A stretch of DNA of 64,000 nt from Methanosarcina thermophila TM-1 (lineage in GTDB: Archaea; Halobacteriota; Methanosarcinia; Methanosarcinales; Methanosarcinaceae), in the NCBI RefSeq assembly GCF_000969885.1, contig NZ_CP009501.1, forward strand, positions 1,178,001 to 1,242,000, given 5' to 3'. Position 1 is the stretch's first letter, and the number at the start of each line of letters is the position of its first letter. The notes under the pieces are model-generated. The model searched no databases, was not told where the DNA came from, and worked only from the letters and a program-made list of their open reading frames with translations. A program made the position numbers and the translations under genes. Positions 1 through 64,000 of the stretch are shown here, one piece after another.

Positions 1-182
1 TGTCATTTTTGCTAATTTTGTTGTTTAGCGAAGGAAAAAGTATTAAAATTATTTGTAAAAGTAAAGTCGAATTTTTGGTGTCAATTAGAACTCGAAGACT
101 TTTACGTTTCTATTAAAACCTGACCGGTTTAATGAATGTTTAATTAAACTCATGAAAATTCACCTGCATAATTTTACATAAT

Positions 183-192
183 AAATTTATAT
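183..192 (+). promoter_or_regulatory. Candidate TATA box for the UPF0228-type gene
   Basis: The AT-rich element AAATTTATAT lies about 65 bases before the ATG at 255, which would leave a leader of about 40 bases. A purine-rich AGGTGG (239-244) sits at normal Shine-Dalgarno spacing before that ATG and supports the start. The TATA assignment rests on sequence resemblance and position only. Confidence 0.35.
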
Positions 193-254
193 CCGAAGAT
201 TGAAACCTTATTTAGTTTCAGAGTTCAAAGAAGACTATAGGTGGAAATTTTTTC

Positions 255-935
255 ATGAAGAAAAAATCAATTTATAAAAAATTGATTATCGCTGCCATTA
301 TTGTTTTTCTGATTCTAGTAATACCCCTGGTACTGTTTGCTTCAACACATGTTGAGCCAAATATGTCAGTTGACAAGGAAAATCCAGATGGTATATGGAC
401 TGCAAATGATACTAATGATTCAGCTAATACTAATGACTCAATCGATACGAAAACTCCAGTTAAAGAACTGCAAGTAGGAGGTTTAACCATTCAATTTGAA
501 GAAGGAGTTACTAAACCCGAAGTTAAAGCTATTCTTGAAAACTGCAACCTGACCATGTATAGGCTGAATTATGATGTAGATGATTACGCAGACAAATATT
601 ACATAAAGGTAGATGAAAATAAAAGAGATGAATTGAAAAAAGAGGAGAATTGGAATGATCCTGTATATCCTGAAATCCCTGAACCTAGATTCCCTGAAAT
701 CAAAAAGGGAAATTATTATTACATTCTTGTATCCGAAGAAGGTCTTGAGGATGAAAGTGTTCTTAAGGTGGTGGAAAAATATAATCTTCAGATTAAAAAG
801 TTTGTTTGGTGTTATCTTCACCTTGGCGATGAGTCTAAGTATTGGATTCCAGAGAAAGATGCACTTAGAATGAAAAATGAGCTTGAAAAGAATGAAACGG
901 TTTTGAACGTATTCCCTGAATATCTTGAAGGGTAA
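255..935 (+). CDS. UPF0228 family membrane-anchored/secreted protein
   Basis: This 226-aa protein has a basic N-terminus (MKKKSIYKK) and one hydrophobic segment at about residues 9-31, so it is probably exported and held by its N-terminal anchor. A low-complexity linker rich in Asn, Asp and Thr (about 40-68) follows. The C-terminal part (about 72-226) begins at VGGLTIQFEEGVTKPEVKA, repeats a related motif near residue 155 (YYYILVSEEGLEDESVLKV) and ends in NVFPEYLEG. I recognise this as the UPF0228 family, known mainly from Methanosarcina and of unknown function. Two similar halves suggest an internal duplication. The start is supported by AGGTGG upstream. No enzyme motif is visible. Confidence 0.8.
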   Translation: MKKKSIYKKLIIAAIIVFLILVIPLVLFASTHVEPNMSVDKENPDGIWTANDTNDSANTNDSIDTKTPVKELQVGGLTIQFEEGVTKPEVKAILENCNLTMYRLNYDVDDYADKYYIKVDENKRDELKKEENWNDPVYPEIPEPRFPEIKKGNYYYILVSEEGLEDESVLKVVEKYNLQIKKFVWCYLHLGDESKYWIPEKDALRMKNELEKNETVLNVFPEYLEG

Positions 936-1112
936 AATGTGCTGCAATGACAATTTATTGCAGAAGTGTTAATGAAATTATCGTGAAGTTACAAACAGAA
1001 TGTTAGAATGTGACTATTCAGCCTGGGTAAAACAATACCAACAATGAACAAATTTCGGTAAGTTAGTTCTCTTTAATTGTTGACTATTGATTGCGTTTTT
1101 AAATTGTTTTGT

Positions 1113-1140
1113 GCAGGATTAAGTCCTGCATTTTATTTTG
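1113..1140 (+). terminator. Hairpin with T-rich tail between two small genes
   Basis: GCAGGA and TCCTGC form a 6-bp stem around the loop TTAAG, followed by ATTTTATTTT. It could end the upstream UPF0228 transcript. It also lies only about 20 bases before the ribosome binding site of the next gene, so it could instead be a leader hairpin. Confidence 0.45.
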
Positions 1141-1161
1141 TTATGTATTTGGAGAGAGAGT

Positions 1162-1500
1162 ATGGAAACAAAAACAAAACCCTTAATCGCAGCTTTTCTT
1201 GCGGTTTTAGCAATATTTCTAGTCTTCTTTTTAATGATTTATCAGCCTGGTGCAGGTATGTATATTAGGGCAGATAAATTTCAGGATCCACCAGAGAGAT
1301 ACATAGAGTTCAGTTTAGAAGATCTTGAGAAATATCCCTGTGTTAAAGAAGCGGTGATGAATCCAGGAAAAAATATAATAGTACCTTCCAACTACCATGA
1401 AAATATATCGGAGTTTGGGAAAATCTCATCCAATAATGGAACTAATTATATAAAAGTTAATAATGAGTATTATGACATGCATTATGAATCTGCTGACTAA
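1162..1500 (+). CDS. Small membrane-anchored hypothetical protein
   Basis: This 112-aa protein starts METKTKPLIAAFLAVL, with one strongly hydrophobic segment (about residues 7-27) and a short soluble remainder that is probably outside the cell. I chose ATG 1162 because GGAGAGAG (1151-1158) is an ideal ribosome binding site; a TTG eight codons upstream in frame has no such support. I recognise no domain. Position and style (short N-anchored protein downstream of a UPF0228 gene) suggest a related lineage-specific surface protein, but the two sequences are not clearly homologous. Confidence 0.6.
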   Translation: METKTKPLIAAFLAVLAIFLVFFLMIYQPGAGMYIRADKFQDPPERYIEFSLEDLEKYPCVKEAVMNPGKNIIVPSNYHENISEFGKISSNNGTNYIKVNNEYYDMHYESAD

Positions 1501-1694
1501 TCGATGATATACATATGAAATTTTGATATTGAGCCCATCCTACTAACGGAAGGCTTACTTACGTTCCAAAACTTCTGTTTATATGTAAAATTAATCTCCG
1601 AAAAATGTCCTGTCGTTGACTAAGAAAATATTTATTTCCAGCCGAAAAAGACAAAGGATTTAAACTGTTTCAAAAAAGAGTAATCAAAAGGTCA

Positions 1695-1730
1695 TGTGAT
1701 TGCCGCAAAAAGAAAACGGCAGCCGCTCCC
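1695..1730 (-). terminator. Probable terminator of the ligase transcript
   Basis: Read on the minus strand, just after the ligase stop codon, TGCCG and CGGCA (1717-1721 and 1701-1705) flank a T-rich loop containing TTTTCTTTTT. Archaeal transcription usually stops at oligo-T, so the T tract is the more convincing part; the 5-bp stem is weak. Confidence 0.35.
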
Positions 1731-1735
1731 CCTTT

Positions 1736-3442
1736 TTACAGCCTTTTCAACTGCTGGCTGTATACCTTTTCTATCCTCTGTATTGTATCGGCTTCTTCCG
1801 GGTCTTTATCGTCCCGGATGCGGATAAAGCGCGGGAAACGCAATGCAAAGCCTGAGTTATAATTGGGGCTTTTCTGGATTTCCTCAAAGGCGATCTCAAG
1901 GACGATTTTTGGGCGTACTGCAAATACTCCGCCTGCCTCTCCGCCTTCCATGAGGTCAGAGAGCATCTCTGTGAGCTCCTTTAGCTGATCGTCAGTCAGA
2001 CCCGTGCCCACTTTGCCTACCTGGAGAAAACGACCGGTTTCTGGATCATAACAGGCAACAGTATAAGAGCCTATAAGGTTTGCACGCCTGCCAAAGCCCC
2101 ATTCCGCTCCCACAATTACAAGGTCGAGGGTTTCCATAAGAGGTTTTTTCTTAATCCAGTTTTTGCCGCGTTTGCCAGGAGAATAGACCGAATTCGGGTT
2201 TTTGACCATAAGACCTTCATGCCCGGCTTTTAAAGCCTCCTTGTAGATCTGTTCTATAAGTTCGAGGTCTCCGGTTATCACCTGTTTGGCTACGCAGATT
2301 GATTTTGAGTCCTCAGTTGAGCTTTCAACACAGGACTCAAGCGCTTTTCTCCTTTCAATGAGAGGCAGGTCTATCAGGGTTTTTCCGTTTAAGTACATGA
2401 TGTCAAAAAGGTTGAGTTGAATAGGGATGCCGAGGGCTTTTTCTTCCACATGGTACTTGCGCCTGAAACGCTTGAGAATTTCCTGAAATGCCCTGGGCTT
2501 GCCGTTTTTGTCCACAGCCACGGCTTCCCCATCAAGGATTGCCGACTCAGCTTTTACGTGCTTGCGAATTATCTCCACAAGGTCGGGAAGGGAATTCGTA
2601 ACATTTTCGAGTTTGCGTGAAAAAAGCGTAACCGAATCTCCAGCCTTATGGATCTGGAGTCTTGCCCCATCAAACTTCCATTCAATTGCAGCCTCCCCCA
2701 TTTCCCTGATGTCGGCAGCTATATCAGGACTGATCTGGGAAAGCATCATTCTAATCGGGCGATTGATTTCGATTCCCAGGCGTTCAAGGGCTTCTATTCC
2801 GCCTTCCTTTGCAGTTGCAGCAACTATCCCGAGGTCGTTTGTGACCATAAAGGCATGCTCGACCACGTCCACAGGCACAGAGAAAGCTTTTGCAATCGCG
2901 TCCCTTACAACGCCTTCACCGACGCCGATCCTGAGTTCCTCAAGGGCAAGTCTGGCGATATATTTTGCTTCCCTGGGGGTTGAGGAGTTGAAGAGAAACT
3001 GAAGATTTTTTATCTTGATATCCTGTGAGCCTTTCCCCGAAGCTTCTGAGGCGATTTTGAAACGGTTATAAACCTCCGTTATTGAGAGTTCGGGCTGCTC
3101 TTCGAAGAAAGAAGAGAAAGTAACCTGATTTTTCCTCTTTTCCTTAAGGATAAGCAGGGTTGTGTCCCCTATATCTCCAGTAGTCCGTAGAAGAGATTCT
3201 ATGCTTTTCACAGACATTCCCGAAGCTCTGGAAAGGGCGGCATACAGCAGGCTTATTCCGATTCCCAGCTGCTTTCCACTCCAGGCAGGAAAAACCTCAC
3301 TCATAATAAAATGAGTTGCAATGGGCAGTTCTTCTACATCGACCTTTTTAAGAAAATCCGCAACTCTATTTGTAGTATCAATAGTACTTGAGATCTTCTC
3401 AATCGCCTGGCAGGTCTCTGAAAATTCCCTGAAGCTTGTCAT
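1736..3442 (-). CDS. lig: ATP-dependent DNA ligase
   Basis: This 568-aa protein seals nicks in double-stranded DNA using ATP, in replication and repair. The N-terminal DNA-binding domain covers about residues 1-200. The adenylation domain contains the nucleotidyl-transfer motif [13 protein letters not shown] with the catalytic lysine at about K256, followed by [16 protein letters not shown] and EGLMVKNP. The C-terminal OB fold starts with [19 protein letters not shown]. Length and motif order fit archaeal/eukaryal DNA ligase I. The gene is 51 bases downstream of the homoserine dehydrogenase gene on the same strand, so it may be co-transcribed, although the functions are unrelated. Confidence 0.96.
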
Positions 3443-3493
3443 GATCCACGCAAATTTTTATTTTATCCAAATAGATAGATCCGAACTTTTTGT

Positions 3494-4492
3494 TTATCCG
3501 TTTCCATAAATTGCGACCAGATCGCTGAGAATTGCACTTGCGGTCTCGATCGGACCTGCACCCTTCCCCGTAACCGTAATTTCTCCTGCAAGCTCGGTAT
3601 CTATCGATGCCACGTTCAGAGTTCCTCCCACTGCAAGGGGATGGTTGATAGGTACAAGCCTTGGAGCTACATGAATCCTTTCCCTGCTGACTTCACCTAC
3701 GAGTTTGATCACATGCCCTCTTTCATAAGCCATTTCGAGGGCTTCAGGCGTGACTTTTGTAATCCCTGTAACTTCAACGTCGTTATAAGTTACATCAAGC
3801 CCGAAAATCGAATTGGCGAGAATAACAAGTTTGCAAGCTGTATCGATTCCCTCCACATCATACGTGGGATCGGTTTCAGCAATGCCAAGCTGCATGGATT
3901 CGGTTAGAATGTCATTATAGCTTGCCCTCTCCTCAAGCATTCTTGTCAGGATATAATTGCAGGTCCCATTCAGAATTCCTTTGATGCTTTTAATCTTGTT
4001 GCCTGCAAGCACCTCATTTGCCAGGTTGATAATAGGCATTGAACCGCCGACGGTCGCCTCAAACCTGAAATGCGAGCCTGCTGCCTTTGCGGCTTCCATG
4101 AGTTCCCTGTACTTGAGGGTAAGGGGTCCCTTATTGGAGGTAATAACATCTTTTCCGGTCTGGAAGGCTGCAAGCATATTCTGCAGCCCTACTCCACCGG
4201 TTCGTATATCCGTAGGAGTAGTTTCAATCACCAGATTATGCGGTATGGACCGGATAACCTCAACTCCGGAGATAGGTTCAATAGCTACCGTTCCATCTTT
4301 CATCTTCCTGGAAAGGCAGTCGGCAAGATCCACGCCCTCAGGATTAACGGTTGCGCCCTTTGAGTCCACAACAGCAACAACTTTTACCTCCAGCCCGATA
4401 CTTTCAAGATATTCTTTTTTCATAAGGAGTACTTCAGCCACACCTTGCCCAATTGCCCCGAACCCGAGAATGGAACAGTAAACAGTTTTCAT
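3494..4492 (-). CDS. hom: Homoserine dehydrogenase
   Basis: This 332-aa enzyme reduces aspartate semialdehyde to homoserine with NAD(P)H, the branch toward threonine and methionine. The N-terminal Rossmann motif is GFGAIGQGVAEVL. The catalytic domain includes VITSNKGPL, KGILNGTCNYIL and LGIAETDPTYDVEGIDTACK, which is the family signature. The protein stops after the catalytic domain and lacks the fused C-terminal ACT domain of many bacterial enzymes. A separate ACT protein is encoded 24 bases upstream, so regulation may act in trans. A clear GGAGAT ribosome binding site precedes the ATG. Confidence 0.95.
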   Translation of the reverse strand: MKTVYCSILGFGAIGQGVAEVLLMKKEYLESIGLEVKVVAVVDSKGATVNPEGVDLADCLSRKMKDGTVAIEPISGVEVIRSIPHNLVIETTPTDIRTGGVGLQNMLAAFQTGKDVITSNKGPLTLKYRELMEAAKAAGSHFRFEATVGGSMPIINLANEVLAGNKIKSIKGILNGTCNYILTRMLEERASYNDILTESMQLGIAETDPTYDVEGIDTACKLVILANSIFGLDVTYNDVEVTGITKVTPEALEMAYERGHVIKLVGEVSRERIHVAPRLVPINHPLAVGGTLNVASIDTELAGEITVTGKGAGPIETASAILSDLVAIYGNG

Positions 4493-4516
4493 TTTTCATA
4501 TCTCCTATAATTTTTT

Positions 4517-5020
4517 TCAGGCCTGAACATCTATTGGAAGAACCATAAGCAGGTCTTTCTTTGCCGAGACTTCTTTGAGGATGGAAAGTGCCTTTTGCAT
4601 ATCCTCTTTACTAATAGCATTAATTTTCATTAGAGCTGAAGAAAGCATATTGATACCGGGCATGGAAAGGGAGAGATCCACAACTTCAGCAAAGCCAGTT
4701 TTGTCAATCTCATCAATCGTATCCTGGATCCCTGTATGAACCACATGTCCGATGAGCACTACGTTTACGCTCTCCCTGAAACGGTGTTCTCCGACTCTTA
4801 CCACTCGAATTCCGTTCTCTTCCAGCTTTGCCTTTATTATCTCAATGTTTTCAGGCTTTGTTTCAAGTACAAGCTTTACAGGCACTGTTTTTCTGGGGGT
4901 TCTCCTCTGGTGGTGATGTACTACTGTTATCAGGTTAGCCTTACATTCCGAAAGAGGCTGGAGGGCTAAAAGCATCTGCCCGGGTACATCTTTTAACTCA
5001 ATGTCCATGGAAACTCGCAT
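4517..5020 (-). CDS. ACT domain amino-acid-binding protein, probable regulator of Hom
   Basis: This 167-aa protein begins with an ACT-like fold (MRVSMDIELKDVPGQMLLALQPLSE) and continues with VLETKPENIEIIKAKLEENGIRVVRVGEHRF. A second part (about 88-167, NVVLIGHVVHTGIQDTIDEI) looks like a further small alpha/beta domain. No catalytic motif is visible. It is the first gene of the ACT-hom-lig group and ends 24 bases before hom, which lacks its own ACT domain. I infer that it binds threonine, methionine or a related amino acid and adjusts Hom activity. The family role is inferred from context rather than shown. Confidence 0.75.
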   Translation of the reverse strand: MRVSMDIELKDVPGQMLLALQPLSECKANLITVVHHHQRRTPRKTVPVKLVLETKPENIEIIKAKLEENGIRVVRVGEHRFRESVNVVLIGHVVHTGIQDTIDEIDKTGFAEVVDLSLSMPGINMLSSALMKINAISKEDMQKALSILKEVSAKKDLLMVLPIDVQA

Positions 5021-5419
5021 GTTGTCCCTCGTAGGTTTTTTAATAATCCCTTGTGCAATCTAAATAGTGATCTGTCAAATATTGTATTAGCAGCTTACTA
5101 TCAGGGTTGAGATGATATATCGGAGTATCTGGTTCTGATCCAGCCATCTAGCTCCTTAAATCTGATTTTTATAATTTGATATTCTGTTAAATGCTTTTCA
5201 GATCCGTTCCCGCGAAGCAGAACCCTGTTACTCCGATTTGTTATTAACGCAGTTATATCAGGCAAGCAGTTTCCGAGCATAAGAAATTAAAAAGGATATT
5301 CAAATATACCGCGTATTCCAAACATTGTTAACCCTTTCTGCTGCTTAGTAGATGAATTAAGTTATATAGTTTACTGTTTATGTCCCTTCAAAAAAGAATT
5401 CAAAGGGTACAATATTTGC
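5021..5419. other. Intergenic region upstream of the ACT-hom-lig group
   Basis: This stretch holds no convincing gene. It should contain the minus-strand promoter of the ACT gene: an AT-rich CTATTTAGAT element lies about 45 bases before that start, which is a weak TATA candidate. The remainder is AT-rich with no clear repeats or hairpins. Confidence 0.4.
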
Positions 5420-6448
5420 TTACTCCTTCTTTTTTCTAAGTTCTGCTTGTTTGGAGATATGAACATCAGGAATGCGGATTATATTTCCCCTTCCTCTTTT
5501 GAATTTCTCAATGAGCCCACGCTCTTCAAGGTCCGAGAGCATAAGGCTGACTTTGGACTCCGAATAAGGAGATTTTTTCCTCAGTTCTCTCTGGCTGATC
5601 CGGTTTCCGCTGGCACGAACTAGCTCCAAAATTTCTTTTAGATCATCTGGGAGATTAATTTTTGAATGTTTCGCGGACTCCGAACTCGATTTACCGGGCT
5701 CCTCTTCCTTAAGAAGAGAGTCCTGAGCCTCTTCTTCAGACTCGGTTCTCTGCTGTAAAACCTCACCAGTTTCAGGTATCTCTTCGGACTCCAGATTAGG
5801 CTGAGCAGAGTTAGTTTCTGAATTTTTTACAATGTTTTCTGCTGTATTGATTTTAGCTTCTTTAGAGAATACTGCATCCTTTATGGGTTCTTCAGGCTCC
5901 AGCAGGTATGGCTGTCGGTTTTCCTCGGGAAAATGGGTGTATGCCGGTTTATCAAGGCTCTTCTTTAAAAAGTAGCCAGCCAGCATAAGGACTATGAGAG
6001 CGAGGAGAGCCGAACCTAAAAAGGTATACTGAGAGCCTGGTGGTGGGGATACAGGTCCCATCTCCTCATAATCCAGAACAGGTGCTTCTAATTCATCCTG
6101 ATTCAGAAGCTCCTCATTAGAGGGGGGGAACAGGAGAAGATCATGCACATACTCTCCATCATCTGAAATTACAACCTCTTCCGTAGCTGTATAAACAATC
6201 CTGTTTCCTTCAAGATAGTTTGCAGTTATTGTATAGGTGCCAGGGGTGAGGTTGAAAGAATAATGTGAATCCGTTGCAATGAAGTTCTGTTCTGGGGTGG
6301 AATTAATTTCTACAATTGAGTTGTTAAGAGGCTTGAAAGTGTACCATTCGTAAACTGTTCCTTGAATCTTGGCCGCTGTTGCATCTCCCTGAAGGACTAT
6401 AATCAGGAAGAGGACAAGTGCAAACCTGCAGAGCTTTCTAAAATTCAC
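5420..6448 (-). CDS. Membrane protein with carboxypeptidase-regulatory-like domain and cytoplasmic winged helix
   Basis: This 342-aa protein has a signal-like segment (about 6-26), an extracellular beta-sandwich resembling carboxypeptidase regulatory domains (about 27-110, with KIQGTVYEW and FNLTPGTYTITANYLEG), a transmembrane helix (about 137-160), an acidic linker rich in Glu and Ser, and a C-terminal winged helix (about 268-335, ISQRELRKKSPYSESKVSLMLSDLEERGLI). This arrangement suggests an archaeal one-component transmembrane regulator that reads an outside signal and binds DNA inside. The start codon is GTG. It is divergent from the secreted coiled-coil gene at 6665, which is a possible target; that link is inference. 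Confidence 0.75.
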   Translation of the reverse strand: MNFRKLCRFALVLFLIIVLQGDATAAKIQGTVYEWYTFKPLNNSIVEINSTPEQNFIATDSHYSFNLTPGTYTITANYLEGNRIVYTATEEVVISDDGEYVHDLLLFPPSNEELLNQDELEAPVLDYEEMGPVSPPPGSQYTFLGSALLALIVLMLAGYFLKKSLDKPAYTHFPEENRQPYLLEPEEPIKDAVFSKEAKINTAENIVKNSETNSAQPNLESEEIPETGEVLQQRTESEEEAQDSLLKEEEPGKSSSESAKHSKINLPDDLKEILELVRASGNRISQRELRKKSPYSESKVSLMLSDLEERGLIEKFKRGRGNIIRIPDVHISKQAELRKKKE

Positions 6449-6624
6449 ACAAGGTTAATCGATTTTTTAACATAAATCTTTTACTTTTCCTTACAAAGAG
6501 ATGCAAAAAAAATAAATGCGTATTAAAGCTTTATCAAGGGAATAGACAGCTCATCAAGCTTAAAAGCTCATATCTTCCTGTTAATATGATCCTTTTGAAA
6601 AAGAGTGCTTATATTTACCTTGAT

Positions 6625-6633
6625 CTATATAAC
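6625..6633 (+). promoter_or_regulatory. Candidate TATA box for the secreted coiled-coil gene
   Basis: CTATATAAC lies about 32-40 bases before the ATG at 6665. A strong ribosome binding site (GGAGG, 6653-6657) follows, giving a short leader. A second AT-rich element (TTATATTTA) near 6609 is an alternative. Confidence 0.4.
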
Positions 6634-6664
6634 AGCATAACAACTTGTAAACGGAGGCAGTCAG

Positions 6665-7675
6665 ATGAAAAAATCGAGAGTATTACACTATCTGGCTTGT
6701 TTTACGATAGTATTAACATTACTCAGTTTGCTGTCAGGAGACTCCTTCGCTGCCAGAGATTCTTCAGAACATGAAAACGACAATCCGAATCAGTACATGC
6801 GTGAAGATCCCCACGGTTCATATATGAATGGGACTGACAGCATAAATGGGGCAAGCAGTACTGAATCTGATGTGAAACAAGAACAAAAGAATCTCAGCTC
6901 AAAAAATAGAAATGAAATTTCCGAGCATAAACAGGGAATAAAACAATTACAGGAAGAACTCCAGTTTCATAAGCAAGAGTACCGTAAAGCAAAAGAAGAT
7001 TTTCTCAAGATCAGGAATAGTATTCAGAGAGAAGAACTTGACCTTGATTCCGAAGAGGCTCTAAATGCCACAAAGTTCTACCTTAACTCAAGTATTGAAT
7101 ATATGATAGCTCACCTTTCATACGTAAAGAGCAACATAGAATACTCAAAAGGGAGCGGAACAGAAGAAAAAATTGTTGACATCGATAAAAATATAAAACT
7201 GCTTGAGATCGAGAGGACAAATATTGCAAAAGCATCAAGCCATGAAGAACTTGTTGTTGTGGTTAGGTCTGTACGCGAAATATGGAATAATGCCGAGAAA
7301 ACCAGCCTTTCAAGCGCAGGGGAGACTGTCAGTGAGAAAATAGGAGAATCTCTTAAGAAATCCGAAAACCTCTCTGAAAATCTTAGTATAAAAGTAGAGG
7401 ACATGAAAAAAACGGGCGTTAACACCGCTGAGCTTGAAACTGAACTTGCCAGTTATATATCATATATAAAATCCGCACAGGAAAAGAAAGAAGCGGCAGA
7501 TTCTATCTATAGTAGTGAGAATACCACTCGGGAGGATCTGCAAAAGGCGAATAATTACCTTCGTCAATCCCTCAATGATATTAGTAAGGCGAATAAGATA
7601 CTCAGGAAAATGTTCGGCGAATTGAAGAATTATGAAATCGAGAGAGACAAAGGATCTGAAGTTAATATAACATAA
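6665..7675 (+). CDS. Secreted coiled-coil protein of unknown function
   Basis: This 336-aa protein has a signal peptide (basic start MKKSRVLHYL, hydrophobic core about 8-25, likely cleavage after SFA near residue 29). The mature part is hydrophilic and mostly helical, with long heptad-like stretches (about 72-125 and 150-330) rich in Lys, Glu and Ser. It has no cysteine-based or enzymatic motif that I recognise and no C-terminal anchor. ATG 6665 is supported by GGAGG. It is followed by a small lipoprotein gene on the same strand, and both may be cell-surface proteins. A regulatory membrane protein is divergently encoded. Confidence 0.65.
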   Translation: MKKSRVLHYLACFTIVLTLLSLLSGDSFAARDSSEHENDNPNQYMREDPHGSYMNGTDSINGASSTESDVKQEQKNLSSKNRNEISEHKQGIKQLQEELQFHKQEYRKAKEDFLKIRNSIQREELDLDSEEALNATKFYLNSSIEYMIAHLSYVKSNIEYSKGSGTEEKIVDIDKNIKLLEIERTNIAKASSHEELVVVVRSVREIWNNAEKTSLSSAGETVSEKIGESLKKSENLSENLSIKVEDMKKTGVNTAELETELASYISYIKSAQEKKEAADSIYSSENTTREDLQKANNYLRQSLNDISKANKILRKMFGELKNYEIERDKGSEVNIT

Positions 7676-7847
7676 TTTAGCTCGGAAACTTAACAAAACC
7701 CAAATTAAAAATATAAAGAATTTAAATTAGAAAAGGCATTGAATTAACTTGAGAACAGCCTGAAACTGCAGATAGAAAAAATTTGCTCAGGGGATGAGAC
7801 TGGAAGAACCTACTGAAAGAAAAATTACATGATAAAGGAGACAGAAA

Positions 7848-8120
7848 ATGGTTAAATTCACTCACCTGCTCGTACTGTCAGCCTTAATTATCTGGCTTGC
7901 AGGATCCGGTTGTCTAGGAAACGATACATCTGAAATGGAAAAGTCAGAGGCAGATCCAAACGCCGCTGAGGCAGGAAACGGGATATCCGCTGAAGATCTG
8001 GAAATAGAACTTACGCAAGCCGAAATCCAGAGTCTTGATTCTGATATGGCAGAACTCGAAGGTTTGCTTGAGAATGCAAGCCCTGAAGAAGAGATAGTAA
8101 TTGAAGAATTAGAGATGTAA
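7848..8120 (+). CDS. Small acidic lipoprotein
   Basis: This 90-aa protein has a hydrophobic N-terminus ending in a lipobox-like LAGSGC (Cys at about residue 22), so it is probably lipid-modified and held on the outer face of the membrane. The remainder is very acidic (for example NASPEEEIVIEELEM) and probably helical. A strong ribosome binding site (AAAGGAGA) precedes ATG 7848. The sequence gives no specific function. It follows the secreted coiled-coil gene by 172 bases. Confidence 0.65.
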   Translation: MVKFTHLLVLSALIIWLAGSGCLGNDTSEMEKSEADPNAAEAGNGISAEDLEIELTQAEIQSLDSDMAELEGLLENASPEEEIVIEELEM

Positions 8121-8154
8121 AGGAAAGAAGTGAAAAACCATGGAATAATCGGTT

Positions 8155-8481
8155 TCACTTAAAAAACATCTTTTCCTTGTTTTTGATTCTCTGAATTTCT
8201 TCTTCTAGTTTCTGTATCCTGGATTCAAGCTCATTCATGTCTTTTTTAGTAAAAATATCGATTTTCGAGATTGACTCCTGAATTTTCTCTGAGATTTTCT
8301 TCTCAAGATCGAGCTTCTGTCTTTTTCTTTCTTCCAGCATTTCCTGGACAACTTTTTTACCTTCTTCTTTATTGATGTCTCCTTTATCAACAAGTTCCTT
8401 TACAAGTTCATTTATCCTGTCCTCGGTTATTGCCCAGAGGCCGGCTCCTATAAGCCCCAGTTTTCTTACGGATTCTCTCAT
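8155..8481 (-). CDS. Phasin-like coiled-coil protein
   Basis: This 108-aa helical protein begins MRESVRKLGLIGAGLWAITEDRINELVKELVDKGDI and continues into a long coiled coil (about 40-105) rich in Lys and Glu, ending in KNKEKMFFK. The N-terminal pattern matches the family annotated as polyhydroxyalkanoate synthesis regulator phasin, a name given by similarity; methanogens are not expected to make such granules, so the role is unknown. I chose the ATG at 8481; a TTG two codons upstream is in frame. It is convergent with the lipoprotein gene and divergent from Hsp20. Confidence 0.6.
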   Translation of the reverse strand: MRESVRKLGLIGAGLWAITEDRINELVKELVDKGDINKEEGKKVVQEMLEERKRQKLDLEKKISEKIQESISKIDIFTKKDMNELESRIQKLEEEIQRIKNKEKMFFK

Positions 8482-8714
8482 GTACAAACACTCGCTGTTA
8501 ATCTCAATCTGAAAAGAATATATTAAAAAACCTTACGTAAAAATATTTTATGTAAAAATAATTAATTAATATGATCTCTAAAGATGTATTAAAGTTCCCC
8601 CCATATTGAAGAATATAGACATAATTTGTTTTTATTTATTTTTCCATAAGCTTATTAATTTAAGAGTTAAAATGAATGAAATTGCAGTCATTTTAACGTT
8701 AACAGATTACTTAA

Positions 8715-8735
8715 CCGAAAGAAAATATATAAATA
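8715..8735 (+). promoter_or_regulatory. BRE/TATA promoter of the Hsp20 gene
   Basis: CCGAAAG followed by AAAATATATAAATA is a textbook archaeal BRE plus TATA box. Its centre is about 42 bases before the chosen ATG at 8769, which puts the likely transcription start near 8752-8757 and leaves a leader of only 12-17 bases carrying the GGGGG ribosome binding site. Confidence 0.7.
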
Positions 8736-8768
8736 CATTAATTGATGATGTTATTTGGGGGTAATTTA

Positions 8769-9068
8769 ATGGCAGATATGACAAAAGTTTCACCATCTAT
8801 ATGCGCATATCCTGACGAAAAGTATGAGAATCTTGAAATTGAGGTCATCCTTCCGGGGGTAGAAAAGAAAGATATTACTTTTAAGATCACAGAAGACGGC
8901 TTTTATGTGAGAGCTACCAAGGAAGGAGTCGAATATGTGGACAGCTATGCAATCTGCTGTCCGGTTGTCCCGGAAAAAGCGACAGCCAAGTACTCAAACG
9001 GTATACTTAAAGTTACCGTACCTTATCAGCAGCCTTTTGAAAACGCCATTGATGTAAAAATTGAGTAA
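8769..9068 (+). CDS. Hsp20/alpha-crystallin-type small heat shock protein
   Basis: This 99-aa protein fits a minimal alpha-crystallin domain: the strand pattern ENLEIEVILPGVEKKDITFKI is typical of Hsp20, and SNGILKVTVPYQQP is the conserved G-x-L-x-V-x-V/P region. There is almost no N-terminal arm, and the C-terminal I-x-I motif is replaced by AIDVKIE, so oligomerisation may differ from standard Hsp20. I chose ATG 8769, preceded by GGGGG, over an in-frame start at 8742. It probably holds unfolding proteins under stress. A 17-bp inverted repeat follows the gene. Confidence 0.75.
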   Translation: MADMTKVSPSICAYPDEKYENLEIEVILPGVEKKDITFKITEDGFYVRATKEGVEYVDSYAICCPVVPEKATAKYSNGILKVTVPYQQPFENAIDVKIE

Positions 9069-9077
9069 GGTAATCGG

Positions 9078-9153
9078 GGACTTATGCAGTTGAGTCGGGA
9101 AAATCAGCAACAGACCTTCTCATTTTAATGTTGTTTCTCAACTGCTTAAGTCC
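9078..9153 (+). repeat. Long inverted repeat between Hsp20 and rubrerythrin
   Basis: Bases 9078-9094 and 9137-9153 are reverse complements over 17 bp with one mismatch, separated by 42 bases. It starts about 10 bases after the Hsp20 stop. It may terminate that transcript, stabilise its 3' end, or act as an operator for the rubrerythrin gene whose likely TATA (ATATATGTATAAT, about 9156-9168) begins right after it. Confidence 0.6.
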
Positions 9154-9195
9154 TGAATATATGTATAATTGGATTTTTAAAGAAGAGGTTTTCAA

Positions 9196-9744
9196 ATGAA
9201 AAAAATGACAGAGCAGCATCTTATCAATGCATTCGGAGGAGAAAGCCAGGCTCATATGAGATACTTACATTTTGGAAATCAGGCGGAAAAAGAGAAATTC
9301 AGTAACGTAGCCCGTTTATTTCGCGCGATTGCCCATGCTGAATATGTACATGCAGGAGACCATTACAGGGAACTAAGACATCTCGATGGGGGATTTGTCG
9401 CAAACAGCATGGGAGCCTTTGGTCCAGGGGATACAGTAAAAAACCTTAAACTGGCAATTGCTGGGGAGACATTTGAGATTGAGGAAATGTATCCTTCATA
9501 TATAGAAGTTGCAAAATTCCAGGGAGAAAAAGGCGCGCAGAGAAGTTTTGAATGGTCATATGCCAGTGAAAAATTGCATAAACAGCTTTTCGAAAGAGCA
9601 CTGGAGCAGGTGAGCTCAGGAAAGGACATAGAGCTTGGTCCTGTCCAGATCTGTGAAGTATGCGGATACACTCTTGAGGGAGAAGCCCCGGACGTGTGCC
9701 CAGTATGTGGAGCGCTTAAGGACAAATTTACCGCGTTTGAATAA
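9196..9744 (+). CDS. Rubrerythrin
   Basis: This 182-aa protein reduces hydrogen peroxide in anaerobes. The ferritin-like four-helix domain (about 1-140) carries the diiron ligands in AFGGESQAHMRYLHF, HAEYVHAGDHY, EIEEMYPSYIEVA and ASEKLHKQLFERAL. The C-terminal rubredoxin-like domain has two Cys pairs (CEVCGY and CPVCGALKDKF) that bind one iron. Domain order and length are those of classical rubrerythrin. An AGAGGT ribosome binding site precedes ATG 9196. The gene lies among stress genes (Hsp20 upstream), in keeping with oxidative-stress defence. Confidence 0.95.
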   Translation: MKKMTEQHLINAFGGESQAHMRYLHFGNQAEKEKFSNVARLFRAIAHAEYVHAGDHYRELRHLDGGFVANSMGAFGPGDTVKNLKLAIAGETFEIEEMYPSYIEVAKFQGEKGAQRSFEWSYASEKLHKQLFERALEQVSSGKDIELGPVQICEVCGYTLEGEAPDVCPVCGALKDKFTAFE

Positions 9745-9757
9745 TTGCTTAATTTTC

Positions 9758-9782
9758 CGGAGTGACTCCCTATTTATTTTTT
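9758..9782 (+). terminator. Rubrerythrin terminator
   Basis: GGAGTGACTCC forms a small hairpin and is followed by CTATTTATTTTTTA. It lies about 15 bases after the rubrerythrin stop codon. Confidence 0.5.
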
Positions 9783-9841
9783 ACTGGATCTTATAGATTC
9801 AGGAATATACTCCCTGTCTAAAACAGCTCTGCCCGAAGAAA

Positions 9842-10105
9842 TCATGCTGAGGCTTTATTGCGATCTTCCCTCTCTTCAAGCCTATCCGCTACTCTGGGCC
9901 ATAGAGACAGCGAAATTATCATAGAAATAACAAAAACAAAAATAGAACCCGCAGCCATGTCTACTCGGGTGTAGGCTATTTCTCCTCTTGATATATTGGT
10001 TAAAAGAGATCCTGAAAGGAAAAGAACAACAAGCAGTATTGAAGTGGCAAGACTTAACAAAAAAACTATTCTTTGCTTGTTTTCCGCGGATCCAAAATAT
10101 ACCAT
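9842..10105 (-). CDS. Small two-helix membrane protein
   Basis: This 87-aa protein has two transmembrane segments (about 12-34 and 49-69) and a charged C-terminal tail (ADRLEEREDRNKASA). CGGGAGA sits before the ATG as a ribosome binding site. It resembles small membrane proteins of unknown function in methanogens; I do not recognise a named family. It is downstream of copA on the same strand but separated by a 212-base spacer of tandem repeats, so co-regulation with the copper genes is uncertain. Confidence 0.6.
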   Translation of the reverse strand: MVYFGSAENKQRIVFLLSLATSILLVVLFLSGSLLTNISRGEIAYTRVDMAAGSIFVFVISMIISLSLWPRVADRLEEREDRNKASA

Positions 10106-10153
10106 ATAATTCTCCCGATTACCTATCCTGATTTTTATTTTAAATTGCTCTCT

Positions 10154-10261
10154 TAATTATTTATTAATTTACTATTTTGATTACTTTCCTAATTATTTAT
10201 TAATTTATTATTTTGATTACTTCCCTGATTATTTATCTCAATTTACTGTTTTGATTACTCC
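10154..10261. repeat. Three imperfect 36-bp tandem repeats
   Basis: Units starting at 10154, 10190 and 10226 share the pattern TAATTATTTATTAATTTA followed by (C/T)TATTTTGATTACTTTCC, with the third unit more diverged. They fill the spacer after copA. The T-rich content could help stop the copA transcript; otherwise I see no function. Confidence 0.75.
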
Positions 10262-10317
10262 TCTGCTTAACCATCCTATTTATACATCTTTGCTAAGCAC
10301 CGAAAGCATTCTCTGAT

Positions 10318-13182
10318 TCATTTAAGTTTGCTTCTTTTCATTAGCAGGGAATTGGTAGTCACCGAGACTGAGCTCAAAGCCATAAAGGCAGCAGCAAGTT
10401 CTGGTGTAATCAATATTCGATTAAAAACAGGATAAAGAATCCCGGCTGCAATAGGAATACCTATCGAATTATATCCAAAAGCCCAGAACAGGTTCTGTTT
10501 GATCTTGCGGATAGTAAGCCGGCTCAGCTTAAGAGCCACGACCACATCTCTGGGGTCGTTCTTTATAAGTACGATTTCTGCGGACTCCATTGCTACATCA
10601 GTGCCCGCTCCCATTGCAATTCCCACATCAGACTGGATCAATGCAGGAGCGTCATTAATGCCGTCACCTACCATCCCGACAAGCTTTCCTTCATCCTGAA
10701 GTTTTTTAATTTCATTTGCCTTATCCTCAGGAAGCACCTCAGCAAGCACTCTTGAGATACCTAATTGTCTGGATATCGCACCTGCTGTAATGGCATTGTC
10801 TCCTGTAATCATAGCTACCTCGATTCCCATTTTTTTCAGGGTCTCAACTGCTTCCCTGGAGGTCTCCTTAAGGGTATCGGCAACTGCAACAATGCCCATG
10901 ATTTTTTTCTCATACGCCACGAGCATCGCAGTTTTTCCATCTTCCTCAAATGCACGCATTTCAGGCTCAAGGATCTCAAAGGAGATCCCGTACTCTTCCA
11001 TAAGTTTACGTGTGCCGAGCAGGATTTGCTTTCCCTCAAAATAAGCTTCAACACCCTTTCCCGGAATTGAACGGAAATTTTCTGCTTTTCCGGGGCTGAT
11101 CTTCATCTCCTCAGCTCCCTTTACAATAGCTTCTCCCAGGGGATGTTCCGATCCCTTTTCAGCCGTTGCAGCTATAAAAAGCACCTGTTCCTTTTCATTA
11201 CCAGGGGCTGCAAACACATCTGTGAGTTTTGGAGTGCCTTCCGTAAGAGTTCCGGTTTTGTCGAAAACTATAGTATCAAGCTTATGTGCCCTCTCGAGGG
11301 CTTCCCCACCTTTTATGAGGATCCCGTTTTCCGCTCCCCGACCAGTGCCCACCATGATGGCTGCAGGAGTTGCAAGCCCAACCGCGCATGGGCATGAGAT
11401 CACAAGGATTGTAATGCCTATAAGCAGGGAAAAGAGGAAGGGGCTGATTCCTCCCATAGATGTGGATACATCAAAGCGCCAGTAGCCTACGAAGAACCAG
11501 AAGAAAAAGGCGAGAAGGGTAAGAATATGCACCGCTATTATGAAGTTGCCAGCAAAGACATCCGCAACCCTCTGGATTGGGGCTTTAGAGGTCTGAGTAT
11601 TTTCAACAAGCCTGATTATCTGGGCAAGAGCGGTATCAGCCCCAACTTTAGTAGCCCGGAAATTAAAAGTTCCTGTTTTATTTAGCGTAGCCCCGATAAC
11701 CGTGCTGCCTGGGCTTTTCTCTACAGGAATACTCTCACCGGTAAGCATTGACTCATCCACTGCCGAACTGCCTTCAACTACAACCCCGTCAACCGGAATT
11801 TTCTCTCCTGGGCGAACAACAACAATGTCGCCAACCACGACATCTTCTACAGGAACCTCTTTCTCCACACCATCCACAAGAATTCGGGAGGTCTTTGCCC
11901 TGAGTCCCATCAATTTTCTTATTGCTTCCGAAGTCCGGCTCCTTGCCCTGGCTTCGAGATACCTACCAAGCACGATGAAAAGTATAAGGAGAGCTACCGT
12001 ATCGTAATAGAGAGTATCATACCCGGGTCCGAGATCAAAAAATGTTGCTGCTACGCTGATTATGTAGGCAGACCCTGTCCCTCCGGCAATCAGCAGATCC
12101 ATATCGGTTACGCCGTGCCTGAAACCTTTAAAAGTCCCGACAAAAAACTGCCTGCCAGGGAAGATAAGGATGAGGGTTGACAATATAAAAAGCACTACTG
12201 GGTCGAAGAGGAAGGAAGGAATAAACCCCATAAGAGAAGGAAACAGCATACCCATATTCCCGATAGCAACCGGAATTCCAAGCACAGCAGCAATAATCAG
12301 GTTATTTTTCTGCTTTTGGATCTCAGCCTCCCTTGATATCTGCTCTCTGTCTTCATATTCCACAGCTTCAGTCCGGACTGATGCCCCATAACCAATTCTC
12401 CGTACCGCAGCAATAATCTCTCTTACGGAAATCTGGGCTGAGTCGAATTCCACAACTGCCTTTTCAAGTGGGAAATTTACTGAAGCCGAAATCACGCCGT
12501 CGGTCTTATTAAGAACTCTCTCGATATTTGCAGCGCAGGAGGCGCAACTCATACCTTCGAGGTTAAGAGTTACCGTATCCTTCTCTACCTTATATCCGAT
12601 TGATTCGATAGTATCTTCAATCTCCTTAGGAGAGATAAGCGAGGGATCAAAACCGACTTTTGCCCTTCCAAGTTCCAGATTGACAACTACTGAACTCACT
12701 CCTGCTTTCTTTTTTAATACTCTCTCAATATTTGCGACGCAGGCTGAGCAGGTCATGCCAGAAACTCCTAGCGTGATTTCTTTTAAACCGGTTTTCGGCT
12801 CTGAGACTTGCGAGGCTTCTCCTGCTGGCAGCTCACAGGTTAGATCCTGGGGACAGGCTTGAGGAGCCTCTTCTGATCCCTCTGGTTCCGTCAAGGTCCT
12901 TTCCTCAGCCTCTGTTTCTGTCCCCGCCGCTTCTGCTGCCCCAAAAAATTCCGCCTGTGATTCTTCCTGTGTTTTTTCGCGTTCTGTTGAGTATCCCGCC
13001 TTCCGGATAGCTGCCTTTATGTCTTCCAGGGTTATTTTTTCAGGATCAAAGCTAAATGTGGCGTATTCGGATTCGAGATTTACATCAACGGATTCTATTC
13101 CCTCAAGAGAAGAAATGGCATCCGCTACTCTTTTCTGGCAGTGACCACAGGTCATGCCGTAAACTCCAATGGTAACTTCCAT
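10318..13182 (-). CDS. copA: Cu(I)-exporting P1B-type ATPase with three HMA domains
   Basis: This 954-aa pump exports Cu(I) from the cytoplasm. It has three N-terminal heavy-metal-associated domains, with GMTCGHC (about 9-15), GMTCSAC (about 143-149) and GMSCASC (about 211-217); an acidic Glu/Ala-rich linker separates the first from the second. Eight membrane helices follow, with the CPC metal site in [14 protein letters not shown], the phosphorylated aspartate in [11 protein letters not shown], the SEHPLG motif and [10 protein letters not shown]. The last helices contain FGYNSIG and [14 protein letters not shown], the pattern of Cu(I)-selective P1B-1 pumps. I prefer the ATG at 13182 to a TTG one codon earlier. 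It sits 41 bases after a small HMA gene. Confidence 0.96.
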
Positions 13183-13223
13183 CAAATGTGCCGCCTGTTC
13201 AGTTTTTCAGGATTACCCGGCAT

Positions 13224-13451
13224 TCAGTGAACTCTTCTGGGCTCTTCTATGGTTTTGTAGCCAGCTTTAAGCAGGGTCATCTGTATGACATATGCATCAG
13301 TTACCCGGCTGTCATAGGCTACATTTACGGTTCTTTCAGGAATATTGATATCTACTCTGGAAACCCCATTAATAGAGGTAATGAGCTTTGTGACCATGTC
13401 CTTGCAGTACCTGCATACAAGGTCGTCTACTATGAATGTTGTCTCCCCGAT
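13224..13451 (-). CDS. Small HMA-domain protein with no standard start codon (apparent AUC)
   Basis: The frame encodes a divergent HMA fold: FIVDDLVCRYC with a C-x2-C metal site, then SINGVSRVDINIPERTVNVAY and a C-terminal LLKAGYKTIEEPRRVH. An in-frame TAG at 13482-13484 bounds the frame upstream, and no ATG, GTG or TTG lies between that stop and the metal site. ATC at 13451 is seven bases after a GGGGGG run and lines up with the initiator Met of the 68-aa CopZ next door, giving 75 aa. Alternatively, an ATG at 13471 would join this frame if the G6 run (13459-13464) held one more base. The gene precedes copA by 41 bases and probably delivers or senses copper. It could be a pseudogene. Confidence 0.6.
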   Translation of the reverse strand: MGETTFIVDDLVCRYCKDMVTKLITSINGVSRVDINIPERTVNVAYDSRVTDAYVIQMTLLKAGYKTIEEPRRVH

Positions 13452-13511
13452 ATGTTCACCCCCCGCAGCATAACTGTTTTTCTAGTTGCTTTATCCAAAT
13501 AGTTAATCTAG

Positions 13512-13541
13512 TAAAAATCTGTATTTTTAGTATATAATAAA
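13512..13541 (-). promoter_or_regulatory. TATA box and inverted repeat before the HMA-copA operon
   Basis: On the minus strand a TATA-like element (13531-13540, TTATTATATA) is followed directly by TAAAAAT-CTGT-ATTTTTA (13512-13529), a perfect inverted repeat with 7-bp arms. Its position at the expected transcription start suits an operator for the HMA-copA operon. It is AT-rich, so chance is possible. Confidence 0.45.
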
Positions 13542-13571
13542 TTCTTTGAAAATGCTATATGGAGTGACATA

Positions 13572-13778
13572 TCACAGAGGTTCATATCCGGTTTCTCTGA
13601 TTGCAGCCTTGACATCTTCGAGATTTACCTTTCCTTCTTCATATTCAATAGTTACCTGTTTAGTCTGAAGATTTACGTCCGCCCTCTTCACACCCTCTAC
13701 GGCTTCAACGGCTTTTTTAACCCTCAACTGGCAATGCATGCAGGACATGCCTTCGACTTTTATGATTTCCTGAGCCAT
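13572..13778 (-). CDS. copZ: CopZ-like copper chaperone
   Basis: This 68-aa protein is one ferredoxin-like HMA domain: IIKVEGMSCMHCQLRVKK carries the C-x2-C metal site (about residues 13-16), and the protein ends AAIRETGYEPL. Proteins of this kind carry Cu(I) in the cytosol and pass it to the HMA domains of CopA, encoded about 390 bases downstream. A good ribosome binding site (ACGGAG) precedes the ATG. A second, equally long HMA protein ending GYEPL is encoded at 15803-16009. The sequence alone does not prove metal specificity, but Cu(I) is the best inference from the CopA neighbour. Confidence 0.9.
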   Translation of the reverse strand: MAQEIIKVEGMSCMHCQLRVKKAVEAVEGVKRADVNLQTKQVTIEYEEGKVNLEDVKAAIRETGYEPL

Positions 13779-14390
13779 GTTTTCAATCTCCGTTTAATTT
13801 TATTTAAGGATTATATCATAATAATTTTCTGGAATACTTCAGGATTAAATAGGTATATGTCACGTTTGTCACAAATTCTTTGCGCAGAATCAGGTTAATG
13901 TAACTGATCCAAATGTTCTTTTTAGTTTTGGTCTTTTTGAATATTCTCTAAGCACAATCAGAGTCTATTACTTTTTTGGCATTTTTATTATCCACTGCTA
14001 TAATATCCACTGCTATAAACTTCAGGATAATGCTGGCAGTCTGCTTCAGGGAAATACCAGCTCTATTTCAGTTTTATTGATAAAAATTCGGTTTTCCCGC
14101 GGGCTTTAGCTGAAAAAAATAGCTGATCTAGAGAATACTCTTGCTTTCAGAAAAGACAATATTGACAGATCCTCAGAGATTACCTATAAAAATTAATAAT
14201 GCCTGCACAGGCACTAAAAAATAAAAGCAGGCAAAATCTAAGATTTTATTATAATTTACTCTGCTTACAGGCATTATAGACTATTTTATCCACTGAATGA
14301 GTTCTGCTCACTTTCTTATGCTCACTTTCTTACATTGACAAATAATGCATAACATGGATTGACGTGAGCTTAACCTGTGTTTTGATCCAT
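13779..14390. other. Intergenic region between CopZ and the Met/Cys-rich protein
   Basis: I see no supported gene here. The CopZ-proximal part should hold its minus-strand promoter (AT-rich elements at about 13808-13820 and 13846-13854), and a direct repeat of TGTCAC spaced by nine bases lies at 13858-13872. The remainder has short duplications (TATCCACTGCTATAA twice at about 13989-14020; TGCTCACTTTCTTA twice near 14310) and no clear fold. Confidence 0.5.
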
Positions 14391-15356
14391 TCAAGCCGGG
14401 CAGCAGCTTTCATTATTGCCCGTGTAATTTTTCATCATACAGGGCATCATAGCAGCATTGTCTGCATGATCTTTCATCATACAGGGCATCATAGTTGCGT
14501 TCTCTGAAAGATTCCCTTTCATACAGTGCATCATACAACACATCATAGTTTTGTTCATTGAATCGTTGCCCATCATAGAATTATTTCCCATCATGCAATG
14601 CATGCAGTGGTGCATACAGTAGGGCATCTTGATATCATTCATTGAGTCATTATCCATCATACAGGGCATCATGGTGTCATTCATTGAGTCGTTATCCATC
14701 ATACAGGGCATCGTAGTGTCATTCATTGAGTCGTTATCCATCATACAGGGCATCACGGTCTTGTTCATTGAATCGGCACACATCATTGAATTATTTCCCA
14801 TCATGCAATGCATGCAGTGGTGCATACAGTAGAGCATCTTGATGTCCTTCATTGAGTAGTTACCCATCATACAGGGCATCATGGTGTCATTCATTGAGTC
14901 ATTATCCATCATACAGGGCATCGTAGTGTCATTCATTGAGTCGTTATCCATCATACAGGGCATCACGGTCTTGTTGCAATAATCCTTTTCACAATCCATG
15001 GTGGTATTGTTGCCATAATCTGTTTCGCAGCCCATCAAGCAACGATTGTATGCCTGTTCACAGTTATATACGCAACAATCATAGCCCTCTTTACAGTCCA
15101 TAGTATCATTGCAGTAGTCTTCTCCACAATCCAATAAACAACAAGTGTAGTTTTCTACACATTTCATGGTAACATTGTTGCAGTAATCTTTTTCACAATC
15201 CATGGTGGTATTGTTGGAGTATTCCTTACAAACACAGACCTGTCCGCTGGATTTTCCTTTATCTGCAGCTCCTGCAACCGGCTGCACCAGTCCGGCTATT
15301 ATCAATCCTATAGATACCAGCAGTAACACTGACTTTGTGATTCCAGACTTAACCAT
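14391..15356 (-). CDS. Secreted Met/Cys-rich repeat protein, putative copper-binding
   Basis: This 321-aa protein has a signal peptide (about 1-30, SVLLLVSIGLIIAGLV, probable cleavage after AGA). By my count the mature part holds about 60 Met and 37 Cys in about 290 residues. The first half is Cys-rich (TTMDCEKDYC, CNDTMDCKEGYDCC). The second half repeats a 14-residue unit MPCMMDNDSMNDTT and twice carries CMHHCMHCMMGNNSMM; the PCMM core occurs eight times. There is no C-terminal anchor. I chose ATG 15356, preceded by GGGGGGAG, over an in-frame start nine codons upstream. Met- and Cys-rich motifs typically bind Cu(I), and the gene lies between two CopZ-like genes and copA, so I infer extracellular copper binding or storage. 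I do not recognise the family. Confidence 0.8.
   Translation of the reverse strand: MVKSGITKSVLLLVSIGLIIAGLVQPVAGAADKGKSSGQVCVCKEYSNNTTMDCEKDYCNNVTMKCVENYTCCLLDCGEDYCNDTMDCKEGYDCCVYNCEQAYNRCLMGCETDYGNNTTMDCEKDYCNKTVMPCMMDNDSMNDTTMPCMMDNDSMNDTMMPCMMGNYSMKDIKMLYCMHHCMHCMMGNNSMMCADSMNKTVMPCMMDNDSMNDTTMPCMMDNDSMNDTMMPCMMDNDSMNDIKMPYCMHHCMHCMMGNNSMMGNDSMNKTMMCCMMHCMKGNLSENATMMPCMMKDHADNAAMMPCMMKNYTGNNESCCPA
14581..15000 (-). repeat. 42-bp units within a 210-bp tandem duplication
   Basis: The Met/Cys gene contains 42-bp (14-codon) units encoding MPCMMDNDSMNDT-type segments, nested in a larger duplication of 210 bp (14581-14790 and 14791-15000). The repeated segments are close to identical in DNA, so expansion looks recent. 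Confidence 0.8.
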
Positions 15357-15400
15357 CTCTGTTACTCCCCCCGTTATATCCAAGTTGTATGTTTAATATA

Positions 15401-15454
15401 CCAGCACGCTTAGCATGCCGGTTAATATTTATGTACCAAGTAAATATAAAAGCA
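15401..15454 (-). promoter_or_regulatory. Promoter with palindromic operator candidate for the Met/Cys-rich gene
   Basis: On the minus strand the TATA-like GCTTTTATATTTAC (15441-15454) places transcription start near 15416-15421. Exactly there lies an imperfect palindrome at 15401-15421 (CCGGCATGCT and AGCGTGCTGG, 8 of 10 positions paired, one spacer base). The location suits a repressor or activator site, plausibly metal-responsive. Confidence 0.5.
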
Positions 15455-15802
15455 TTATTATATTAGAAATAATTCCTTCTAAGTTCCCCTTATATGTGCT
15501 TTTGTAGCAAGCGATCTTTTTAGATTTATTACGCTACTGATAATGAAACTAACATTGTGTTTAAAAAATTATAAGTCCTGACAACATAAAACATAACAGA
15601 TGATAAACTTAGTAAACTGGAGCTAGATTTGCAACCCTTAATTAATACAATAAAAGAAATGATTAAAAAATACTAATATTATTGAAAAGGAGAGATGTAA
15701 CTGACTGCGTGTGCGTGTAGAATATTGGAGTAAATCCATTTATTGTCTGCACCTTGAGATCAGTTAAGCACATCAGAAAATAAAGAAAAGAGAGAAACAG
15801 AA

Positions 15803-16009
15803 TTATAAAGGCTCGTACCCTGCTTCCCGCACGGCAGCCTTGATTTCTTCCAGGTCGGTTCTGGTCTCCTCGAATTCCACAACAGCTTCTTTTGTTTTCG
15901 GATTTACATCAACCACAGTTACACCCTGGACGGAAGCAATAGTTCTCCCAACCCTTAAGATGCAGTGATTACACTCTATCCCCTCAATTTTTAAGGTCTC
16001 CTGTGTCAG
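15803..16009 (-). CDS. Second CopZ-like HMA protein with apparent CUG start
   Basis: The frame encodes a 68-residue HMA domain with GIECNHCILRVGR (C-x2-C) and the ending AAVREAGYEPL, the same length as and clearly homologous to the CopZ at 13572-13778. An in-frame TAA lies just upstream, and the only start-like codon before the metal site is CTG at 16009. It aligns with the CopZ initiator Met and follows a GGGGGG run by eight bases. A UUG nearby is out of frame. So either CUG initiates or the gene has lost its start. It is upstream of the Met/Cys-rich gene and downstream of a 13-14-bp repeat cluster. Confidence 0.65.
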   Translation of the reverse strand: MTQETLKIEGIECNHCILRVGRTIASVQGVTVVDVNPKTKEAVVEFEETRTDLEEIKAAVREAGYEPL

Positions 16010-16041
16010 AGATCCAACCCCCCGTTAGTAAGTTCTGGATT

Positions 16042-16095
16042 TTTTACCTGTAATTTTTACCTGTAATCTTTTACCCGTAATCTTTTACCCGTAAT
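16042..16095 (-). repeat. Four tandem 13-14-bp repeats in the leader of the second HMA gene
   Basis: On the minus strand ATTACGGGTAAAA occurs at 16083-16095 and 16069-16081, and ATTACAGGTAAAA at 16055-16067 and 16042-16054. An AT-rich TATA candidate lies just before them (about 16111-16125), so the repeats fall at or just after the transcription start, a suitable place for operators. Confidence 0.75.
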
Positions 16096-16232
16096 TTTTT
16101 AATCCCCATTTTTATATTATTATATGGTTTGAATTGAATTTAAGCTTTATTTTACCTATTTCTGTTTTTGTGTTTCACAGGTTTTATTATGGAATTTTTG
16201 CTCACCCAGCCCTTTACAGATTAAATATACCC

Positions 16233-17888
16233 TCAATCTCCCCGAATTGTAGCAACAAGGACTATCAAGATAGATGCTCCGATTCCAGCCAACCCAACCC
16301 AGGAAAAAGTACCACCATTTAACAGGATATACGCTGAGATAATAAGCAGGACAGCAAGGTAGAGTTCTTTCGAAAAAACCGTTTTCCTGCTTTCTTCCTG
16401 CTTTAAAGAAAGGAATCTATCCCCCATTTCTTCCAATTTATCGGCAACTTCCCGAATTGTTGCCCTTATTTCAGCCTTTTCGTCCACAGGTTCAGTGGAA
16501 AATTCGATGTGGATAGCATGCCCTTTCGGCTCATTAAGCTTTTTATAAGCTTCCATGAGAACAGGAATTGCAATAGTTTTAATATTGTATCTCGGATCCA
16601 GTTCCAGACAGACCCCTTCTATAAGCAGGATCGCTCTCTGCAGGGTTGAAAATTCCCCGGGCAGCCGGATATTATATTTCAGACCGAGTTTTGCGTAATT
16701 GTCGCTTTGTCTGCCTTCAAGCCCATAGTTCTGGTTTGCAATCAGGCTGTCCATATCTTTCCTGAGCCTGCGGATGTCAACATCCCGTGCATTCGCACCC
16801 CCAATTTTCAGGAAACCCTGGGTTGCCCCTTCCACGTCCCTGTTGTGGATGGCATAGTAAAACTCCAGCATGTGCTTCTGAAGCTCTTTATCAATACTGC
16901 CCACAGCCCCGAAATCGATAAAAGCTATGGTATCGTTTTCCTGAACCAGCATATTGCCCCCATGAGGGTCAGCATGGTAAAAGCCGTCGATATAGACCTG
17001 CTTTAGGTAACTTCTGGTAATGGTACGTGTATATTCCGATTTCTTGCTTTGAGGCACAGGCATATTAATTATGTCTTTAATCTGGGTTCCGTGGATGTAT
17101 TCCATTGTAAGGACATTGGCTGAACAATAATCCGGATAAACTTTGGGTACAGATACATTTTTCACGTTCTTGAAATTGTCTTCAAAACGCCGCATATTAA
17201 TGGCTTCAGTTCTCAGGTCGACCTCGCGGGTAAGCATCTCCCGAATCTCCAGTAAGAAGGCATCAATATCGAAATTGCCCCCCAATCCAAGCACCTTTCG
17301 CATTACAGGCTTGAAATCATCCAGAATAGAGAGGTCGATGTTTATAATGTCAATGAGGTTTGGGCGGAGAATCTTGACGGCAACCGGTTTGCCTTTCAAA
17401 ATCCCTTTGTAGACCTGCGCAATCGAGCCGCTAGCAATCGGTTCCGGGTCAAAGCTGTCAAAGATTTCAATAAAAGCTTTTGCTTTTCTTTCCCGTGAAG
17501 CCTTAAGCTCCTCTTCCGTCTTTTTCCGATTTCGCTCCGCAAGCGTCTGGTATTCACAAACACAGGCAAGATCAAGAGATTCAGCCATCTCTTCAAAAGG
17601 TAGCGGCTTAACCTTGTCCTGAAGGTTTGCCATTTCTATGACATAAGGCTGTGGAACAAGATCAGGTCGCTTGCTCATTGTCTGTCCAATTTTGATGAAA
17701 GTCGGCCCAAGCTCTTCGAAAGCCTGTCTGAGCTTTACAGCCGTATTTCTGATCTCGAGATCAAAAGCACAGGCACAATCGGGATTCGAAATGTAATTGG
17801 TGTGCAAATCCCGGTAAAGTTCAGGAATAAGATTGTACTTTAAAAAAACTCTGGTAACCTCAAGGTACCGCTTTGTTTTTTCCAGCAT
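16233..17888 (-). CDS. ABC1/UbiB family atypical kinase-like protein
   Basis: This 551-aa protein belongs to the ABC1 (AarF/UbiB/COQ8) family. It carries TFIKIGQTMSKRPDLVP, the GSIAQVYKG ATP loop, KPVAVKILRP with the conserved Lys, HADPHGGNML and FIDFGAVG. Two hydrophobic helices at the C-terminus (about 500-520 and 526-546) anchor it in the membrane. Bacterial and mitochondrial relatives support quinone synthesis by an ATPase activity; in a methanogen the partner may be methanophenazine or another isoprenoid lipid, which is inference. It lies about 220 bases from the second HMA gene and is probably unrelated to copper. Confidence 0.9.
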   Translation of the reverse strand: MLEKTKRYLEVTRVFLKYNLIPELYRDLHTNYISNPDCACAFDLEIRNTAVKLRQAFEELGPTFIKIGQTMSKRPDLVPQPYVIEMANLQDKVKPLPFEEMAESLDLACVCEYQTLAERNRKKTEEELKASRERKAKAFIEIFDSFDPEPIASGSIAQVYKGILKGKPVAVKILRPNLIDIINIDLSILDDFKPVMRKVLGLGGNFDIDAFLLEIREMLTREVDLRTEAINMRRFEDNFKNVKNVSVPKVYPDYCSANVLTMEYIHGTQIKDIINMPVPQSKKSEYTRTITRSYLKQVYIDGFYHADPHGGNMLVQENDTIAFIDFGAVGSIDKELQKHMLEFYYAIHNRDVEGATQGFLKIGGANARDVDIRRLRKDMDSLIANQNYGLEGRQSDNYAKLGLKYNIRLPGEFSTLQRAILLIEGVCLELDPRYNIKTIAIPVLMEAYKKLNEPKGHAIHIEFSTEPVDEKAEIRATIREVADKLEEMGDRFLSLKQEESRKTVFSKELYLAVLLIISAYILLNGGTFSWVGLAGIGASILIVLVATIRGD

Positions 17889-18132
17889 CCATTTATTAAT
17901 TGTTCATTATTGCTTAAGAGAATTTTCTTTAAGATTGCCAGATGGGTTTTTGAAGAACTGGATAAAATTAAGATACTGCTTCATCGCTTGAAAATATCTG
18001 GTTAAAAATTTATCAATCTAAGATTATTTGAAAACTTTGTCGATTGAGGATGCATAAATTGAATTAATTATTGAAAGTTTTTATTAAATCTTTTAGAAAA
18101 ATTAATAAAGCATGTTACAAGAATAATGTCAA

Positions 18133-19068
18133 ATGTTACTGGACGCCTTTGTGGACTCGGTTGAGTATCTTTTAAAAACGGGTCCCTCAATAATCCTGGG
18201 GGTTATCCTTGCAGAACTTCTTGTAAGCCTAGGCTGGTTCTATAAATTTGATTTTCTGGTAAGCCCGATCACAAACTACGCCCATCTCAGAAAAGAATGC
18301 GGTGTGGGCTTCCTTACAGCTTTTGCATCCACATCGTCAGCAAATGCTTCGCTTAAAAGCATGTACGACGGAGGAATGATAAAAGAAGACGAACTGGTAA
18401 TAGCCGCGGTTCTTAACTCCTTCCCTGCCATTGTCATGCACTGGAGAACCCTGATCCCAATACTTGTGCCCCTGCTCGGCACAACCGGGATTATCTACGT
18501 GGGACTGATAACTCTCGTTGGCTTTGTAAAAACCCTGATAGTACTTATCGCCGGTCATTTCCTGCTTAAAGGAGAGAAAGTATATTTCGATGAGTTTGAG
18601 AAGAAAGAAGCCCCAGAATTAAAAATAGCCTTTAAGGAAAGCCTGAAAACCTCAAAGAAAACCATAACCAGAATTTTCAAAGTGATGGTGCCCGTAACCA
18701 TCCTTGTTTTTATCCTGACAGACCTGGGAGTGTTTGATTCCCTCGGCTCGTTTCTTAAACCTATTTCGGAGTACCTTCCCGTGCCTGTGGAAGGGCTCCC
18801 GGTAATTGCAGCCCTTTTTGCAAGCCATCTTGCAGCCTACACGCTAGCAGCAAGCCTCATGGAACAGGGAATCCTGAGCGGCATTGAAGTCATAATTGTC
18901 CTGCTGGTAGGCAATATTATAACAAGCCTCGGAACCCTGAGAATCTATATCCCGCATTACGTGGGAATCTTCGGTCCCAAGATAGGGATGAAAACTATCC
19001 TGATTTCTCAGGTTCTAAGGCTGCTCGTTCTGATTGGGATCACAGGAATAGTTATAATGATTTATTAA
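18133..19068 (+). CDS. Multi-pass membrane protein with nucleoside-recognition (gate) domains
   Basis: This 311-aa protein has about eight hydrophobic segments arranged as two similar halves. Features such as FASTSSANASLKSMYDGG near residue 60, AVLNSFPAIVMHWR and LFASHLAAYTLAASLMEQG match the gate/nucleoside-recognition family of membrane proteins, some of which move ions or solutes. The substrate cannot be told from sequence. It stands alone on the plus strand, divergent from the UbiB-type gene and convergent with a small hypothetical gene. Confidence 0.75.
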   Translation: MLLDAFVDSVEYLLKTGPSIILGVILAELLVSLGWFYKFDFLVSPITNYAHLRKECGVGFLTAFASTSSANASLKSMYDGGMIKEDELVIAAVLNSFPAIVMHWRTLIPILVPLLGTTGIIYVGLITLVGFVKTLIVLIAGHFLLKGEKVYFDEFEKKEAPELKIAFKESLKTSKKTITRIFKVMVPVTILVFILTDLGVFDSLGSFLKPISEYLPVPVEGLPVIAALFASHLAAYTLAASLMEQGILSGIEVIIVLLVGNIITSLGTLRIYIPHYVGIFGPKIGMKTILISQVLRLLVLIGITGIVIMIY

Positions 19069-19099
19069 GGTGAAAATAAATTTAGTAATTTAATTAAAC

Positions 19100-19294
19100 T
19101 CACGATTTAGCAACTGTTATTGTGTCTATCTTAAATTTCTCAAGTTCCTGTACTAGATTGCTTGGGAGTTCGCTTATTTTATACTCCTTGCCTTCAGTTT
19201 TATTATTCAAAGCTTCGAGGAATAAGTCAAAATATTTCTCATCATTTTTGCCTTTCGACAACGATATAAATTTTGCTAATTGCTCATTATCCAT
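19100..19294 (-). CDS. Small hypothetical protein
   Basis: This 64-aa, Lys- and Glu-rich protein reads MDNEQLAKFISLSKG and ends FKIDTITVAKS. It is soluble and probably helical, with no motif I recognise. I chose the ATG at 19294; another ATG three codons upstream is possible and neither has a strong ribosome binding site. It is convergent with the gate-domain gene and divergent from the reductase gene at 19375. The reading frame looks protein-like but support is modest. Confidence 0.45.
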   Translation of the reverse strand: MDNEQLAKFISLSKGKNDEKYFDLFLEALNNKTEGKEYKISELPSNLVQELEKFKIDTITVAKS

Positions 19295-19374
19295 TTTCCA
19301 CATTCGGAAAATCAGAATCGCATTCCAGAAACAGGAAAATAATTTAATGTATCCGTCACAAGTATCTTATTGAG

Positions 19375-20522
19375 ATGACGCCGCATTTCGAAAGTCTTGA
19401 TTATATCAAAAATTCGTATAGCTCGCGAATTTGCCAGATAGCACAGGAAAAAAAGCCGGAAAGAAGATAGTTGGGACTTTATGCCTGTTTGTGCCTGATG
19501 AGATCATCTTTGCAGCAGGTGCTGACCGTGTTATTCTCTGTAGGGGTAAAAACGATACCGTAGCCATAGCAGAGCAGTATTTGCCAAGAAACATCTGTCC
19601 TCTTGTCAAATCTTCCTTTGGATCAATTGTTAATGACGGCTGCTCGGGTGTAAAATCCTGCTCTCATTTCAGCCTTGTAGATATGATCGTCGCTGAGAAT
19701 ACCTGTGATAGTAAAAAAAAGATGTATGAATTACTGGGAAATTATATCCCTACCTATGTACTCGATCTCCCGCAGAGACCTGATAGCCCGGAAGCTATAA
19801 AATATTTTTTGGGAGAGCTTAACAGATTCAAGGGCGTAATGGAACAGTTGACTGGTAATAAGGTCACTGATGAGCAGTTAAAAAAGGAAATAAAATCCCT
19901 GAACGAGACAAGACAGCTACTTCACAGGCTTTATGACCTGAGAAAAGCAGACCCTCCATTGATTAGTGACCTTGATGTCCTGAAGATAATGCAGAAACAG
20001 TACTTCCTCTCGCCTGAGGAATTTAAAAAATCTCTTCTCATGCTTATCAATGAAGCGAAACATGTTAAGGTGAATTTGCCACAAAAACCCAGAATAATGA
20101 TATCCGGTTGTCCGATGGCTGGCGGCAACACAAAAGTGTCGGAAATAATAGAGAACAGGGGCGGCGTTATAGTTGTGGAGGAAAGCTGTACAGGCACAAG
20201 ATCTTTCTGGGACCTGGTTGACGAAAACAAAGATCCGATGACTGCACTGGCTGAACGCTACCTCAAAATACCCTGCTCCTGTATGACGCCCAACGATAGA
20301 CGTATAGATAATATTCTGGAGCTTGCAAAAGATTTTAAAGTCGATGGTGTGGTGTATTATACTCTGCAGTTCTGCCATGGCTATAACATCGAGAAGTATA
20401 AGGTACAGCAGGCGCTGAAGAAAACAGGGATACCAATGCTTTCTATCGAAACTGACTATAGCAGTTCGGATATTGAACAGATCGGACTTCGGGTAGACGC
20501 TTTTATGGAGATGCTTTCATGA
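19375..20522 (+). CDS. BcrC/BadD/HgdB family reductase, double-cubane type, with apparent -1 frameshift
   Basis: The gene reads MTPHFESLDYIKNSYSS and on to QIAQEKK in one frame from ATG 19375, which then hits TAG at 19468. The rest of the protein (AGKKIVGTLCLFVPDEII onward) is in the -1 frame to 20522. The switch falls on GAA AAA AAG (19447-19455), containing the slippery heptamer A AAA AAG in an A7 run. Joined, the product is 382 aa, about the length of double-cubane cluster proteins (YjiM type). Conserved cysteines include NICPLV, NDGCSGVKSCSHF, ISGCPMAGG and IPCSC. A single subunit plus one activase favours the double-cubane reductase over two-subunit acyl-CoA dehydratases. Alternatives to recoding are a missing base (A8 to A7) or inactivation. 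Confidence 0.7.
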
Positions 20523-21280
20523 TCTCAGCAGGAATAGATTCAGGTTCAGCCACCACAAAAGCCGTCCTTCTTAACGACGTTAAGATAGTCGCCAGCGTGG
20601 TATTACCAACCACATTTGATTTGTTATCCGCTGCAGAAAATGCATATAAAAAAGCGCTTGCTGATGCAGGAATTGATAGAAATTCTGTGAGCGGAGTGTA
20701 TGCGACCGGATATGGAAGGAATAGCATAAAATTTGCCGACAAAACCATAAGCGAAATTACTGCTCATGCAATGGGTGCTCACTATCTTTATCCTGATGTC
20801 AGCGGAATTATTGACATTGGAGGTCAGGATAGCAAGGTTATTCTGGTTAACGATGGCAAAGTGACCGATTTTTTAATGAACGACAAGTGCGCGGCTGGCA
20901 CAGGTAAATTCTTAGAGTACACTGCAAAGGCTCTTGAGGTTCCTTTAGAGGAATTGGGGCCCCTTGCGCTAGCCTCAGAAAAACCCGCCAGTATAACAAG
21001 CATGTGTACTGTATTTGCCGAGTCCGAGGTTATATCTCTCCGAGCGAGAGGATTTAAAAAAGAGGATATTGCTGCCGGACTAATTGAAAGCATAGCTAGA
21101 AGAGTTGCTACCATGGCACGACAGATTGGATTAAAGCAGAACCTGGCTTTCGTAGGAGGTGTGGCAAAGAACGCCGGGATTAAGGTATTTCTGGAAAAAG
21201 AGCTGGGCACCTCACTCTATGTACCCCCTGAGCCGCAGATAACGGGAGCACTTGGGGCTGCACTTTACGGCATCAGTTAA
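20519..21280 (+). CDS. ATP-dependent activase of the double-cubane/acyl-CoA dehydratase family
   Basis: This 253-aa ASKHA-fold protein starts MISAGIDSGSATTKAVLL with the phosphate-binding loop. Its DIGGQDSKV and FVGGVAKNAG motifs bind ATP. NDKCAAGTGKFLEYTA and ITSMCTVFAESEV supply the two cysteines that, one pair per homodimer, bind a bridging [4Fe-4S] cluster. Such proteins (HgdC, BcrD, YjiL type) use ATP hydrolysis to push one low-potential electron into their partner enzyme. The start overlaps the partner stop by ATGA, so translation is coupled. The gene is intact even though its partner shows a frameshift. Confidence 0.9.
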   Translation: MISAGIDSGSATTKAVLLNDVKIVASVVLPTTFDLLSAAENAYKKALADAGIDRNSVSGVYATGYGRNSIKFADKTISEITAHAMGAHYLYPDVSGIIDIGGQDSKVILVNDGKVTDFLMNDKCAAGTGKFLEYTAKALEVPLEELGPLALASEKPASITSMCTVFAESEVISLRARGFKKEDIAAGLIESIARRVATMARQIGLKQNLAFVGGVAKNAGIKVFLEKELGTSLYVPPEPQITGALGAALYGIS

Positions 21281-21324
21281 AGCCAAGAGGTCTATCTTTT
21301 GTTTCACATATGCCAGATTTAAGA

Positions 21325-21924
21325 CTATGGTTTTGCTCGAATCTTCCTGAAAACATCCCTGAAAGCCAGGCTTTTCTCTTCCTTAATCGTGAATCCGGCT
21401 TTTTTGATATTCCTCACAGTATCTCGTGTAGTATGATCTCCAAGCAGGAAAAATAGAACCGGATTAATCAAATGTTCCATAAGATCAAAAAAAGGGGAAC
21501 TGCTGTGTACGTGTTCAAGTGCTATCAGTTCCCCGGATGGTTTTAGAACGCGCTTCATTTCCTTAAGAGCTTTTACAGGGTCAGGGATTGTGCAGAGCAC
21601 GAAAGTCGTTACCACGTAATCGAAGCTGTTGTCCGGGAAATCAAGCTGTTCGGCATCCATAGGATAAAGAGTGACGTTTTTCATGGTTTTCGCTTTTTCC
21701 CGGGCTTTCCTGAGCATTTTTTCGCTTTTATCAATTCCTATCACCCGGCAGCCTGCTGGATAATAAATCAGGTTTCTTCCCGTGCCAACCCCGACATCCA
21801 GAACTTTTCCGCTCAGGTTTGAAAGAGCTTCTTTTCTCCATTTCCGGAAAAAGAAAAGCTCCAGAGGCAGGTCTATCAGCTCATATATTGGTGCGATTCG
21901 GTTATACTTTGAGACAAAGGACAT
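21325..21924 (-). CDS. SAM-dependent methyltransferase (class I, UbiE-like)
   Basis: This 199-aa protein has the class I methyltransferase fold: VLDVGVGTGRNLIYYP (motif I, SAM binding), VIGIDKSEKMLRKA (acidic end of strand 2), MDAEQLDFPDNSFDYVVTTFVLC and KRVLKPSGELIALEHV. This order is typical of UbiE/Methyltransf_11 proteins. The substrate is not predictable. It is convergent with the activase gene and has no operon partner. A hydrophobic stretch near the C-terminus (NPVLFFLLG) may contact a lipid substrate. Confidence 0.85.
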   Translation of the reverse strand: MSFVSKYNRIAPIYELIDLPLELFFFRKWRKEALSNLSGKVLDVGVGTGRNLIYYPAGCRVIGIDKSEKMLRKAREKAKTMKNVTLYPMDAEQLDFPDNSFDYVVTTFVLCTIPDPVKALKEMKRVLKPSGELIALEHVHSSSPFFDLMEHLINPVLFFLLGDHTTRDTVRNIKKAGFTIKEEKSLAFRDVFRKIRAKP

Positions 21925-22278
21925 TAGACAAATTTACGCTTTCCTTATGATTAGCTTTTTGGGATACCGGAAGAAAAAAGTATTTATCAGGTACTGTCCG
22001 CCTGCTATCATTGTCCTGCATGAGAACTTCGGGAAACCGATTCATATTTAAGCGTTAGAATTAATACCACGCTACAAAGCTTACACTAAATATAACATTA
22101 AATTTTACATTAAGTCCCTCACTAAATTTCACATTAAATCGTGAATTAGACTCATAGATAATATCGAATTAGAAATTATTACTTACAGGCGTTGAGACAA
22201 ATTCCCAAACATTGTTACTCCTAAAGAAATTGTACTCTTACCGATTAATTTCACAAGAACCAGAAAGAGGAAAACCCT
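21925..22278. other. Intergenic region between the methyltransferase and argH
   Basis: It carries divergent promoters for the two flanking genes. No convincing gene is present. A short AT-rich motif (ACATTAAA with variations) recurs at about 22090-22140. A ribosome binding site AGAGG precedes argH. Confidence 0.4.
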
Positions 22279-23754
22279 ATGAGCAATATTTTACGCAGAG
22301 GCAGGCTGGAAGCCGCCCAGGATGAAGAAATCTTACGCTACACATCCTCTATGGAAGCTGACAGGTGGATATTTGATGCTGATATAGTGGTGGATCTTGC
22401 CCACACGGTAATGCTGAGAGAGCAGGGCATTATAAACCGGGAAGACTGCAGCAAAATTCTTAACGGACTTTTGAAAATCAGGGAAGAAGGAATGGAAAAG
22501 CTCGATTTCAACTATGAAGACATTCATATATCTCTTGAGTCGAGACTCATCGATCTGGTCGGGGAAGATGTAGGAGGCAGGATGCACTCGGGACGTTCAA
22601 GAAATGATGAGGTTGCAACCTGTATCAGACTCGTGCTAAGGGAGGAACTGATAGGGTTGCTTGAAGAAATCCATGAGCTGAGGCAAACCCTTCTAACCCT
22701 TGCAGAAAAACATACTGATACGCTCATGCCTGGTTTCACTCACCTGCAGCATGCCCAGCCGACAACACTTGCCCATCACCTCTGCGCCCACGAAGCTGCT
22801 CTTGGCAGAGATTTCGACAGAATTCTGGGCGCTTATTCAAGAGTAAATCTCTGCCCGCTTGGGGCTGCAGCTTTTGCTTCCACTGGTTTTAACCTGAACA
22901 GGAGAAGAACCCAGGAACTCCTGGGCTTTGCAGGTCTGCTTGAGAACTCAATGGATGCGGTCAGCAGCCGTGACTTTCTTATTGAATGCTCCTCGAGCTT
23001 TACAAATCTCATGATAAACCTGAGCCGCATGGCAGAAGAGCTTGTAATCTGGTCCTCTTCCGAATTTAATTTCATAGAACTGGACGATATGTACGCTTCT
23101 ACCTCCTCGATTATGCCGCAGAAGAAAAACCCGGATACCGTCGAACTTATGCGCGGGAAAACAGGAGTAGCCGTGGGAGCACTTATGTCCCTGATTACGA
23201 TCTGCAAGGGGCTTCCCCTGAGTTATAACCGTGACCTGCAGGAAGCAACCCCGAATATCTGGCGGTCCGTAGAAACGGTAAGGGCTTCAGTAAGGATAAT
23301 GGAAGGAATAATAAAAACCATGAAAATCCGTACTGAAGTGCTCGCTGCCCAATCAGTCACAGGTTTTACGACAGCTACCGAACTTGCAGATACCTTTGTC
23401 CGGGAAACCGGAATTCCTTTCAGGACTGCTCACCAGATCGTAGGCATGCTTGCAAGAGAAATGGAAAAGCCCACTCTGGAAAAGATTGATTCTGTAGCCG
23501 AAATTGTGCTGGGTGAATCGCTTTCAAGCCGTGGGCTCACGGAAAAGATGGTAAAAGAAGCCCTTAATCCGGTATCAAACATAAAGCGAAGAAATATTGC
23601 TGGGGGACCTGCTCCCGAAGAGATGCAAAGGTATCTCTCAAGAAGGCGTACTGAACTCGAACTTAACAGGCAGGAAATTGCAACCCTGCGAGATGTCACA
23701 GATTCGGCTTTTGAGAACCTGCTTGCAGTTGTTAATGAGTACAGGAAAGTTTGA
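22279..23754 (+). CDS. argH: Argininosuccinate lyase
   Basis: This 491-aa enzyme splits argininosuccinate to arginine and fumarate, the last step of arginine synthesis. Visible signatures are MHSGRSRNDEVATCIRL near residue 95, the TFTHLQ-like GFTHLQHAQPTTLAHHL and the lyase signature SSIMPQKKNPDTVELMRGK. Length and motif order match the fumarase/aspartase superfamily ArgH. An AGAGG ribosome binding site lies before ATG 22279. The 28-29-bp repeats that follow separate it from gatD. Confidence 0.96.
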   Translation: MSNILRRGRLEAAQDEEILRYTSSMEADRWIFDADIVVDLAHTVMLREQGIINREDCSKILNGLLKIREEGMEKLDFNYEDIHISLESRLIDLVGEDVGGRMHSGRSRNDEVATCIRLVLREELIGLLEEIHELRQTLLTLAEKHTDTLMPGFTHLQHAQPTTLAHHLCAHEAALGRDFDRILGAYSRVNLCPLGAAAFASTGFNLNRRRTQELLGFAGLLENSMDAVSSRDFLIECSSSFTNLMINLSRMAEELVIWSSSEFNFIELDDMYASTSSIMPQKKNPDTVELMRGKTGVAVGALMSLITICKGLPLSYNRDLQEATPNIWRSVETVRASVRIMEGIIKTMKIRTEVLAAQSVTGFTTATELADTFVRETGIPFRTAHQIVGMLAREMEKPTLEKIDSVAEIVLGESLSSRGLTEKMVKEALNPVSNIKRRNIAGGPAPEEMQRYLSRRRTELELNRQEIATLRDVTDSAFENLLAVVNEYRKV

Positions 23755-23835
23755 GCTGTGGTAGAGCAAACCAGTAATTAATACGCTTTATATTAATTAA
23801 TATAAAGTTAATGTTAATAAGGTATATACAGCATG

Positions 23836-23930
23836 TATTAGCACATTCAGTATTAATAAATTGATATTAGCACGCCTAGTATGATGAACTGATATTAGCA
23901 CGCTTAGTAATGATAAGCTGATATTAGCAC
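23836..23930. repeat. Tandem 28-29-bp repeats upstream of gatD
   Basis: TATTAGCAC recurs at 23836, 23865, 23893 and 23922, each followed by related sequence (G-C-C/T-TAGTA, then TGAT and CTGA-like ends). Three full units and one partial copy fill the argH-gatD spacer. Confidence 0.75.
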
Positions 23931-23978
23931 CAATATTGTTTAACTCAGCATTTTAAAAATTATCGCAAGGGATTATTT

Positions 23979-25253
23979 ATGGAATTCAAACAGGGCGACA
24001 GGGTACGCATTGAAAAGAACGGCACTGTATATGAAGGCAGAGTAATGCCGTCTATGGAAGGATATATAACAATAAAAATGGACAACGGTTATAATGCCGG
24101 ATTTTCCACAGACAGGGTAAAGATAACACTTCTGGAAGGTAATGGAGAAAGCACAAACGGAGGCGAAAACAGCGCGAAAGAATCCAGGGAGACGGGAGAG
24201 GAAGTCACAAAGCCTGGAAAAAAGCTTCCAAAGGTTGCTATCCTTTCCACAGGCGGAACTATTGCTAGCAAAGTCGACTATCGGACAGGCGCAGTAACAT
24301 CACAGTTTACAGCTGATGATATTCTTGCAGCTATCCCTGAACTTAAAGAGATAGCCGATTTTAAAGGCAGGGTAATCTCAAGTATCCTCTCAGAGAATAT
24401 GGATGTCGGAGCCTGGGAAAAACTTGCCAGCGCTGTCGTAGAAGAAATAAAAGACGGTGCTGATGGTATAATTATAACCCACGGGACAGACACCATGATG
24501 TACACGGCTGCTGCCCTCTCCTTCATGATCGAGACACCTGTACCCATTGTCCTAGTAGGTTCCCAGAGAAGTGCAGACCGTCCCAGCAGTGATAGTGCCA
24601 TGAATGCAATCTGTGCAGCCCGTGTTGCAGTAAGCGATATTGCTGAGGTTTCGGTTGTCATGCACGGAACAACCTCGGACGATTACTGTGAGATCCACCG
24701 CGGAACCAAAGTCAGGAAAATGCATACTTCCCGCAGGGATGCTTTCAAGTCCATAAATTCCCTTCCTATAGGAACTGTGGATTATAATACAGGGGAAATA
24801 AAAACTTTCACTAATTATATAAAACGTGGAGAGAGACCTCTCAAATTTAAGCCAGGTATGGAGCCTAAATGTGCCCTTGTTAAATTTACACCGGATGCAG
24901 ACCCTGATATTCTTGACTATTATATCAGAGGCGGATACAGAGGACTGGTTCTTGAAGGTACGGGTCTCGGGCACGTTTCTACTAAGTGGGTTCCCCTTAT
25001 CCAGAAAGCCACGGATTCAAAGATACCTGTTGTAGTAACATCCCAGTGCCTTAATGGCAGAGTTTGTGACCGCGTTTATAATACAGGCCGTGATATGCTG
25101 AAAGCCGGTGCAATCGAAGGTGAAGATACCCTGCCCGAAACCGCCCTTGTTAAACTTATGTGGGTACTTGGACAGACCGATGAGTACAATGAAGCTATTA
25201 GCATGCTCAGGGAAAATCTCAGTGGAGAGATCACCGAGTGCTGTTTTAAGTAA
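23979..25253 (+). CDS. gatD: Glu-tRNA(Gln) amidotransferase subunit D
   Basis: This 424-aa protein is the glutaminase subunit of archaeal GatDE, which converts Glu-tRNA(Gln) to Gln-tRNA(Gln). An N-terminal small beta domain (about 1-65, [20 protein letters not shown]) and a charged linker precede an L-asparaginase-like core: [29 protein letters not shown] and [16 protein letters not shown] carry the catalytic Thr, Asp and Lys type residues. GatD is specific to archaea. The partner gatE is not in this window. The start follows CGCAAGGGATT upstream. Confidence 0.95.
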
Positions 25254-25298
25254 AAGAAGTCAAAAAAATTCAGAGAATCATGCTAAGAAGAAAAAAAC

Positions 25299-25330
25299 TA
25301 ACCCCTTCAGGGGTTAATTTTCAATTTTTA
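25299..25330 (+). terminator. gatD terminator
   Basis: TAACCCC and GGGGTTA form a perfect 7-bp stem around the loop TTCA, followed by ATTTTCAATTTTTA. A second hairpin (AAAGGA with TCCTTT) follows at about 25332-25347. Confidence 0.7.
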
Positions 25331-25423
25331 AAAGGAATGAGTCCTTTAAGGATTAGATCTGTAATTTCCGTCTTTCATTATAATTTTTTTATGTATCCAG
25401 CCATGATGCAATGGTTTATTAAA

Positions 25424-25521
25424 ATCTGTAATTAAGATCTGTAATTAAGATCTGTAATTAAGATCTGTAATTAAGATCTGTAATTAAGATCTGTAATTAA
25501 GATCTGTAATTAAGATCTGTA
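25424..25521. repeat. Eight tandem 13-bp repeats
   Basis: ATCTGTAATTAAG recurs at exactly 13-base steps from 25424 to 25502, with the last copy (25515) diverging after ATCTGTA. A single extra copy of ATCTGTAATT lies at 25357. The array sits about 140 bases before the TATA box of the symporter operon. Confidence 0.85.
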
Positions 25522-25658
25522 TATGGATTCAGAATACTGGTTTCATCCAAGCTAGATTTACCGCTATTTCCAGCCTGTGAGTTCAATTATTAAATGATAG
25601 AACCTGTTGATATGCTATGATTTACGATGTCACTTTATACCGTAATTTTCTTTACTCA

Positions 25659-25672
25659 ATATATTTAAATAA
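25659..25672 (+). promoter_or_regulatory. TATA box of the symporter operon
   Basis: ATATATTTAAATAA lies about 90 bases before the 52-aa accessory gene; a leader of about 65 bases follows and ends in the strong ribosome binding site GGAAGGTG (25746-25753). Confidence 0.55.
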
Positions 25673-25759
25673 CAAAAAGCATTAATGTACAATGCTAACA
25701 AGTGTCATGTTAGCTATTATCAAGTTAATGTCATCAGGAAATTCAGGAAGGTGCTATAG

Positions 25760-25918
25760 ATGCTCGGAATAAATGATCCATTTATCTGGCTTGGGTATCT
25801 TGCCAGTATATTAAGTGCACTCTTGTGCCTGGTTTATGGAGCCTACCACTGGAGAGGCGGAGACGAGGAACAGATGGTAAAGAGCAGCGCTAAAAAGGTA
25901 GCGACCCAGGATCAATAA
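25760..25918 (+). CDS. Symporter small accessory protein
   Basis: This 52-aa protein begins MLGINDPFIWLGYLASILS, has a single transmembrane helix (about 9-28) with a YGAYHWRGG turn, and a basic tail (KSSAKKVATQDQ). A strong ribosome binding site (GGAAGGTG) supports the start. Small proteins of this form sit directly before sodium:solute symporter genes in many prokaryotes; this one is about 100 bases before such a gene. It probably associates with the transporter, by analogy. Confidence 0.75.
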   Translation: MLGINDPFIWLGYLASILSALLCLVYGAYHWRGGDEEQMVKSSAKKVATQDQ

Positions 25919-26021
25919 AACTGGAGACAGAATTAAGATTGATATAAAAGCTCAGGTTAAATCGGATTTTTGAAAAAACCTGAGAAAAACAGTATTAGAA
26001 TTATTCTGGAATGATCTCATC

Positions 26022-27680
26022 ATGGCAGTCAGTATTTCAGTTCTTCTCCCCTTTCTTATCGTATATCTTGGAGCCACTTTCTATGTCGCTTACCTTGGAT
26101 ACAGGAAGAATTCCAAGACCGAAGGGTATATGCTCGCCGGTCGGCAGGTGCATCCTGCAGTTATGGCGCTCTCCTACGGAGCTGCATTTATCAGCACCTC
26201 TGCAATTATAGGATTCGGTGGAGTAGCTGCGTCTCTAGGAATGGGACTCTTATGGCTCGTGTTTATGAACATCTTTTTTGGGATCTTCATCGCCTTCGTG
26301 GTTTTTGGGCCCCGAACCCGGCGCATGGGACTCAATCTGGGAGCTATAACCTATCCTGAGTTTATTGGAAAGCGTTTCCAGTCAAAGTTCATTCAGGCAT
26401 TTTCCGGACTTCTGATCGGAATCTTCATGCCCCTCTACGCATCAAGCGTTATAATAGGAGCCGGAAGATTCCTTGAGACAACCCTTGGAATTAATTATAA
26501 CATTGCTCTTATAATATTCACTGTTATCATTGCCTCTTATGTGATTAAAGGCGGACTGCTCTCAGTAATGTACGTGGATGCCATGCAGGCTGTCCTGATG
26601 TTGTTTGGAATGGGTTTCCTGCTTATTTACACTTACAGCATGCTTGGAGGAGTTACTGAAGCCCACCAAGCTCTTACAGATATGGCACACCTTGTACCTC
26701 CTGCCCTTGCAGCCCAGGGACACAGGGGCTGGACTTCAATGCCGGCTTTTGGCTCCCCTATCTGGTGGACAATGGTTTCCACAATTATAATGGGTGTGGG
26801 AATAGGAGTACTTGCACAGCCGCAGCTTGCAGTGAGGTTCATGACTGTAAAAGACGACCGCTCCCTGAAAAGAGCAGTTGCCGTGGGAGGTCCTTTCCTC
26901 CTTATGATGGTAGGAGTTGCATACGCTATAGGGGCACTTTCCAACGTATATTTCTACAGAACAACGGGCGTGATTGCGCTTCAGGCAGTTCCGGACGGGA
27001 ATACCGATCTTATAATGCCTGCTTTCCTTAACCATGCAATGCCTGAAATGTTTGTTACGCTCTTTATGCTCTGCCTGCTTTCAGCCGCAATGTCTACAGC
27101 AGCAGCCCAGTTCCATACAATGGGCACGGCAATAGGGTACGATGTATACCAGCAGAGTATAATGAAAGGCAAATCCAGAGCAACAGTCCACGTTACAAGA
27201 ATAGGAATTGCCTTTACCATTCTTGTAGCAGTAATTCTGGCATATATCCTTCCGGGAAGCATTATCGCCAGAGCGACTGCGATGTTCATGGGCTTATGCA
27301 CGTCCGCTTTCCTGCCCCTGTTTATCGGAGCACTTTTCTGGAAGCGCACAACAAAAGCCGGAGCAATTGCAAGCCTGGTAATAGGGTCTTTAAGCAGCCT
27401 CTTCTGGCTGACTTTCGTGCATGAAAAAGAAGCAATACCTCTAGGAATCTGCCAGGCGATCTTCGGCAAGGAAACCTTACTTACAGGCACCTGGCCTCTT
27501 GTAGACCCGATCCTGATCGCAACTCCACTGTCCTTGATCGCCCTGGTTGTTGTAAGCCTTATGACACCCCAATTTTCACCCGAATTCCTGAAGAAAGTTT
27601 TCAGGTTCAGGTTTGAAGATGAGAAAGAAGAAAGCTCAGAAAAAGTAACAAGTGGTGCAGCAGATTCAATAGGCGTTTAA
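26022..27680 (+). CDS. Sodium:solute symporter family transporter
   Basis: This 552-aa integral membrane protein has about 13 hydrophobic helices and the SSS-family pattern: GYMLAGRQVHPAVMALSYGAAFIS near the start, GGLLSVMYVDAMQAVLM in the middle and MPEMFVTLFMLCLLSAAMSTAAAQFH. It uses a sodium gradient to bring in a small organic solute. Its relatives include monocarboxylate (acetate, lactate, pyruvate), proline and pantothenate carriers; the sequence does not settle which. The facing LarA-type genes make a 2-hydroxy acid an attractive substrate, as inference only. Confidence 0.9.
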   Translation: MAVSISVLLPFLIVYLGATFYVAYLGYRKNSKTEGYMLAGRQVHPAVMALSYGAAFISTSAIIGFGGVAASLGMGLLWLVFMNIFFGIFIAFVVFGPRTRRMGLNLGAITYPEFIGKRFQSKFIQAFSGLLIGIFMPLYASSVIIGAGRFLETTLGINYNIALIIFTVIIASYVIKGGLLSVMYVDAMQAVLMLFGMGFLLIYTYSMLGGVTEAHQALTDMAHLVPPALAAQGHRGWTSMPAFGSPIWWTMVSTIIMGVGIGVLAQPQLAVRFMTVKDDRSLKRAVAVGGPFLLMMVGVAYAIGALSNVYFYRTTGVIALQAVPDGNTDLIMPAFLNHAMPEMFVTLFMLCLLSAAMSTAAAQFHTMGTAIGYDVYQQSIMKGKSRATVHVTRIGIAFTILVAVILAYILPGSIIARATAMFMGLCTSAFLPLFIGALFWKRTTKAGAIASLVIGSLSSLFWLTFVHEKEAIPLGICQAIFGKETLLTGTWPLVDPILIATPLSLIALVVVSLMTPQFSPEFLKKVFRFRFEDEKEESSEKVTSGAADSIGV

Positions 27681-27750
27681 GCCTGCAACCCTGTCTCCAC
27701 CTTTACATGTTTTATTTCTTCTTTCAATTTCATTTTTTATACTTCATTGA

Positions 27751-29037
27751 TTAGCTTTCTTGTTTTCCTTTTCCTTCTTTTCTGACCGGCAGCGTCTGCC
27801 CCCCATGTGGCATAAGGTGGATTTTTGCATCAGGGTTTTCCGAAAACACCTCAGATAAGGCATCATTTACACTTGCCATCGGAGTGAAGAAAGCAGATCT
27901 TATTTGTTCATCCTGGAGTTTAGAAACCAGATAAAGCTTAAATTTTTTTGAAATTTTAGCAATTATTGCAGTTTTGTGCCCACCGAACTCGAAACATTGT
28001 TTGAAACGCTCGATTGCATCATCTGGGCTCCGACATTCCCTGTTCCAGCATTCATACACCTGATTTCCAATTCCTTCGGCGCATTCAGCCACAAGGATAA
28101 TGGAGCCGCCTGTTTTCACAGCCTGGGTTGCATTGTCAAGGGCTTTACTTGCCTGGAAAAGGTTGATATCTTTCGGGAAACCCCCGCAGGAAACTATAAC
28201 TGCATTTGCGGGCTCTACAGGCACCTTATACATGGAATCCACTACCTCCACGCCTTTCCTGTGAGCCTCGATAAAATCCCCGGCAACGGCAGCAACGATT
28301 TCTTTTTTACTGTCAAGCACTACATTCAGGATAAAGTCAAGACCGGCAATTTTTGCAGCTTCTTCCATGTCCTGCCGCACAGGACCATCGACCCTTCCGG
28401 AAACAGCCTTTTCATCAATCATCATTTTGTGGTTTGCTATTACTGCCTCTTTTGAGCTTACCCCAGGCAGCACTGACTTTGCTCCTCCGCTGTACCCTGC
28501 GTAATAATGGAATTCGATGCTTCCAGTACCTATAACAAGATCTGCATCCAGAACATTTTCAAAGATTTCAACCGGGGTTCCTCGTGAGGTTGTGCCAATA
28601 TATCTGCACCTGCTGGTATCGTGCTGGATGCAGCGAATTTTCTTATAAATCTCTTCTCCTACCAGTCTTCTGGATTCTTCTTCAGTCTGGTTTCGATGGA
28701 GTCCGAGGGCAAAGATAATAGTGATATTCTCAGCTTTTGTCCCTCCAAGATAAAGCTCTTCGAGTAGAGGAGGGAGAATTTTTCCAGTCGGAGTTGGTCT
28801 TGTAATATCACTGACTATAATTGCAATTTTGGAATTAGGGTTTACAATCTCAGATAGCCTTTTACTTTTTATAGGATTTTCAAGGGCTTTTTTAATTAAA
28901 AAATCTCCTCTTTCTTTTATTTCAGGTTCAGAAGGCAGAATAATACTGGATATGTTTCGTTTAGGAATATCCAGCTCAAGTGACATATTTCCAAAAGCCA
29001 GTGATATTGTTTTTGTGTTTGCAGCATTATATGGCAT
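27751..29037 (-). CDS. LarA-type nickel-pincer racemase family protein, copy 1
   Basis: This 428-aa protein belongs to the lactate racemase (LarA) family. LarA epimerises 2-hydroxy acids using a nickel-pincer nucleotide bound to a lysine. The key positions match the L. plantarum enzyme in spacing: H114 (LGLHRNQ), H177 and K187 in EFHYYAGYSGGAKSVLPG, and H203 (ANHKMM). The loop after the lysine differs from that of copies 2 and 3 (ANHKMMIDEKAVSGRV instead of HSFYSKLFEG), so its substrate may differ. Genes for cofactor synthesis (larB, larC, larE) are not in this window. It is the last of three tandem paralogues. Confidence 0.85.
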   Translation of the reverse strand: MPYNAANTKTISLAFGNMSLELDIPKRNISSIILPSEPEIKERGDFLIKKALENPIKSKRLSEIVNPNSKIAIIVSDITRPTPTGKILPPLLEELYLGGTKAENITIIFALGLHRNQTEEESRRLVGEEIYKKIRCIQHDTSRCRYIGTTSRGTPVEIFENVLDADLVIGTGSIEFHYYAGYSGGAKSVLPGVSSKEAVIANHKMMIDEKAVSGRVDGPVRQDMEEAAKIAGLDFILNVVLDSKKEIVAAVAGDFIEAHRKGVEVVDSMYKVPVEPANAVIVSCGGFPKDINLFQASKALDNATQAVKTGGSIILVAECAEGIGNQVYECWNRECRSPDDAIERFKQCFEFGGHKTAIIAKISKKFKLYLVSKLQDEQIRSAFFTPMASVNDALSEVFSENPDAKIHLMPHGGQTLPVRKEGKGKQES

Positions 29038-29123
29038 TTTAATTGCCTTTTTTTATGTTTTTTTATATAACTGTATTATTTTGGGGCTATTTTCTTTTAT
29101 AATCTTCTCCTTTATGCCACCTT

Positions 29124-30386
29124 TTATTTTATTACAGGTAAAGTCCACCCACCATTGGGCATAACATGGATTTTAGCCTTCGGGTTTTCGGAAATAATTT
29201 TTTCAAGCGCTTCTTCTACACTTGTAACAGGAATAAAGAAGGCACTTCTGCTCTCAGTTTCTGGAAGCTTTGAGACAAGGTAAAGCTTGAATTCTTTTGC
29301 AGCCCTTCCGACAATGGCAGCTTTATGTCCGCCGAACTCAAAATGTTTTCTGAATTTTTGTACCGCTTTATCGGGAGTTTTGCATTCTCTACTCCAGCGC
29401 TCATATGTACTATCCCCGATTCCTTCAGCACATTCGGCTACAAGCACTATTGAGCCTCCTTTTTTCACGGCTTGGGTTGAATTCTCAAGGGATTTTGTCG
29501 CCTGGAAGAGGTTAATATCCTTTGGAAATCCCCCGCAGGAAACAACGACCGCATCTGCAGGATCTACAGGCACCTTATACATAGAATCCACAATCTCGGC
29601 TCCTTTCCTGTGAGCTTTTATAAAGTCTCCAGCAACAGCAGCAACTATTCTTTTTTTACTGTCAAGCACAACGTTAAGGATAAAATCAAGACCTGCAATC
29701 CTTGCAGCTTCCTCTATATTCTGTCTTGCCGGATTATCGGCTCTACCTGAGAGAAGCTCACCTTCAAAGAGTTTGCTGTAAAAACTATGATAAGAAAGTA
29801 TGGAGTTTTCCGAACTGACTCCTGGAAGGATGGATTTTCCTCCTCCGCCATATCCTGCATAATAGTGAAATTCCACTGTGCCTGTGCTTATAATAACATC
29901 AGAGTCAACTACTTCTTCGAAAACCTCAACTGGAGTTCCAAAACTCGTTTCTCCAAGATACCTGCACCTTTTCCTGTCATGCTGGATGCACCTAATTTTT
30001 TCATAGATTTCCTCCCCTACAAGATGGCGGCATTCTTCTTCAGTCTGGTTTCGATGGAGCCCGAGTGCAAAGACAATAGTGATATTCTCAGCTTTTGCCC
30101 CTCCAAGATAAAGCTCTTCGAGCAGAGGAGGGAGGATTTTTTTAGTTGGAGTTGGTCTTGTAATATCACTGACTATAATTGCAACCTTAGAATCAGGGTT
30201 TACAATCTCAGAAAGCCTTTTACTTTTTATAGGATTTTCAAGCGATTTTTTGATCAAAGAGAAAGGGTCTTCCTTTATTTCAGGTTCCAAAGGTAAAATT
30301 ATACTTGCAAGGTTTCTTTCCGGAATTTCAAACTCAACTCCCGTGCTTCCGAAAGAAAGTGATATTTTTTTTATGTTTGCAGTCAT
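29124..30386 (-). CDS. LarA-type racemase family protein, copy 2
   Basis: This 420-aa paralogue has H111 (LGLHRNQ), H174 and K184 in EFHYYAGYGGGGKSILPG, and H200 (SYHSFYSKLFEG), the spacing of active LarA. It shares the GYGGGGKS loop and HSFYSKLFEG region with copy 3, so these two form a subgroup. Long stretches of DNA are nearly identical to copy 3. It is 86 bases upstream of copy 1 on the same strand. The substrate is unknown; the family acts on lactate and other 2-hydroxy acids. Confidence 0.85.
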   Translation of the reverse strand: MTANIKKISLSFGSTGVEFEIPERNLASIILPLEPEIKEDPFSLIKKSLENPIKSKRLSEIVNPDSKVAIIVSDITRPTPTKKILPPLLEELYLGGAKAENITIVFALGLHRNQTEEECRHLVGEEIYEKIRCIQHDRKRCRYLGETSFGTPVEVFEEVVDSDVIISTGTVEFHYYAGYGGGGKSILPGVSSENSILSYHSFYSKLFEGELLSGRADNPARQNIEEAARIAGLDFILNVVLDSKKRIVAAVAGDFIKAHRKGAEIVDSMYKVPVDPADAVVVSCGGFPKDINLFQATKSLENSTQAVKKGGSIVLVAECAEGIGDSTYERWSRECKTPDKAVQKFRKHFEFGGHKAAIVGRAAKEFKLYLVSKLPETESRSAFFIPVTSVEEALEKIISENPKAKIHVMPNGGWTLPVIK

Positions 30387-30500
30387 AGTTATGCCGATAC
30401 TTTATCTGATGCCATTTTTCTTTGTTGTAAAATAATAGGGATAAACAGGTATAAAAAGAACTATAATAATTTCAAAGGCAATTCAAAATTTTATTTTTAT

Positions 30501-31775
30501 TTATAATCTTCTTTGGCGTTTTACAGGTAAAGTCCACCCTCCCTCAGGCATGATGTGGACTTTAGCATCGGAATTTTCGGAAAATACTTTCCCAAGTGCC
30601 TCTTCTATGCTTTTTACAGGCGTGAAAAAGGCTTTTTCACTTTCTGCATCCGGAAGCTTTGAAACAAGGTAGAGCTTGAATTCTTTTGCAGCCCTCCCGA
30701 CAATAGCAGCTTTGTGCCCGCCGAACTCAAAACATTTTTTGAAGCGTTCAACTGCCTCTTCAGGACCCCTGCATTCCCTGTTCCAGCATTCGTAAACTTT
30801 GTTTCCAATTCCTTCTGCACATTCGGCTACCAGGATGATCGAGCCTCCTTCTTTTACGGCAGGAATGGCGTGTTCAAGCGATTTTATTGCCTGGTAAAGA
30901 TTGATGTCTTTTGGGAAACCACCGCAGGAAACAATGACTGCATCCGCAGGCTCTACGGGCACTTTATACATGGCATCAACGTGTTCTGCACCTTTCCTGT
31001 GGGCTTCGATGAAATCCCCGGCAACGGCAGCAACAATCTCTTTTTTGCTGTTTATTACAACATTTAAGATGAAATCAAGACCTGCAATCCTTGCAGCTTC
31101 TTCTATATTCTGTCTTGCCGGGCTGTCGGCTCTGCCTGAGAGGGGATCCCCTTCAAAGAGTTTGCTATAAAAACTGTGAAACGAGAGTATGGATTCTTCC
31201 GAACTGACCCCAGGAAGGATGGATTTTCCTCCTCCTCCATACCCTGCATAATAGTGAAATTCCACTGTGCCTGTGCTTATAATAACATCAGAGTCGACTA
31301 CTTCTTCGAAAACTTCAACAGGAGTTCCAAAACTCGTTTCTCCAAGATACCTGCACCTTTTCCTGTCATGCTGGATGCATCTAATTTTTTCATAGATTTC
31401 CTCCCCTACAAGATGGCGACACTCTTCTTCAGTCTGTAAGCGATGGAGTCCGAGGGCAAAGACAATAGTGATATTCTCAGCTTTTGCTCCTCCAAGATAA
31501 AGCTCTTCGAGCAGAGGAGGAAGAATTTTTCCAGTCGGAGTTGGTCTTGTAATATCACTGACTATAATTGCAACCTTGGAATCAGGGTTTACAATCTCAG
31601 ATAGCCTTTTACTTTTTATAGGATTTTCAAGCGCTTTTTTGACCAAAGAAAAAGGATCTTCCTTTATTTCTGATTCCGAAGGCAGAATGATACTGGACAT
31701 GTTTTTCTCAGGTATACTCAACTCAAAAATTCCATTCCCAAACGCGAGTGAAATCGTTTTTATATTCTCAGTCAT
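30501..31775 (-). CDS. LarA-type racemase family protein, copy 3
   Basis: This paralogue (424 aa from ATG 31775) has H111 (LGLHRLQ), H174 and K184 in EFHYYAGYGGGGKSILPG and H200 (SFHSFYSKLFEG). I chose the ATG at 31775, which gives MTENIKTISL and lines up with copy 2; a second ATG at 31781 is possible. A TATA element about 25-35 bases upstream implies a very short leader. It is the first gene of the three-copy set, so it leads the transcript. The C-terminus ends in a basic tail (VKRQRRL). Confidence 0.85.
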   Translation of the reverse strand: MTENIKTISLAFGNGIFELSIPEKNMSSIILPSESEIKEDPFSLVKKALENPIKSKRLSEIVNPDSKVAIIVSDITRPTPTGKILPPLLEELYLGGAKAENITIVFALGLHRLQTEEECRHLVGEEIYEKIRCIQHDRKRCRYLGETSFGTPVEVFEEVVDSDVIISTGTVEFHYYAGYGGGGKSILPGVSSEESILSFHSFYSKLFEGDPLSGRADSPARQNIEEAARIAGLDFILNVVINSKKEIVAAVAGDFIEAHRKGAEHVDAMYKVPVEPADAVIVSCGGFPKDINLYQAIKSLEHAIPAVKEGGSIILVAECAEGIGNKVYECWNRECRGPEEAVERFKKCFEFGGHKAAIVGRAAKEFKLYLVSKLPDAESEKAFFTPVKSIEEALGKVFSENSDAKVHIMPEGGWTLPVKRQRRL

Positions 31776-31798
31776 AATCATTCCGATGTCTTCGTACT

Positions 31799-31811
31799 AA
31801 TTATATAAAAT
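31799..31811 (-). promoter_or_regulatory. TATA box of the larA-type cluster
   Basis: On the minus strand GATTTTATATAAT ends about 23 bases before the first possible ATG of copy 3. That would place transcription start almost at the start codon and make the message nearly leaderless. Confidence 0.5.
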
Positions 31812-31900
31812 CGTATAGGTAAACAATGAGAATTAAATTTAAATCTGGTTTCAAACTCCAGGCTAAACTGGCAGCTAAAATTAGATTTGTATTCTAACAA

Positions 31901-31980
31901 TATATTTATTATTTTAATAATATATTTTACCTTTTAATAATATATTTTACCTTTTAATAATATATTTGTTATTTTAATAG
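31901..31980. repeat. Four tandem 20-bp AT-rich repeats
   Basis: TATATTTTACCTTTTAATAA stands at 31921 and 31941, with variants at 31901 and 31961, all in exact 20-base phase. They lie upstream of the LarA cluster. Confidence 0.8.
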
Positions 31981-32179
31981 TTTTCCCATCCTGAGTTCCG
32001 CTTCTAGGTGATGGGTTTGTTTCGCTCCCCGAGTCCAGTCTCGGAAGCCGAGTCCAGGCTCTGGAGGACGGAGCTCTTTTCGATATGCTGCGCTCCGCTC
32101 AAGATGACTATACAAGAAGTAAAAAAATCATAATTAGTTAGCTAAAAAGAGATAAAACTAGAAAAGAAATATATTAAGT
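31981..32179. other. GC-richer intergenic block
   Basis: This block is less AT-rich than its surroundings. It contains CTCGGAAGCCGAG (32039-32051, a small hairpin) and the paired phrases GAGTCCAGTCTCGGA and GAGTCCAGGCTCTGGA. No gene is evident. It may be a fragment of a repeat element or a terminator for the hydrolase transcript that ends at 32180. Confidence 0.4.
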
Positions 32180-32872
32180 TTAAAGTTCGATTGACTCACC
32201 TGGCTTCATTATAATCACTTTTGTGCTGGTTTTTGATTCAACGGACTGCTGGAATTCAAGAGGGTCCTGGCTGATTACATCGAAGGTGTTATAGTGCATG
32301 GGGATTGCGATTTTGGGGCGGATGAGTTCTACAGCTTTTACGGCTTCTTTTATGCCCATTGTGAAATGACCACCTATGGGCAGGAGGGCTATTTCAGGTT
32401 CGTAGAGTTCGCCTATAAGCTGCATGTCGCCGAAAACCCCAGTGTCTCCGGCGTGGTAGATAGTACGTCCGTTGATCTGTATAATGAAGCCTGCCGGGGA
32501 GCCGCCATCGAAACTGAAGCCGGAGGCATCGATTGAGGAGGAGTGGAGCGCATTGGTCATGGTTAGCTTTATGCCTTCAACGTTCATTGTGCCGCCTTTA
32601 TTCATGCCTTCTGCAAAAACTCCTTTGGATTTGATATAGTTTGCAACCTCGTGAATGGAAATTATTCTGCACCCGGTTCGTTTTCCGATTTCTATCGCAT
32701 CTCCGAGATGGTCTTGATGCCCGTGAGTTATGACTAATACGTCGGGGTTCAGTTCCTCAGGAGTACATGGAGCCATTGGATTTCCTGAAATAAAAGGATC
32801 GATCAGTAATCTCTTTTCAGCTTCCAATAAAAAAGCCGAATGCCCGAGCCAGGTGATTTTTATGCCAGCCAT
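32180..32872 (-). CDS. UPF0173 metal-dependent hydrolase
   Basis: This 230-aa protein has the metallo-beta-lactamase fold: [17 protein letters not shown] carries the H-x-H-x-D-H zinc motif, [12 protein letters not shown] the bridging aspartate, and [11 protein letters not shown] the last His. This set defines the UPF0173 family, close to UlaG-type lactonases; the substrate is unknown. It stands alone between the LarA cluster and DUF2117, divergent from the latter by about 160 bases. Confidence 0.9.
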
Positions 32873-33031
32873 TTCTTTCCCTCACAGTCAGTCATTTTTT
32901 ATTAAAACGTAATAATGCGTAATGTAATTTTCGATGATAACCCGATATTTTTGAATTTCGATAATAGTTGGATGGTTTACAAAAAAAAGTTATGTTAATA
33001 TGTAACTTTCAATAATAAAGTCAGGAACAGG

Positions 33032-34207
33032 ATGAAAATTAGCGTTGTGATCCACGGACCCGAGATTATCGACTCTGGAGAAGCAAAAATAGTTTTAGAA
33101 AAACTTTCCCGTCTCGGTGAGGTAAAAGCAGAGCTTGGCGGAACTATGGGAAGAACAGCCGTCCTTGATGCAGGGCTCGAAAAAATTATAGATATAACCC
33201 GGAATCTCAAGCCTAGTGCCTGCATAGAAGCTTCTTTTGAAACAGCAGACCTTATTTGCCTCCTGAACCGAGGAAAAACTTTCGAAACCGGCAAAATTTT
33301 CGGGTCAAAGGTTGCTTCTCGCCTGAAAGACTGTGAAAAGAAACCAGTAATCCAGATCGAGAGCCCCGGCTGTTCCTTTGGGAGAATAATCCCCCTGAAT
33401 AAAAAAGCCGAAAACTGCATCGAAAAACTCTCCGAAACCCTTGGTATTCCTGTAGAGAAACCCCTGCCTTTTCATAATTCAGTTTTCATAGAAAACTGCC
33501 CGAAAACCGGGAAAACCCAAGTAATCCGCGAGATCTCAGGCGTTCTTCCCGGCGAAAATATCTTTGTAAACGGAATCGTAATTGGAAAAGCCCTATCTTC
33601 GAAAATCAGGATAATCTCCGAAAATGGCTTCATTACTGCAATCGAAGGCGGAGAAATAAAAGAGCATGGGCTTGAGAAGCTCCATAATTACGAAAAAAGA
33701 GAGCCTGTAGACCTTGCCAACGCCTGGATAAAAAGTGGGGATATCCGGAGAAGCACCTCCTTACTGCCGGACGCCAGGAAACAAAGCGCCTGTGCCCGAA
33801 AATCAAGATTCATTTCCAGAGCCGGAGCTGGAAAAGTTGTGCCCGGAAAGGTTGTACTTATAGACCATATAGCAGAACGCACTTTCGAACTGACAACCAG
33901 TGCCGAACTTGCCGTTACAGTCGGAGATGATACCACTGATATAGCGGGAGATATTCTTTTCAGGTTAGGAATTCCTATTCTCGGAATCACGGACGGGGAC
34001 TGCGATGAAGTTGCTTGCCAGACTGAATTTTATCCGGGTTCGGTCGTGCTGAGGCTGACAGCAGGAAATGATGATATTCTGGGCAAGAAAATAAAACAGG
34101 AACTTTTAAGGGGAAAGAGTTCTGCGGTTTTAGAGGATATATGCGCTTTTAAAGAAGATGTGCTGAAACTTGCAGAGCCTTTGATTGAAGATGTTTTTGA
34201 GTATTGA
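33032..34207 (+). CDS. DUF2117 family protein
   Basis: This 391-aa protein begins MKISVVIHGPEIIDSGEAK and continues LGGTMGRTAVLDAG, the pattern of the archaeal DUF2117 family, found mainly in methanogens and of unknown function. The middle contains ISGVLPGENIFVNGIVIGKAL. The C-terminal part has VGDDTTDIAGDILFRLGIPILGITDGDCDE, reminiscent of an aspartate-rich metal or phosphate site. Several cysteines (ESPGCSFG, ENCPKTG) could bind metal. It has no close same-strand neighbour. Confidence 0.75.
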   Translation: MKISVVIHGPEIIDSGEAKIVLEKLSRLGEVKAELGGTMGRTAVLDAGLEKIIDITRNLKPSACIEASFETADLICLLNRGKTFETGKIFGSKVASRLKDCEKKPVIQIESPGCSFGRIIPLNKKAENCIEKLSETLGIPVEKPLPFHNSVFIENCPKTGKTQVIREISGVLPGENIFVNGIVIGKALSSKIRIISENGFITAIEGGEIKEHGLEKLHNYEKREPVDLANAWIKSGDIRRSTSLLPDARKQSACARKSRFISRAGAGKVVPGKVVLIDHIAERTFELTTSAELAVTVGDDTTDIAGDILFRLGIPILGITDGDCDEVACQTEFYPGSVVLRLTAGNDDILGKKIKQELLRGKSSAVLEDICAFKEDVLKLAEPLIEDVFEY

Positions 34208-34422
34208 TACTAAAAAGTTCATGATTCGAAATCCTAAATTCTGACCTCTACAACGTCATTCGTCACACTGTGTTGTGCTTGCCACGCTCGACGCAGGAGA
34301 GCGGCTTTTCAGAAAAAAGAAGAGAAAATATCAAAATTTTGACTATGAATATAAAGCTTTTTAAATCATTTTAGTTTGATAGCTAGACGCTAAGAACCGT
34401 TTTTCGGAACGGGACTAATGGT

Positions 34423-34478
34423 CCGTTTTTAATGATCCGTTTTTAATGGGCTGTTTTTAATGAGCTGTTTTTCGGGTT
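34423..34478. repeat. Four 14-bp tandem repeats
   Basis: CCGTTTTTAATGAT-type units begin at 34423, 34437, 34451 and 34465, with the last changing to CTGTTTTTCGGG. A hairpin-like CCGTTTTTCGGAACGG lies just before them (about 34397). Confidence 0.7.
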
Positions 34479-35005
34479 GGTTAACAAAGAAATGAGAATA
34501 TGTTCCCGTTCCTAAAGTACAATAATAACAGTGTCATTTATTTAAATAAAATTGAGAAAATAATAGCACTAACATAATCATTTTATGAATTCTATAAGTA
34601 AAGAATCAGAGATGAATATGAACAACTCGATGTACAATAGATAGCCAGAATGAAAAATATACCTGTCAATTTGGGGAACGAGCTGGCATTTAGCCTAGCG
34701 TCATATGCAAAAATTCAGACGTTTATGATGAAAACGCCAATGTATTAATTGGTTTTAAGTTACTTAATTTTATTATCAGTCAATTGTAATCAGCACTCTG
34801 ATTTAAAGAATTATTCCTAACTATTTAGAAAAGAGGTAGATGGGCGAGTGAAACAGCCCCGCTCTAGGCTTGAGAGAACAGGAAGAAACAGCTAAACTTG
34901 CTCCAGACATGATTGTAGATCCCAGCTAATTGGTCTACAGAATATTACTTTTTATATTAATTTTTATATGAATACATGAATATTTTCAAGTATATTACTC
35001 TATTT

Positions 35006-35051
35006 TTATTCTGATCCCGCTTGCTCTGATAGCTCTCCTGCCTGCGTTTAC
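35006..35051 (+). pseudogene. Remnant of a type II secretion F-like gene
   Basis: Bases 35008-35046 match 38495-38533 inside the downstream F-type gene at 37 of 39 positions. In frame the fragment reads SIFILIPLALIALLPA, close to the gene's SIFILIPLALVALLPA. No homology is evident to either side. Confidence 0.65.
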
Positions 35052-35132
35052 TAGAGTCTCCGACATCTGTCGAAAATTTTTAATACATTCAAAGATAAAT
35101 TCTGAAGTTAGCTGGGAAATGGGGACTCAAAC

Positions 35133-37721
35133 TTGAAAATAAAAGCAAAATTTCAGGATGCTGTCAATGTCCATAATTATGGTGGACTTTTCACAACGGA
35201 TAAAAAGGAAGAGGAAATATGCCCGTATAGGATAAAGCAGACAAAAATTCGGAAAATCATTACTATAAATTGCAGAGAATGTAAAGCGGAATCTTCGCTC
35301 AATGATATACATTGCAGAAAAAATATTTTTAGAATTTTACAAAAAGAGGTTAAGGCTGACTGCCTGGTACTCTCAAGACTTTATGAGCGAGACTACGAAG
35401 GGCAAGCCCTGTCAACACTTTATACTCTCGCAAGTTTTGAAGAGACAATTAAAGCGTACAAAAGTGCAGAGAAAGTTCTGGGAAGCTGTACTTTGCCTGA
35501 AAGGAAAAACTGTGAGCTGGAAAGGAAAAAAATAATTGCCTCTTTTGCTGAAACCGTGGAAACCGATCCTCTAAAAGCCAAGTTGAAAATAAAAAATTTT
35601 ATTCAGGGCAAAAAACTGAAAAGAAATTCAGATAAGATTTCAGAAAGAGGATTTAAGGCTTTATCTGCTTGTGAACCTTGTTTTGAACATTTCTATCATA
35701 TGCTTAACGAAATTGATGAAAAATTATCCTGTTTTCCTGAAATTCCTGTGATTAAAAAATCCAAAACTCGAAATTCTCCAGCCACGTCGGTAGACAATTC
35801 TGGTAAAGAAACTGAAAAGACCATGAGAAAGACAGCAGGAAGCCTGATAAAAGATAAATCAGGAGAAGTTACCCTGGCAGAAATATTCAAGTATCTTCCG
35901 TTTCTTGCGCCTGCTAGACGAGGAGAAAAGCATAAGAAAAGTAAAAGTTTCACAGATGAAATTTTCGACTACGAATGTGGGATTAAGCCGCATGTAAGGC
36001 CGCCTTTTTCCAGTTCAAGAGTTTATGCGGAGGCGCCTGAGAATACCGAATTTCTCGAGTGCTACGATATAAACGGCAGGGAAGGGAGGAAGCTTGAAGT
36101 TTCAATTTACCAGTACACCGACAGACCGGAAAAACTTTACATGATCCGACCTCCTGAGTACAATCTCAGGGAGGAAGAACTCAGACTGCTTGAGAAAATC
36201 CGGATGCGGATGATCCAGCACAGACCAAAAGATATTGCTTTTACAGATCCTGTGGTTGCAAGGGAATACTTCAGGCGCATGGCGAAAACGCTTCTGGAAG
36301 AAGAATTGCTCACCAGCGAGGAAGCTTGCAATCCTGAAGAACTTGAAAGCTATGCCGACCTTCTTGCGAGATATACGAACGGGCTCGGGATAGTTGAAGA
36401 CTTGCTCTCTGATTCAAGAATTACGGACATTTATATCAATGCCCCTGCCGATAAAAATCCTGTCCATGTTGTGCTGGATGGAGAGGAATGCATAAGTAAT
36501 GTTTTTCTCTCGCAGGAGGATCTTGATGCCCTAGTATCCAGGTTCAGGATCATTAGCGGCAGACCGTTTGGAGAGGCGGTTCCTGTGCTTGAACTTAATC
36601 TTGAGGCTTTCGGGGTAAGAGTTTCAGTAATTGGAGACCCTCTCAGTGCAAGCGGGCTTGCTTATGCCTTCCGAAAGCATTCCCTCTCTCCCTGGACCCT
36701 GCCTAAACTGATCAATACAGGTTCAATTTCTCCTTATGCAGCTGGATTTTTAAGTTTCCTCATGGACGGGCAGGCTTCAGTCCTGGTCGCAGGAGAAGTC
36801 GGAGCCGGAAAAACTTCCCTGCTGTCAGCCATGCTGCTTGAGATTCCGCAGAAATACAGGATTCTGACAATTGAAGACACACACGAACTCCCTATAGAAA
36901 AACTCCAGAGTCTGGGCTGGAAGGTTCAAGGCATGAGTTCACAGTCCTCTGTCCTGAAATCAGGAGCTGAGATGAGCCCTGAGACCGCGTTACGTGCAGC
37001 TCTGCGTCTTGGGAATTCCGCCCTTGTTCTGGGAGAAATCCGAGGGTCAGAAGTTAAAGTGCTTTACGAAGCCATGCAGGTAGGAAAAGCTGGAAATTCA
37101 GTTATAGGGACTATCCACGGCTCATCCATGGAAAACGTGTATGAGAGAATAGTCCACACCCTGGGGGTTCCCCCGGCTTCTTTCAAAGCTACGGACGCCG
37201 TAATTATTTGCTCAACCATAAGGCTTGAAGGGAGCATGAAAAAACTAAAGCGGGTGAGCCGAATCGCAGAAGTTACAGGCGCTGTAATTGAAAATCCGGA
37301 GCCATCGGATATCTTTACAGACATAATGGTTTACGATGCCACTCAGGACTGCCTGCTTGCAGGAAAAGCCCTGGAGCAGGGGCAGTCCGAACTTATAGAA
37401 AAAATTGCCAGAAGGTGGGGAATTTCCATAGATAGGGCTTTGAAGGATATAGAGCTTCGGACAAAAATAAAAGAAAAAATTGCGGCTGAAGGGATGAAGA
37501 AGCCTTTTCTGCTGGAAGCTGAAGCTGTCAGTCAGGCAAACAATATATTCTGGCTGCTTGCAGAGTCCATGAAGAAGAGCACAATATACGGAAACGGATA
37601 TGCAAATGAGCCTGCAAACGATTGGGAAACCGGCACTGGGAATGATCTGGAAGCCCTTTACAGGCAGTGGGAAGCCTGGTTTGAGAAATTCGCTGGGAAA
37701 GATCTGGATACAGGAAAATAA
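35133..37721 (+). CDS. Type II/IV secretion system ATPase (archaeal GspE/TadA family)
   Basis: This 862-aa hexameric ATPase would drive assembly of archaeal pili or export of pilin-like proteins. Residues about 1-310 are a variable region with a Cys cluster (INCRECKAESSLNDIHC). The core has an N-domain (about 385-500), Walker A in VLVAGEVGAGKTSLL (about 549), the acidic box TIEDTHELPIEKLQSLGW, Walker B in SALVLGEIRGSE and the His box IGTIHGSSMENVYERI. The start is TTG 35133, after GGGGACT; no upstream ATG is in frame. It overlaps no gene and is 17 bases before its membrane partner. No pilin or prepilin peptidase gene is in the window. Confidence 0.92.
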   Translation: MKIKAKFQDAVNVHNYGGLFTTDKKEEEICPYRIKQTKIRKIITINCRECKAESSLNDIHCRKNIFRILQKEVKADCLVLSRLYERDYEGQALSTLYTLASFEETIKAYKSAEKVLGSCTLPERKNCELERKKIIASFAETVETDPLKAKLKIKNFIQGKKLKRNSDKISERGFKALSACEPCFEHFYHMLNEIDEKLSCFPEIPVIKKSKTRNSPATSVDNSGKETEKTMRKTAGSLIKDKSGEVTLAEIFKYLPFLAPARRGEKHKKSKSFTDEIFDYECGIKPHVRPPFSSSRVYAEAPENTEFLECYDINGREGRKLEVSIYQYTDRPEKLYMIRPPEYNLREEELRLLEKIRMRMIQHRPKDIAFTDPVVAREYFRRMAKTLLEEELLTSEEACNPEELESYADLLARYTNGLGIVEDLLSDSRITDIYINAPADKNPVHVVLDGEECISNVFLSQEDLDALVSRFRIISGRPFGEAVPVLELNLEAFGVRVSVIGDPLSASGLAYAFRKHSLSPWTLPKLINTGSISPYAAGFLSFLMDGQASVLVAGEVGAGKTSLLSAMLLEIPQKYRILTIEDTHELPIEKLQSLGWKVQGMSSQSSVLKSGAEMSPETALRAALRLGNSALVLGEIRGSEVKVLYEAMQVGKAGNSVIGTIHGSSMENVYERIVHTLGVPPASFKATDAVIICSTIRLEGSMKKLKRVSRIAEVTGAVIENPEPSDIFTDIMVYDATQDCLLAGKALEQGQSELIEKIARRWGISIDRALKDIELRTKIKEKIAAEGMKKPFLLEAEAVSQANNIFWLLAESMKKSTIYGNGYANEPANDWETGTGNDLEALYRQWEAWFEKFAGKDLDTGK

Positions 37722-37738
37722 ATATCCGAGGGAGAAAC

Positions 37739-39679
37739 ATGACCGAAGAAGGCAACTGGTATGTGCGAGCCTGCAAAAGCACAACAAAGCAATGGATCTG
37801 GGCTGTTCCTGACCCCGTTGCCTTCCACAGGCAATGTGAAAGAAGCGTCAGCCAGGAGTACAGAGATGCCCTTCGGTTTACTGGTTTTGACCTTGAAGCT
37901 TTTGAGACTGTGCTCTTTTCCTATGTAGGAACCTTTTCAATCCTTATCCTGCTCCTTGGAATAGATCTTTTCCTGCTCCTGTCAAGAAATTTTGATGCCA
38001 GAACACTTTATATAATGGGGATACTAACCCTTGTGATTCCCCTGATTGTACTCTGTTACCTTAGCGAATACGTGAAGATAAAGGCAGGGTTTATGAAAAT
38101 ATCCTCGCTCGGAGACATTCCTGAAATCCTGAGCTATATAGTTATGTCAATGAAACTCGTTCCCAACCTGGAACATGCCGTACTTTTTGCAGCCAGGAAT
38201 TCCGAAAGACCGCTTGCAAAAGACCTGAAAAAACTTGCCTGGGACCTGAACCTCAGGATTTACAGCAGTATGGACGATGCTCTTCTTTCTTTTGCCGACC
38301 TGTGGGGAAGGAACAGCGAATATTTCAAGCGTTCTCTTCATCTCATTAAAAGCTCAACAGCCGAGCCTGACGAAGCACAGAGAATTATAACCCTGAATCG
38401 CGCCCTGGATATAAGCCTCGAAGGCACAGAAAGCCTCATGGATATTTTTGCAGCAAAACTCAAGACCCCGAGTTATATTCTTTACTCGATCTTCATTCTG
38501 ATCCCGCTTGCCCTGGTAGCTCTCCTGCCTGCGGTTACAGTCGTTGGAATGAAACCTGAATTGATAGACCTTGTCTTCCTCTATGACCTGATTTTTCCGG
38601 CGCTTGCAGCCCTTTACTCCGAATACATTCTAATGCAAAGACCTGTTGCATTTATTCCCAGGCAAATTCCGGATTCTCACCCTGAGCTTGCAAATATAAA
38701 GCAGAAAAAACGCTTTGCCTTAATGCTTTCAATCCTGGTACTCTTCCTTATAGCTCCTCTTGGATATATTCTGCTTAGATTCGGAAATCCGGGTGAAATT
38801 ATCGCAACCGCACCCCTTGAAGGGTATTTTTCACCCACCCTCCCGCTCATTATAGGCGGAACGGTAGCATTTTCGGTTTACCTGTACTTCTCGGCTGTCC
38901 CTTACAAGAAAATAAGAGACAGGATAAAAGTGATGGAACAGGAATTTGCAGATTCCCTTTTCGTGCTCGGGCGCAGGATTTCTGAAGGTAAAGCCCCAGA
39001 AGAAGCTTTTGCCCACACTGCGCGGACTATGGATGGTTCAAAAATTGGGGAAGCCTTCGAGGAAATCTCAATGAACCTGCTCAGCATGAGGACGAATCTC
39101 AAAGCTGCGATTTTTGATCCGGATTTCGGAGCTTTCAGGCACATATATTCGGAAAGAATCAGGAATACAATGCTTCTTTTTACGGAAAGCGTCCATAAAA
39201 ACCATGAAGCGGCAGGTGCTTCGATTATAAAGCTCGCAGACCATTTGAAAGAGCTTGGTGAAGTGGAGGAACGAATCCGGCGCTCACTTTATGACGTCAC
39301 CTCAACCATGCGCTCAACCGCTGTGATATTTGCACCTCTTATTGCAGGGATTACCCTTGCCCTTTCCGAGGTTATTACAAAAATCCTCAACCAGATAGCT
39401 GAAAGAGTAAACCGAATCCCTGCTGACCTATCCGGTATGCCTGTCGAAATCGGTCAGGCAGCTTTTTCCCAGTCCATTTCCCCGGATCATTTCCTGCTCG
39501 CAATAGGGGTTTATGTTGTCCTGATCAGCGCCATCCTTACCCGTTTTGCAGGCTCGATAGAATACGGAGGCGACCGAGCTCAGTTGAAATATGATCTTGC
39601 CTGCATGCTTCCGGTTTCGATTGCAATATTTGCAGTCTCTACAGCGACTTCAAGAATTATCTTCAGGGGGCTTGTATGA
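37739..39679 (+). CDS. Type II secretion system F family membrane protein (archaeal TadC/FlaJ-like)
   Basis: This 646-aa protein is the membrane platform for the ATPase encoded 17 bases upstream. It has about nine hydrophobic segments in two similar halves. Each half carries a T2SF cytoplasmic helical bundle (LGDIPEILSYIVMSMKLVPNLEHAV near residue 122 and EQEFADSLFVLGRRISEGKAPEEAF near 400). The double T2SF arrangement is typical of archaeal secretion platforms. A ribosome binding site GAGGGAGAA precedes ATG 37739. The region SIFILIPLALVALLPA also appears as a stray fragment near 35.0 kb. Confidence 0.92.
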   Translation: MTEEGNWYVRACKSTTKQWIWAVPDPVAFHRQCERSVSQEYRDALRFTGFDLEAFETVLFSYVGTFSILILLLGIDLFLLLSRNFDARTLYIMGILTLVIPLIVLCYLSEYVKIKAGFMKISSLGDIPEILSYIVMSMKLVPNLEHAVLFAARNSERPLAKDLKKLAWDLNLRIYSSMDDALLSFADLWGRNSEYFKRSLHLIKSSTAEPDEAQRIITLNRALDISLEGTESLMDIFAAKLKTPSYILYSIFILIPLALVALLPAVTVVGMKPELIDLVFLYDLIFPALAALYSEYILMQRPVAFIPRQIPDSHPELANIKQKKRFALMLSILVLFLIAPLGYILLRFGNPGEIIATAPLEGYFSPTLPLIIGGTVAFSVYLYFSAVPYKKIRDRIKVMEQEFADSLFVLGRRISEGKAPEEAFAHTARTMDGSKIGEAFEEISMNLLSMRTNLKAAIFDPDFGAFRHIYSERIRNTMLLFTESVHKNHEAAGASIIKLADHLKELGEVEERIRRSLYDVTSTMRSTAVIFAPLIAGITLALSEVITKILNQIAERVNRIPADLSGMPVEIGQAAFSQSISPDHFLLAIGVYVVLISAILTRFAGSIEYGGDRAQLKYDLACMLPVSIAIFAVSTATSRIIFRGLV

Positions 39680-39781
39680 GATTAGTAAAAAGGGATAAAA
39701 ATATAGAAAAAAAGTGGGATGAGAAAGTGAGAGGCTAGCCTTCTCATCCGGTATTTCCACATTGAATTCGGTAATTACTTT

Positions 39782-42094
39782 TTATTTCCGTATGTAAAGG
39801 TAAAGGAATAACCCGAGGATACAGAAAATTCCCAGTCCCGCTGCAAATCCGGGTGTACTCGGGATTCCTTTTTGTTCAGTTTTCAAATCATTATTTAGAT
39901 TTTTATTAGTATTTTCATTGTCCATGTTAAGCTGTGTTTCTGCCACAACTTCCTCAGAAGCCCCTTTTGCATTGCCGGTTATTGCAAAAGAAGAAGCATC
40001 AGAAGCTTTTGCTGTGAAATACAGGAACTTATCATCTTCTCCTGATGGTTCTACTGGAAGTTGCTCCCATTTTTTCTCGACATATCCCCTAAGGGTAATG
40101 GAATCCGGATCAATTTTTTTATCCTGTACCCAGGCTTTTTCGACTTTGAAGCAGACAGTCTGGTTTTCTATATTCTTTGAGGTGGCTACTCCGCCACTCC
40201 CAATCCATATATTAAAGGATTTGTACAGTTCTCCTGACGGCAATTCAGAGACGAGGGCTGATTTCCCTTTGAGTTGTTCAGCAATAGTTGTAGTTTTTCC
40301 CAGAGTTTTTTTCACATCAAAACTCACATACATAACACAGGTTGCGTTCTTTGCAAATTCAAACTTTACAGGTTTCCCGCTTTTAATGTAAGCCTGAGAA
40401 AGTTCTTTTACTTCAACATTTTTTGCAGGTTCAGGGGAACCGCCCCCACCGCCACCGCCGCCACGGCTGCTGCCTCCACTCTTTTTGCTTTCTCCACTAT
40501 TCCCATAACTGTTTGAGTTGCTATCACTGTTTGAGTTGCTATCACTGCTGGAACTGCCTTCCAGTACAGTTATTGTAGTACCCTTTGAGGAAACTCCGTT
40601 TGCATTGTATATTGTCAGGTTTACAAGGTATGTTCCCGGGGCTGTATACACATAAACGGGATTGAGTTCACTGGAGTCAGGTATTCCGTCGTTATTGAAG
40701 TCCCACACCCTTGAAACTGCATTCTGGGAGAGATCATAAAACTGCACTGTCAGGGGAGCATAACCCTTTGTAACATTGCTACTGTAATTTGCAATTGGAA
40801 TTCCAAAGTCTGGAATGACTGAATCTGTGACCCTTATATAACCCCGTTTTTCTATAGAAACGTTGCCAGTCTCACCAATTACTTTTAGAGTAATATCATA
40901 TGTGCCGGGATTAGTAAATGTGTGCGTGACATCCATAGCACGTTCTGAACTAGTTCCGTCCCCAAAATCCCAGAGCCATGAAGCAGACTCAATATCAATT
41001 CCAGTTGCAGTAAATAAAACATCTAAAGGTGCTGCACCGAATGTTACGTTTGCAGTAAAAGTTGCTTTAGGTATTTCAAATTCATTTGTAAGGTCACACA
41101 AATAGATGTCTGTACTGCTGGTACCAGAACCGAAGGTAGAGTCAAATCCCCAAACAACTATATCACCATACACATCTGGTGTTGTTCGAGTTCCCTCTGG
41201 ATAAATACAAATCGGAGTGCTTTTTGCAGAAGGAATGTCATAAACATATACACCCGCATAACCAAACTGGTCATTACCGGATTTTGAATATACGATTTTG
41301 TCACCATGGATATTGGGGTGAGTGCCAGTGTCAGCTCCAGCATCAGCATAATCAGATCCGTATAAAGTATTACCTGTATGGTCACTGGTAACATCTATAG
41401 TCTTTTTAGTATCAAGGTCATACATCTGGATGTATCCATCTCTGTTAAAGAAGTCTGACCATATCACTTTATTACCATATATATGCGGACTGAATACCTG
41501 ATCAGAATAGTGTATATTTATGGTCTCCTTAGTATTAACATCATAAACAACAATGTTTCGCCCATAGTCACCATCATAACCATACGCTATCTTGGTCTCG
41601 TATATATCAGGACTATTGCCCTCCGCAATTTTAGTCAGTGTAGAAGTTGACATATCCCACATGTATACATTATAATTGTAGCTTGTCTCGTTGTAATCCG
41701 CACTCCACACGATTCTGTCGCCGTAAATAGCAGGTTTGCTGTATTGGTCTACATTCTGAGTTATGTAATCTTTTGTAGCTGTAGGAATATCGTACATCGC
41801 AAGCTTTGGTGTCCCGCTACTCATATCATGCCACACTATTTTATTTCCATAGATAGCTGGATGAGATGCTGCAGAAGAGTCAACTGCAGTGTCTGTTCTG
41901 GCGGTCAGGTCATAAACATGAATAACACCGTTGTCTGTCCATACCACTTTGTTCCCATGAACGGCAGGATCAGTCCCATTGCCAATTTTTATTATCTGCG
42001 CCGCTGACGCTACGGTTGGAAATAAAATAGAAAACAGAAAAAAGAAAATTGTTAAAGTTAGAGCTCCCGAATATAGTTTCCCCTTAACTTTCAC
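39782..42094 (-). CDS. Cell-surface beta-propeller/PKD protein with PGF-CTERM anchor
   Basis: This 770-aa secreted protein has a signal peptide (about 1-31), a beta-propeller made of repeats such as AIYGNKIVWHDMSSGTP and VVWTDNG (about 35-345), two PKD domains (about 347-430, WLWDFGDGTSSERAMDVTHTF; and about 440-510, SRVWDFNNDGIPDSSELNP), a Ser/Asn- and Gly-rich linker, a PGF-pre-PGF-type domain (about 560-725) and a C-terminal STPGFAAGLGIFCILGLFL tail. PGF-CTERM tails are processed by archaeosortase, so it is anchored in the S-layer region. GTG 42094 is the likely start, after CGGGGGTAAATAA. A 22-bp palindrome with a TATA centre lies upstream. Confidence 0.88.
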   Translation of the reverse strand: MKVKGKLYSGALTLTIFFFLFSILFPTVASAAQIIKIGNGTDPAVHGNKVVWTDNGVIHVYDLTARTDTAVDSSAASHPAIYGNKIVWHDMSSGTPKLAMYDIPTATKDYITQNVDQYSKPAIYGDRIVWSADYNETSYNYNVYMWDMSTSTLTKIAEGNSPDIYETKIAYGYDGDYGRNIVVYDVNTKETINIHYSDQVFSPHIYGNKVIWSDFFNRDGYIQMYDLDTKKTIDVTSDHTGNTLYGSDYADAGADTGTHPNIHGDKIVYSKSGNDQFGYAGVYVYDIPSAKSTPICIYPEGTRTTPDVYGDIVVWGFDSTFGSGTSSTDIYLCDLTNEFEIPKATFTANVTFGAAPLDVLFTATGIDIESASWLWDFGDGTSSERAMDVTHTFTNPGTYDITLKVIGETGNVSIEKRGYIRVTDSVIPDFGIPIANYSSNVTKGYAPLTVQFYDLSQNAVSRVWDFNNDGIPDSSELNPVYVYTAPGTYLVNLTIYNANGVSSKGTTITVLEGSSSSDSNSNSDSNSNSYGNSGESKKSGGSSRGGGGGGGGSPEPAKNVEVKELSQAYIKSGKPVKFEFAKNATCVMYVSFDVKKTLGKTTTIAEQLKGKSALVSELPSGELYKSFNIWIGSGGVATSKNIENQTVCFKVEKAWVQDKKIDPDSITLRGYVEKKWEQLPVEPSGEDDKFLYFTAKASDASSFAITGNAKGASEEVVAETQLNMDNENTNKNLNNDLKTEQKGIPSTPGFAAGLGIFCILGLFLYLYIRK

Positions 42095-42148
42095 TTATTT
42101 ACCCCCGATAACGACATCTTCCAAATTGAGTTGCAGTTCATATAACCT

Positions 42149-42170
42149 GTATGATTTTATAAAATCATAC
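42149..42170 (-). promoter_or_regulatory. Perfect 22-bp palindrome with TATA centre
   Basis: The sequence GTATGATTTTA joined to its exact reverse complement makes a 22-bp perfect palindrome whose centre is TTTTATAAAA. It lies 55-76 bases before the start of the surface protein gene, so it probably holds the TATA box; a regulator binding here could block TBP. Confidence 0.55.
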
Positions 42171-42523
42171 ATAATTTTACGTAATTTGTACATCTTCACA
42201 CGCTAGCTATTATATTAACATAAATTAAGCAAATAATATAATAATCGTGTGAATTTATATTAAATTTCGAGTTAATTGGAAAATATCAAACAAGTTATAA
42301 TGAATACATATTATATTATTATACAAGTAAAATATCTTCTAATCTTTGCTACTTGTTAAATTTTAGGAGCCGTGACTTTTAAATAAAAATCTGTTATATC
42401 CAATCATGATAATTATAAATGTAAGTTAAGTAAATGGCAGCCTGAAGTTACATAAAAATTATAAAAAAGGGAAAATGACTAAAAAATAATTTTTATCACT
42501 TTAAGGCATAACTTTAACATAAT
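42171..42523. other. AT-rich intergenic stretch
   Basis: I see no gene, hairpin with T-run or clear repeat here. It is very AT-rich, and the degraded PKD fragment follows it. Confidence 0.35.
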
Positions 42524-42724
42524 TTAGCTTTTTACCTTAACACTGCCTGCAATATTATTTATTATTAAAACGATATTATAAAAACCAGGGTCAGTAAACC
42601 TATGGGCTGCATTCATGGGATGTTTTGAGCTTATACCATCCCCGAAATTCTAGAGCCAGGAAGTAGGTGCAAAACCAGTACTTGTACCAGTGAATAAGAC
42701 AACAAAAGATGTTGTGCCAGAAGT
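42524..42724 (-). pseudogene. Decayed PKD domain remnant
   Basis: On the minus strand the frame encodes VVLFTGTSTGFAPTSWL, then TAG (42650-42652), then NFGDGISSKHP and AAHRFTDPGFYNIVLII, ending at a TAA at 42524-42526. It aligns with the first PKD domain of the 770-aa surface protein. The TAG replaces the conserved Trp of WLWDFGDG. No start codon or signal precedes it; it is probably the lost C-terminal part of the shortened paralogue at 42985. Confidence 0.7.
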
Positions 42725-42984
42725 CTCACTCAGGATAAAATATATACACCTGGCAGAATGAGTGAATGTGTACACATTACTGCATAGCGTAAGTTCAAAT
42801 CACTGCTCCGGTGGTTCAAACACTCAGTAGCAGTCGATCTGAAGATTAAAGAATATTCTGATTTTTTTTGCTAGAATATAAAGATATTCTACTTTTTTAC
42901 CCTTGCCAATTCAAAAATATAGATGTTTTCCAGTAAAATATTGTGGTGGATTTTCACCACTCACCTTAGTATGAGATTTTAAGG

Positions 42985-43986
42985 TTACTCTGAAAAGTTG
43001 TATGAAAGATTGCATAAATAGATATCATTATTTTCTGCACCATCAACGTAATTCTTGTCCATCCCCCATACAATAATGTTATTGTGTACTTCTGGTGTTG
43101 TATAAACGTCATTAGAGTAGCCATATATCAGCGTGCTTTGTCCTTCAGTTATATTATATAAATATACTCCGGGTTTGCCTTCGTAATCATCAACACATTT
43201 GTTATATACAATTTTGTCATCCTGTATGGCAATGTGTGTCCCTGTACTGGCGCCGTATTCATTCCCATTTGGATCGGTGCCAAGTGGATGTGTGACTTCT
43301 GTGGTTCCTTTTGTTAACATATCGTACATCACGATATATCCCTGATGGTTATACACATCAGACCAGATGATTTTAGAACCCCATATACGAGGAATATTTG
43401 GATAGCCATATGAACTTACAGTTACTTTTTCCTTCGTATTGATGTCATACATTCTGATAATCATATCTGCTTCTGGATCTTCGGTATATGAATAATACAC
43501 CACTTTTGTGTCATATATGTCGGGGTCACTGCCGCTTCCGATAACAGTCTGCGTGGACGTAGACATATCCATCAGATACACGCTGTCATTTGCACTCCAG
43601 ACTATTTTGTCGCCGTAAATAGCAGGCTTGCTATATTGGTCTACATTCTGCGTTATGTAAGTTTTTGTAGCTGTAGGAATATCGTACACCGCAAGCTTTG
43701 GTGTTCCGCTACTCATATCATGCCAGACTACTTTGTTTTCGTAAATATCTGGACTGGATGCTCCAGAAGAGCTAATTACAGTGTCTGTTCCGTCGATCAG
43801 ATTGTATAGATGAATAACAACCCCATCTGTCCATACTACCTCATTACCATAGACAGCAGGATCGTATCCTGTGCCAATTTTTGTAACTTGAGCCGCTGAA
43901 GCTGAAGTTAAGGTTAAAAACAAAAAAACAAAAACCAGGAATGCCGAAGCTAAAGCTGTTGAACACAGCTTCCCCATATCTTTCAT
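42985..43986 (-). CDS. Truncated secreted beta-propeller protein (paralogue)
   Basis: This 333-aa protein has a signal peptide (about 1-32) and a beta-propeller (for example YENKVVWHDMSSGTPKLAVYD and AIYGDKIVWSAND) homologous to the first 340 residues of the 770-aa surface protein. It ends at CNLSYNFSE, where the larger protein continues into PKD domains, so the anchor and PKD parts are missing. A PKD remnant lies about 260 bases downstream. It may be secreted without an anchor or be inactive. ATG 43986 follows a GGGGGT ribosome binding site. Confidence 0.75.
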   Translation of the reverse strand: MKDMGKLCSTALASAFLVFVFLFLTLTSASAAQVTKIGTGYDPAVYGNEVVWTDGVVIHLYNLIDGTDTVISSSGASSPDIYENKVVWHDMSSGTPKLAVYDIPTATKTYITQNVDQYSKPAIYGDKIVWSANDSVYLMDMSTSTQTVIGSGSDPDIYDTKVVYYSYTEDPEADMIIRMYDINTKEKVTVSSYGYPNIPRIWGSKIIWSDVYNHQGYIVMYDMLTKGTTEVTHPLGTDPNGNEYGASTGTHIAIQDDKIVYNKCVDDYEGKPGVYLYNITEGQSTLIYGYSNDVYTTPEVHNNIIVWGMDKNYVDGAENNDIYLCNLSYNFSE

Positions 43987-44359
43987 TTATTTACCCCCAA
44001 GTAGCTTTATTTTTCAAAGTTAATGTATACCCATAGACGGATATTTTTTAGGTTTGTAGTTATATCTGGATCATATATTAAAAAAGCCACGGTAATATAA
44101 AAAATCTGATATTTCAAAATCGGAAACGGCAGATAATAGCATAATTATAAGTCTGCCCTAAGATATCCTCCGAATATACAGAATCATATATTTATGAATA
44201 GGTTTGAGAACTGTTCCTACGCTTACGTTTTTCAGCGATTATCCTAACAGAACCTAAAATATGTTGTCATTTTTGCCATAAAAGATAGCAGAAATAAAGC
44301 GCGGATGAGATATTTTAATGTAAGGTAAAATAAGAAGATTGAAGCCATGAACTCAAAAA
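43987..44359. other. Intergenic region between surface-protein genes
   Basis: It should contain the minus-strand promoter of the propeller gene (AT-rich TTTTTAATATATG at about 44075-44090). Nothing else is evident; the phrase ATATATTTATGA near 44190 is echoed at about 45020. Confidence 0.35.
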
Positions 44360-44999
44360 TTATTTTCTCTTTGACACAAAAGACGTCCCAATAACGATTA
44401 TTAAAGCAACCACGCCTATGACAAAAATAATCGTTCCAATGCGAAAAATTACATTGTATCTCATCAGATTATATTCGATATAATCAGGAGGCATTTCATC
44501 TACAAAAGATATCTCTCTACTATCATGTAAGAAAGTTATGTCTCTACTCGCTACATATAACTTATTTCCATCCGGAGTGACTGCAACTCCAGAAGGATTG
44601 CCTTCTATGTTCATTATGGCTATAACAGTATCAGTAGCTGTATCAATTACAGAGACTGTGCCATCATTTTTTCATAGAGCCTACCACCAATTTTTTCGTC
44701 GATGTTGCCCTCATTAGCCACATATACCTTTTTACCATCCGGACTGAATGCAACTCCCCATGGATTAATTTCTATTTCCACCGTATCTATAACTTTATTT
44801 GTTGCAGTGTCAATTACAAAGACGGTGCCACTCCGAAAGGTTAGACTTGTACATCTACATTTTGCGTCGCATCTGCAATATCTGCATCTTGCGTCGCATC
44901 TGCAATACCCATCAGCATTAAGAGTGCCAGTAATATAACTCCTAACGCTTTTATGAGGATGTGTTCTCTAAATATTTTATTAGATGTTATATCTTTCAT
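44360..44999 (-). pseudogene. YVTN beta-propeller surface protein pseudogene
   Basis: Reading frames on the minus strand add up to a membrane-anchored surface protein: signal region (KALGVILLALLMLMGIADA), then YVTN-type repeats (GTVFVIDTATNKVIDTVE, PWGVAFSPDGKKVYVANEG, GTVSVIDTATDTVIAI, PSGVAVTPDGNKLYVAS) and a C-terminal helix (FVIGVVALIIVIGTSF). The frame is broken twice, near 44849 (after a TAA-bearing stretch) and near 44671 (A-rich run). A 27-bp tandem duplication in the signal region codes for ADATQ twice. I see no intact frame across it. Confidence 0.7.
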
Positions 45000-45289
45000 C
45001 TTAAAATTCTAGATAGATTCGTATATTTATGAGTTTATCCATGGTCGATTTGATTCTCAAATCAGTAAAGTTACAGAATTTTTTTCCGTAATCAGAAGCT
45101 CATTGATTATCCCAACTCAAGATTCAGAGAAGTAGTTTAGAGTTATGGAATAGGCTCATAGAGCATGATATGAGAAGAAAGTATAATACCTTAGAAATAT
45201 AGTTTCTGAGCTATAATTAATAAAATTGAGCACTATCCACAGGGTATTCTTGTGCAAACTTGGAAAAGAGTGGAAAAAGAAATTACACA

Positions 45290-45946
45290 TTAAATAATTT
45301 CTGCGATCTTCCTCGCAGATGCTTTTAATACCTCTCTTGCCTTTGCTTCGGTAAGCCCGGCTCCCATTGCAATTCTCAGGGCAGCTTCATCTGTGATAAG
45401 GTTTTCAGGAGCATGTGTATCTGTATTCACTAAAAGCGTTGCACCGGCTTGAAGAGCGAGCCTTGCAACATGGCCGTTGGTCCGGTTGTGCCCATTTCGG
45501 GCGGTAATCTCAAGGCAGACATTGTTCTCTTTAGCAGTCTCAACATCTTCCTCGGAGATCAACCCCGGATGAGCCAGGATATCAACATATTCGCAGGCGA
45601 CCGCTGCTGCGTTTGTTCCAGGGGCAACCGGCTCGGCTATGGTTTCCCCGTGAACGACCACGATTTCTGCGCCCAGTTCTTTTGCTTTCTTTGCAAGGGG
45701 AGCGATCTGGCGGGGAGGGACATGCGTCAGCTCAACACCCGACAGAACACGGATATCCCATTCGCTTTCAAGGTATTTTGCTTTCTTTGCAGCTTCTATA
45801 AGCTGTTCGAGATTAGTGTAATCGGCATGGTCGGTAAGTGCAATAGCCTTATAGCCGTGAATGACAGCCCGCCGAATAAGTTCGCTGGGGATAAGTTCCC
45901 CGTCACTGAAAATCGTGTGAGTATGAAGATCAATCAACCGGATCAC
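45290..45946 (-). CDS. PHP domain phosphoesterase-like protein
   Basis: This 218-aa protein starts MIRLIDLHTHTIFSDGELIP, which is the PHP motif I metal site. Further metal ligands appear in ALTDHADY, VLSGVELTHVPP, HGETIAEP, LAHPGLI and VNTDTHAPE. It probably is a metal-dependent phosphatase or RNase P subunit p30-like hydrolase; the histidinol-phosphatase class is closest by motif. The start is GTG 45946. It has no same-strand partner of known related function. Confidence 0.8.
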   Translation of the reverse strand: MIRLIDLHTHTIFSDGELIPSELIRRAVIHGYKAIALTDHADYTNLEQLIEAAKKAKYLESEWDIRVLSGVELTHVPPRQIAPLAKKAKELGAEIVVVHGETIAEPVAPGTNAAAVACEYVDILAHPGLISEEDVETAKENNVCLEITARNGHNRTNGHVARLALQAGATLLVNTDTHAPENLITDEAALRIAMGAGLTEAKAREVLKASARKIAEII

Positions 45947-46083
45947 CGTGTTTAGAAAATATTATGCTTTTTACTTTTTGACTTTTAGGCTTTTTATTAC
46001 TTAATTCTACAGTTCACTTTATTAATGAACATTTAATCAATTTTTAATTAAGCATTTAATAAATTAACCAGATTTTTCGGTTT

Positions 46084-46875
46084 TCAATCAGATTTCTCGG
46101 TTTTTCCAAGCCTTTCTGCGACACCAGCAAAAGCGAAGTTCGGCTTCACATCTGTTATTTTAATCCTGACTTTTTCTCCTATCTCGACATCCTTTACGAA
46201 GACAACAAAACCCTCAATAAGCACAGCCCCGTCTCCACTTGAACCCAGCTTCTCGATATCTACAACGAATTCATTTCCTTTCCTGAGCGGAGCTGTAAGG
46301 AATTTCTTTCCTATAACATAAATTTCCGCGCTCTGGGAGCGTGAGGCTTTAGGAGAATAAGCTGTTGTCCGGACAAAATTATCCCTTACCTTTTGCATAT
46401 AGTCGCCAAACATATCTCCCTGGAAGACCTTCACAACGAAGTTTCCTTTAGGCTTGAGAATTTTTTTTGCACATTCCAGAGCCGAAGTTGCAAGCTCGAT
46501 TGACCTTGCATGGTCATAGGACCAGTTTCCTGACAGGTTAGGGGCTGCATCACAGAGCACCACATCGGCTCCTTTTGGACCAACAATTTGAATAATCTTT
46601 TTAATTGTGGACTCGGCATTTATATTGCCCTGAATTGTCTCAACTCCCTCAATAGGCTGAATTCTTTGCAAATCCACGCCAAGAACTTTTCCCCCGGATA
46701 ATTCCTTTGCAACCTGAAGCCACCCGCCCGGAGCTGCCCCCAGATCGACAACTGTGTCTCCCCGCTTGAGAACTTTATGTTTTTCATTAATCTGTTTAAG
46801 TTTGAAGGAAGCCCTGGATCGGTACCCTTCCTCTTTTGCCTGATGATAATAATAATCTCTTCTGTCTCTTGCCAT
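46084..46875 (-). CDS. rlmE: 23S rRNA 2'-O-methyltransferase with TRAM domain
   Basis: This 263-aa protein has the RrmJ/FtsJ fold: RSRASFKLKQINEKHKV, the SAM motif VVDLGAAPGGWLQVA, LCDAAPNLSGNWSYDH and VVKVFQGDM carry the catalytic Lys-Asp-Lys-Glu set. It methylates U in helix 92 of 23S rRNA in relatives. A C-terminal TRAM domain (about 205-258, GEKVRIKITDVKPNFAFAG) adds RNA binding and is found in archaeal versions. It is 138 bases after the PHP gene on the same strand. Confidence 0.93.
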   Translation of the reverse strand: MARDRRDYYYHQAKEEGYRSRASFKLKQINEKHKVLKRGDTVVDLGAAPGGWLQVAKELSGGKVLGVDLQRIQPIEGVETIQGNINAESTIKKIIQIVGPKGADVVLCDAAPNLSGNWSYDHARSIELATSALECAKKILKPKGNFVVKVFQGDMFGDYMQKVRDNFVRTTAYSPKASRSQSAEIYVIGKKFLTAPLRKGNEFVVDIEKLGSSGDGAVLIEGFVVFVKDVEIGEKVRIKITDVKPNFAFAGVAERLGKTEKSD

Positions 46876-47037
46876 TGTTACTTTCCCTGCACTGAGAGCT
46901 GATATAAGTTACGGAAAAATCGTCTAGTTCCTCATCTTAATTTCTTGTCAATAATCCATGAATCTTTTCTCAATATCCATTGACCATTTATCAGTAATTT
47001 ATGTGTCTTTGTCAGATAATCCATTGATTATCTCTTA

Positions 47038-47775
47038 TTAAACCCCTGAGCCTTTAGCATCAATACGAACATTCTTACTCTTGTATTCGTCTGTGCTGAG
47101 CAATATTACAGGGCAAATTAGCACAATTACAGTAACCCACACTGCTTTAACCCCAATAAATGAGGTAAGCAAGCCTCCCAGAATAGCTCCTGCTAAAAAC
47201 GAGAGGTTAATCACAGAAAAACGGACTGCTTGAAAAGCCGATTTATAGTCTTTTCTTGTGACAGCAAGATAGGCTTCCTGGGTAGCGGATCGTAGATTTC
47301 CGGTAATCGCGATTGTGTTGTACGGAGAACCGTCAAGTTTGCGAAATACAGAGAACTGGAGAGCAGCTACAAATGAGATTGCAACAGTTACCATCATATC
47401 AGGACCTGTATAAGGTATAAAACCTACAATAAAAAGGACTGCAATCTCAAGAATTAAAACTGCTCTTTCGGTATCCGGTATTAACAGTCGCATTGAAGGT
47501 TTTTTGATTGTCTCGGCAACTACTACTCCCACAATAAATGCCAGAATAGGTACTGCATAAAGTACTGCCTTTTCCCATTCTCCTGCTGCAGCTTCTATAC
47601 CCATGAGCACAACATTTCCAGTCTGCGCATTGGCGAAAACCCCGCCTCTCCCTACGAATGTGTAAGCATCAAGAAATCCCCCTACCAGTGTAAGAAGTAT
47701 ACCAAGTTCTACAGACTCAGATGTTAATTTTTTAAAATTTATTTTATTTTCATTCTTTATTTGCATTTTTATCAT
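47038..47775 (-). CDS. YoaK family (DUF1275) membrane protein
   Basis: This 245-aa protein has about seven hydrophobic segments and the DUF1275 markers GGFLDAYTFVGRGGVFANAQTGN at residue 36 and TGNLRSATQEAYL near residue 155. The function of the family is not known; it is presumed to be a transporter or sensor. The N-terminus is short and basic. The 660-base region upstream contains a structured-RNA candidate, which might be linked to its expression. Confidence 0.85.
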   Translation of the reverse strand: MIKMQIKNENKINFKKLTSESVELGILLTLVGGFLDAYTFVGRGGVFANAQTGNVVLMGIEAAAGEWEKAVLYAVPILAFIVGVVVAETIKKPSMRLLIPDTERAVLILEIAVLFIVGFIPYTGPDMMVTVAISFVAALQFSVFRKLDGSPYNTIAITGNLRSATQEAYLAVTRKDYKSAFQAVRFSVINLSFLAGAILGGLLTSFIGVKAVWVTVIVLICPVILLSTDEYKSKNVRIDAKGSGV

Positions 47776-48436
47776 TCAAAATTCTAGAAATCATCTTAAT
47801 TGTAACAAACCTTTCTGCTTTGCACCTAACCTGCTGGGACTGCACCTAAAAGTAAGAAATAACTAAACTAATCTCTAGCAAATCATAGAACAAAAATTTA
47901 AATTATGAGCCAATCCCAAAACTTCCTTTGATCTAATTATTGCTGTTAAGATTACAATCCCAAATTTAATTTTCTATTCCGTAAAAAGGAGGATTGACAG
48001 GTCGATAATGCGGTATTGATAGCGTATTCATTATCAATTTAGGGGGTTTAAAGGAGGAAATTTTTCATGTAATAAGTAGACCGATCGACCTGCGAGAGTT
48101 AAATAAAAGCAATAGTATAAAAAACTATCGATAATTATTATTCAGTAACTTTCTTACGGATTGTCCGTGAATGGTCATCCTGCTGTCATTTTTCAGGTAG
48201 AAAAGTCTCTTCTCCACATAATTTAAAATTTTTTGACGCAGAAATTATGTTCTTCTCAAAATTTCAACTCTCATTGGAAAAGGTTAGAGTTTTCTAAGAG
48301 AACTTTGCATTACATGAAACAAAAAGCTAAGCCGGATAAACTTTTTAATCTTAACTCTCATGTTCTGAAAAGGGTCAAGTATATCTCCCACTGTCGTCTT
48401 GACCTCAGCTCTTATAGCAAACATACCTTCAATATT
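47776..48436. other. Intergenic region with structured-RNA candidate
   Basis: The stretch between the YoaK and Vms1-like genes is AT-rich, with a nested inverted-repeat block (47985-48095) and two AGGAGG-like motifs. One short open frame at 48233-48457 lacks a ribosome binding site and looks spurious. Confidence 0.4.
47985..48095 (+). ncRNA. Candidate structured RNA with nested stems
   Basis: CAGGTCGAT (47998-48006) pairs with ATCGACCTG (48084-48092) as an outer 9-bp stem. Inside, GATAATG pairs with CATTATC and, as an alternative, ATTGATA pairs with TATCAAT (about 48004-48038). Two AGGAGG motifs occur, one before each of two minimal reading frames (ATG CGG TAT TGA and ATG TAA). Strand and identity are not proved. 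Confidence 0.4.
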
Positions 48437-49477
48437 TCACAGCAAATACCTTCTTGAGCTCAAGACCGTTCTTAGTATTTCTTCACCGCCTGTTTTTTCG
48501 ACCCTGATGTCAGACGGCTTTTCAATTACCTCAAGATTAAGTGGAAGGCGCTTCCGGATTTCCCCAATTAGCTGAAAATCCCCGCTCAGAATGACGAAGT
48601 CAATAGACCTGTTTTCTTCAAGAACCCTGTCCAGAGCCTCGACGACTTTATCGACATGATGCGCGATATCCTCTTCCCTCAGGCGCTCGAAGCGGCGCTG
48701 GCTGAAACCTCCTTTACTGTGCTTTTCCTTTACACTGCTGCGGATTAGCTCCCTGATGTCAAAAACCCGCGCATCGGGAGTAAAGCCTATGAAGGATTCA
48801 CCTGCATGCAGGATAAGGATAAGTATTCGGTAGTCCTTACTCAAACTTTCCTCAAGCAAAGCAACCTCAAAATTGTCTCCGAGCTGCCAAGTAGGGGAAG
48901 CAATCGGGAGAGGGGGAGCTATAGCTTCACAAATCATGCGGTGAAAATCATAGAAAAGCACAACGCCGGTTTCGGATTCAAGCCTGTCAAGAAGCGTACG
49001 GTTTCCCTCTTCTACACGCTCAAGTATTTTTTCACTCATTATTTCTGATAGCCTGGTACCCGAAGGCAGGTAAACAGTGAGCAGGTCATCTGCAGGGGCG
49101 TGGAAGGATTTGAGTCTGGAAAGATAAGCCTGAACCGCTTGCGGGCTCAAAGTCTCAATTCCCCGAAACTTCAGTTTGCCCTCGGACTCAGACCTGAGGG
49201 TTTCAAGCTCGTGGGAGAGGGTCTGAGTCCGAATACGTTCCTGGTTTAAAAGGGCTTCAGCCTCCTGCCTGTCCGCAACTGCCTGCCTTGCGAGAGCCTC
49301 TTTCTTTTCAAGCTGGCTTTTTGCACTCTGCAGGTCGAGCTCCAATCTAACGATCTGAGATTTGAGCCGGGCTATCTCAAGCTCAAGCTGCTCTTTTCCT
49401 GAAATCTTCCCTATAAGTGTACCCAAGCCCTTTTTTGTGATTTCCGAGGTTTCTTTTTTTGCTTTCTTGTCGTTCAT
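48437..49477 (-). CDS. Vms1/eRF1-like (VLRF1-type) putative peptidyl-tRNA hydrolase
   Basis: This 346-aa protein begins MNDKKAKKETSEITKKG, then a long coiled coil (about 25-110). The C-terminal part (about 125-340) resembles the release-factor-like fold of Vms1/Ankzf1: YLPSGTRLSEIM, VVLFYDFHRMICEAIAPP, the conserved loop KGGFSQRRFERLREEDIAHHVDK and GDFQLIGEIRKRLP. In eukaryotes Vms1 releases nascent chains from stalled 60S subunits. I infer a ribosome quality-control role. GGGAAGGC before ATG 49477 supports that start over an upstream TTG. It is divergent from coaBC. Confidence 0.75.
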   Translation of the reverse strand: MNDKKAKKETSEITKKGLGTLIGKISGKEQLELEIARLKSQIVRLELDLQSAKSQLEKKEALARQAVADRQEAEALLNQERIRTQTLSHELETLRSESEGKLKFRGIETLSPQAVQAYLSRLKSFHAPADDLLTVYLPSGTRLSEIMSEKILERVEEGNRTLLDRLESETGVVLFYDFHRMICEAIAPPLPIASPTWQLGDNFEVALLEESLSKDYRILILILHAGESFIGFTPDARVFDIRELIRSSVKEKHSKGGFSQRRFERLREEDIAHHVDKVVEALDRVLEENRSIDFVILSGDFQLIGEIRKRLPLNLEVIEKPSDIRVEKTGGEEILRTVLSSRRYLL

Positions 49478-49779
49478 TTTGCCTTCCCGAACATTCTCCG
49501 GCGTCAATCAGAATCAATATAATCCTGTGGCTGGTATTTAATTCATAACAGCCAAGATTTAGCTCTCTATTTCATAACTCAGACTTATTAAGAAATTAAA
49601 GCATCTCTATAAAGCTTCTCTATTAATTTTAATCGTTTGTATTTCGAAAGTTTTAAGAATATCGTATTAAATGTCACTTTGCTTTCAGGAATGTTTTCTG
49701 AAAAGCAAATCGATTTAAGAAATTATTGCCCAGTTTACTAGCTTAGTTTATTAGCTTTATAGATTACTCCGGTGCCTGA
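49478..49779. other. Divergent promoter region of the Vms1-like gene and coaBC
   Basis: About 300 bases of AT-rich DNA separate two divergent starts. The phrase AAGCATCTCTATAAAGCTTCTCTATTAA near 49600 is a short imperfect repeat. No gene is seen. Confidence 0.35.
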
Positions 49780-51147
49780 ATGAAAACCCCATTGGAAGAC
49801 ACTCAAAACCTAGCGGATCAGAAGGAACCGAACAGGGAAAATCCCGGTCAAAAAGAACCGGATCGAGTAGATGAAAAGGATAAACAGGACAGGCAAAAGC
49901 CTTCCAGGCGCAAACCCGAAAATTTCCATCCAACACTCTGGATCCAGGGACAGAAAAGCTCATCTCTTGCTGGGAAAACCATAGTTATTGGAGTTACAGG
50001 GAGCATTGGGGCGGTAAGAACCGTTGAGCTTGCAAGAGAACTGATAAGAAATGGAGCTGAAGTTCATGCTGTCATGACAGAGGCTGCCACGCGAATACTG
50101 CACCCTGATGCCCTGCACTATGCTACAGGAAACCCTGTAATTACCGAACTTGGAGGCAGGGTTGAGCATGTGGAGTTTTGCGGACTCAAGGGAAGAGCAG
50201 ACCTTCTCCTTATAGCCCCTGCAACAGCAAACACTGTGGGAAAAATTGCATTCGGGATAGATGATACCCCTGTAACCTCGTTTGCAACAACTGCACTTGG
50301 CTCTGGTGTACCTGTGATGGTAGTTCCTGCGATGCATGAATCTATGTTCAGGCATCCGGCTGTAGCTGAGAATCTGGTGAAACTGAGAAGCTGGGGTATC
50401 CAGATCGTCGGTCCCAGGCTGGAAGAAGGCATCGCAAAAATTGCAGCAAATGAAGAAATCGTGCTTGAAGTAGAAAGGGTGCTGGGAAGCAAAACCCTTG
50501 AGAACCGGAAGATAATCATCACAAGCGGCTCAACAGCCGAAAGCATAGATCCTATCCGCATTCTGACGAACCGGGCTTCAGGCAAAACAGGAAAAGAACT
50601 TGCCCTTGAGGCTTACCGCAACGGAGCTGATGTAACCCTTGTTCATCGGGATAGGCTCGGATTTTCGGGAATCAGGGAAATTTTTGCAGAAAGCGCTGCT
50701 GAGATGACTGAGGCTGTACTCCTGGAGCTTGAAAGCGGATACGATGTCCTTATAAGTTCGGCAGCGATTGCGGATTATACAGTCGAGCCTTCTCCCGAAA
50801 AGATCAAATCGGGAGGAGAACTTGTTTTGAGATTGAAACCTACTCGCAAGCTGATAAAAGAATGCCGTGAAAAATACCCTGACCTTATAATTGTAGGCTT
50901 CAAGGCTGAAACCGGGGTTGAAAAGCAGGAACTTTTAAGAAGAGCAAGCTCAACCCTTAAAGCCTCAAAACTTGACCTGATTGCAGCAAACGACGTTGCA
51001 AAAGGCGGAATGGGCACCGAGGAAAATGAACTGTACCTGGTTAGAAGGGAAAAAAGCGAACCCAGGCACGTAAGCGGGAATAAACGCAAACTTGCAGCCT
51101 ATATCCTTGAAGAGGTAGCTGAACTGTTAAAACAAAAACTCTCGTGA
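49780..51147 (+). CDS. coaBC: Bifunctional phosphopantothenoylcysteine decarboxylase/phosphopantothenate--cysteine ligase
   Basis: This 455-aa enzyme catalyses two steps of CoA synthesis: 4'-phosphopantothenate plus cysteine to phosphopantothenoylcysteine, then decarboxylation with FMN. A basic linker of about 60 residues precedes the decarboxylase half (about 65-240, GVTGSIGAVRTVELARELI and PAMHESMFRHPAV). The ligase half (about 245-455) carries ITSGSTAESIDPIRILTNR and SSAAIADYTVEPSPEK. The fusion order is the usual one. It is the first gene of a CoA cluster, with pantoate kinase starting about 150 bases after it. Confidence 0.95.
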   Translation: MKTPLEDTQNLADQKEPNRENPGQKEPDRVDEKDKQDRQKPSRRKPENFHPTLWIQGQKSSSLAGKTIVIGVTGSIGAVRTVELARELIRNGAEVHAVMTEAATRILHPDALHYATGNPVITELGGRVEHVEFCGLKGRADLLLIAPATANTVGKIAFGIDDTPVTSFATTALGSGVPVMVVPAMHESMFRHPAVAENLVKLRSWGIQIVGPRLEEGIAKIAANEEIVLEVERVLGSKTLENRKIIITSGSTAESIDPIRILTNRASGKTGKELALEAYRNGADVTLVHRDRLGFSGIREIFAESAAEMTEAVLLELESGYDVLISSAAIADYTVEPSPEKIKSGGELVLRLKPTRKLIKECREKYPDLIIVGFKAETGVEKQELLRRASSTLKASKLDLIAANDVAKGGMGTEENELYLVRREKSEPRHVSGNKRKLAAYILEEVAELLKQKLS

Positions 51148-51294
51148 AGTAAATGCTCTGATAAAAAACAAGCATCTCAGGTATTGCCGAGTACTCCGGA
51201 ATATTTCACAAAGATCCGGATATTCTGCAAAGCACTATGCAAAACAGGAACGAACTTTGAAAAAATGATTAAAATTGTAAAAAAGGCGCTTTCC

Positions 51295-52197
51295 ATGTAT
51301 ACATATGAAAGTGAAGGAGCAAACTTTCTGGCAAAAGCCTATGCTCCGGGACACATTACAGGTTTTTTCCAGATACATGAACACGAAAATCCTCATCGTA
51401 AGGGTTCTACAGGCTGCGGAATCGTCCTGAACGGAGGCGTTACCACTGAAGTAGAGGTAGGGAGGTCTGTAGAAGAGACCGAGATTTTCCTTAACGGAAA
51501 AAGGGTTGAAGGCAAAACCAGCCGTACAGTCGCAGAGATGATGACTGACATGCCTGTAAAGATAAAGAGCTGGGCAGAAATTCCAACCGGGTGCGGATTC
51601 GGAGCATCAGGTGCAGGAGCTCTCGGTACAGCCTATGCCCTCAACAGAGCACTTTCCCTTAACCAGACCGTAAAGAGCCTGACTGAGTATGCCCATGTAG
51701 CTGAGGTTGTCAACCACAGTGGGCTTGGAGATATTGCTGCCCAGTCCAGCGGTGGAGTGGTAATCAGGCTGCAACCGGGTGGGCCCGAGTACGGGCTTGT
51801 AGACAGGATTCCGGCTCCTGAAGCCAGGGTTTTCTGTATTGTACTTGGCGAGATTTCTACCGATCTGGTTCTGAGAGACGAAGCCGCAACCGCAAGAATT
51901 AACAGTGCAGGGAAAACAGCCATGTCCGAGCTGCTTAAAAAGCCTACACTTGAGAATTTCATGCAACAGGCTAAAACGTTTGCCAGTAAAACAGGTCTTA
52001 TGAGCAGCAGAGCAAAAGATGTTATCGAAGCTGCAAACGCAAGTGGAGGGCTTGCTTCCCAGGCAATGCTTGGGGATACGGTTTTTGCAATTGCTCCTCA
52101 CCCCCATGAATTCTCTCTCTACGAATCCCTTCAGGAATTCGGGGAGGTGCTGGAATACAGCATAAGTACCTGTGTGCCGAAGTTAATGAATGAGTGA
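51295..52197 (+). CDS. Pantoate kinase (archaeal GHMP kinase)
   Basis: This protein (300 aa from ATG 51295) phosphorylates pantoate in the archaeal CoA pathway. It carries FLAKAYAPGHITGFFQIHEH at the start, the GHMP ATP motif IPTGCGFGASGAGALG near residue 100 and a Ser/Gly-rich C-terminus. I chose ATG 51295, which begins right before the family's N-terminal motif; earlier in-frame starts at 51265 (ATG) and 51184 (TTG) would only add a basic extension. Neighbouring coaBC and phosphopantothenate synthetase confirm the pathway. Confidence 0.88.
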   Translation: MYTYESEGANFLAKAYAPGHITGFFQIHEHENPHRKGSTGCGIVLNGGVTTEVEVGRSVEETEIFLNGKRVEGKTSRTVAEMMTDMPVKIKSWAEIPTGCGFGASGAGALGTAYALNRALSLNQTVKSLTEYAHVAEVVNHSGLGDIAAQSSGGVVIRLQPGGPEYGLVDRIPAPEARVFCIVLGEISTDLVLRDEAATARINSAGKTAMSELLKKPTLENFMQQAKTFASKTGLMSSRAKDVIEAANASGGLASQAMLGDTVFAIAPHPHEFSLYESLQEFGEVLEYSISTCVPKLMNE

Positions 52198-52448
52198 ACC
52201 CAGGAAAAGCAGTTTCATGCAGATCAGGAAAATCTAAAATCTTTACACAAAAATATTCGCAAAAAAGAATTTACAGAAAATCTACTGCTTAATTAATCCT
52301 CCTACAGCTTAAATAGAATAGAAATAGAAAGAAAATCTGGATCAAATAGATGACACGCAGTTCTGAAGGCTTAATTAGAATAAATATTTGCCTATACTGA
52401 ATTTAAATTGATTTGCATAAACTAAAATAAGAAAGGTAAGCGACCGTT

Positions 52449-53210
52449 ATGACAGAGATACCTAAAGACCACCCTAGGTATGAGTCCCTGATCGCCCGTG
52501 AAAAGGTTGCAGCCGGGGTAAAAATGGGGATTACAAGCATTCAGGGGCTGATTGCCCAGGGAAGAGGTGAAAGCTTTGATTACCTCATAGGCGAGCGAAG
52601 TACCAAGTCTGCACTGTATGCTGAAAGGGCGGCAGTTGCAGCCATGCTTCTGGCAAAGAACCCTGTAATTTCTGTAAACGGTAATGTCGCAGCTCTTGCT
52701 CCTGATAAAGTTGTAGCTCTTGCGGATGTTATGGGGGCAAAACTTGAGGTGAATCTCTTTCACAGGACAGAGACGAGGGTGCGCCTTATTATAGAACAGC
52801 TTAAAGCCAATGGGGCTTCCGAAGTACTCGGGAAAAATCCGGACGCTACCCTTGAACTCTCTCACGATAGGCGGCTGGTAGAGAGCAGGGGGATTTATTC
52901 CGCAGATGTGGTGCTCGTCCCGCTGGAAGACGGAGACCGATGCGAGAAACTCGTGGAAATGGGAAAGACCGTTATAGCCATCGACCTGAACCCTCTCTCA
53001 CGAACTTCAAGGACAGCTACAATCTCGATAGTTGACAATCTCACGCGGGCACTTGATAACATGATCAAGCTAGGAGTAGAACTGAAAAAGGAGAGGAAAG
53101 AAGAACTTGTGGAATTAATCACGACCTATGACAATAAAAGAGCCCTCTCCGAGGCGGTTTCCGAGATCCAGGAAAACCTCAAAGCCATTGCTGCAGAATT
53201 GGAATACTGA
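52449..53210 (+). CDS. 4-phosphopantoate--beta-alanine ligase
   Basis: This 253-aa enzyme (phosphopantothenate synthetase, former DUF137) joins 4-phosphopantoate and beta-alanine using ATP. It follows pantoate kinase, whose product it uses. Family signatures include HPRYESLIAREKVAAGVKMGI at the start, the mononucleotide-binding phrase RGESFDYLIGERST and VIAIDLNPLSRTSRTATISIVDNL toward the C-terminus. AAGGTAAG serves as the ribosome binding site. It lies two bases before the HD-domain gene, so those two are one transcript. Confidence 0.93.
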   Translation: MTEIPKDHPRYESLIAREKVAAGVKMGITSIQGLIAQGRGESFDYLIGERSTKSALYAERAAVAAMLLAKNPVISVNGNVAALAPDKVVALADVMGAKLEVNLFHRTETRVRLIIEQLKANGASEVLGKNPDATLELSHDRRLVESRGIYSADVVLVPLEDGDRCEKLVEMGKTVIAIDLNPLSRTSRTATISIVDNLTRALDNMIKLGVELKKERKEELVELITTYDNKRALSEAVSEIQENLKAIAAELEY

Positions 53211-53212
53211 AT

Positions 53213-53896
53213 ATGGACCTGATAGAAAAAACGAGGGAATTTGTGGCTTCTTTTCTTGAAGGAGAGCCCAGTTCCCACGATATGTCACATATAAACCGGG
53301 TAGAAGCCCTTTGCCTTGAGATCCAGAAAGTAGAAGGGGGAAATCCTCTCGTCCTTCAGCTTGCAGCTCTTCTCCATGATGTCGGCGTAATTAAAGAACA
53401 TGAAGAAGGAGGGGACCATGCCGTATATAGTGCTGAGATAGCCTCAGAATTCCTCTCAAAAGCAGGGCTGAGAAAAGAGGTTATTGAAGCCGTTAAGAAC
53501 TGCATCTTGACTCACCGCTTCAGTTCAGGAGAGATTCCGGAGTCTCTCGAAGCCCGGATCTTGCAGGACGCTGACCGCCTTGACGCTCTCGGAGCAGTAG
53601 GAATTTTCAGGGCTGTTCTTTCTATGGGCGCTCTGAGAATGCTGAAACACACAACAGGGCTGGATAAGGGGAGTTCGAAAAGAACTGTATATATTGAAGA
53701 CCCGATTGAAGGCTTTAATGAATACATGAAGTATAAACCTTTCACAATTCCTGAGAAGCTGAATACCGATACGGCAAAGAAGATTGCTGAAGAAAGGCTG
53801 AAAATCATGCGCCTTTATCTTGAAGCGCTGAAACTTGAAACCGGAATGATAAATCTGGAATCTAAGCAGGGATCGGACTTTAATAAACTTAAATAA
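53213..53896 (+). CDS. HD domain phosphohydrolase
   Basis: This 227-aa protein has the HD metal site: HDMSHINRVEALCLEI (first His), LAALLHDVGVIKEHEEGGDHA (His-Asp pair and further His) and ILTHRFSSGEIP, with LQDADRLDALGA completing the site. Proteins of this class hydrolyse phosphate esters or nucleotides. It starts two bases after the phosphopantothenate synthetase stop and probably shares the transcript; a role in CoA metabolism is not established. Confidence 0.88.
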   Translation: MDLIEKTREFVASFLEGEPSSHDMSHINRVEALCLEIQKVEGGNPLVLQLAALLHDVGVIKEHEEGGDHAVYSAEIASEFLSKAGLRKEVIEAVKNCILTHRFSSGEIPESLEARILQDADRLDALGAVGIFRAVLSMGALRMLKHTTGLDKGSSKRTVYIEDPIEGFNEYMKYKPFTIPEKLNTDTAKKIAEERLKIMRLYLEALKLETGMINLESKQGSDFNKLK

Positions 53897-54011
53897 ATTA
53901 TCGTAAAATGCTGATAAAAACGATTATAACCATTTAGAGTTATCAATCCTAAAGGGCTGGCGCTGCGCTGGTCACAAACCCTTTAAAGAGAATCATGCAT
54001 ATATTCTCAGA

Positions 54012-55271
54012 ATGACCTCCAGAGGCACTGTAGATCGGCGGATGAGAAGGTGTATCCTTGAAACAAAGCAGGTAATCCATCCCTTCGAATCACCGGCTGC
54101 AAGATTGCCAGTATTAAACAGAACAATCGTCGAACATCAGGAAGACGTATTCACACAATTAAAATTTAAAGGAAGACCTTTTTTAATCTCATCACTGGAA
54201 GAAATTAGCTCATCTACCTCCCCAACGCTTGTTTACCGTGATGATATTTACTTCAATAAAGAAATAGTCCTGGAGTTTTTAAACAGGGCTTCAGCAACCG
54301 GAAAACCTGCACGATTAGCATTCTAAGATACTGACCCCTGTTTTAGTGAGCATATCTCATCCCTGCAGCATAGTATGGAACATGTGGGAAATTTGTATAT
54401 GGGTGATTTTTTCTTTTTTCCCGCTGGAACACAGGAGAAAGATTTCTTACCCATAGTAATAGATACGGAAAGTATCTCTATTCCCTGTTTCTCCTTGCCC
54501 TCACCAGAATTAGGAAAAGGGCAAAAATTATCAGGTAATTTACCTATTACGCTCCCCCCATTTCACTTACAAGTACCAAGGCTATCTTATATCGCTATCA
54601 AACACTGGATACATCTGCTTTTTGCCAATTTTACGTGGGGCATTCATTCCCAGGAACGCCAGCGAAATACAGGTTTTATAAACTGGTATGCGAGATTTAG
54701 AAAAATACTATCCTGTCTACCATATGCACCAGAAAACTGTGGTACAGTTAAGATTGGAAAAGGTTGTCAAACAGATCCAACAGCAACTATAATAGGTCCA
54801 ACTACTATTGGTGACGGAGCTGTTATTGGACCAAATGTAACTATCGCAGTGGGGCATATTGGTGATCATGCTGTTCTTGAGCCGAGTTGTACGGTCCGGT
54901 TTGGAGTTTTGGGAGCACGAAGTAGTCTTCTTGCCAGCAGAAATCTTATTATGAGCTGTGTTATGAATAATTCAGTTATTAACACCGATATTCGTTATTC
55001 TATAGTTGGAAACCATTCTTTTCTTGGCGCTGGGTCACTTATTACGGATTGTATTTTGAAGAATGCTGATGAGGGCGATCCCAAGATTAATCTACACATG
55101 GTGAAAGTTCTCGCCGGTAAGGAGATAGTTAATTCCGGGTATTACATCCTGGGCCCGGCTATGGGTAATAGAGTTAAAATCGGATCTGGAGTAATCATAT
55201 ATCCCGGGCGGGTGATAAAATCCGGCAGCATAATTCTTCCTGATCAAGGGTACAATATTATTGACAGGTAG
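54012..55271 (+). pseudogene. Left-handed beta-helix (hexapeptide) protein split by an in-frame TAA
   Basis: Two open segments (54012-54326 and 54375-55271) are in the same frame and separated only by TAA at 54324-54326. The codons between (reading DTDPCFSEHISSLQHS) look like coding sequence. The first part has RGTVDRRMRRCILETKQVIHPFES and SSPTLVYRDDIYFNKEIVLEFL, resembling nucleotidyltransferase-like families. The second has a hydrophobic domain followed by hexapeptide repeats (about codon 240 onward: IGKGCQTDPTATIIGPTTIG, VIGPNVTIAVGHIG), a typical left-handed beta-helix, as in sugar acyltransferases. It is probably a single gene inactivated by a nonsense mutation, or two separately translated parts. 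Confidence 0.6.
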
Positions 55272-55423
55272 TTGAGCGTATTTACAAAAAACGACACTGG
55301 GAAGTCCCGGTTTTCAGGGGCTTATGAATTCTTTTTTTACAGGATTTTAATATAATTCCAGTATTCTCAGAAATTTCAGTAATTTCAGGACAGCTTTTTT
55401 TAGTATAACCTCCTATTCCAGTT

Positions 55424-55459
55424 ACCTCTTAATTCAAGTTAACCTCTTAATTCAAGTTA
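55424..55459. repeat. Perfect 18-bp tandem duplication
   Basis: ACCTCTTAATTCAAGTTA occurs twice in a row, upstream of the deaminase gene. Confidence 0.8.
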
Positions 55460-55550
55460 CTTTTTAGTTACATTACTCAAAATCAGAAAATGCTCTTTAA
55501 AACGTGTTTAAGCTAATAACTTGATTTCATTACCTAACGGATCTGATCAG

Positions 55551-56849
55551 ATGGCTGATATAATTATAAAAAATGCTTATGTTCTGACTATGGACCCTGA
55601 AAAGGGAGACCTCAAAAACGGAACCATTGTCATTGAAGACGGAAAGATTACTGAAATCGGGGAAAAGACAAGCGAAAGTGCTGATACCGTAATTGATGCG
55701 AAACATTCCGTAGTAATGCCCGGGCTTGTAAATACGCATACTCACGCTGCAATGACACTTTTTAGGGGTTATGCTGATGATTTGCAGCTTGCAGACTGGC
55801 TTGAGGGGCATATCTGGCCTGCCGAGGCGAAGCTAACTGCAGAAGATGTTTATAAAGGCAGCCTGCTTGCCTGTCTGGAGATGATCAGGTCGGGAACAAC
55901 AGCTTTTGCAGACATGTATTTCTATATGGATGAAACCGCAAAAGCTGTTGAGATATCAGGGCTTCGGGCTTCACTCTGTCACGGGTTAATAGAGCTCTGG
56001 AACGAAGAAAAAGGAGAAACCGACCTTAAGGAAGGTAAGCGTTTTGTTCGAGCCTGGCAGGGAGCTGCTGACGGCAGGATAAAAACCATGTATGGACCCC
56101 ATGCTCCGAACACCTGTTCCGAGGAATTTCTTGCAAAGGTCAGAGAGGAAGCCAGCAAGGACAGAGCAGGCATTCATATTCATCTCCTTGAGACGGAAGC
56201 CGAGCTCCTTGCCATGAAAGAAAGGTACGGAAAATGTTCGGTGCACCTTCTGGAGGACATAGGGTTTTTCGGACCTGATGTGCTTGCTGCCCACTGTGTC
56301 TGGCTTTCGGATGGGGACATAGAGATTCTGGGAAAAAGAGGAGTGAATGTCTCCCATAACGTTATAAGTAATATGAAACTGGCTTCAGGGATTGCACCTG
56401 TGCATAAAATGCTCGAAAAAGGGGTAAATGTAAGCCTTGGCACGGACGGCTGCGCCTCAAATAACAACCTTGACCTATTCGAGGAAATGAAAACTGCTGC
56501 CCTCCTGCATAAAGTCAACACTTTCAGTCCGACTGTCCTTCCTGCACGGCAGGTACTTGAGATGGGTACTGTGAATGGGGCAAAAGCCCTCGGCATTGAA
56601 GCCGGCATGTTGAAAGTTGGAAAGAAAGCGGACCTGATTGTTGTGGATATGAGAAAACCGCATCTTACTCCCTGCTTTGATATTCATTCCCATCTTGTGT
56701 ACTCTGCAAGAGGCAGTGATGTAAGGACAACAATTGTAGATGGAAAACTCCTTATGGACGATTACAGGGTACTGGCTTTCGATGAGCAGAAGGTGCTGGA
56801 AGAGGCTCAAAAAGCCGCAGAAGAGCTTATCGCAAGGGCAAATGCCTGA
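55551..56849 (+). CDS. mtaD: 5-methylthioadenosine/S-adenosylhomocysteine deaminase
   Basis: This 432-aa amidohydrolase (from ATG 55551) deaminates MTA, SAH or 5'-deoxyadenosine. The metal site is PGLVNTHTHAAMTLFRGYAD, with further ligands in HIHLLETEAE, AAHCVWLSDGDI and LGTDGCASNNNLDLFEEM. In methanogens the 5'-deoxyadenosine deaminase DadD belongs here, so the natural substrate may be that radical-SAM by-product. It is 145 bases upstream of SAH hydrolase, so both fit recycling of SAM by-products. I prefer ATG 55551 to an in-frame start ten codons earlier. Confidence 0.9.
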   Translation: MADIIIKNAYVLTMDPEKGDLKNGTIVIEDGKITEIGEKTSESADTVIDAKHSVVMPGLVNTHTHAAMTLFRGYADDLQLADWLEGHIWPAEAKLTAEDVYKGSLLACLEMIRSGTTAFADMYFYMDETAKAVEISGLRASLCHGLIELWNEEKGETDLKEGKRFVRAWQGAADGRIKTMYGPHAPNTCSEEFLAKVREEASKDRAGIHIHLLETEAELLAMKERYGKCSVHLLEDIGFFGPDVLAAHCVWLSDGDIEILGKRGVNVSHNVISNMKLASGIAPVHKMLEKGVNVSLGTDGCASNNNLDLFEEMKTAALLHKVNTFSPTVLPARQVLEMGTVNGAKALGIEAGMLKVGKKADLIVVDMRKPHLTPCFDIHSHLVYSARGSDVRTTIVDGKLLMDDYRVLAFDEQKVLEEAQKAAEELIARANA

Positions 56850-56994
56850 GAAACTCGTATTCAGGGAAATGATTTTAATTATGCGGAAAGGTAATACCTG
56901 AGACCACGAGAATAAATTGACCTTATATTGAACTTTATATTCATCCTGATAAAAATCGAATTTAATCGCCTATCTATAATATTACGGGATCACC

Positions 56995-58230
56995 ATGAAT
57001 GAAAAAGAACTAATAGAATCCGGAAACATGAAAATGGACTGGGCAAGAAACCACATGCCTGTGCTTGCTATTATAAGGGAAAAGTTTGAGGAAGAAAAAC
57101 CCCTGAAAGGGCTGAAAGTAGGAATGGCACTGCATGTAGAAGCGAAAACTGCAGTCCTTGTAGAGACCCTGGCAGCTGGCGGTGCGGAGGTATCAATTAC
57201 AGGCTGCAATCCCCTGAGCACGCAGGACGACGTAGCCCTTGCACTTAACATACGCAAGAATATAAGCTGTTTTGCAAGATACGGGGTAGGAAGCCAGGAA
57301 TATTATGAAGCGATTGACCGTGTTCTGGATTCCAGACCCGATATCACCATTGATGATGGGGCAGATCTCATATTTAAATTACACAAGGAAAGAACCGACC
57401 TGCTTCCGAATATCCTTGGCGGCTGCGAGGAAACAACTACCGGTGTGCACAGGCTTCATGCTATGGAAAAGGAAGGAGCCCTGAAAATGCCGGTAATTGC
57501 AGTAAACGATGCCATGACCAAGTACCTTTTTGACAACCGCTACGGGACAGGGCAGTCAGCCTGGGATGGTATTAACAGGACTACAAACCTCCTGGTTGCA
57601 GGCAAAAACGTTGTTGTTGCAGGCTACGGCTGGTGCGGACGTGGAGTTGCAATGCGGGCAGCAGGTCTCGGGGCAAGCGTAATCGTTACCGAAGTTGATC
57701 CCATAAGAGCCCTTGAAGCCAGAATGGACGGCTACAGGGTCATGAAAATGTCTGACGCCGCGAAAATAGGAGAAATCTTTGTAACCACTACCGGAAACCG
57801 CGATATCCTCACAGCCGAGCACTTCAAATCCATGCCTGACGGAGCAATCCTTGCAAACTCTGGTCATTTCAATGTGGAAATTGATATGGAAGCCCTTAAT
57901 TCCCTCGCAAAGACCGTCCGAACAGTAAGAAACAACATAAAAGAATACGATATCGGCGGCAAGCGCATCAATGTCATAGCCGAAGGCAGACTGGTTAACC
58001 TCGCTGCCGGCGACGGCCACCCTGCTGAGGTCATGGATATGAGCTTTGCAAACCAGGCTCTCTGTGTACGCTATATTGCCGAAAACAAACTCCCGAACGG
58101 AGTCCACAGGGTACCCCAGGAACTCGATAATTATGTTGCCAGAATGAAACTCGAATCAATGGGCATAAGCATCGACGAGCTTACAGAAGCGCAGAGATCC
58201 TACATGAGCGGCTGGGAGTGCGGAACGTAA
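56995..58230 (+). CDS. ahcY: S-adenosylhomocysteine hydrolase
   Basis: This 411-aa enzyme converts SAH to adenosine and homocysteine using bound NAD. The NAD site is GYGWCGRGVAMRAAGLGA, and catalytic regions include DDGADLIFKLHKE, EETTTGVHRL and VNDAMTKYLFDNRYGTGQS. Length and motifs fit the shorter archaeal/bacterial form. Removal of SAH keeps methyltransferases active, important in a methanogen. A hairpin terminator follows about 60 bases after the stop. Confidence 0.96.
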   Translation: MNEKELIESGNMKMDWARNHMPVLAIIREKFEEEKPLKGLKVGMALHVEAKTAVLVETLAAGGAEVSITGCNPLSTQDDVALALNIRKNISCFARYGVGSQEYYEAIDRVLDSRPDITIDDGADLIFKLHKERTDLLPNILGGCEETTTGVHRLHAMEKEGALKMPVIAVNDAMTKYLFDNRYGTGQSAWDGINRTTNLLVAGKNVVVAGYGWCGRGVAMRAAGLGASVIVTEVDPIRALEARMDGYRVMKMSDAAKIGEIFVTTTGNRDILTAEHFKSMPDGAILANSGHFNVEIDMEALNSLAKTVRTVRNNIKEYDIGGKRINVIAEGRLVNLAAGDGHPAEVMDMSFANQALCVRYIAENKLPNGVHRVPQELDNYVARMKLESMGISIDELTEAQRSYMSGWECGT

Positions 58231-58293
58231 TTTGAAAAGAAAAAAGAGTAATTTCTACAAATTTTCTTCAATAGTATAACTACGGTGCTAAAA

Positions 58294-58322
58294 ATGCAGT
58301 AACTCACACTGCATTTTATTTT
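58294..58322 (+). terminator. ahcY terminator
   Basis: ATGCAGT and ACTGCAT form a perfect 7-bp stem around AACTCAC, followed by TTTATTTT. Confidence 0.7.
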
Positions 58323-58863
58323 CTAATTTCGTTTTACTTTTGGCTGCACGTCTTTTTAGAAAATAATAATTTTTGTGAAACTTAACAATTACTTATTTTC
58401 CTTTCTTTTGTTGGCTGCGCTTTATTCTCAAGAACTTCTGATGAAAAATATATATACGTTTAAATATTTATTATAGACAGTTTATAACTCAAAAAATCAC
58501 AAAGGATATATTAGTACAAGTTCATCTTATAGACATGTAGTACAAATTCATCTTATAGACGTATTTAAACAAAAATCAATTTGTTATTTTATAGAATGCC
58601 TGAATCCACTTTTAATGAAAAACTATATTAAATTAAGTTACAGGGCTTATAAAGTTTCCCAGGCGTTTGCGATACGATTTATATGGTTTAGAAAATAATG
58701 GGGACATGGTATACAAAAATTACAGAGGCTAAAATCTCTTCCAGGGATAAAATAAAAAGTTGAGTATAACAAATAGGAGATTTTGATATCAGGTTCTGGA
58801 ACCTGAGAAAGCTTACAAGTATGGATTTTTAAAATTAGTTTTAATAACGGGAAGAGGGTTGGA
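58323..58863. other. Intergenic region before the MEDS kinase
   Basis: No gene is seen. A 23-base direct repeat (TAGTACAAGTTCATCTTATAG-type) occurs at 58512-58534 and 58538-58560, with one mismatch. A TATA-like GATTTATATGG lies at about 58676-58686, which would give a leader of about 160 bases. AGAGGG is the likely ribosome binding site before ATG 58864. Confidence 0.45.
58512..58560. repeat. 23-bp direct repeat upstream of the sensor kinase
   Basis: TAGTACAAGTTCATCTTATA and TAGTACAAATTCATCTTATA, each followed by GAC, stand 26 bases apart. They may be a regulator binding pair. Confidence 0.7.
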
Positions 58864-61800
58864 ATGAAAAAAGGCTTGAGAAAATCCGGAATTGACGTTG
58901 TTGGTGAAGTGCCTTGGGGGACACACTTCTGCCAGTTTTACCAGACAAAACAGGATTTGATTGACATACTTGTTCCTTACTTCAAAGCAGGGCTGGAAAA
59001 TAATGAATTTTGTATGTGGGTTACTTCACATCCCCTTGAAGCTGAAGAGGCAAAAGAAGCTCTTGGAAGGTCCGTTCCTGATATTGATGTTTACCTGGCG
59101 AAAGGGCAGATTGAAATTATTCCCTATGATAGATGGTATATAATAGACGGGGTTTTCGACTCTCAAAGAGTGCTTAATGGCTGGATTGAAAAACTTGACA
59201 AAGCTCTTGCTAAAGGTTATGACGGTCTGAGATTGAATGGAAACTTATCTTGGCTGGAAAGAGGAGAATGGAACGAGTTTATCGAGTATGAAGAACAGGT
59301 AGATAATATAATTGGCAACCACCAGATGATGGCTCTATGCGCTTATCCTCTCGATAAATGCACCGCAATCGACATCATTGACGTAGTCGTCAATCATCAG
59401 TTTGCTCTTGTTAAAAAGGAAGGAAAATGGGAACAGATTGAGAGTTCCAGACGCAAAAAGGAAGAAGAAAGAGCCTTTCAAGCCACGCAGCACTGGGGAT
59501 CTACTTTTGATACCCTGCCAGACCCCATATCCATACTTGATAATGAATACAGGATTATTCGTGCAAACCAGGCAATGGCAAAAAGATTGGGGATGGCTCC
59601 GGAAGAGTGTAAAGGCTTAACCTGCTATCAGGCAGTGCATGGGACAGATAAGCCGCCTTCTTTTTGTCCTCACAGGCGGCTGCTTGAGGATGGACTTGAA
59701 CATACAGTTGAGCTTTATGAAGACAACCTGGGTGGTTATTTTATAGTTAGCGTCTCGCCACTTCACAACTCAGAAGGAAAAATTATAGGAAGCGTACATG
59801 TTGCCCGTGACATCAATGAACGCAAGCAGGCTGAGGAGACTTTGCGTGACGCATACGAGAATCTCCAGATGCAATCGGAGGAGCTGGAAGCTCAGACCGA
59901 AGAGCTTCAGAAGGCTTATGAAGCATTGAATGAAAGTGAAAAGCAATATAGGATGCTTTTCACAAACATGACCGAGGGTTTCGTCCTTGGAGAGCCTATT
60001 TATGATAAGGATGGTAAGCCTTGTGACTATCGTTTCCTTGATGTAAATCCTGCTTTTGAGCTTCAAACAGGTTTAAAAAGGGAAGAGATATTGGGCAGGA
60101 CTATACGGGAAACACTATATAACCCAAACTACCTGCTTATCGAAAAGTGTGGTGAAGTAGCGCTCTCAGGTGAGCCAACACATATTGAGATTTTTAGCCA
60201 GGAGCTGGATAGATATCTTGACAGTTACATATTCAGCCCTGAGAAAGGAAAGTTTGCAGTAATCTTAAGAGATATTACAAAACGCAAGCAGGCCGAGGAG
60301 GCACTGCGCGAGATTGAAGCACGTCGTAAGGTTGCCGAGGCTGTGCAGGTTGAACGGGAGCGATTGAATAATGTGCTGGACATGCTACCGGCTTACGTGG
60401 CACTAATCTCACCAGATTACCACGTGCGGTTTGCAAATCGTTTCTTCGAGGAGCGCTTCGGCAAATCTGAGGGGCGGCGTTGTTACGAATATCTTTTCCA
60501 GCGTACCGAGCCCTGTGAGAACTGCGAAACCTGCAAGGTGTTCAAAACAGGTGCGCCTCATCACTGGGAGTGGACCGGTCCGGATGGCCGCAATTACGAC
60601 GTCTACGACTATCCGTTCAAGGATTTCGATGGTTCTACACTCGTTATGGAGATGGGCATTGATATAACCGAAATCAAACAGGCTCAAGCGGCAGCTCAGG
60701 CAGAGCGACAGCGATTCTTTGAAGTACTTGAGACTCTGCCAGCACTGATATCCCTGATGACACCTGACTATCACGTCGCCTTTGCCAATCGTAGCTTCCG
60801 TGAAAAGTTTGGGGAATCCAACAACCAGCACTGCTACGAGTATTGTTATGGGCGCACTGATCCCTGTGAATTCTGCGAAATATATAAAGTGATTGAAACC
60901 GGTCAGCCCCATCATTGGGAAAGCAACATCCCTGACGGGAGCGTAGGTGATTGCCATGCCTTTCCATTCACCGACATTGACGGTTCGCCCATGATTCTCT
61001 TGATGAACATTGATATTACCGAGCAGAAACGTGCTGAAGCAGAGCTAAAAAAGCATAAGGAGCAGCTCGAGAAAGCTTATAAATTATTGAAAGAGAGTGA
61101 AGAAGATCTTGCTGAAGCTCAGAGAATGGCTCACCTTGGAAACTGGAGCTGGAATATAGAAAATAACGAATTATACTGGTCTGATGAGGTTTACCGAATT
61201 TTTGGACTCACCCCTCAGGAGTTTAGAGCAACTTACGATTCATTTTTGAGTTATATACATCCAGAGGACAGGGAGTATGTAGATAATGCTGTTAAAGAAG
61301 CTTTAAACGGAAAACCCTACAGTATTGATCACCGGATTATCCTAGATAATGGAGAAGAGCGTATATTACATGAGCAGGCTGAAGTTATTTTTAACGAAGA
61401 GCATATTCCTGTTCGGATGAGGGGAACAGTTCAGGATATTACTGAGCAGAAAAAAGCTGAAGAAGCGTTAAAATTAGCTAATGCCTATAATCGTAGCCTT
61501 ATAGAAGCCAGTATAGATCCCTTTGTAACTATTAGTCCGGATGGTAAAATTACTGATGTGAATCATTCCACAGAGATCGTTACAGGCTATTCCCGTAAAG
61601 AGTTAATTGGAACAGATTTTTCGGACTATTTCACCGAGCCTGAAAAAGCCAGGGAAGGTTATCAGCGGGTTTTCCAGGAAGGATCGGTGCGAGATTATCC
61701 ACTGGAAATTCGGCATAGAAACGGAAAGATAACGCCAGTTCTGTATAATGCATCGGTTTATCGGAACGAGGCTGGTGAGGTTGTTGGGATTTTTGCAGCT

Positions 61801-62952
61801 GCACGTGATATTACTGAACAGAAGAAAGCAGAAGAAGCTCTGAGGCTATCAAATATGTACAACCGCAGCCTTCTTGAAGCCAGTCTGGATCCTCTTGTCA
61901 CTATCGGGGCAGACGGAAAAATAACCGATGTGAACAGAGCTACAGAACTGGTTACAGGGTATTCCAGGAACGAGTTAATCGGAACAGACTTCTCGGACTA
62001 TTTCACTGACCCTGAAAAAGCCAGTGAAGGGTACAGGCAGGTATTCAGAGAAGGGCTGGTACTGGATTATGAGCTTGCGATTCAGCACAGGACTGGAAAT
62101 GTTACACCGGTTCTGTATAATGCGTCAGTTTACCGAAATGAGGCTGGTGAAGTTATTGGTGTTTTTGCTGCAGCCCGTAACATTACAGAGCTAAAAAAGG
62201 CAGAACAATTGCTAAAATTGAAATTAGAAGAACTTGCTCGCTCAAATGCAGAACTGGAACAATTTGCATATGTATCTTCCCATGATCTGCAGGAACCCTT
62301 GAGAATGATAGCAAGCTACCTGCAGCTTTTGCAGAGAAAATACCAGGGAAAACTCGATGAGAAGGCGGATAAATACATTTATTTTGCCGTTGACGGGGCT
62401 TCCCGCATGCAAAACCTGATTAATGACCTTCTGGAGTTCTCAAGAGTGACCACCAGAGCCAAAGAATTCGAACCCACAGACTGCGAATCTATTCTGGATC
62501 AGGTAATTTCTGATTTAGAGATACCCATAAAAGAAAATGAAGCCAGTATATCTTATGGTAAACTACCTGTGGTAATGGCGGACTCTACCCAGTTAACTCA
62601 GGTATTCCAGAACCTCATCAGCAACGCTATAAAGTTTCGCAGCGAAAAAGCCCCTGAAATCGAGATTTCTGCAAAGAAAAAAGACAATGAATGGTTATTT
62701 GCAGTAAAAGATAACGGAATCGGAATTGAGTCCAAATTCTCGGAGAGAATCTTTGAGGTTTTTAAAAGACTTAATAAAAGAGAAGAATATCCAGGAACAG
62801 GCATAGGTCTTTCAATCTGTAAAAAAATTGTAGAGAGGCATGGAGGACGTATTTGGGTAGAATCTGTTCCAGGTGAAGGTTCAGTCTTTTACTTCACTCT
62901 GCCCATAATTCCTGTGAAATCTCATGATAAAGACTCTATAACAGAAAAATGA
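58864..62952 (+). CDS. MEDS-domain sensor histidine kinase with seven PAS domains
   Basis: This 1362-aa soluble kinase has no obvious membrane helices. An N-terminal MEDS domain (about 15-180, GTHFCQFYQTKQDLIDILVPY) is followed by PAS domains at about 213-315, 361-469, 500-602, 618-719, 751-859, 875-984 and 999-1108. Coiled coils link them. PAS1, PAS3 and PAS4 carry cysteine motifs such as CYEYLFQRTEPCENCETCKV. PAS6 and PAS7 are near duplicates. The kinase core has the phospho-acceptor His at about H1140 (SSHDLQEPLRM), NLISNAIKF, DNGIGIE and GTGIGLSICKK. MEDS domains are typical of methanogen and methylotroph sensors. A response regulator gene follows. Confidence 0.92.
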   Translation: MKKGLRKSGIDVVGEVPWGTHFCQFYQTKQDLIDILVPYFKAGLENNEFCMWVTSHPLEAEEAKEALGRSVPDIDVYLAKGQIEIIPYDRWYIIDGVFDSQRVLNGWIEKLDKALAKGYDGLRLNGNLSWLERGEWNEFIEYEEQVDNIIGNHQMMALCAYPLDKCTAIDIIDVVVNHQFALVKKEGKWEQIESSRRKKEEERAFQATQHWGSTFDTLPDPISILDNEYRIIRANQAMAKRLGMAPEECKGLTCYQAVHGTDKPPSFCPHRRLLEDGLEHTVELYEDNLGGYFIVSVSPLHNSEGKIIGSVHVARDINERKQAEETLRDAYENLQMQSEELEAQTEELQKAYEALNESEKQYRMLFTNMTEGFVLGEPIYDKDGKPCDYRFLDVNPAFELQTGLKREEILGRTIRETLYNPNYLLIEKCGEVALSGEPTHIEIFSQELDRYLDSYIFSPEKGKFAVILRDITKRKQAEEALREIEARRKVAEAVQVERERLNNVLDMLPAYVALISPDYHVRFANRFFEERFGKSEGRRCYEYLFQRTEPCENCETCKVFKTGAPHHWEWTGPDGRNYDVYDYPFKDFDGSTLVMEMGIDITEIKQAQAAAQAERQRFFEVLETLPALISLMTPDYHVAFANRSFREKFGESNNQHCYEYCYGRTDPCEFCEIYKVIETGQPHHWESNIPDGSVGDCHAFPFTDIDGSPMILLMNIDITEQKRAEAELKKHKEQLEKAYKLLKESEEDLAEAQRMAHLGNWSWNIENNELYWSDEVYRIFGLTPQEFRATYDSFLSYIHPEDREYVDNAVKEALNGKPYSIDHRIILDNGEERILHEQAEVIFNEEHIPVRMRGTVQDITEQKKAEEALKLANAYNRSLIEASIDPFVTISPDGKITDVNHSTEIVTGYSRKELIGTDFSDYFTEPEKAREGYQRVFQEGSVRDYPLEIRHRNGKITPVLYNASVYRNEAGEVVGIFAAARDITEQKKAEEALRLSNMYNRSLLEASLDPLVTIGADGKITDVNRATELVTGYSRNELIGTDFSDYFTDPEKASEGYRQVFREGLVLDYELAIQHRTGNVTPVLYNASVYRNEAGEVIGVFAAARNITELKKAEQLLKLKLEELARSNAELEQFAYVSSHDLQEPLRMIASYLQLLQRKYQGKLDEKADKYIYFAVDGASRMQNLINDLLEFSRVTTRAKEFEPTDCESILDQVISDLEIPIKENEASISYGKLPVVMADSTQLTQVFQNLISNAIKFRSEKAPEIEISAKKKDNEWLFAVKDNGIGIESKFSERIFEVFKRLNKREEYPGTGIGLSICKKIVERHGGRIWVESVPGEGSVFYFTLPIIPVKSHDKDSITEK

Positions 62953-63050
62953 AATTTAGAATAACTTTTGAGCCTCAAAAGTCTTGTTCAAAACTTAAAA
63001 CATTTTAAGGAAATTTGAATCTATATTCATAGCCAGGAAGGTCATAAAAA

Positions 63051-63497
63051 ATGAGAACCCGGACCATGTCTAAATCCGTAGAAATCCTCTTAGTGGAAGA
63101 CAGTAAAGGAGATGTAGGCTTAATTGAAGAAGTTTTCGAAGATGCGAAAATCGGGAATACTCTTCATATTGTAGAAGATGGAGAAGAGGCAATCGCTTTT
63201 TTACGCGGCGAAGGACAATTCTCAGACGCTCCACGCCCGGATATAATTCTTCTGGATTTAAATTTACCAAAAAAAGATGGGCGCGAGGTTCTTGAGGAAG
63301 TAAAAAGCGACGATGAGCTTAAGAACATACCTGTTGTGATTTTAACGACTTCAAAAGCCGAAGAGGACATACTGAAATCTTATAATCTCCATGCCAATGC
63401 ATACATTACCAAACCTGTTGACTTTGATCAATTTATAAAAGTAGTTAAATCCATAGAAAGCTTTTGGCTTGAGATTGTAAAACTGCCGTCGAAATGA
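63051..63497 (+). CDS. Response regulator (receiver domain only)
   Basis: This 148-aa protein is a single receiver domain: ILLVEDSKGDVGLIEEVF with the acidic pair, the phosphorylated Asp in DIILLDLNLPKKDG (about D69), VILTTSKAEED and NAYITKPVDFDQF with the conserved Lys. It resembles Rcp1-type regulators that act with phytochrome-like PAS kinases. GGAAGG is spaced for ATG 63051; an ATG at 63066 is also possible. It probably accepts phosphate from the kinase encoded just upstream. Confidence 0.92.
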   Translation: MRTRTMSKSVEILLVEDSKGDVGLIEEVFEDAKIGNTLHIVEDGEEAIAFLRGEGQFSDAPRPDIILLDLNLPKKDGREVLEEVKSDDELKNIPVVILTTSKAEEDILKSYNLHANAYITKPVDFDQFIKVVKSIESFWLEIVKLPSK

Positions 63498-63529
63498 GAT
63501 TAAATTAACCCCTGATAGGTCGCTTGGAT

Positions 63530-64000
63530 ATGGATAAGAAGATTGAAATCTTACTTATTGAGGACAACCCCGGGGATGCAGCTCTAATTGAAGATATGCT
63601 CGAAGAATTCTCTAGCTTTCCGTATGAGCTTAAAAATGCTGCAACCCTGAATGAAGGTTTGAATCTTCTTAAGGAAAATTCGTTTGATGTAATACTAGCC
63701 GACCTGGGATTACCGGACAGCGATGGCATTGACACTTTTCTTGAGATTCATGCAAGGAACTCGCGAATTCCCATCATAATCCTGACAGGTATGACTGATG
63801 AAAGGCTCGGAATCAATGCCGTAAAGCAAGGTGCTCAAGACTACTTGGTCAAAGGGCAGGTAGACGGAAAATTACTGATACGTTCTATCCAGTATTCCAT
63901 TGAACGTAAAAAATCCGAGGAAAAAATCCAGAACTTAGCAAATGTTGTGGAATCATCAAATGATGCTATTATAACAAAATCGCTTGACGGAATTATTACA
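63530..64000 (+). CDS. Response regulator with PAS domain, partial at window edge
   Basis: The gene begins MDKKIEILLIEDNPGDAALIEDM, a receiver domain with the phosphorylated Asp in VILADLGLPDSDG (about D58) and DYLVKGQVDG. After a short helix (SIERKKSEEKIQNLANVVES) a PAS domain starts (SSNDAIITKSLDGIIT) and runs off the window. The full protein is likely a hybrid regulator or kinase. It starts 32 bases after the preceding regulator, so it belongs to the same cluster. Only 157 codons are visible. Confidence 0.85.
   Translation, partial: MDKKIEILLIEDNPGDAALIEDMLEEFSSFPYELKNAATLNEGLNLLKENSFDVILADLGLPDSDGIDTFLEIHARNSRIPIIILTGMTDERLGINAVKQGAQDYLVKGQVDGKLLIRSIQYSIERKKSEEKIQNLANVVESSNDAIITKSLDGIIT

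Follow-up and report, generated by a model that had tools for sequence, protein, structure and literature searches.

Little is known of how archaea handle copper outside the cell. In the window (the whole 64,000-nucleotide stretch of Methanosarcina thermophila TM-1 DNA analysed here), an ORF for a Met- and Cys-rich repeat protein with a signal-type N-terminus lies among genes for copper chaperones and a copper ATPase. This raises the question of whether the ORF is a genuine gene, to which family its product belongs and what that product might do for the cell. On the minus strand, the island runs in the order ABC1 kinase, copZa, Met/Cys gene, copZ1, copZ2 and copA:

16233..17888, minus strand: ABC1/UbiB-like kinase gene, the upstream anchor of the island (placed by synteny only)
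15803..16009, minus strand: copZa, HMA-domain copper chaperone with GIECNHC (PF00403, E 6e-16)
14391..15356, minus strand: gene for the Met/Cys/sequon-rich, predicted secreted protein of 321 aa (ORF, composition, dN/dS against the G080 orthologue)
13572..13778, minus strand: copZ1, HMA-domain copper chaperone with GMSCMHC (PF00403, E 5.6e-19)
about 13224..13451, minus strand: copZ2, divergent HMA-domain protein with DLVCRYC (PF00403, E 1.6e-8)
10318..13185, minus strand: copA, Cu+-type P1B ATPase with three N-terminal HMA domains (TIGR01511 and motifs)

The original prediction placed the Met/Cys gene between two CopZ-like genes and copA. The copper island stands, and its composition is revised: there are three CopZ-like genes, with copZa upstream of the Met/Cys gene and copZ1, copZ2 and copA downstream. 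The window CopA scores 601.6 bits against TIGR01511 (copper-translocating ATPase; cut-off 397) and carries the motifs CPC, YN and MxxSS. By established motif rules this combination denotes the Cu+ type, and judged by its motifs the window CopA is of that type. Of the 31 genomes of the genus, 29 yielded the ABC1 anchor, which in most is followed by copZ and copA genes. Because three genomes (G084, G097 and G098) keep the copper island without the Met/Cys gene, the gene is accessory within the island. It has its own promoter and lies ~600 bp from copZ1; co-transcription of the two genes is therefore not indicated.

We place the start of the Met/Cys gene at the ATG at position 15356 of the minus strand, with a Shine-Dalgarno-like GGGGGGAG 5' of it; the call of a mechanical ORF finder begins at a TTG nine codons further 5'. 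In a sister genome, the orthologue (G080, L026:7487-8344) shares 78% of its aligned positions with the window copy and differs in repeat numbers. Between the two genes, dN/dS is 0.058/0.239 over the N-terminal 135 ungapped codons and 0.045/0.332 over mature residues 31-135. Within the alignable N-terminal part, Cys is kept at 16/18 positions, Met at 7/7 and N-X-S/T at 8/8, and variation inside the kept sequons falls on the middle residue (NVT to NIT, NDT to NNT). The Met/Cys ORF is a real coding sequence under purifying selection. A frame artefact is ruled out by the dN/dS of 0.13-0.24 against G080, and the minus strand alone is open throughout. Repeat number changes rapidly between these sister genomes. 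Only in G080 are the Met/Cys gene and copZ1 separated by an additional ORF (L026:8498-8956), which reads like a carbon monoxide dehydrogenase fragment with a CooS-like N-terminus.

Two features organize the product:

15267..15356, minus strand: signal-type N-terminal segment MVKSGITKSVLLLVSIGLIIAGLVQPVAGA (common signature of the family)
14529..14975, minus strand: tandem duplication of 210 bp, made of 42-bp PCMMDNDSMNDTxM units with CMHHCMHC blocks (Tandem Repeats Finder)

After the predicted signal peptide, the protein comprises 291 residues with 60 Met (20.6%), 37 Cys, 35 Asn, 31 Asp and 8 His, in agreement with the gene coordinates and the figures of about 60 Met and 37 Cys in about 290 residues first proposed. 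The PCMM-type repeats and two CMHHCMHCMM blocks of the original prediction were likewise found: we counted eight PCMM and two CMHHCMHC motifs, together with 11 CMM and 12 MxxM. A Cys-rich part of ~100 residues comes first, followed by the 14-residue PCMMDNDSMNDTxM units and two CMHHCMHCMMGNNSMM blocks, and the central part of the gene contains 2.1 copies of the 210-bp unit with 92% matches. The single hydrophobic segment is N-terminal. It may be a cleaved signal or an uncleaved anchor, the latter option being kept because signal peptides are predicted too often in Methanosarcina (PMC4350412). The AlphaFold model of the protein is unstructured and without strands, at very low confidence (pLDDT 28), and the chain is predicted to be intrinsically unfolded.

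No family in Pfam (E<=1) or NCBIfam (E<=0.1) is matched by the protein, and a PDB sequence search returned no relative; activin-receptor matches in the PDB (E 0.16) were dismissed as Cys-composition noise. A literature search, in which subscription journals were only partly covered, found no described Met-rich copper protein of Methanosarcina. By kind, the product appears to be a Met/Cys metal-binding repeat protein, unusual in its sequon saturation and in the modular swap of its repeats.

The sequon saturation was absent from the original prediction. The protein contains 27 N-X-S/T sequons, some of them overlapping, against 3.9 +/- 1.8 (maximum 12) in 10,000 same-composition shuffles. In a ranking of 295 ORFs of at least 150 aa from the window and related loci (median 0.41 sequons per 100 aa), the window ORF is first with 8.2 and its G080 orthologue second with 7.4. 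The repeat unit amplifies this count, yet sequons are present outside the repeats too. Relatives built of other repeats contain them as well (NETMM, HSANGT, GNQTM), with 11-17 versus 3-4 expected from shuffling. The host genome, searched as one contig of 3,127,379 bases, has three STT3/AglB-type oligosaccharyltransferase genes, and N-linked surface glycoproteins and an AglB candidate have been reported for M. mazei (PMC4350412). Sequon enrichment, the STT3 genes and the N-glycoproteins of M. mazei make N-glycosylation of the Met/Cys protein likely.

The N-terminal segment also leads to relatives. A signal-segment consensus of 33 aa finds 15 loci in 14 of the 31 genomes of the genus; the window protein matches the family signal consensus ([MV]xKxGxxKxVLLL...PIAG) at E 8e-8, and the host genome has no second match to the segment at E<=10. 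The loci inspected encode Met-rich proteins, and at a stop-interrupted locus in G077 the remains of a Met-rich gene adjoin. All named contigs with relatives belong to Methanosarcina. Met makes up 13-24% and Cys 0.4-12% of the relatives, most of which contain one to four helical hairpins (CxxFWLEKAIKLHxMHLKNPxxATNESQMEMMxQMMxAYECI). The hairpin was found in 11 of the 31 genomes, and 238 genomes of the class gave no credible instance beyond Methanosarcina; at the loci inspected, hairpin-profile matches outside the genus (E about 0.005) fall in long ORFs resembling PEP synthase/PPDK. Hairpins are absent from the window protein (G000), the G080 orthologue and the G093 relative, and by this distribution among the sequences the hairpin is a common, non-universal module of the family. 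Those of the G102 relative are locally confident in AlphaFold; Foldseek against the PDB gave nothing significant for them, and Pfam no match for the hairpin relatives.

Two proteins bridge the two forms. The G095 member (L098:8826-9515, 229 aa), directly upstream of copZ1-copZ2-copA, carries a single hairpin after HCCMMGDHSANETM repeats that resemble the G080 ones, and the G088 protein (L033:8188-9219) combines ENYSMNETMMRCMM with three hairpins. Relatives with WLEKAIKLHxMHLKNP (M. spelaei L093, G095, G088) share the signal segment, promoter, island slot, Met richness and sequons with the window protein, whereas the window and G080 proteins are without hairpins and have PCMM and CMHHCMHC repeats and about 12% Cys. 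The repeats of different family members are not reliably alignable. Common descent of the window form and the hairpin relatives is nevertheless the best reading, because signal segment, promoter, genomic slot and bridge proteins all agree. The Met/Cys protein is one lineage-specific form of a Methanosarcina-restricted family without previous name. We delimit the family by three traits that the window protein has: the signal segment, Met above 12% with sequons well in excess of shuffling, and a place in the ABC1-copZa-copZ1-copZ2-copA island, from which the G093 relative departs. A search of genome contigs found no distant homologues of the window protein; a single match outside the genus (E 4e-4, 23% identity, in a 295-genome sample of the phylum) was taken as chance because it is antisense to a longer ORF resembling a hydrogenase small subunit.

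The G093 relative (L030:8957-9640) has the family signal segment, GNQTMMMP repeats and an Asp/His-rich start DDDHDEDMMDDHDED. It adjoins cysK-cysE, and the same slot in the window genome holds ArsR and a ZntA-like ATPase. Other secreted or anchored proteins rich in Met are encoded at L033:7233-7928, L029:10352-11047, L032:2013-2708 and L035:9319-10056. They combine MGPGMMxNPGYNYSYGPG repeats with a conserved MMAIYYPESKP... domain that has no Pfam match above threshold, are often found near a SHOCT protein and a TauE gene, and in some cases bear the family signal segment.

Is the family tied to copper beyond the window? Among 13 genomes with a member at a copper-island-type locus, ten carry HMA or copA genes no more than about 15 kb away from it (G000, G080, G078, G081, G088 with copZa only, G094, G095, G101, where the family gene is split across two contigs, G102 and G103). 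The original prediction named homologues lying only far from copper genes as evidence that would count against it; this is not the distribution found. In G087, G089 and G096, a search of short contigs over 3.5 to 18 kb found no HMA or copA gene; in G087 and G089 the member still occupies the place next to ABC1. Shared ancestry, and not a set of independent events, accounts for much of this linkage. Yet members sit either on the ABC1 side or, in three relatives, immediately upstream of copZ1-copZ2-copA, and this variation in placement speaks for an association that has been retained. The proposal of a candidate new copper-binding family accordingly gains from the genus-wide copper linkage and from the lack of a Pfam, NCBIfam or PDB relative; it is amended in that the arrangement first described is one form of a wider family, most other members of which carry helical repeats.

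At three loci (L031, L100 and L104, in G103, G101 and G078), the copZ1-copZ2 pair is doubled around a small block with an HxlR-like regulator, a ParA/CooC-like ATPase and a flavin-reductase-like gene, which suggests a second, inserted copper or redox module.

Upstream of the Met/Cys gene, two elements were delimited:

15439..15466, minus strand: conserved promoter element TAATATAATAA followed by TATA-like CTTTTATATT (upstream alignment)
15401..15421, minus strand: imperfect inverted repeat CCGGCATGCTAAGCGTGCTGG in the interval from the TATA-like box to the ATG (pattern scan, upstream comparison)

The promoter consensus of the relatives is TTATTATAATAA ... TTTTATRTT, and TATTATAATAA followed by TTTATRTT lines up across ten genomes about 95 to 110 nt before the ATG. 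The sequence TTATTATNATAA is present exactly in 9 of 11 family genes and in 0 of 193 control genes, the copies in the window and G080 having two mismatches. At no more than one mismatch, it is found in 13 of 22 copZ1 genes, at about -45, versus 4 of the 193 controls. TTATTATNATAA may be a copper operator common to the family and copZ1 or, alternatively, the initiator region in copZ1; its position at -45 in copZ1, the kinship of the genes and the two mismatches in the window gene keep us from deciding for the operator. The inverted repeat CCGGCATGCTAAGCGTGCTGG has a G080 counterpart, CCGGTATGCCAAGCATACTGG, with matching changes on both arms, and is a possible operator specific to the window/G080 pair. 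The CATGC inverted repeat as an operator common to the copper genes was ruled out by its absence at the copZ and copA promoters.

The copper chaperone genes show what looks like conserved non-canonical initiation. Across the window copZa and its orthologues at L026, L033, L041, L042, L047-L054 and L056, the conserved N-terminus starts with CTG in 13 of 14 genomes and with ATG in one, and the CTG is preceded by a strong GGGGGG-type ribosome-binding site. For copZ1 the start is ATT or ATA in about 9 of 21 genomes (L048, L049, L051, L053, L054, L056, L057, L097, L098) and ATG in the others. Alternative in-frame upstream TTG, GTG or ATG codons are possible for the chaperones in G088, G075 and G102. 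The apparent start of copZ2 (GGGGGTGAACATATCGGG) is without ATG, GTG or TTG and its start codon is probably ATC; with such a start, standard gene finders would shorten copZ2 beyond the CxxC metal site.

Known metal proteins offer partial parallels. Metallothioneins (Cu-thioneins) are short, unfolded, Cys-rich chains that bind several d10 metal ions. The Met/Cys protein, a small repeat chain with 12.7% Cys that is predicted to be unfolded, could likewise take up several Cu(I). Unlike them, it is predicted to be exported, has more Met than Cys, is rich in sequons and has no metallothionein match in Pfam or NCBIfam. The ectodomain of Ctr1, N-glycosylated in humans, shares extracellular Met/His motifs with it; in contrast to Ctr, the Met/Cys protein has one hydrophobic segment, no three-helix transporter and no Ctr match in Pfam. 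The proposed storage of multiple copper ions recalls the Csp copper storage proteins, and the hairpins of the relatives bear Cys, Met and His. However, Csp is a four-helix Cys-lined bundle, whereas the Met/Cys protein has no predicted fold and no Pfam match, and the hairpin relatives have neither a Pfam match nor a significant PDB fold match.

SilE of bacteria is a Met-rich exported protein of copper clusters, and both PcoC/CopC and PcoE/SilE resemble the Met/Cys protein as Met-rich exported proteins within copper gene clusters. PcoC/CopC, discussed together with the Met-rich CopA of bacteria (PMC10092412), differ in having no sequence, Pfam or PDB relation to the Met/Cys protein, for which no cupredoxin-like beta-barrel is predicted (very-low-confidence model). 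Archaeal CopA-CopZ (CopT) clusters share a CopA exporter and small metallochaperones with the window island. In the accessible part of one account, the Haloferax cluster is induced by silver, and that part mentions no exported Met/Cys protein (PMC10694973).

From these features we think it probable that the product is an exported, unfolded, N-glycosylated sponge for Cu(I) and soft metals at the cell surface, acting beside CopA efflux, and we infer that its gene would be induced by copper. CopZ proteins would hand cytosolic Cu(I) to CopA, and CopA would expel it. The Met/Cys chain, once exported, would be heavily N-glycosylated and would stay at or near the surface, either in the gap between membrane and S-layer or in released form. 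Clusters of Met, Cys and His in the chain (CMM, MxxM, CMHHCMHC) would bind several Cu(I) and probably other soft metals, e.g. Ag(I). Expelled Cu(I) would be held outside, limiting its re-entry and damage to surface proteins. Cu(I) is preferred by thioether and thiolate ligands and is dominant under anoxia. Points against a copper sponge are the accessory status of the gene, its own promoter at a distance from copZ1, the chance that the N-terminal segment is an uncleaved anchor, the low free copper of sulfidic habitats, and the position of one relative, in G093, off the copper island at cysK-cysE. More tentatively, the exported protein could be a 'glyco-metallothionein': dense N-glycans, at most one per ~11 residues, would keep its metal-loaded disordered chain soluble and surface-bound, and the family would swap PCMM/NxT repeats for Cys/Met/His hairpins behind the same signal peptide, promoter and slot.

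The predicted export would also suit a scavenging or uptake protein, chalkophore-like or Ctr-ectodomain-like, that passes scarce copper to an importer, and the extracellular Met-rich segments of Ctr1 do capture Cu(I). We nonetheless regard this as quite improbable: the island consists of an exporter and chaperones, with no importer gene recognised in it, and in a genome survey all examined Methanosarcinales counted as copper non-users lacking any known copper enzyme, with CopA the sole copper transporter recorded for archaea (PMC2147054). For copper non-users with a CopA, as the Methanosarcinales are, detoxification is a better fit than scavenging, which is the least likely of the scavenging, storage and buffering roles originally offered (PMC2147054).

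If the protein were a thiol/thioether sink at the surface that takes up Ag, Hg, Cd, Zn or oxidants, and its tie to copper secondary, this would explain the Cys-rich first half of the protein and the G093 relative at cysK-cysE, the slot of ArsR and the ZntA-like ATPase in the window genome; oxidants also react with Met and Cys. It is an unlikely account, given the linkage to a Cu+-type ATPase and CopZ in most genomes and the preference of the relatives for Met over Cys, thioethers being suited to Cu(I) and Ag(I) and not to Zn or Cd. We give least credence to a structural or adhesive, mucin-like surface glycoprotein whose Met/Cys content and copper-gene neighbours are incidental. It would agree with the high density of sequons, the low complexity, the tandem duplication and the fast change in repeat number between sister genomes, but relatives whose repeats are quite different remain high in Met, in contrast to their variable sequon density, the slot in the copper island is retained, and the alignable Cys and Met are conserved.

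Copper and silver from sludge and feeds reach the anaerobic digesters where Methanosarcina works. If the copper sponge reading is correct, this surface copper-binding family would add an extracellular layer to detoxification in Methanosarcinales, and N-glycosylation would be tied to metal homeostasis through a metal-binding repeat saturated with sequons.
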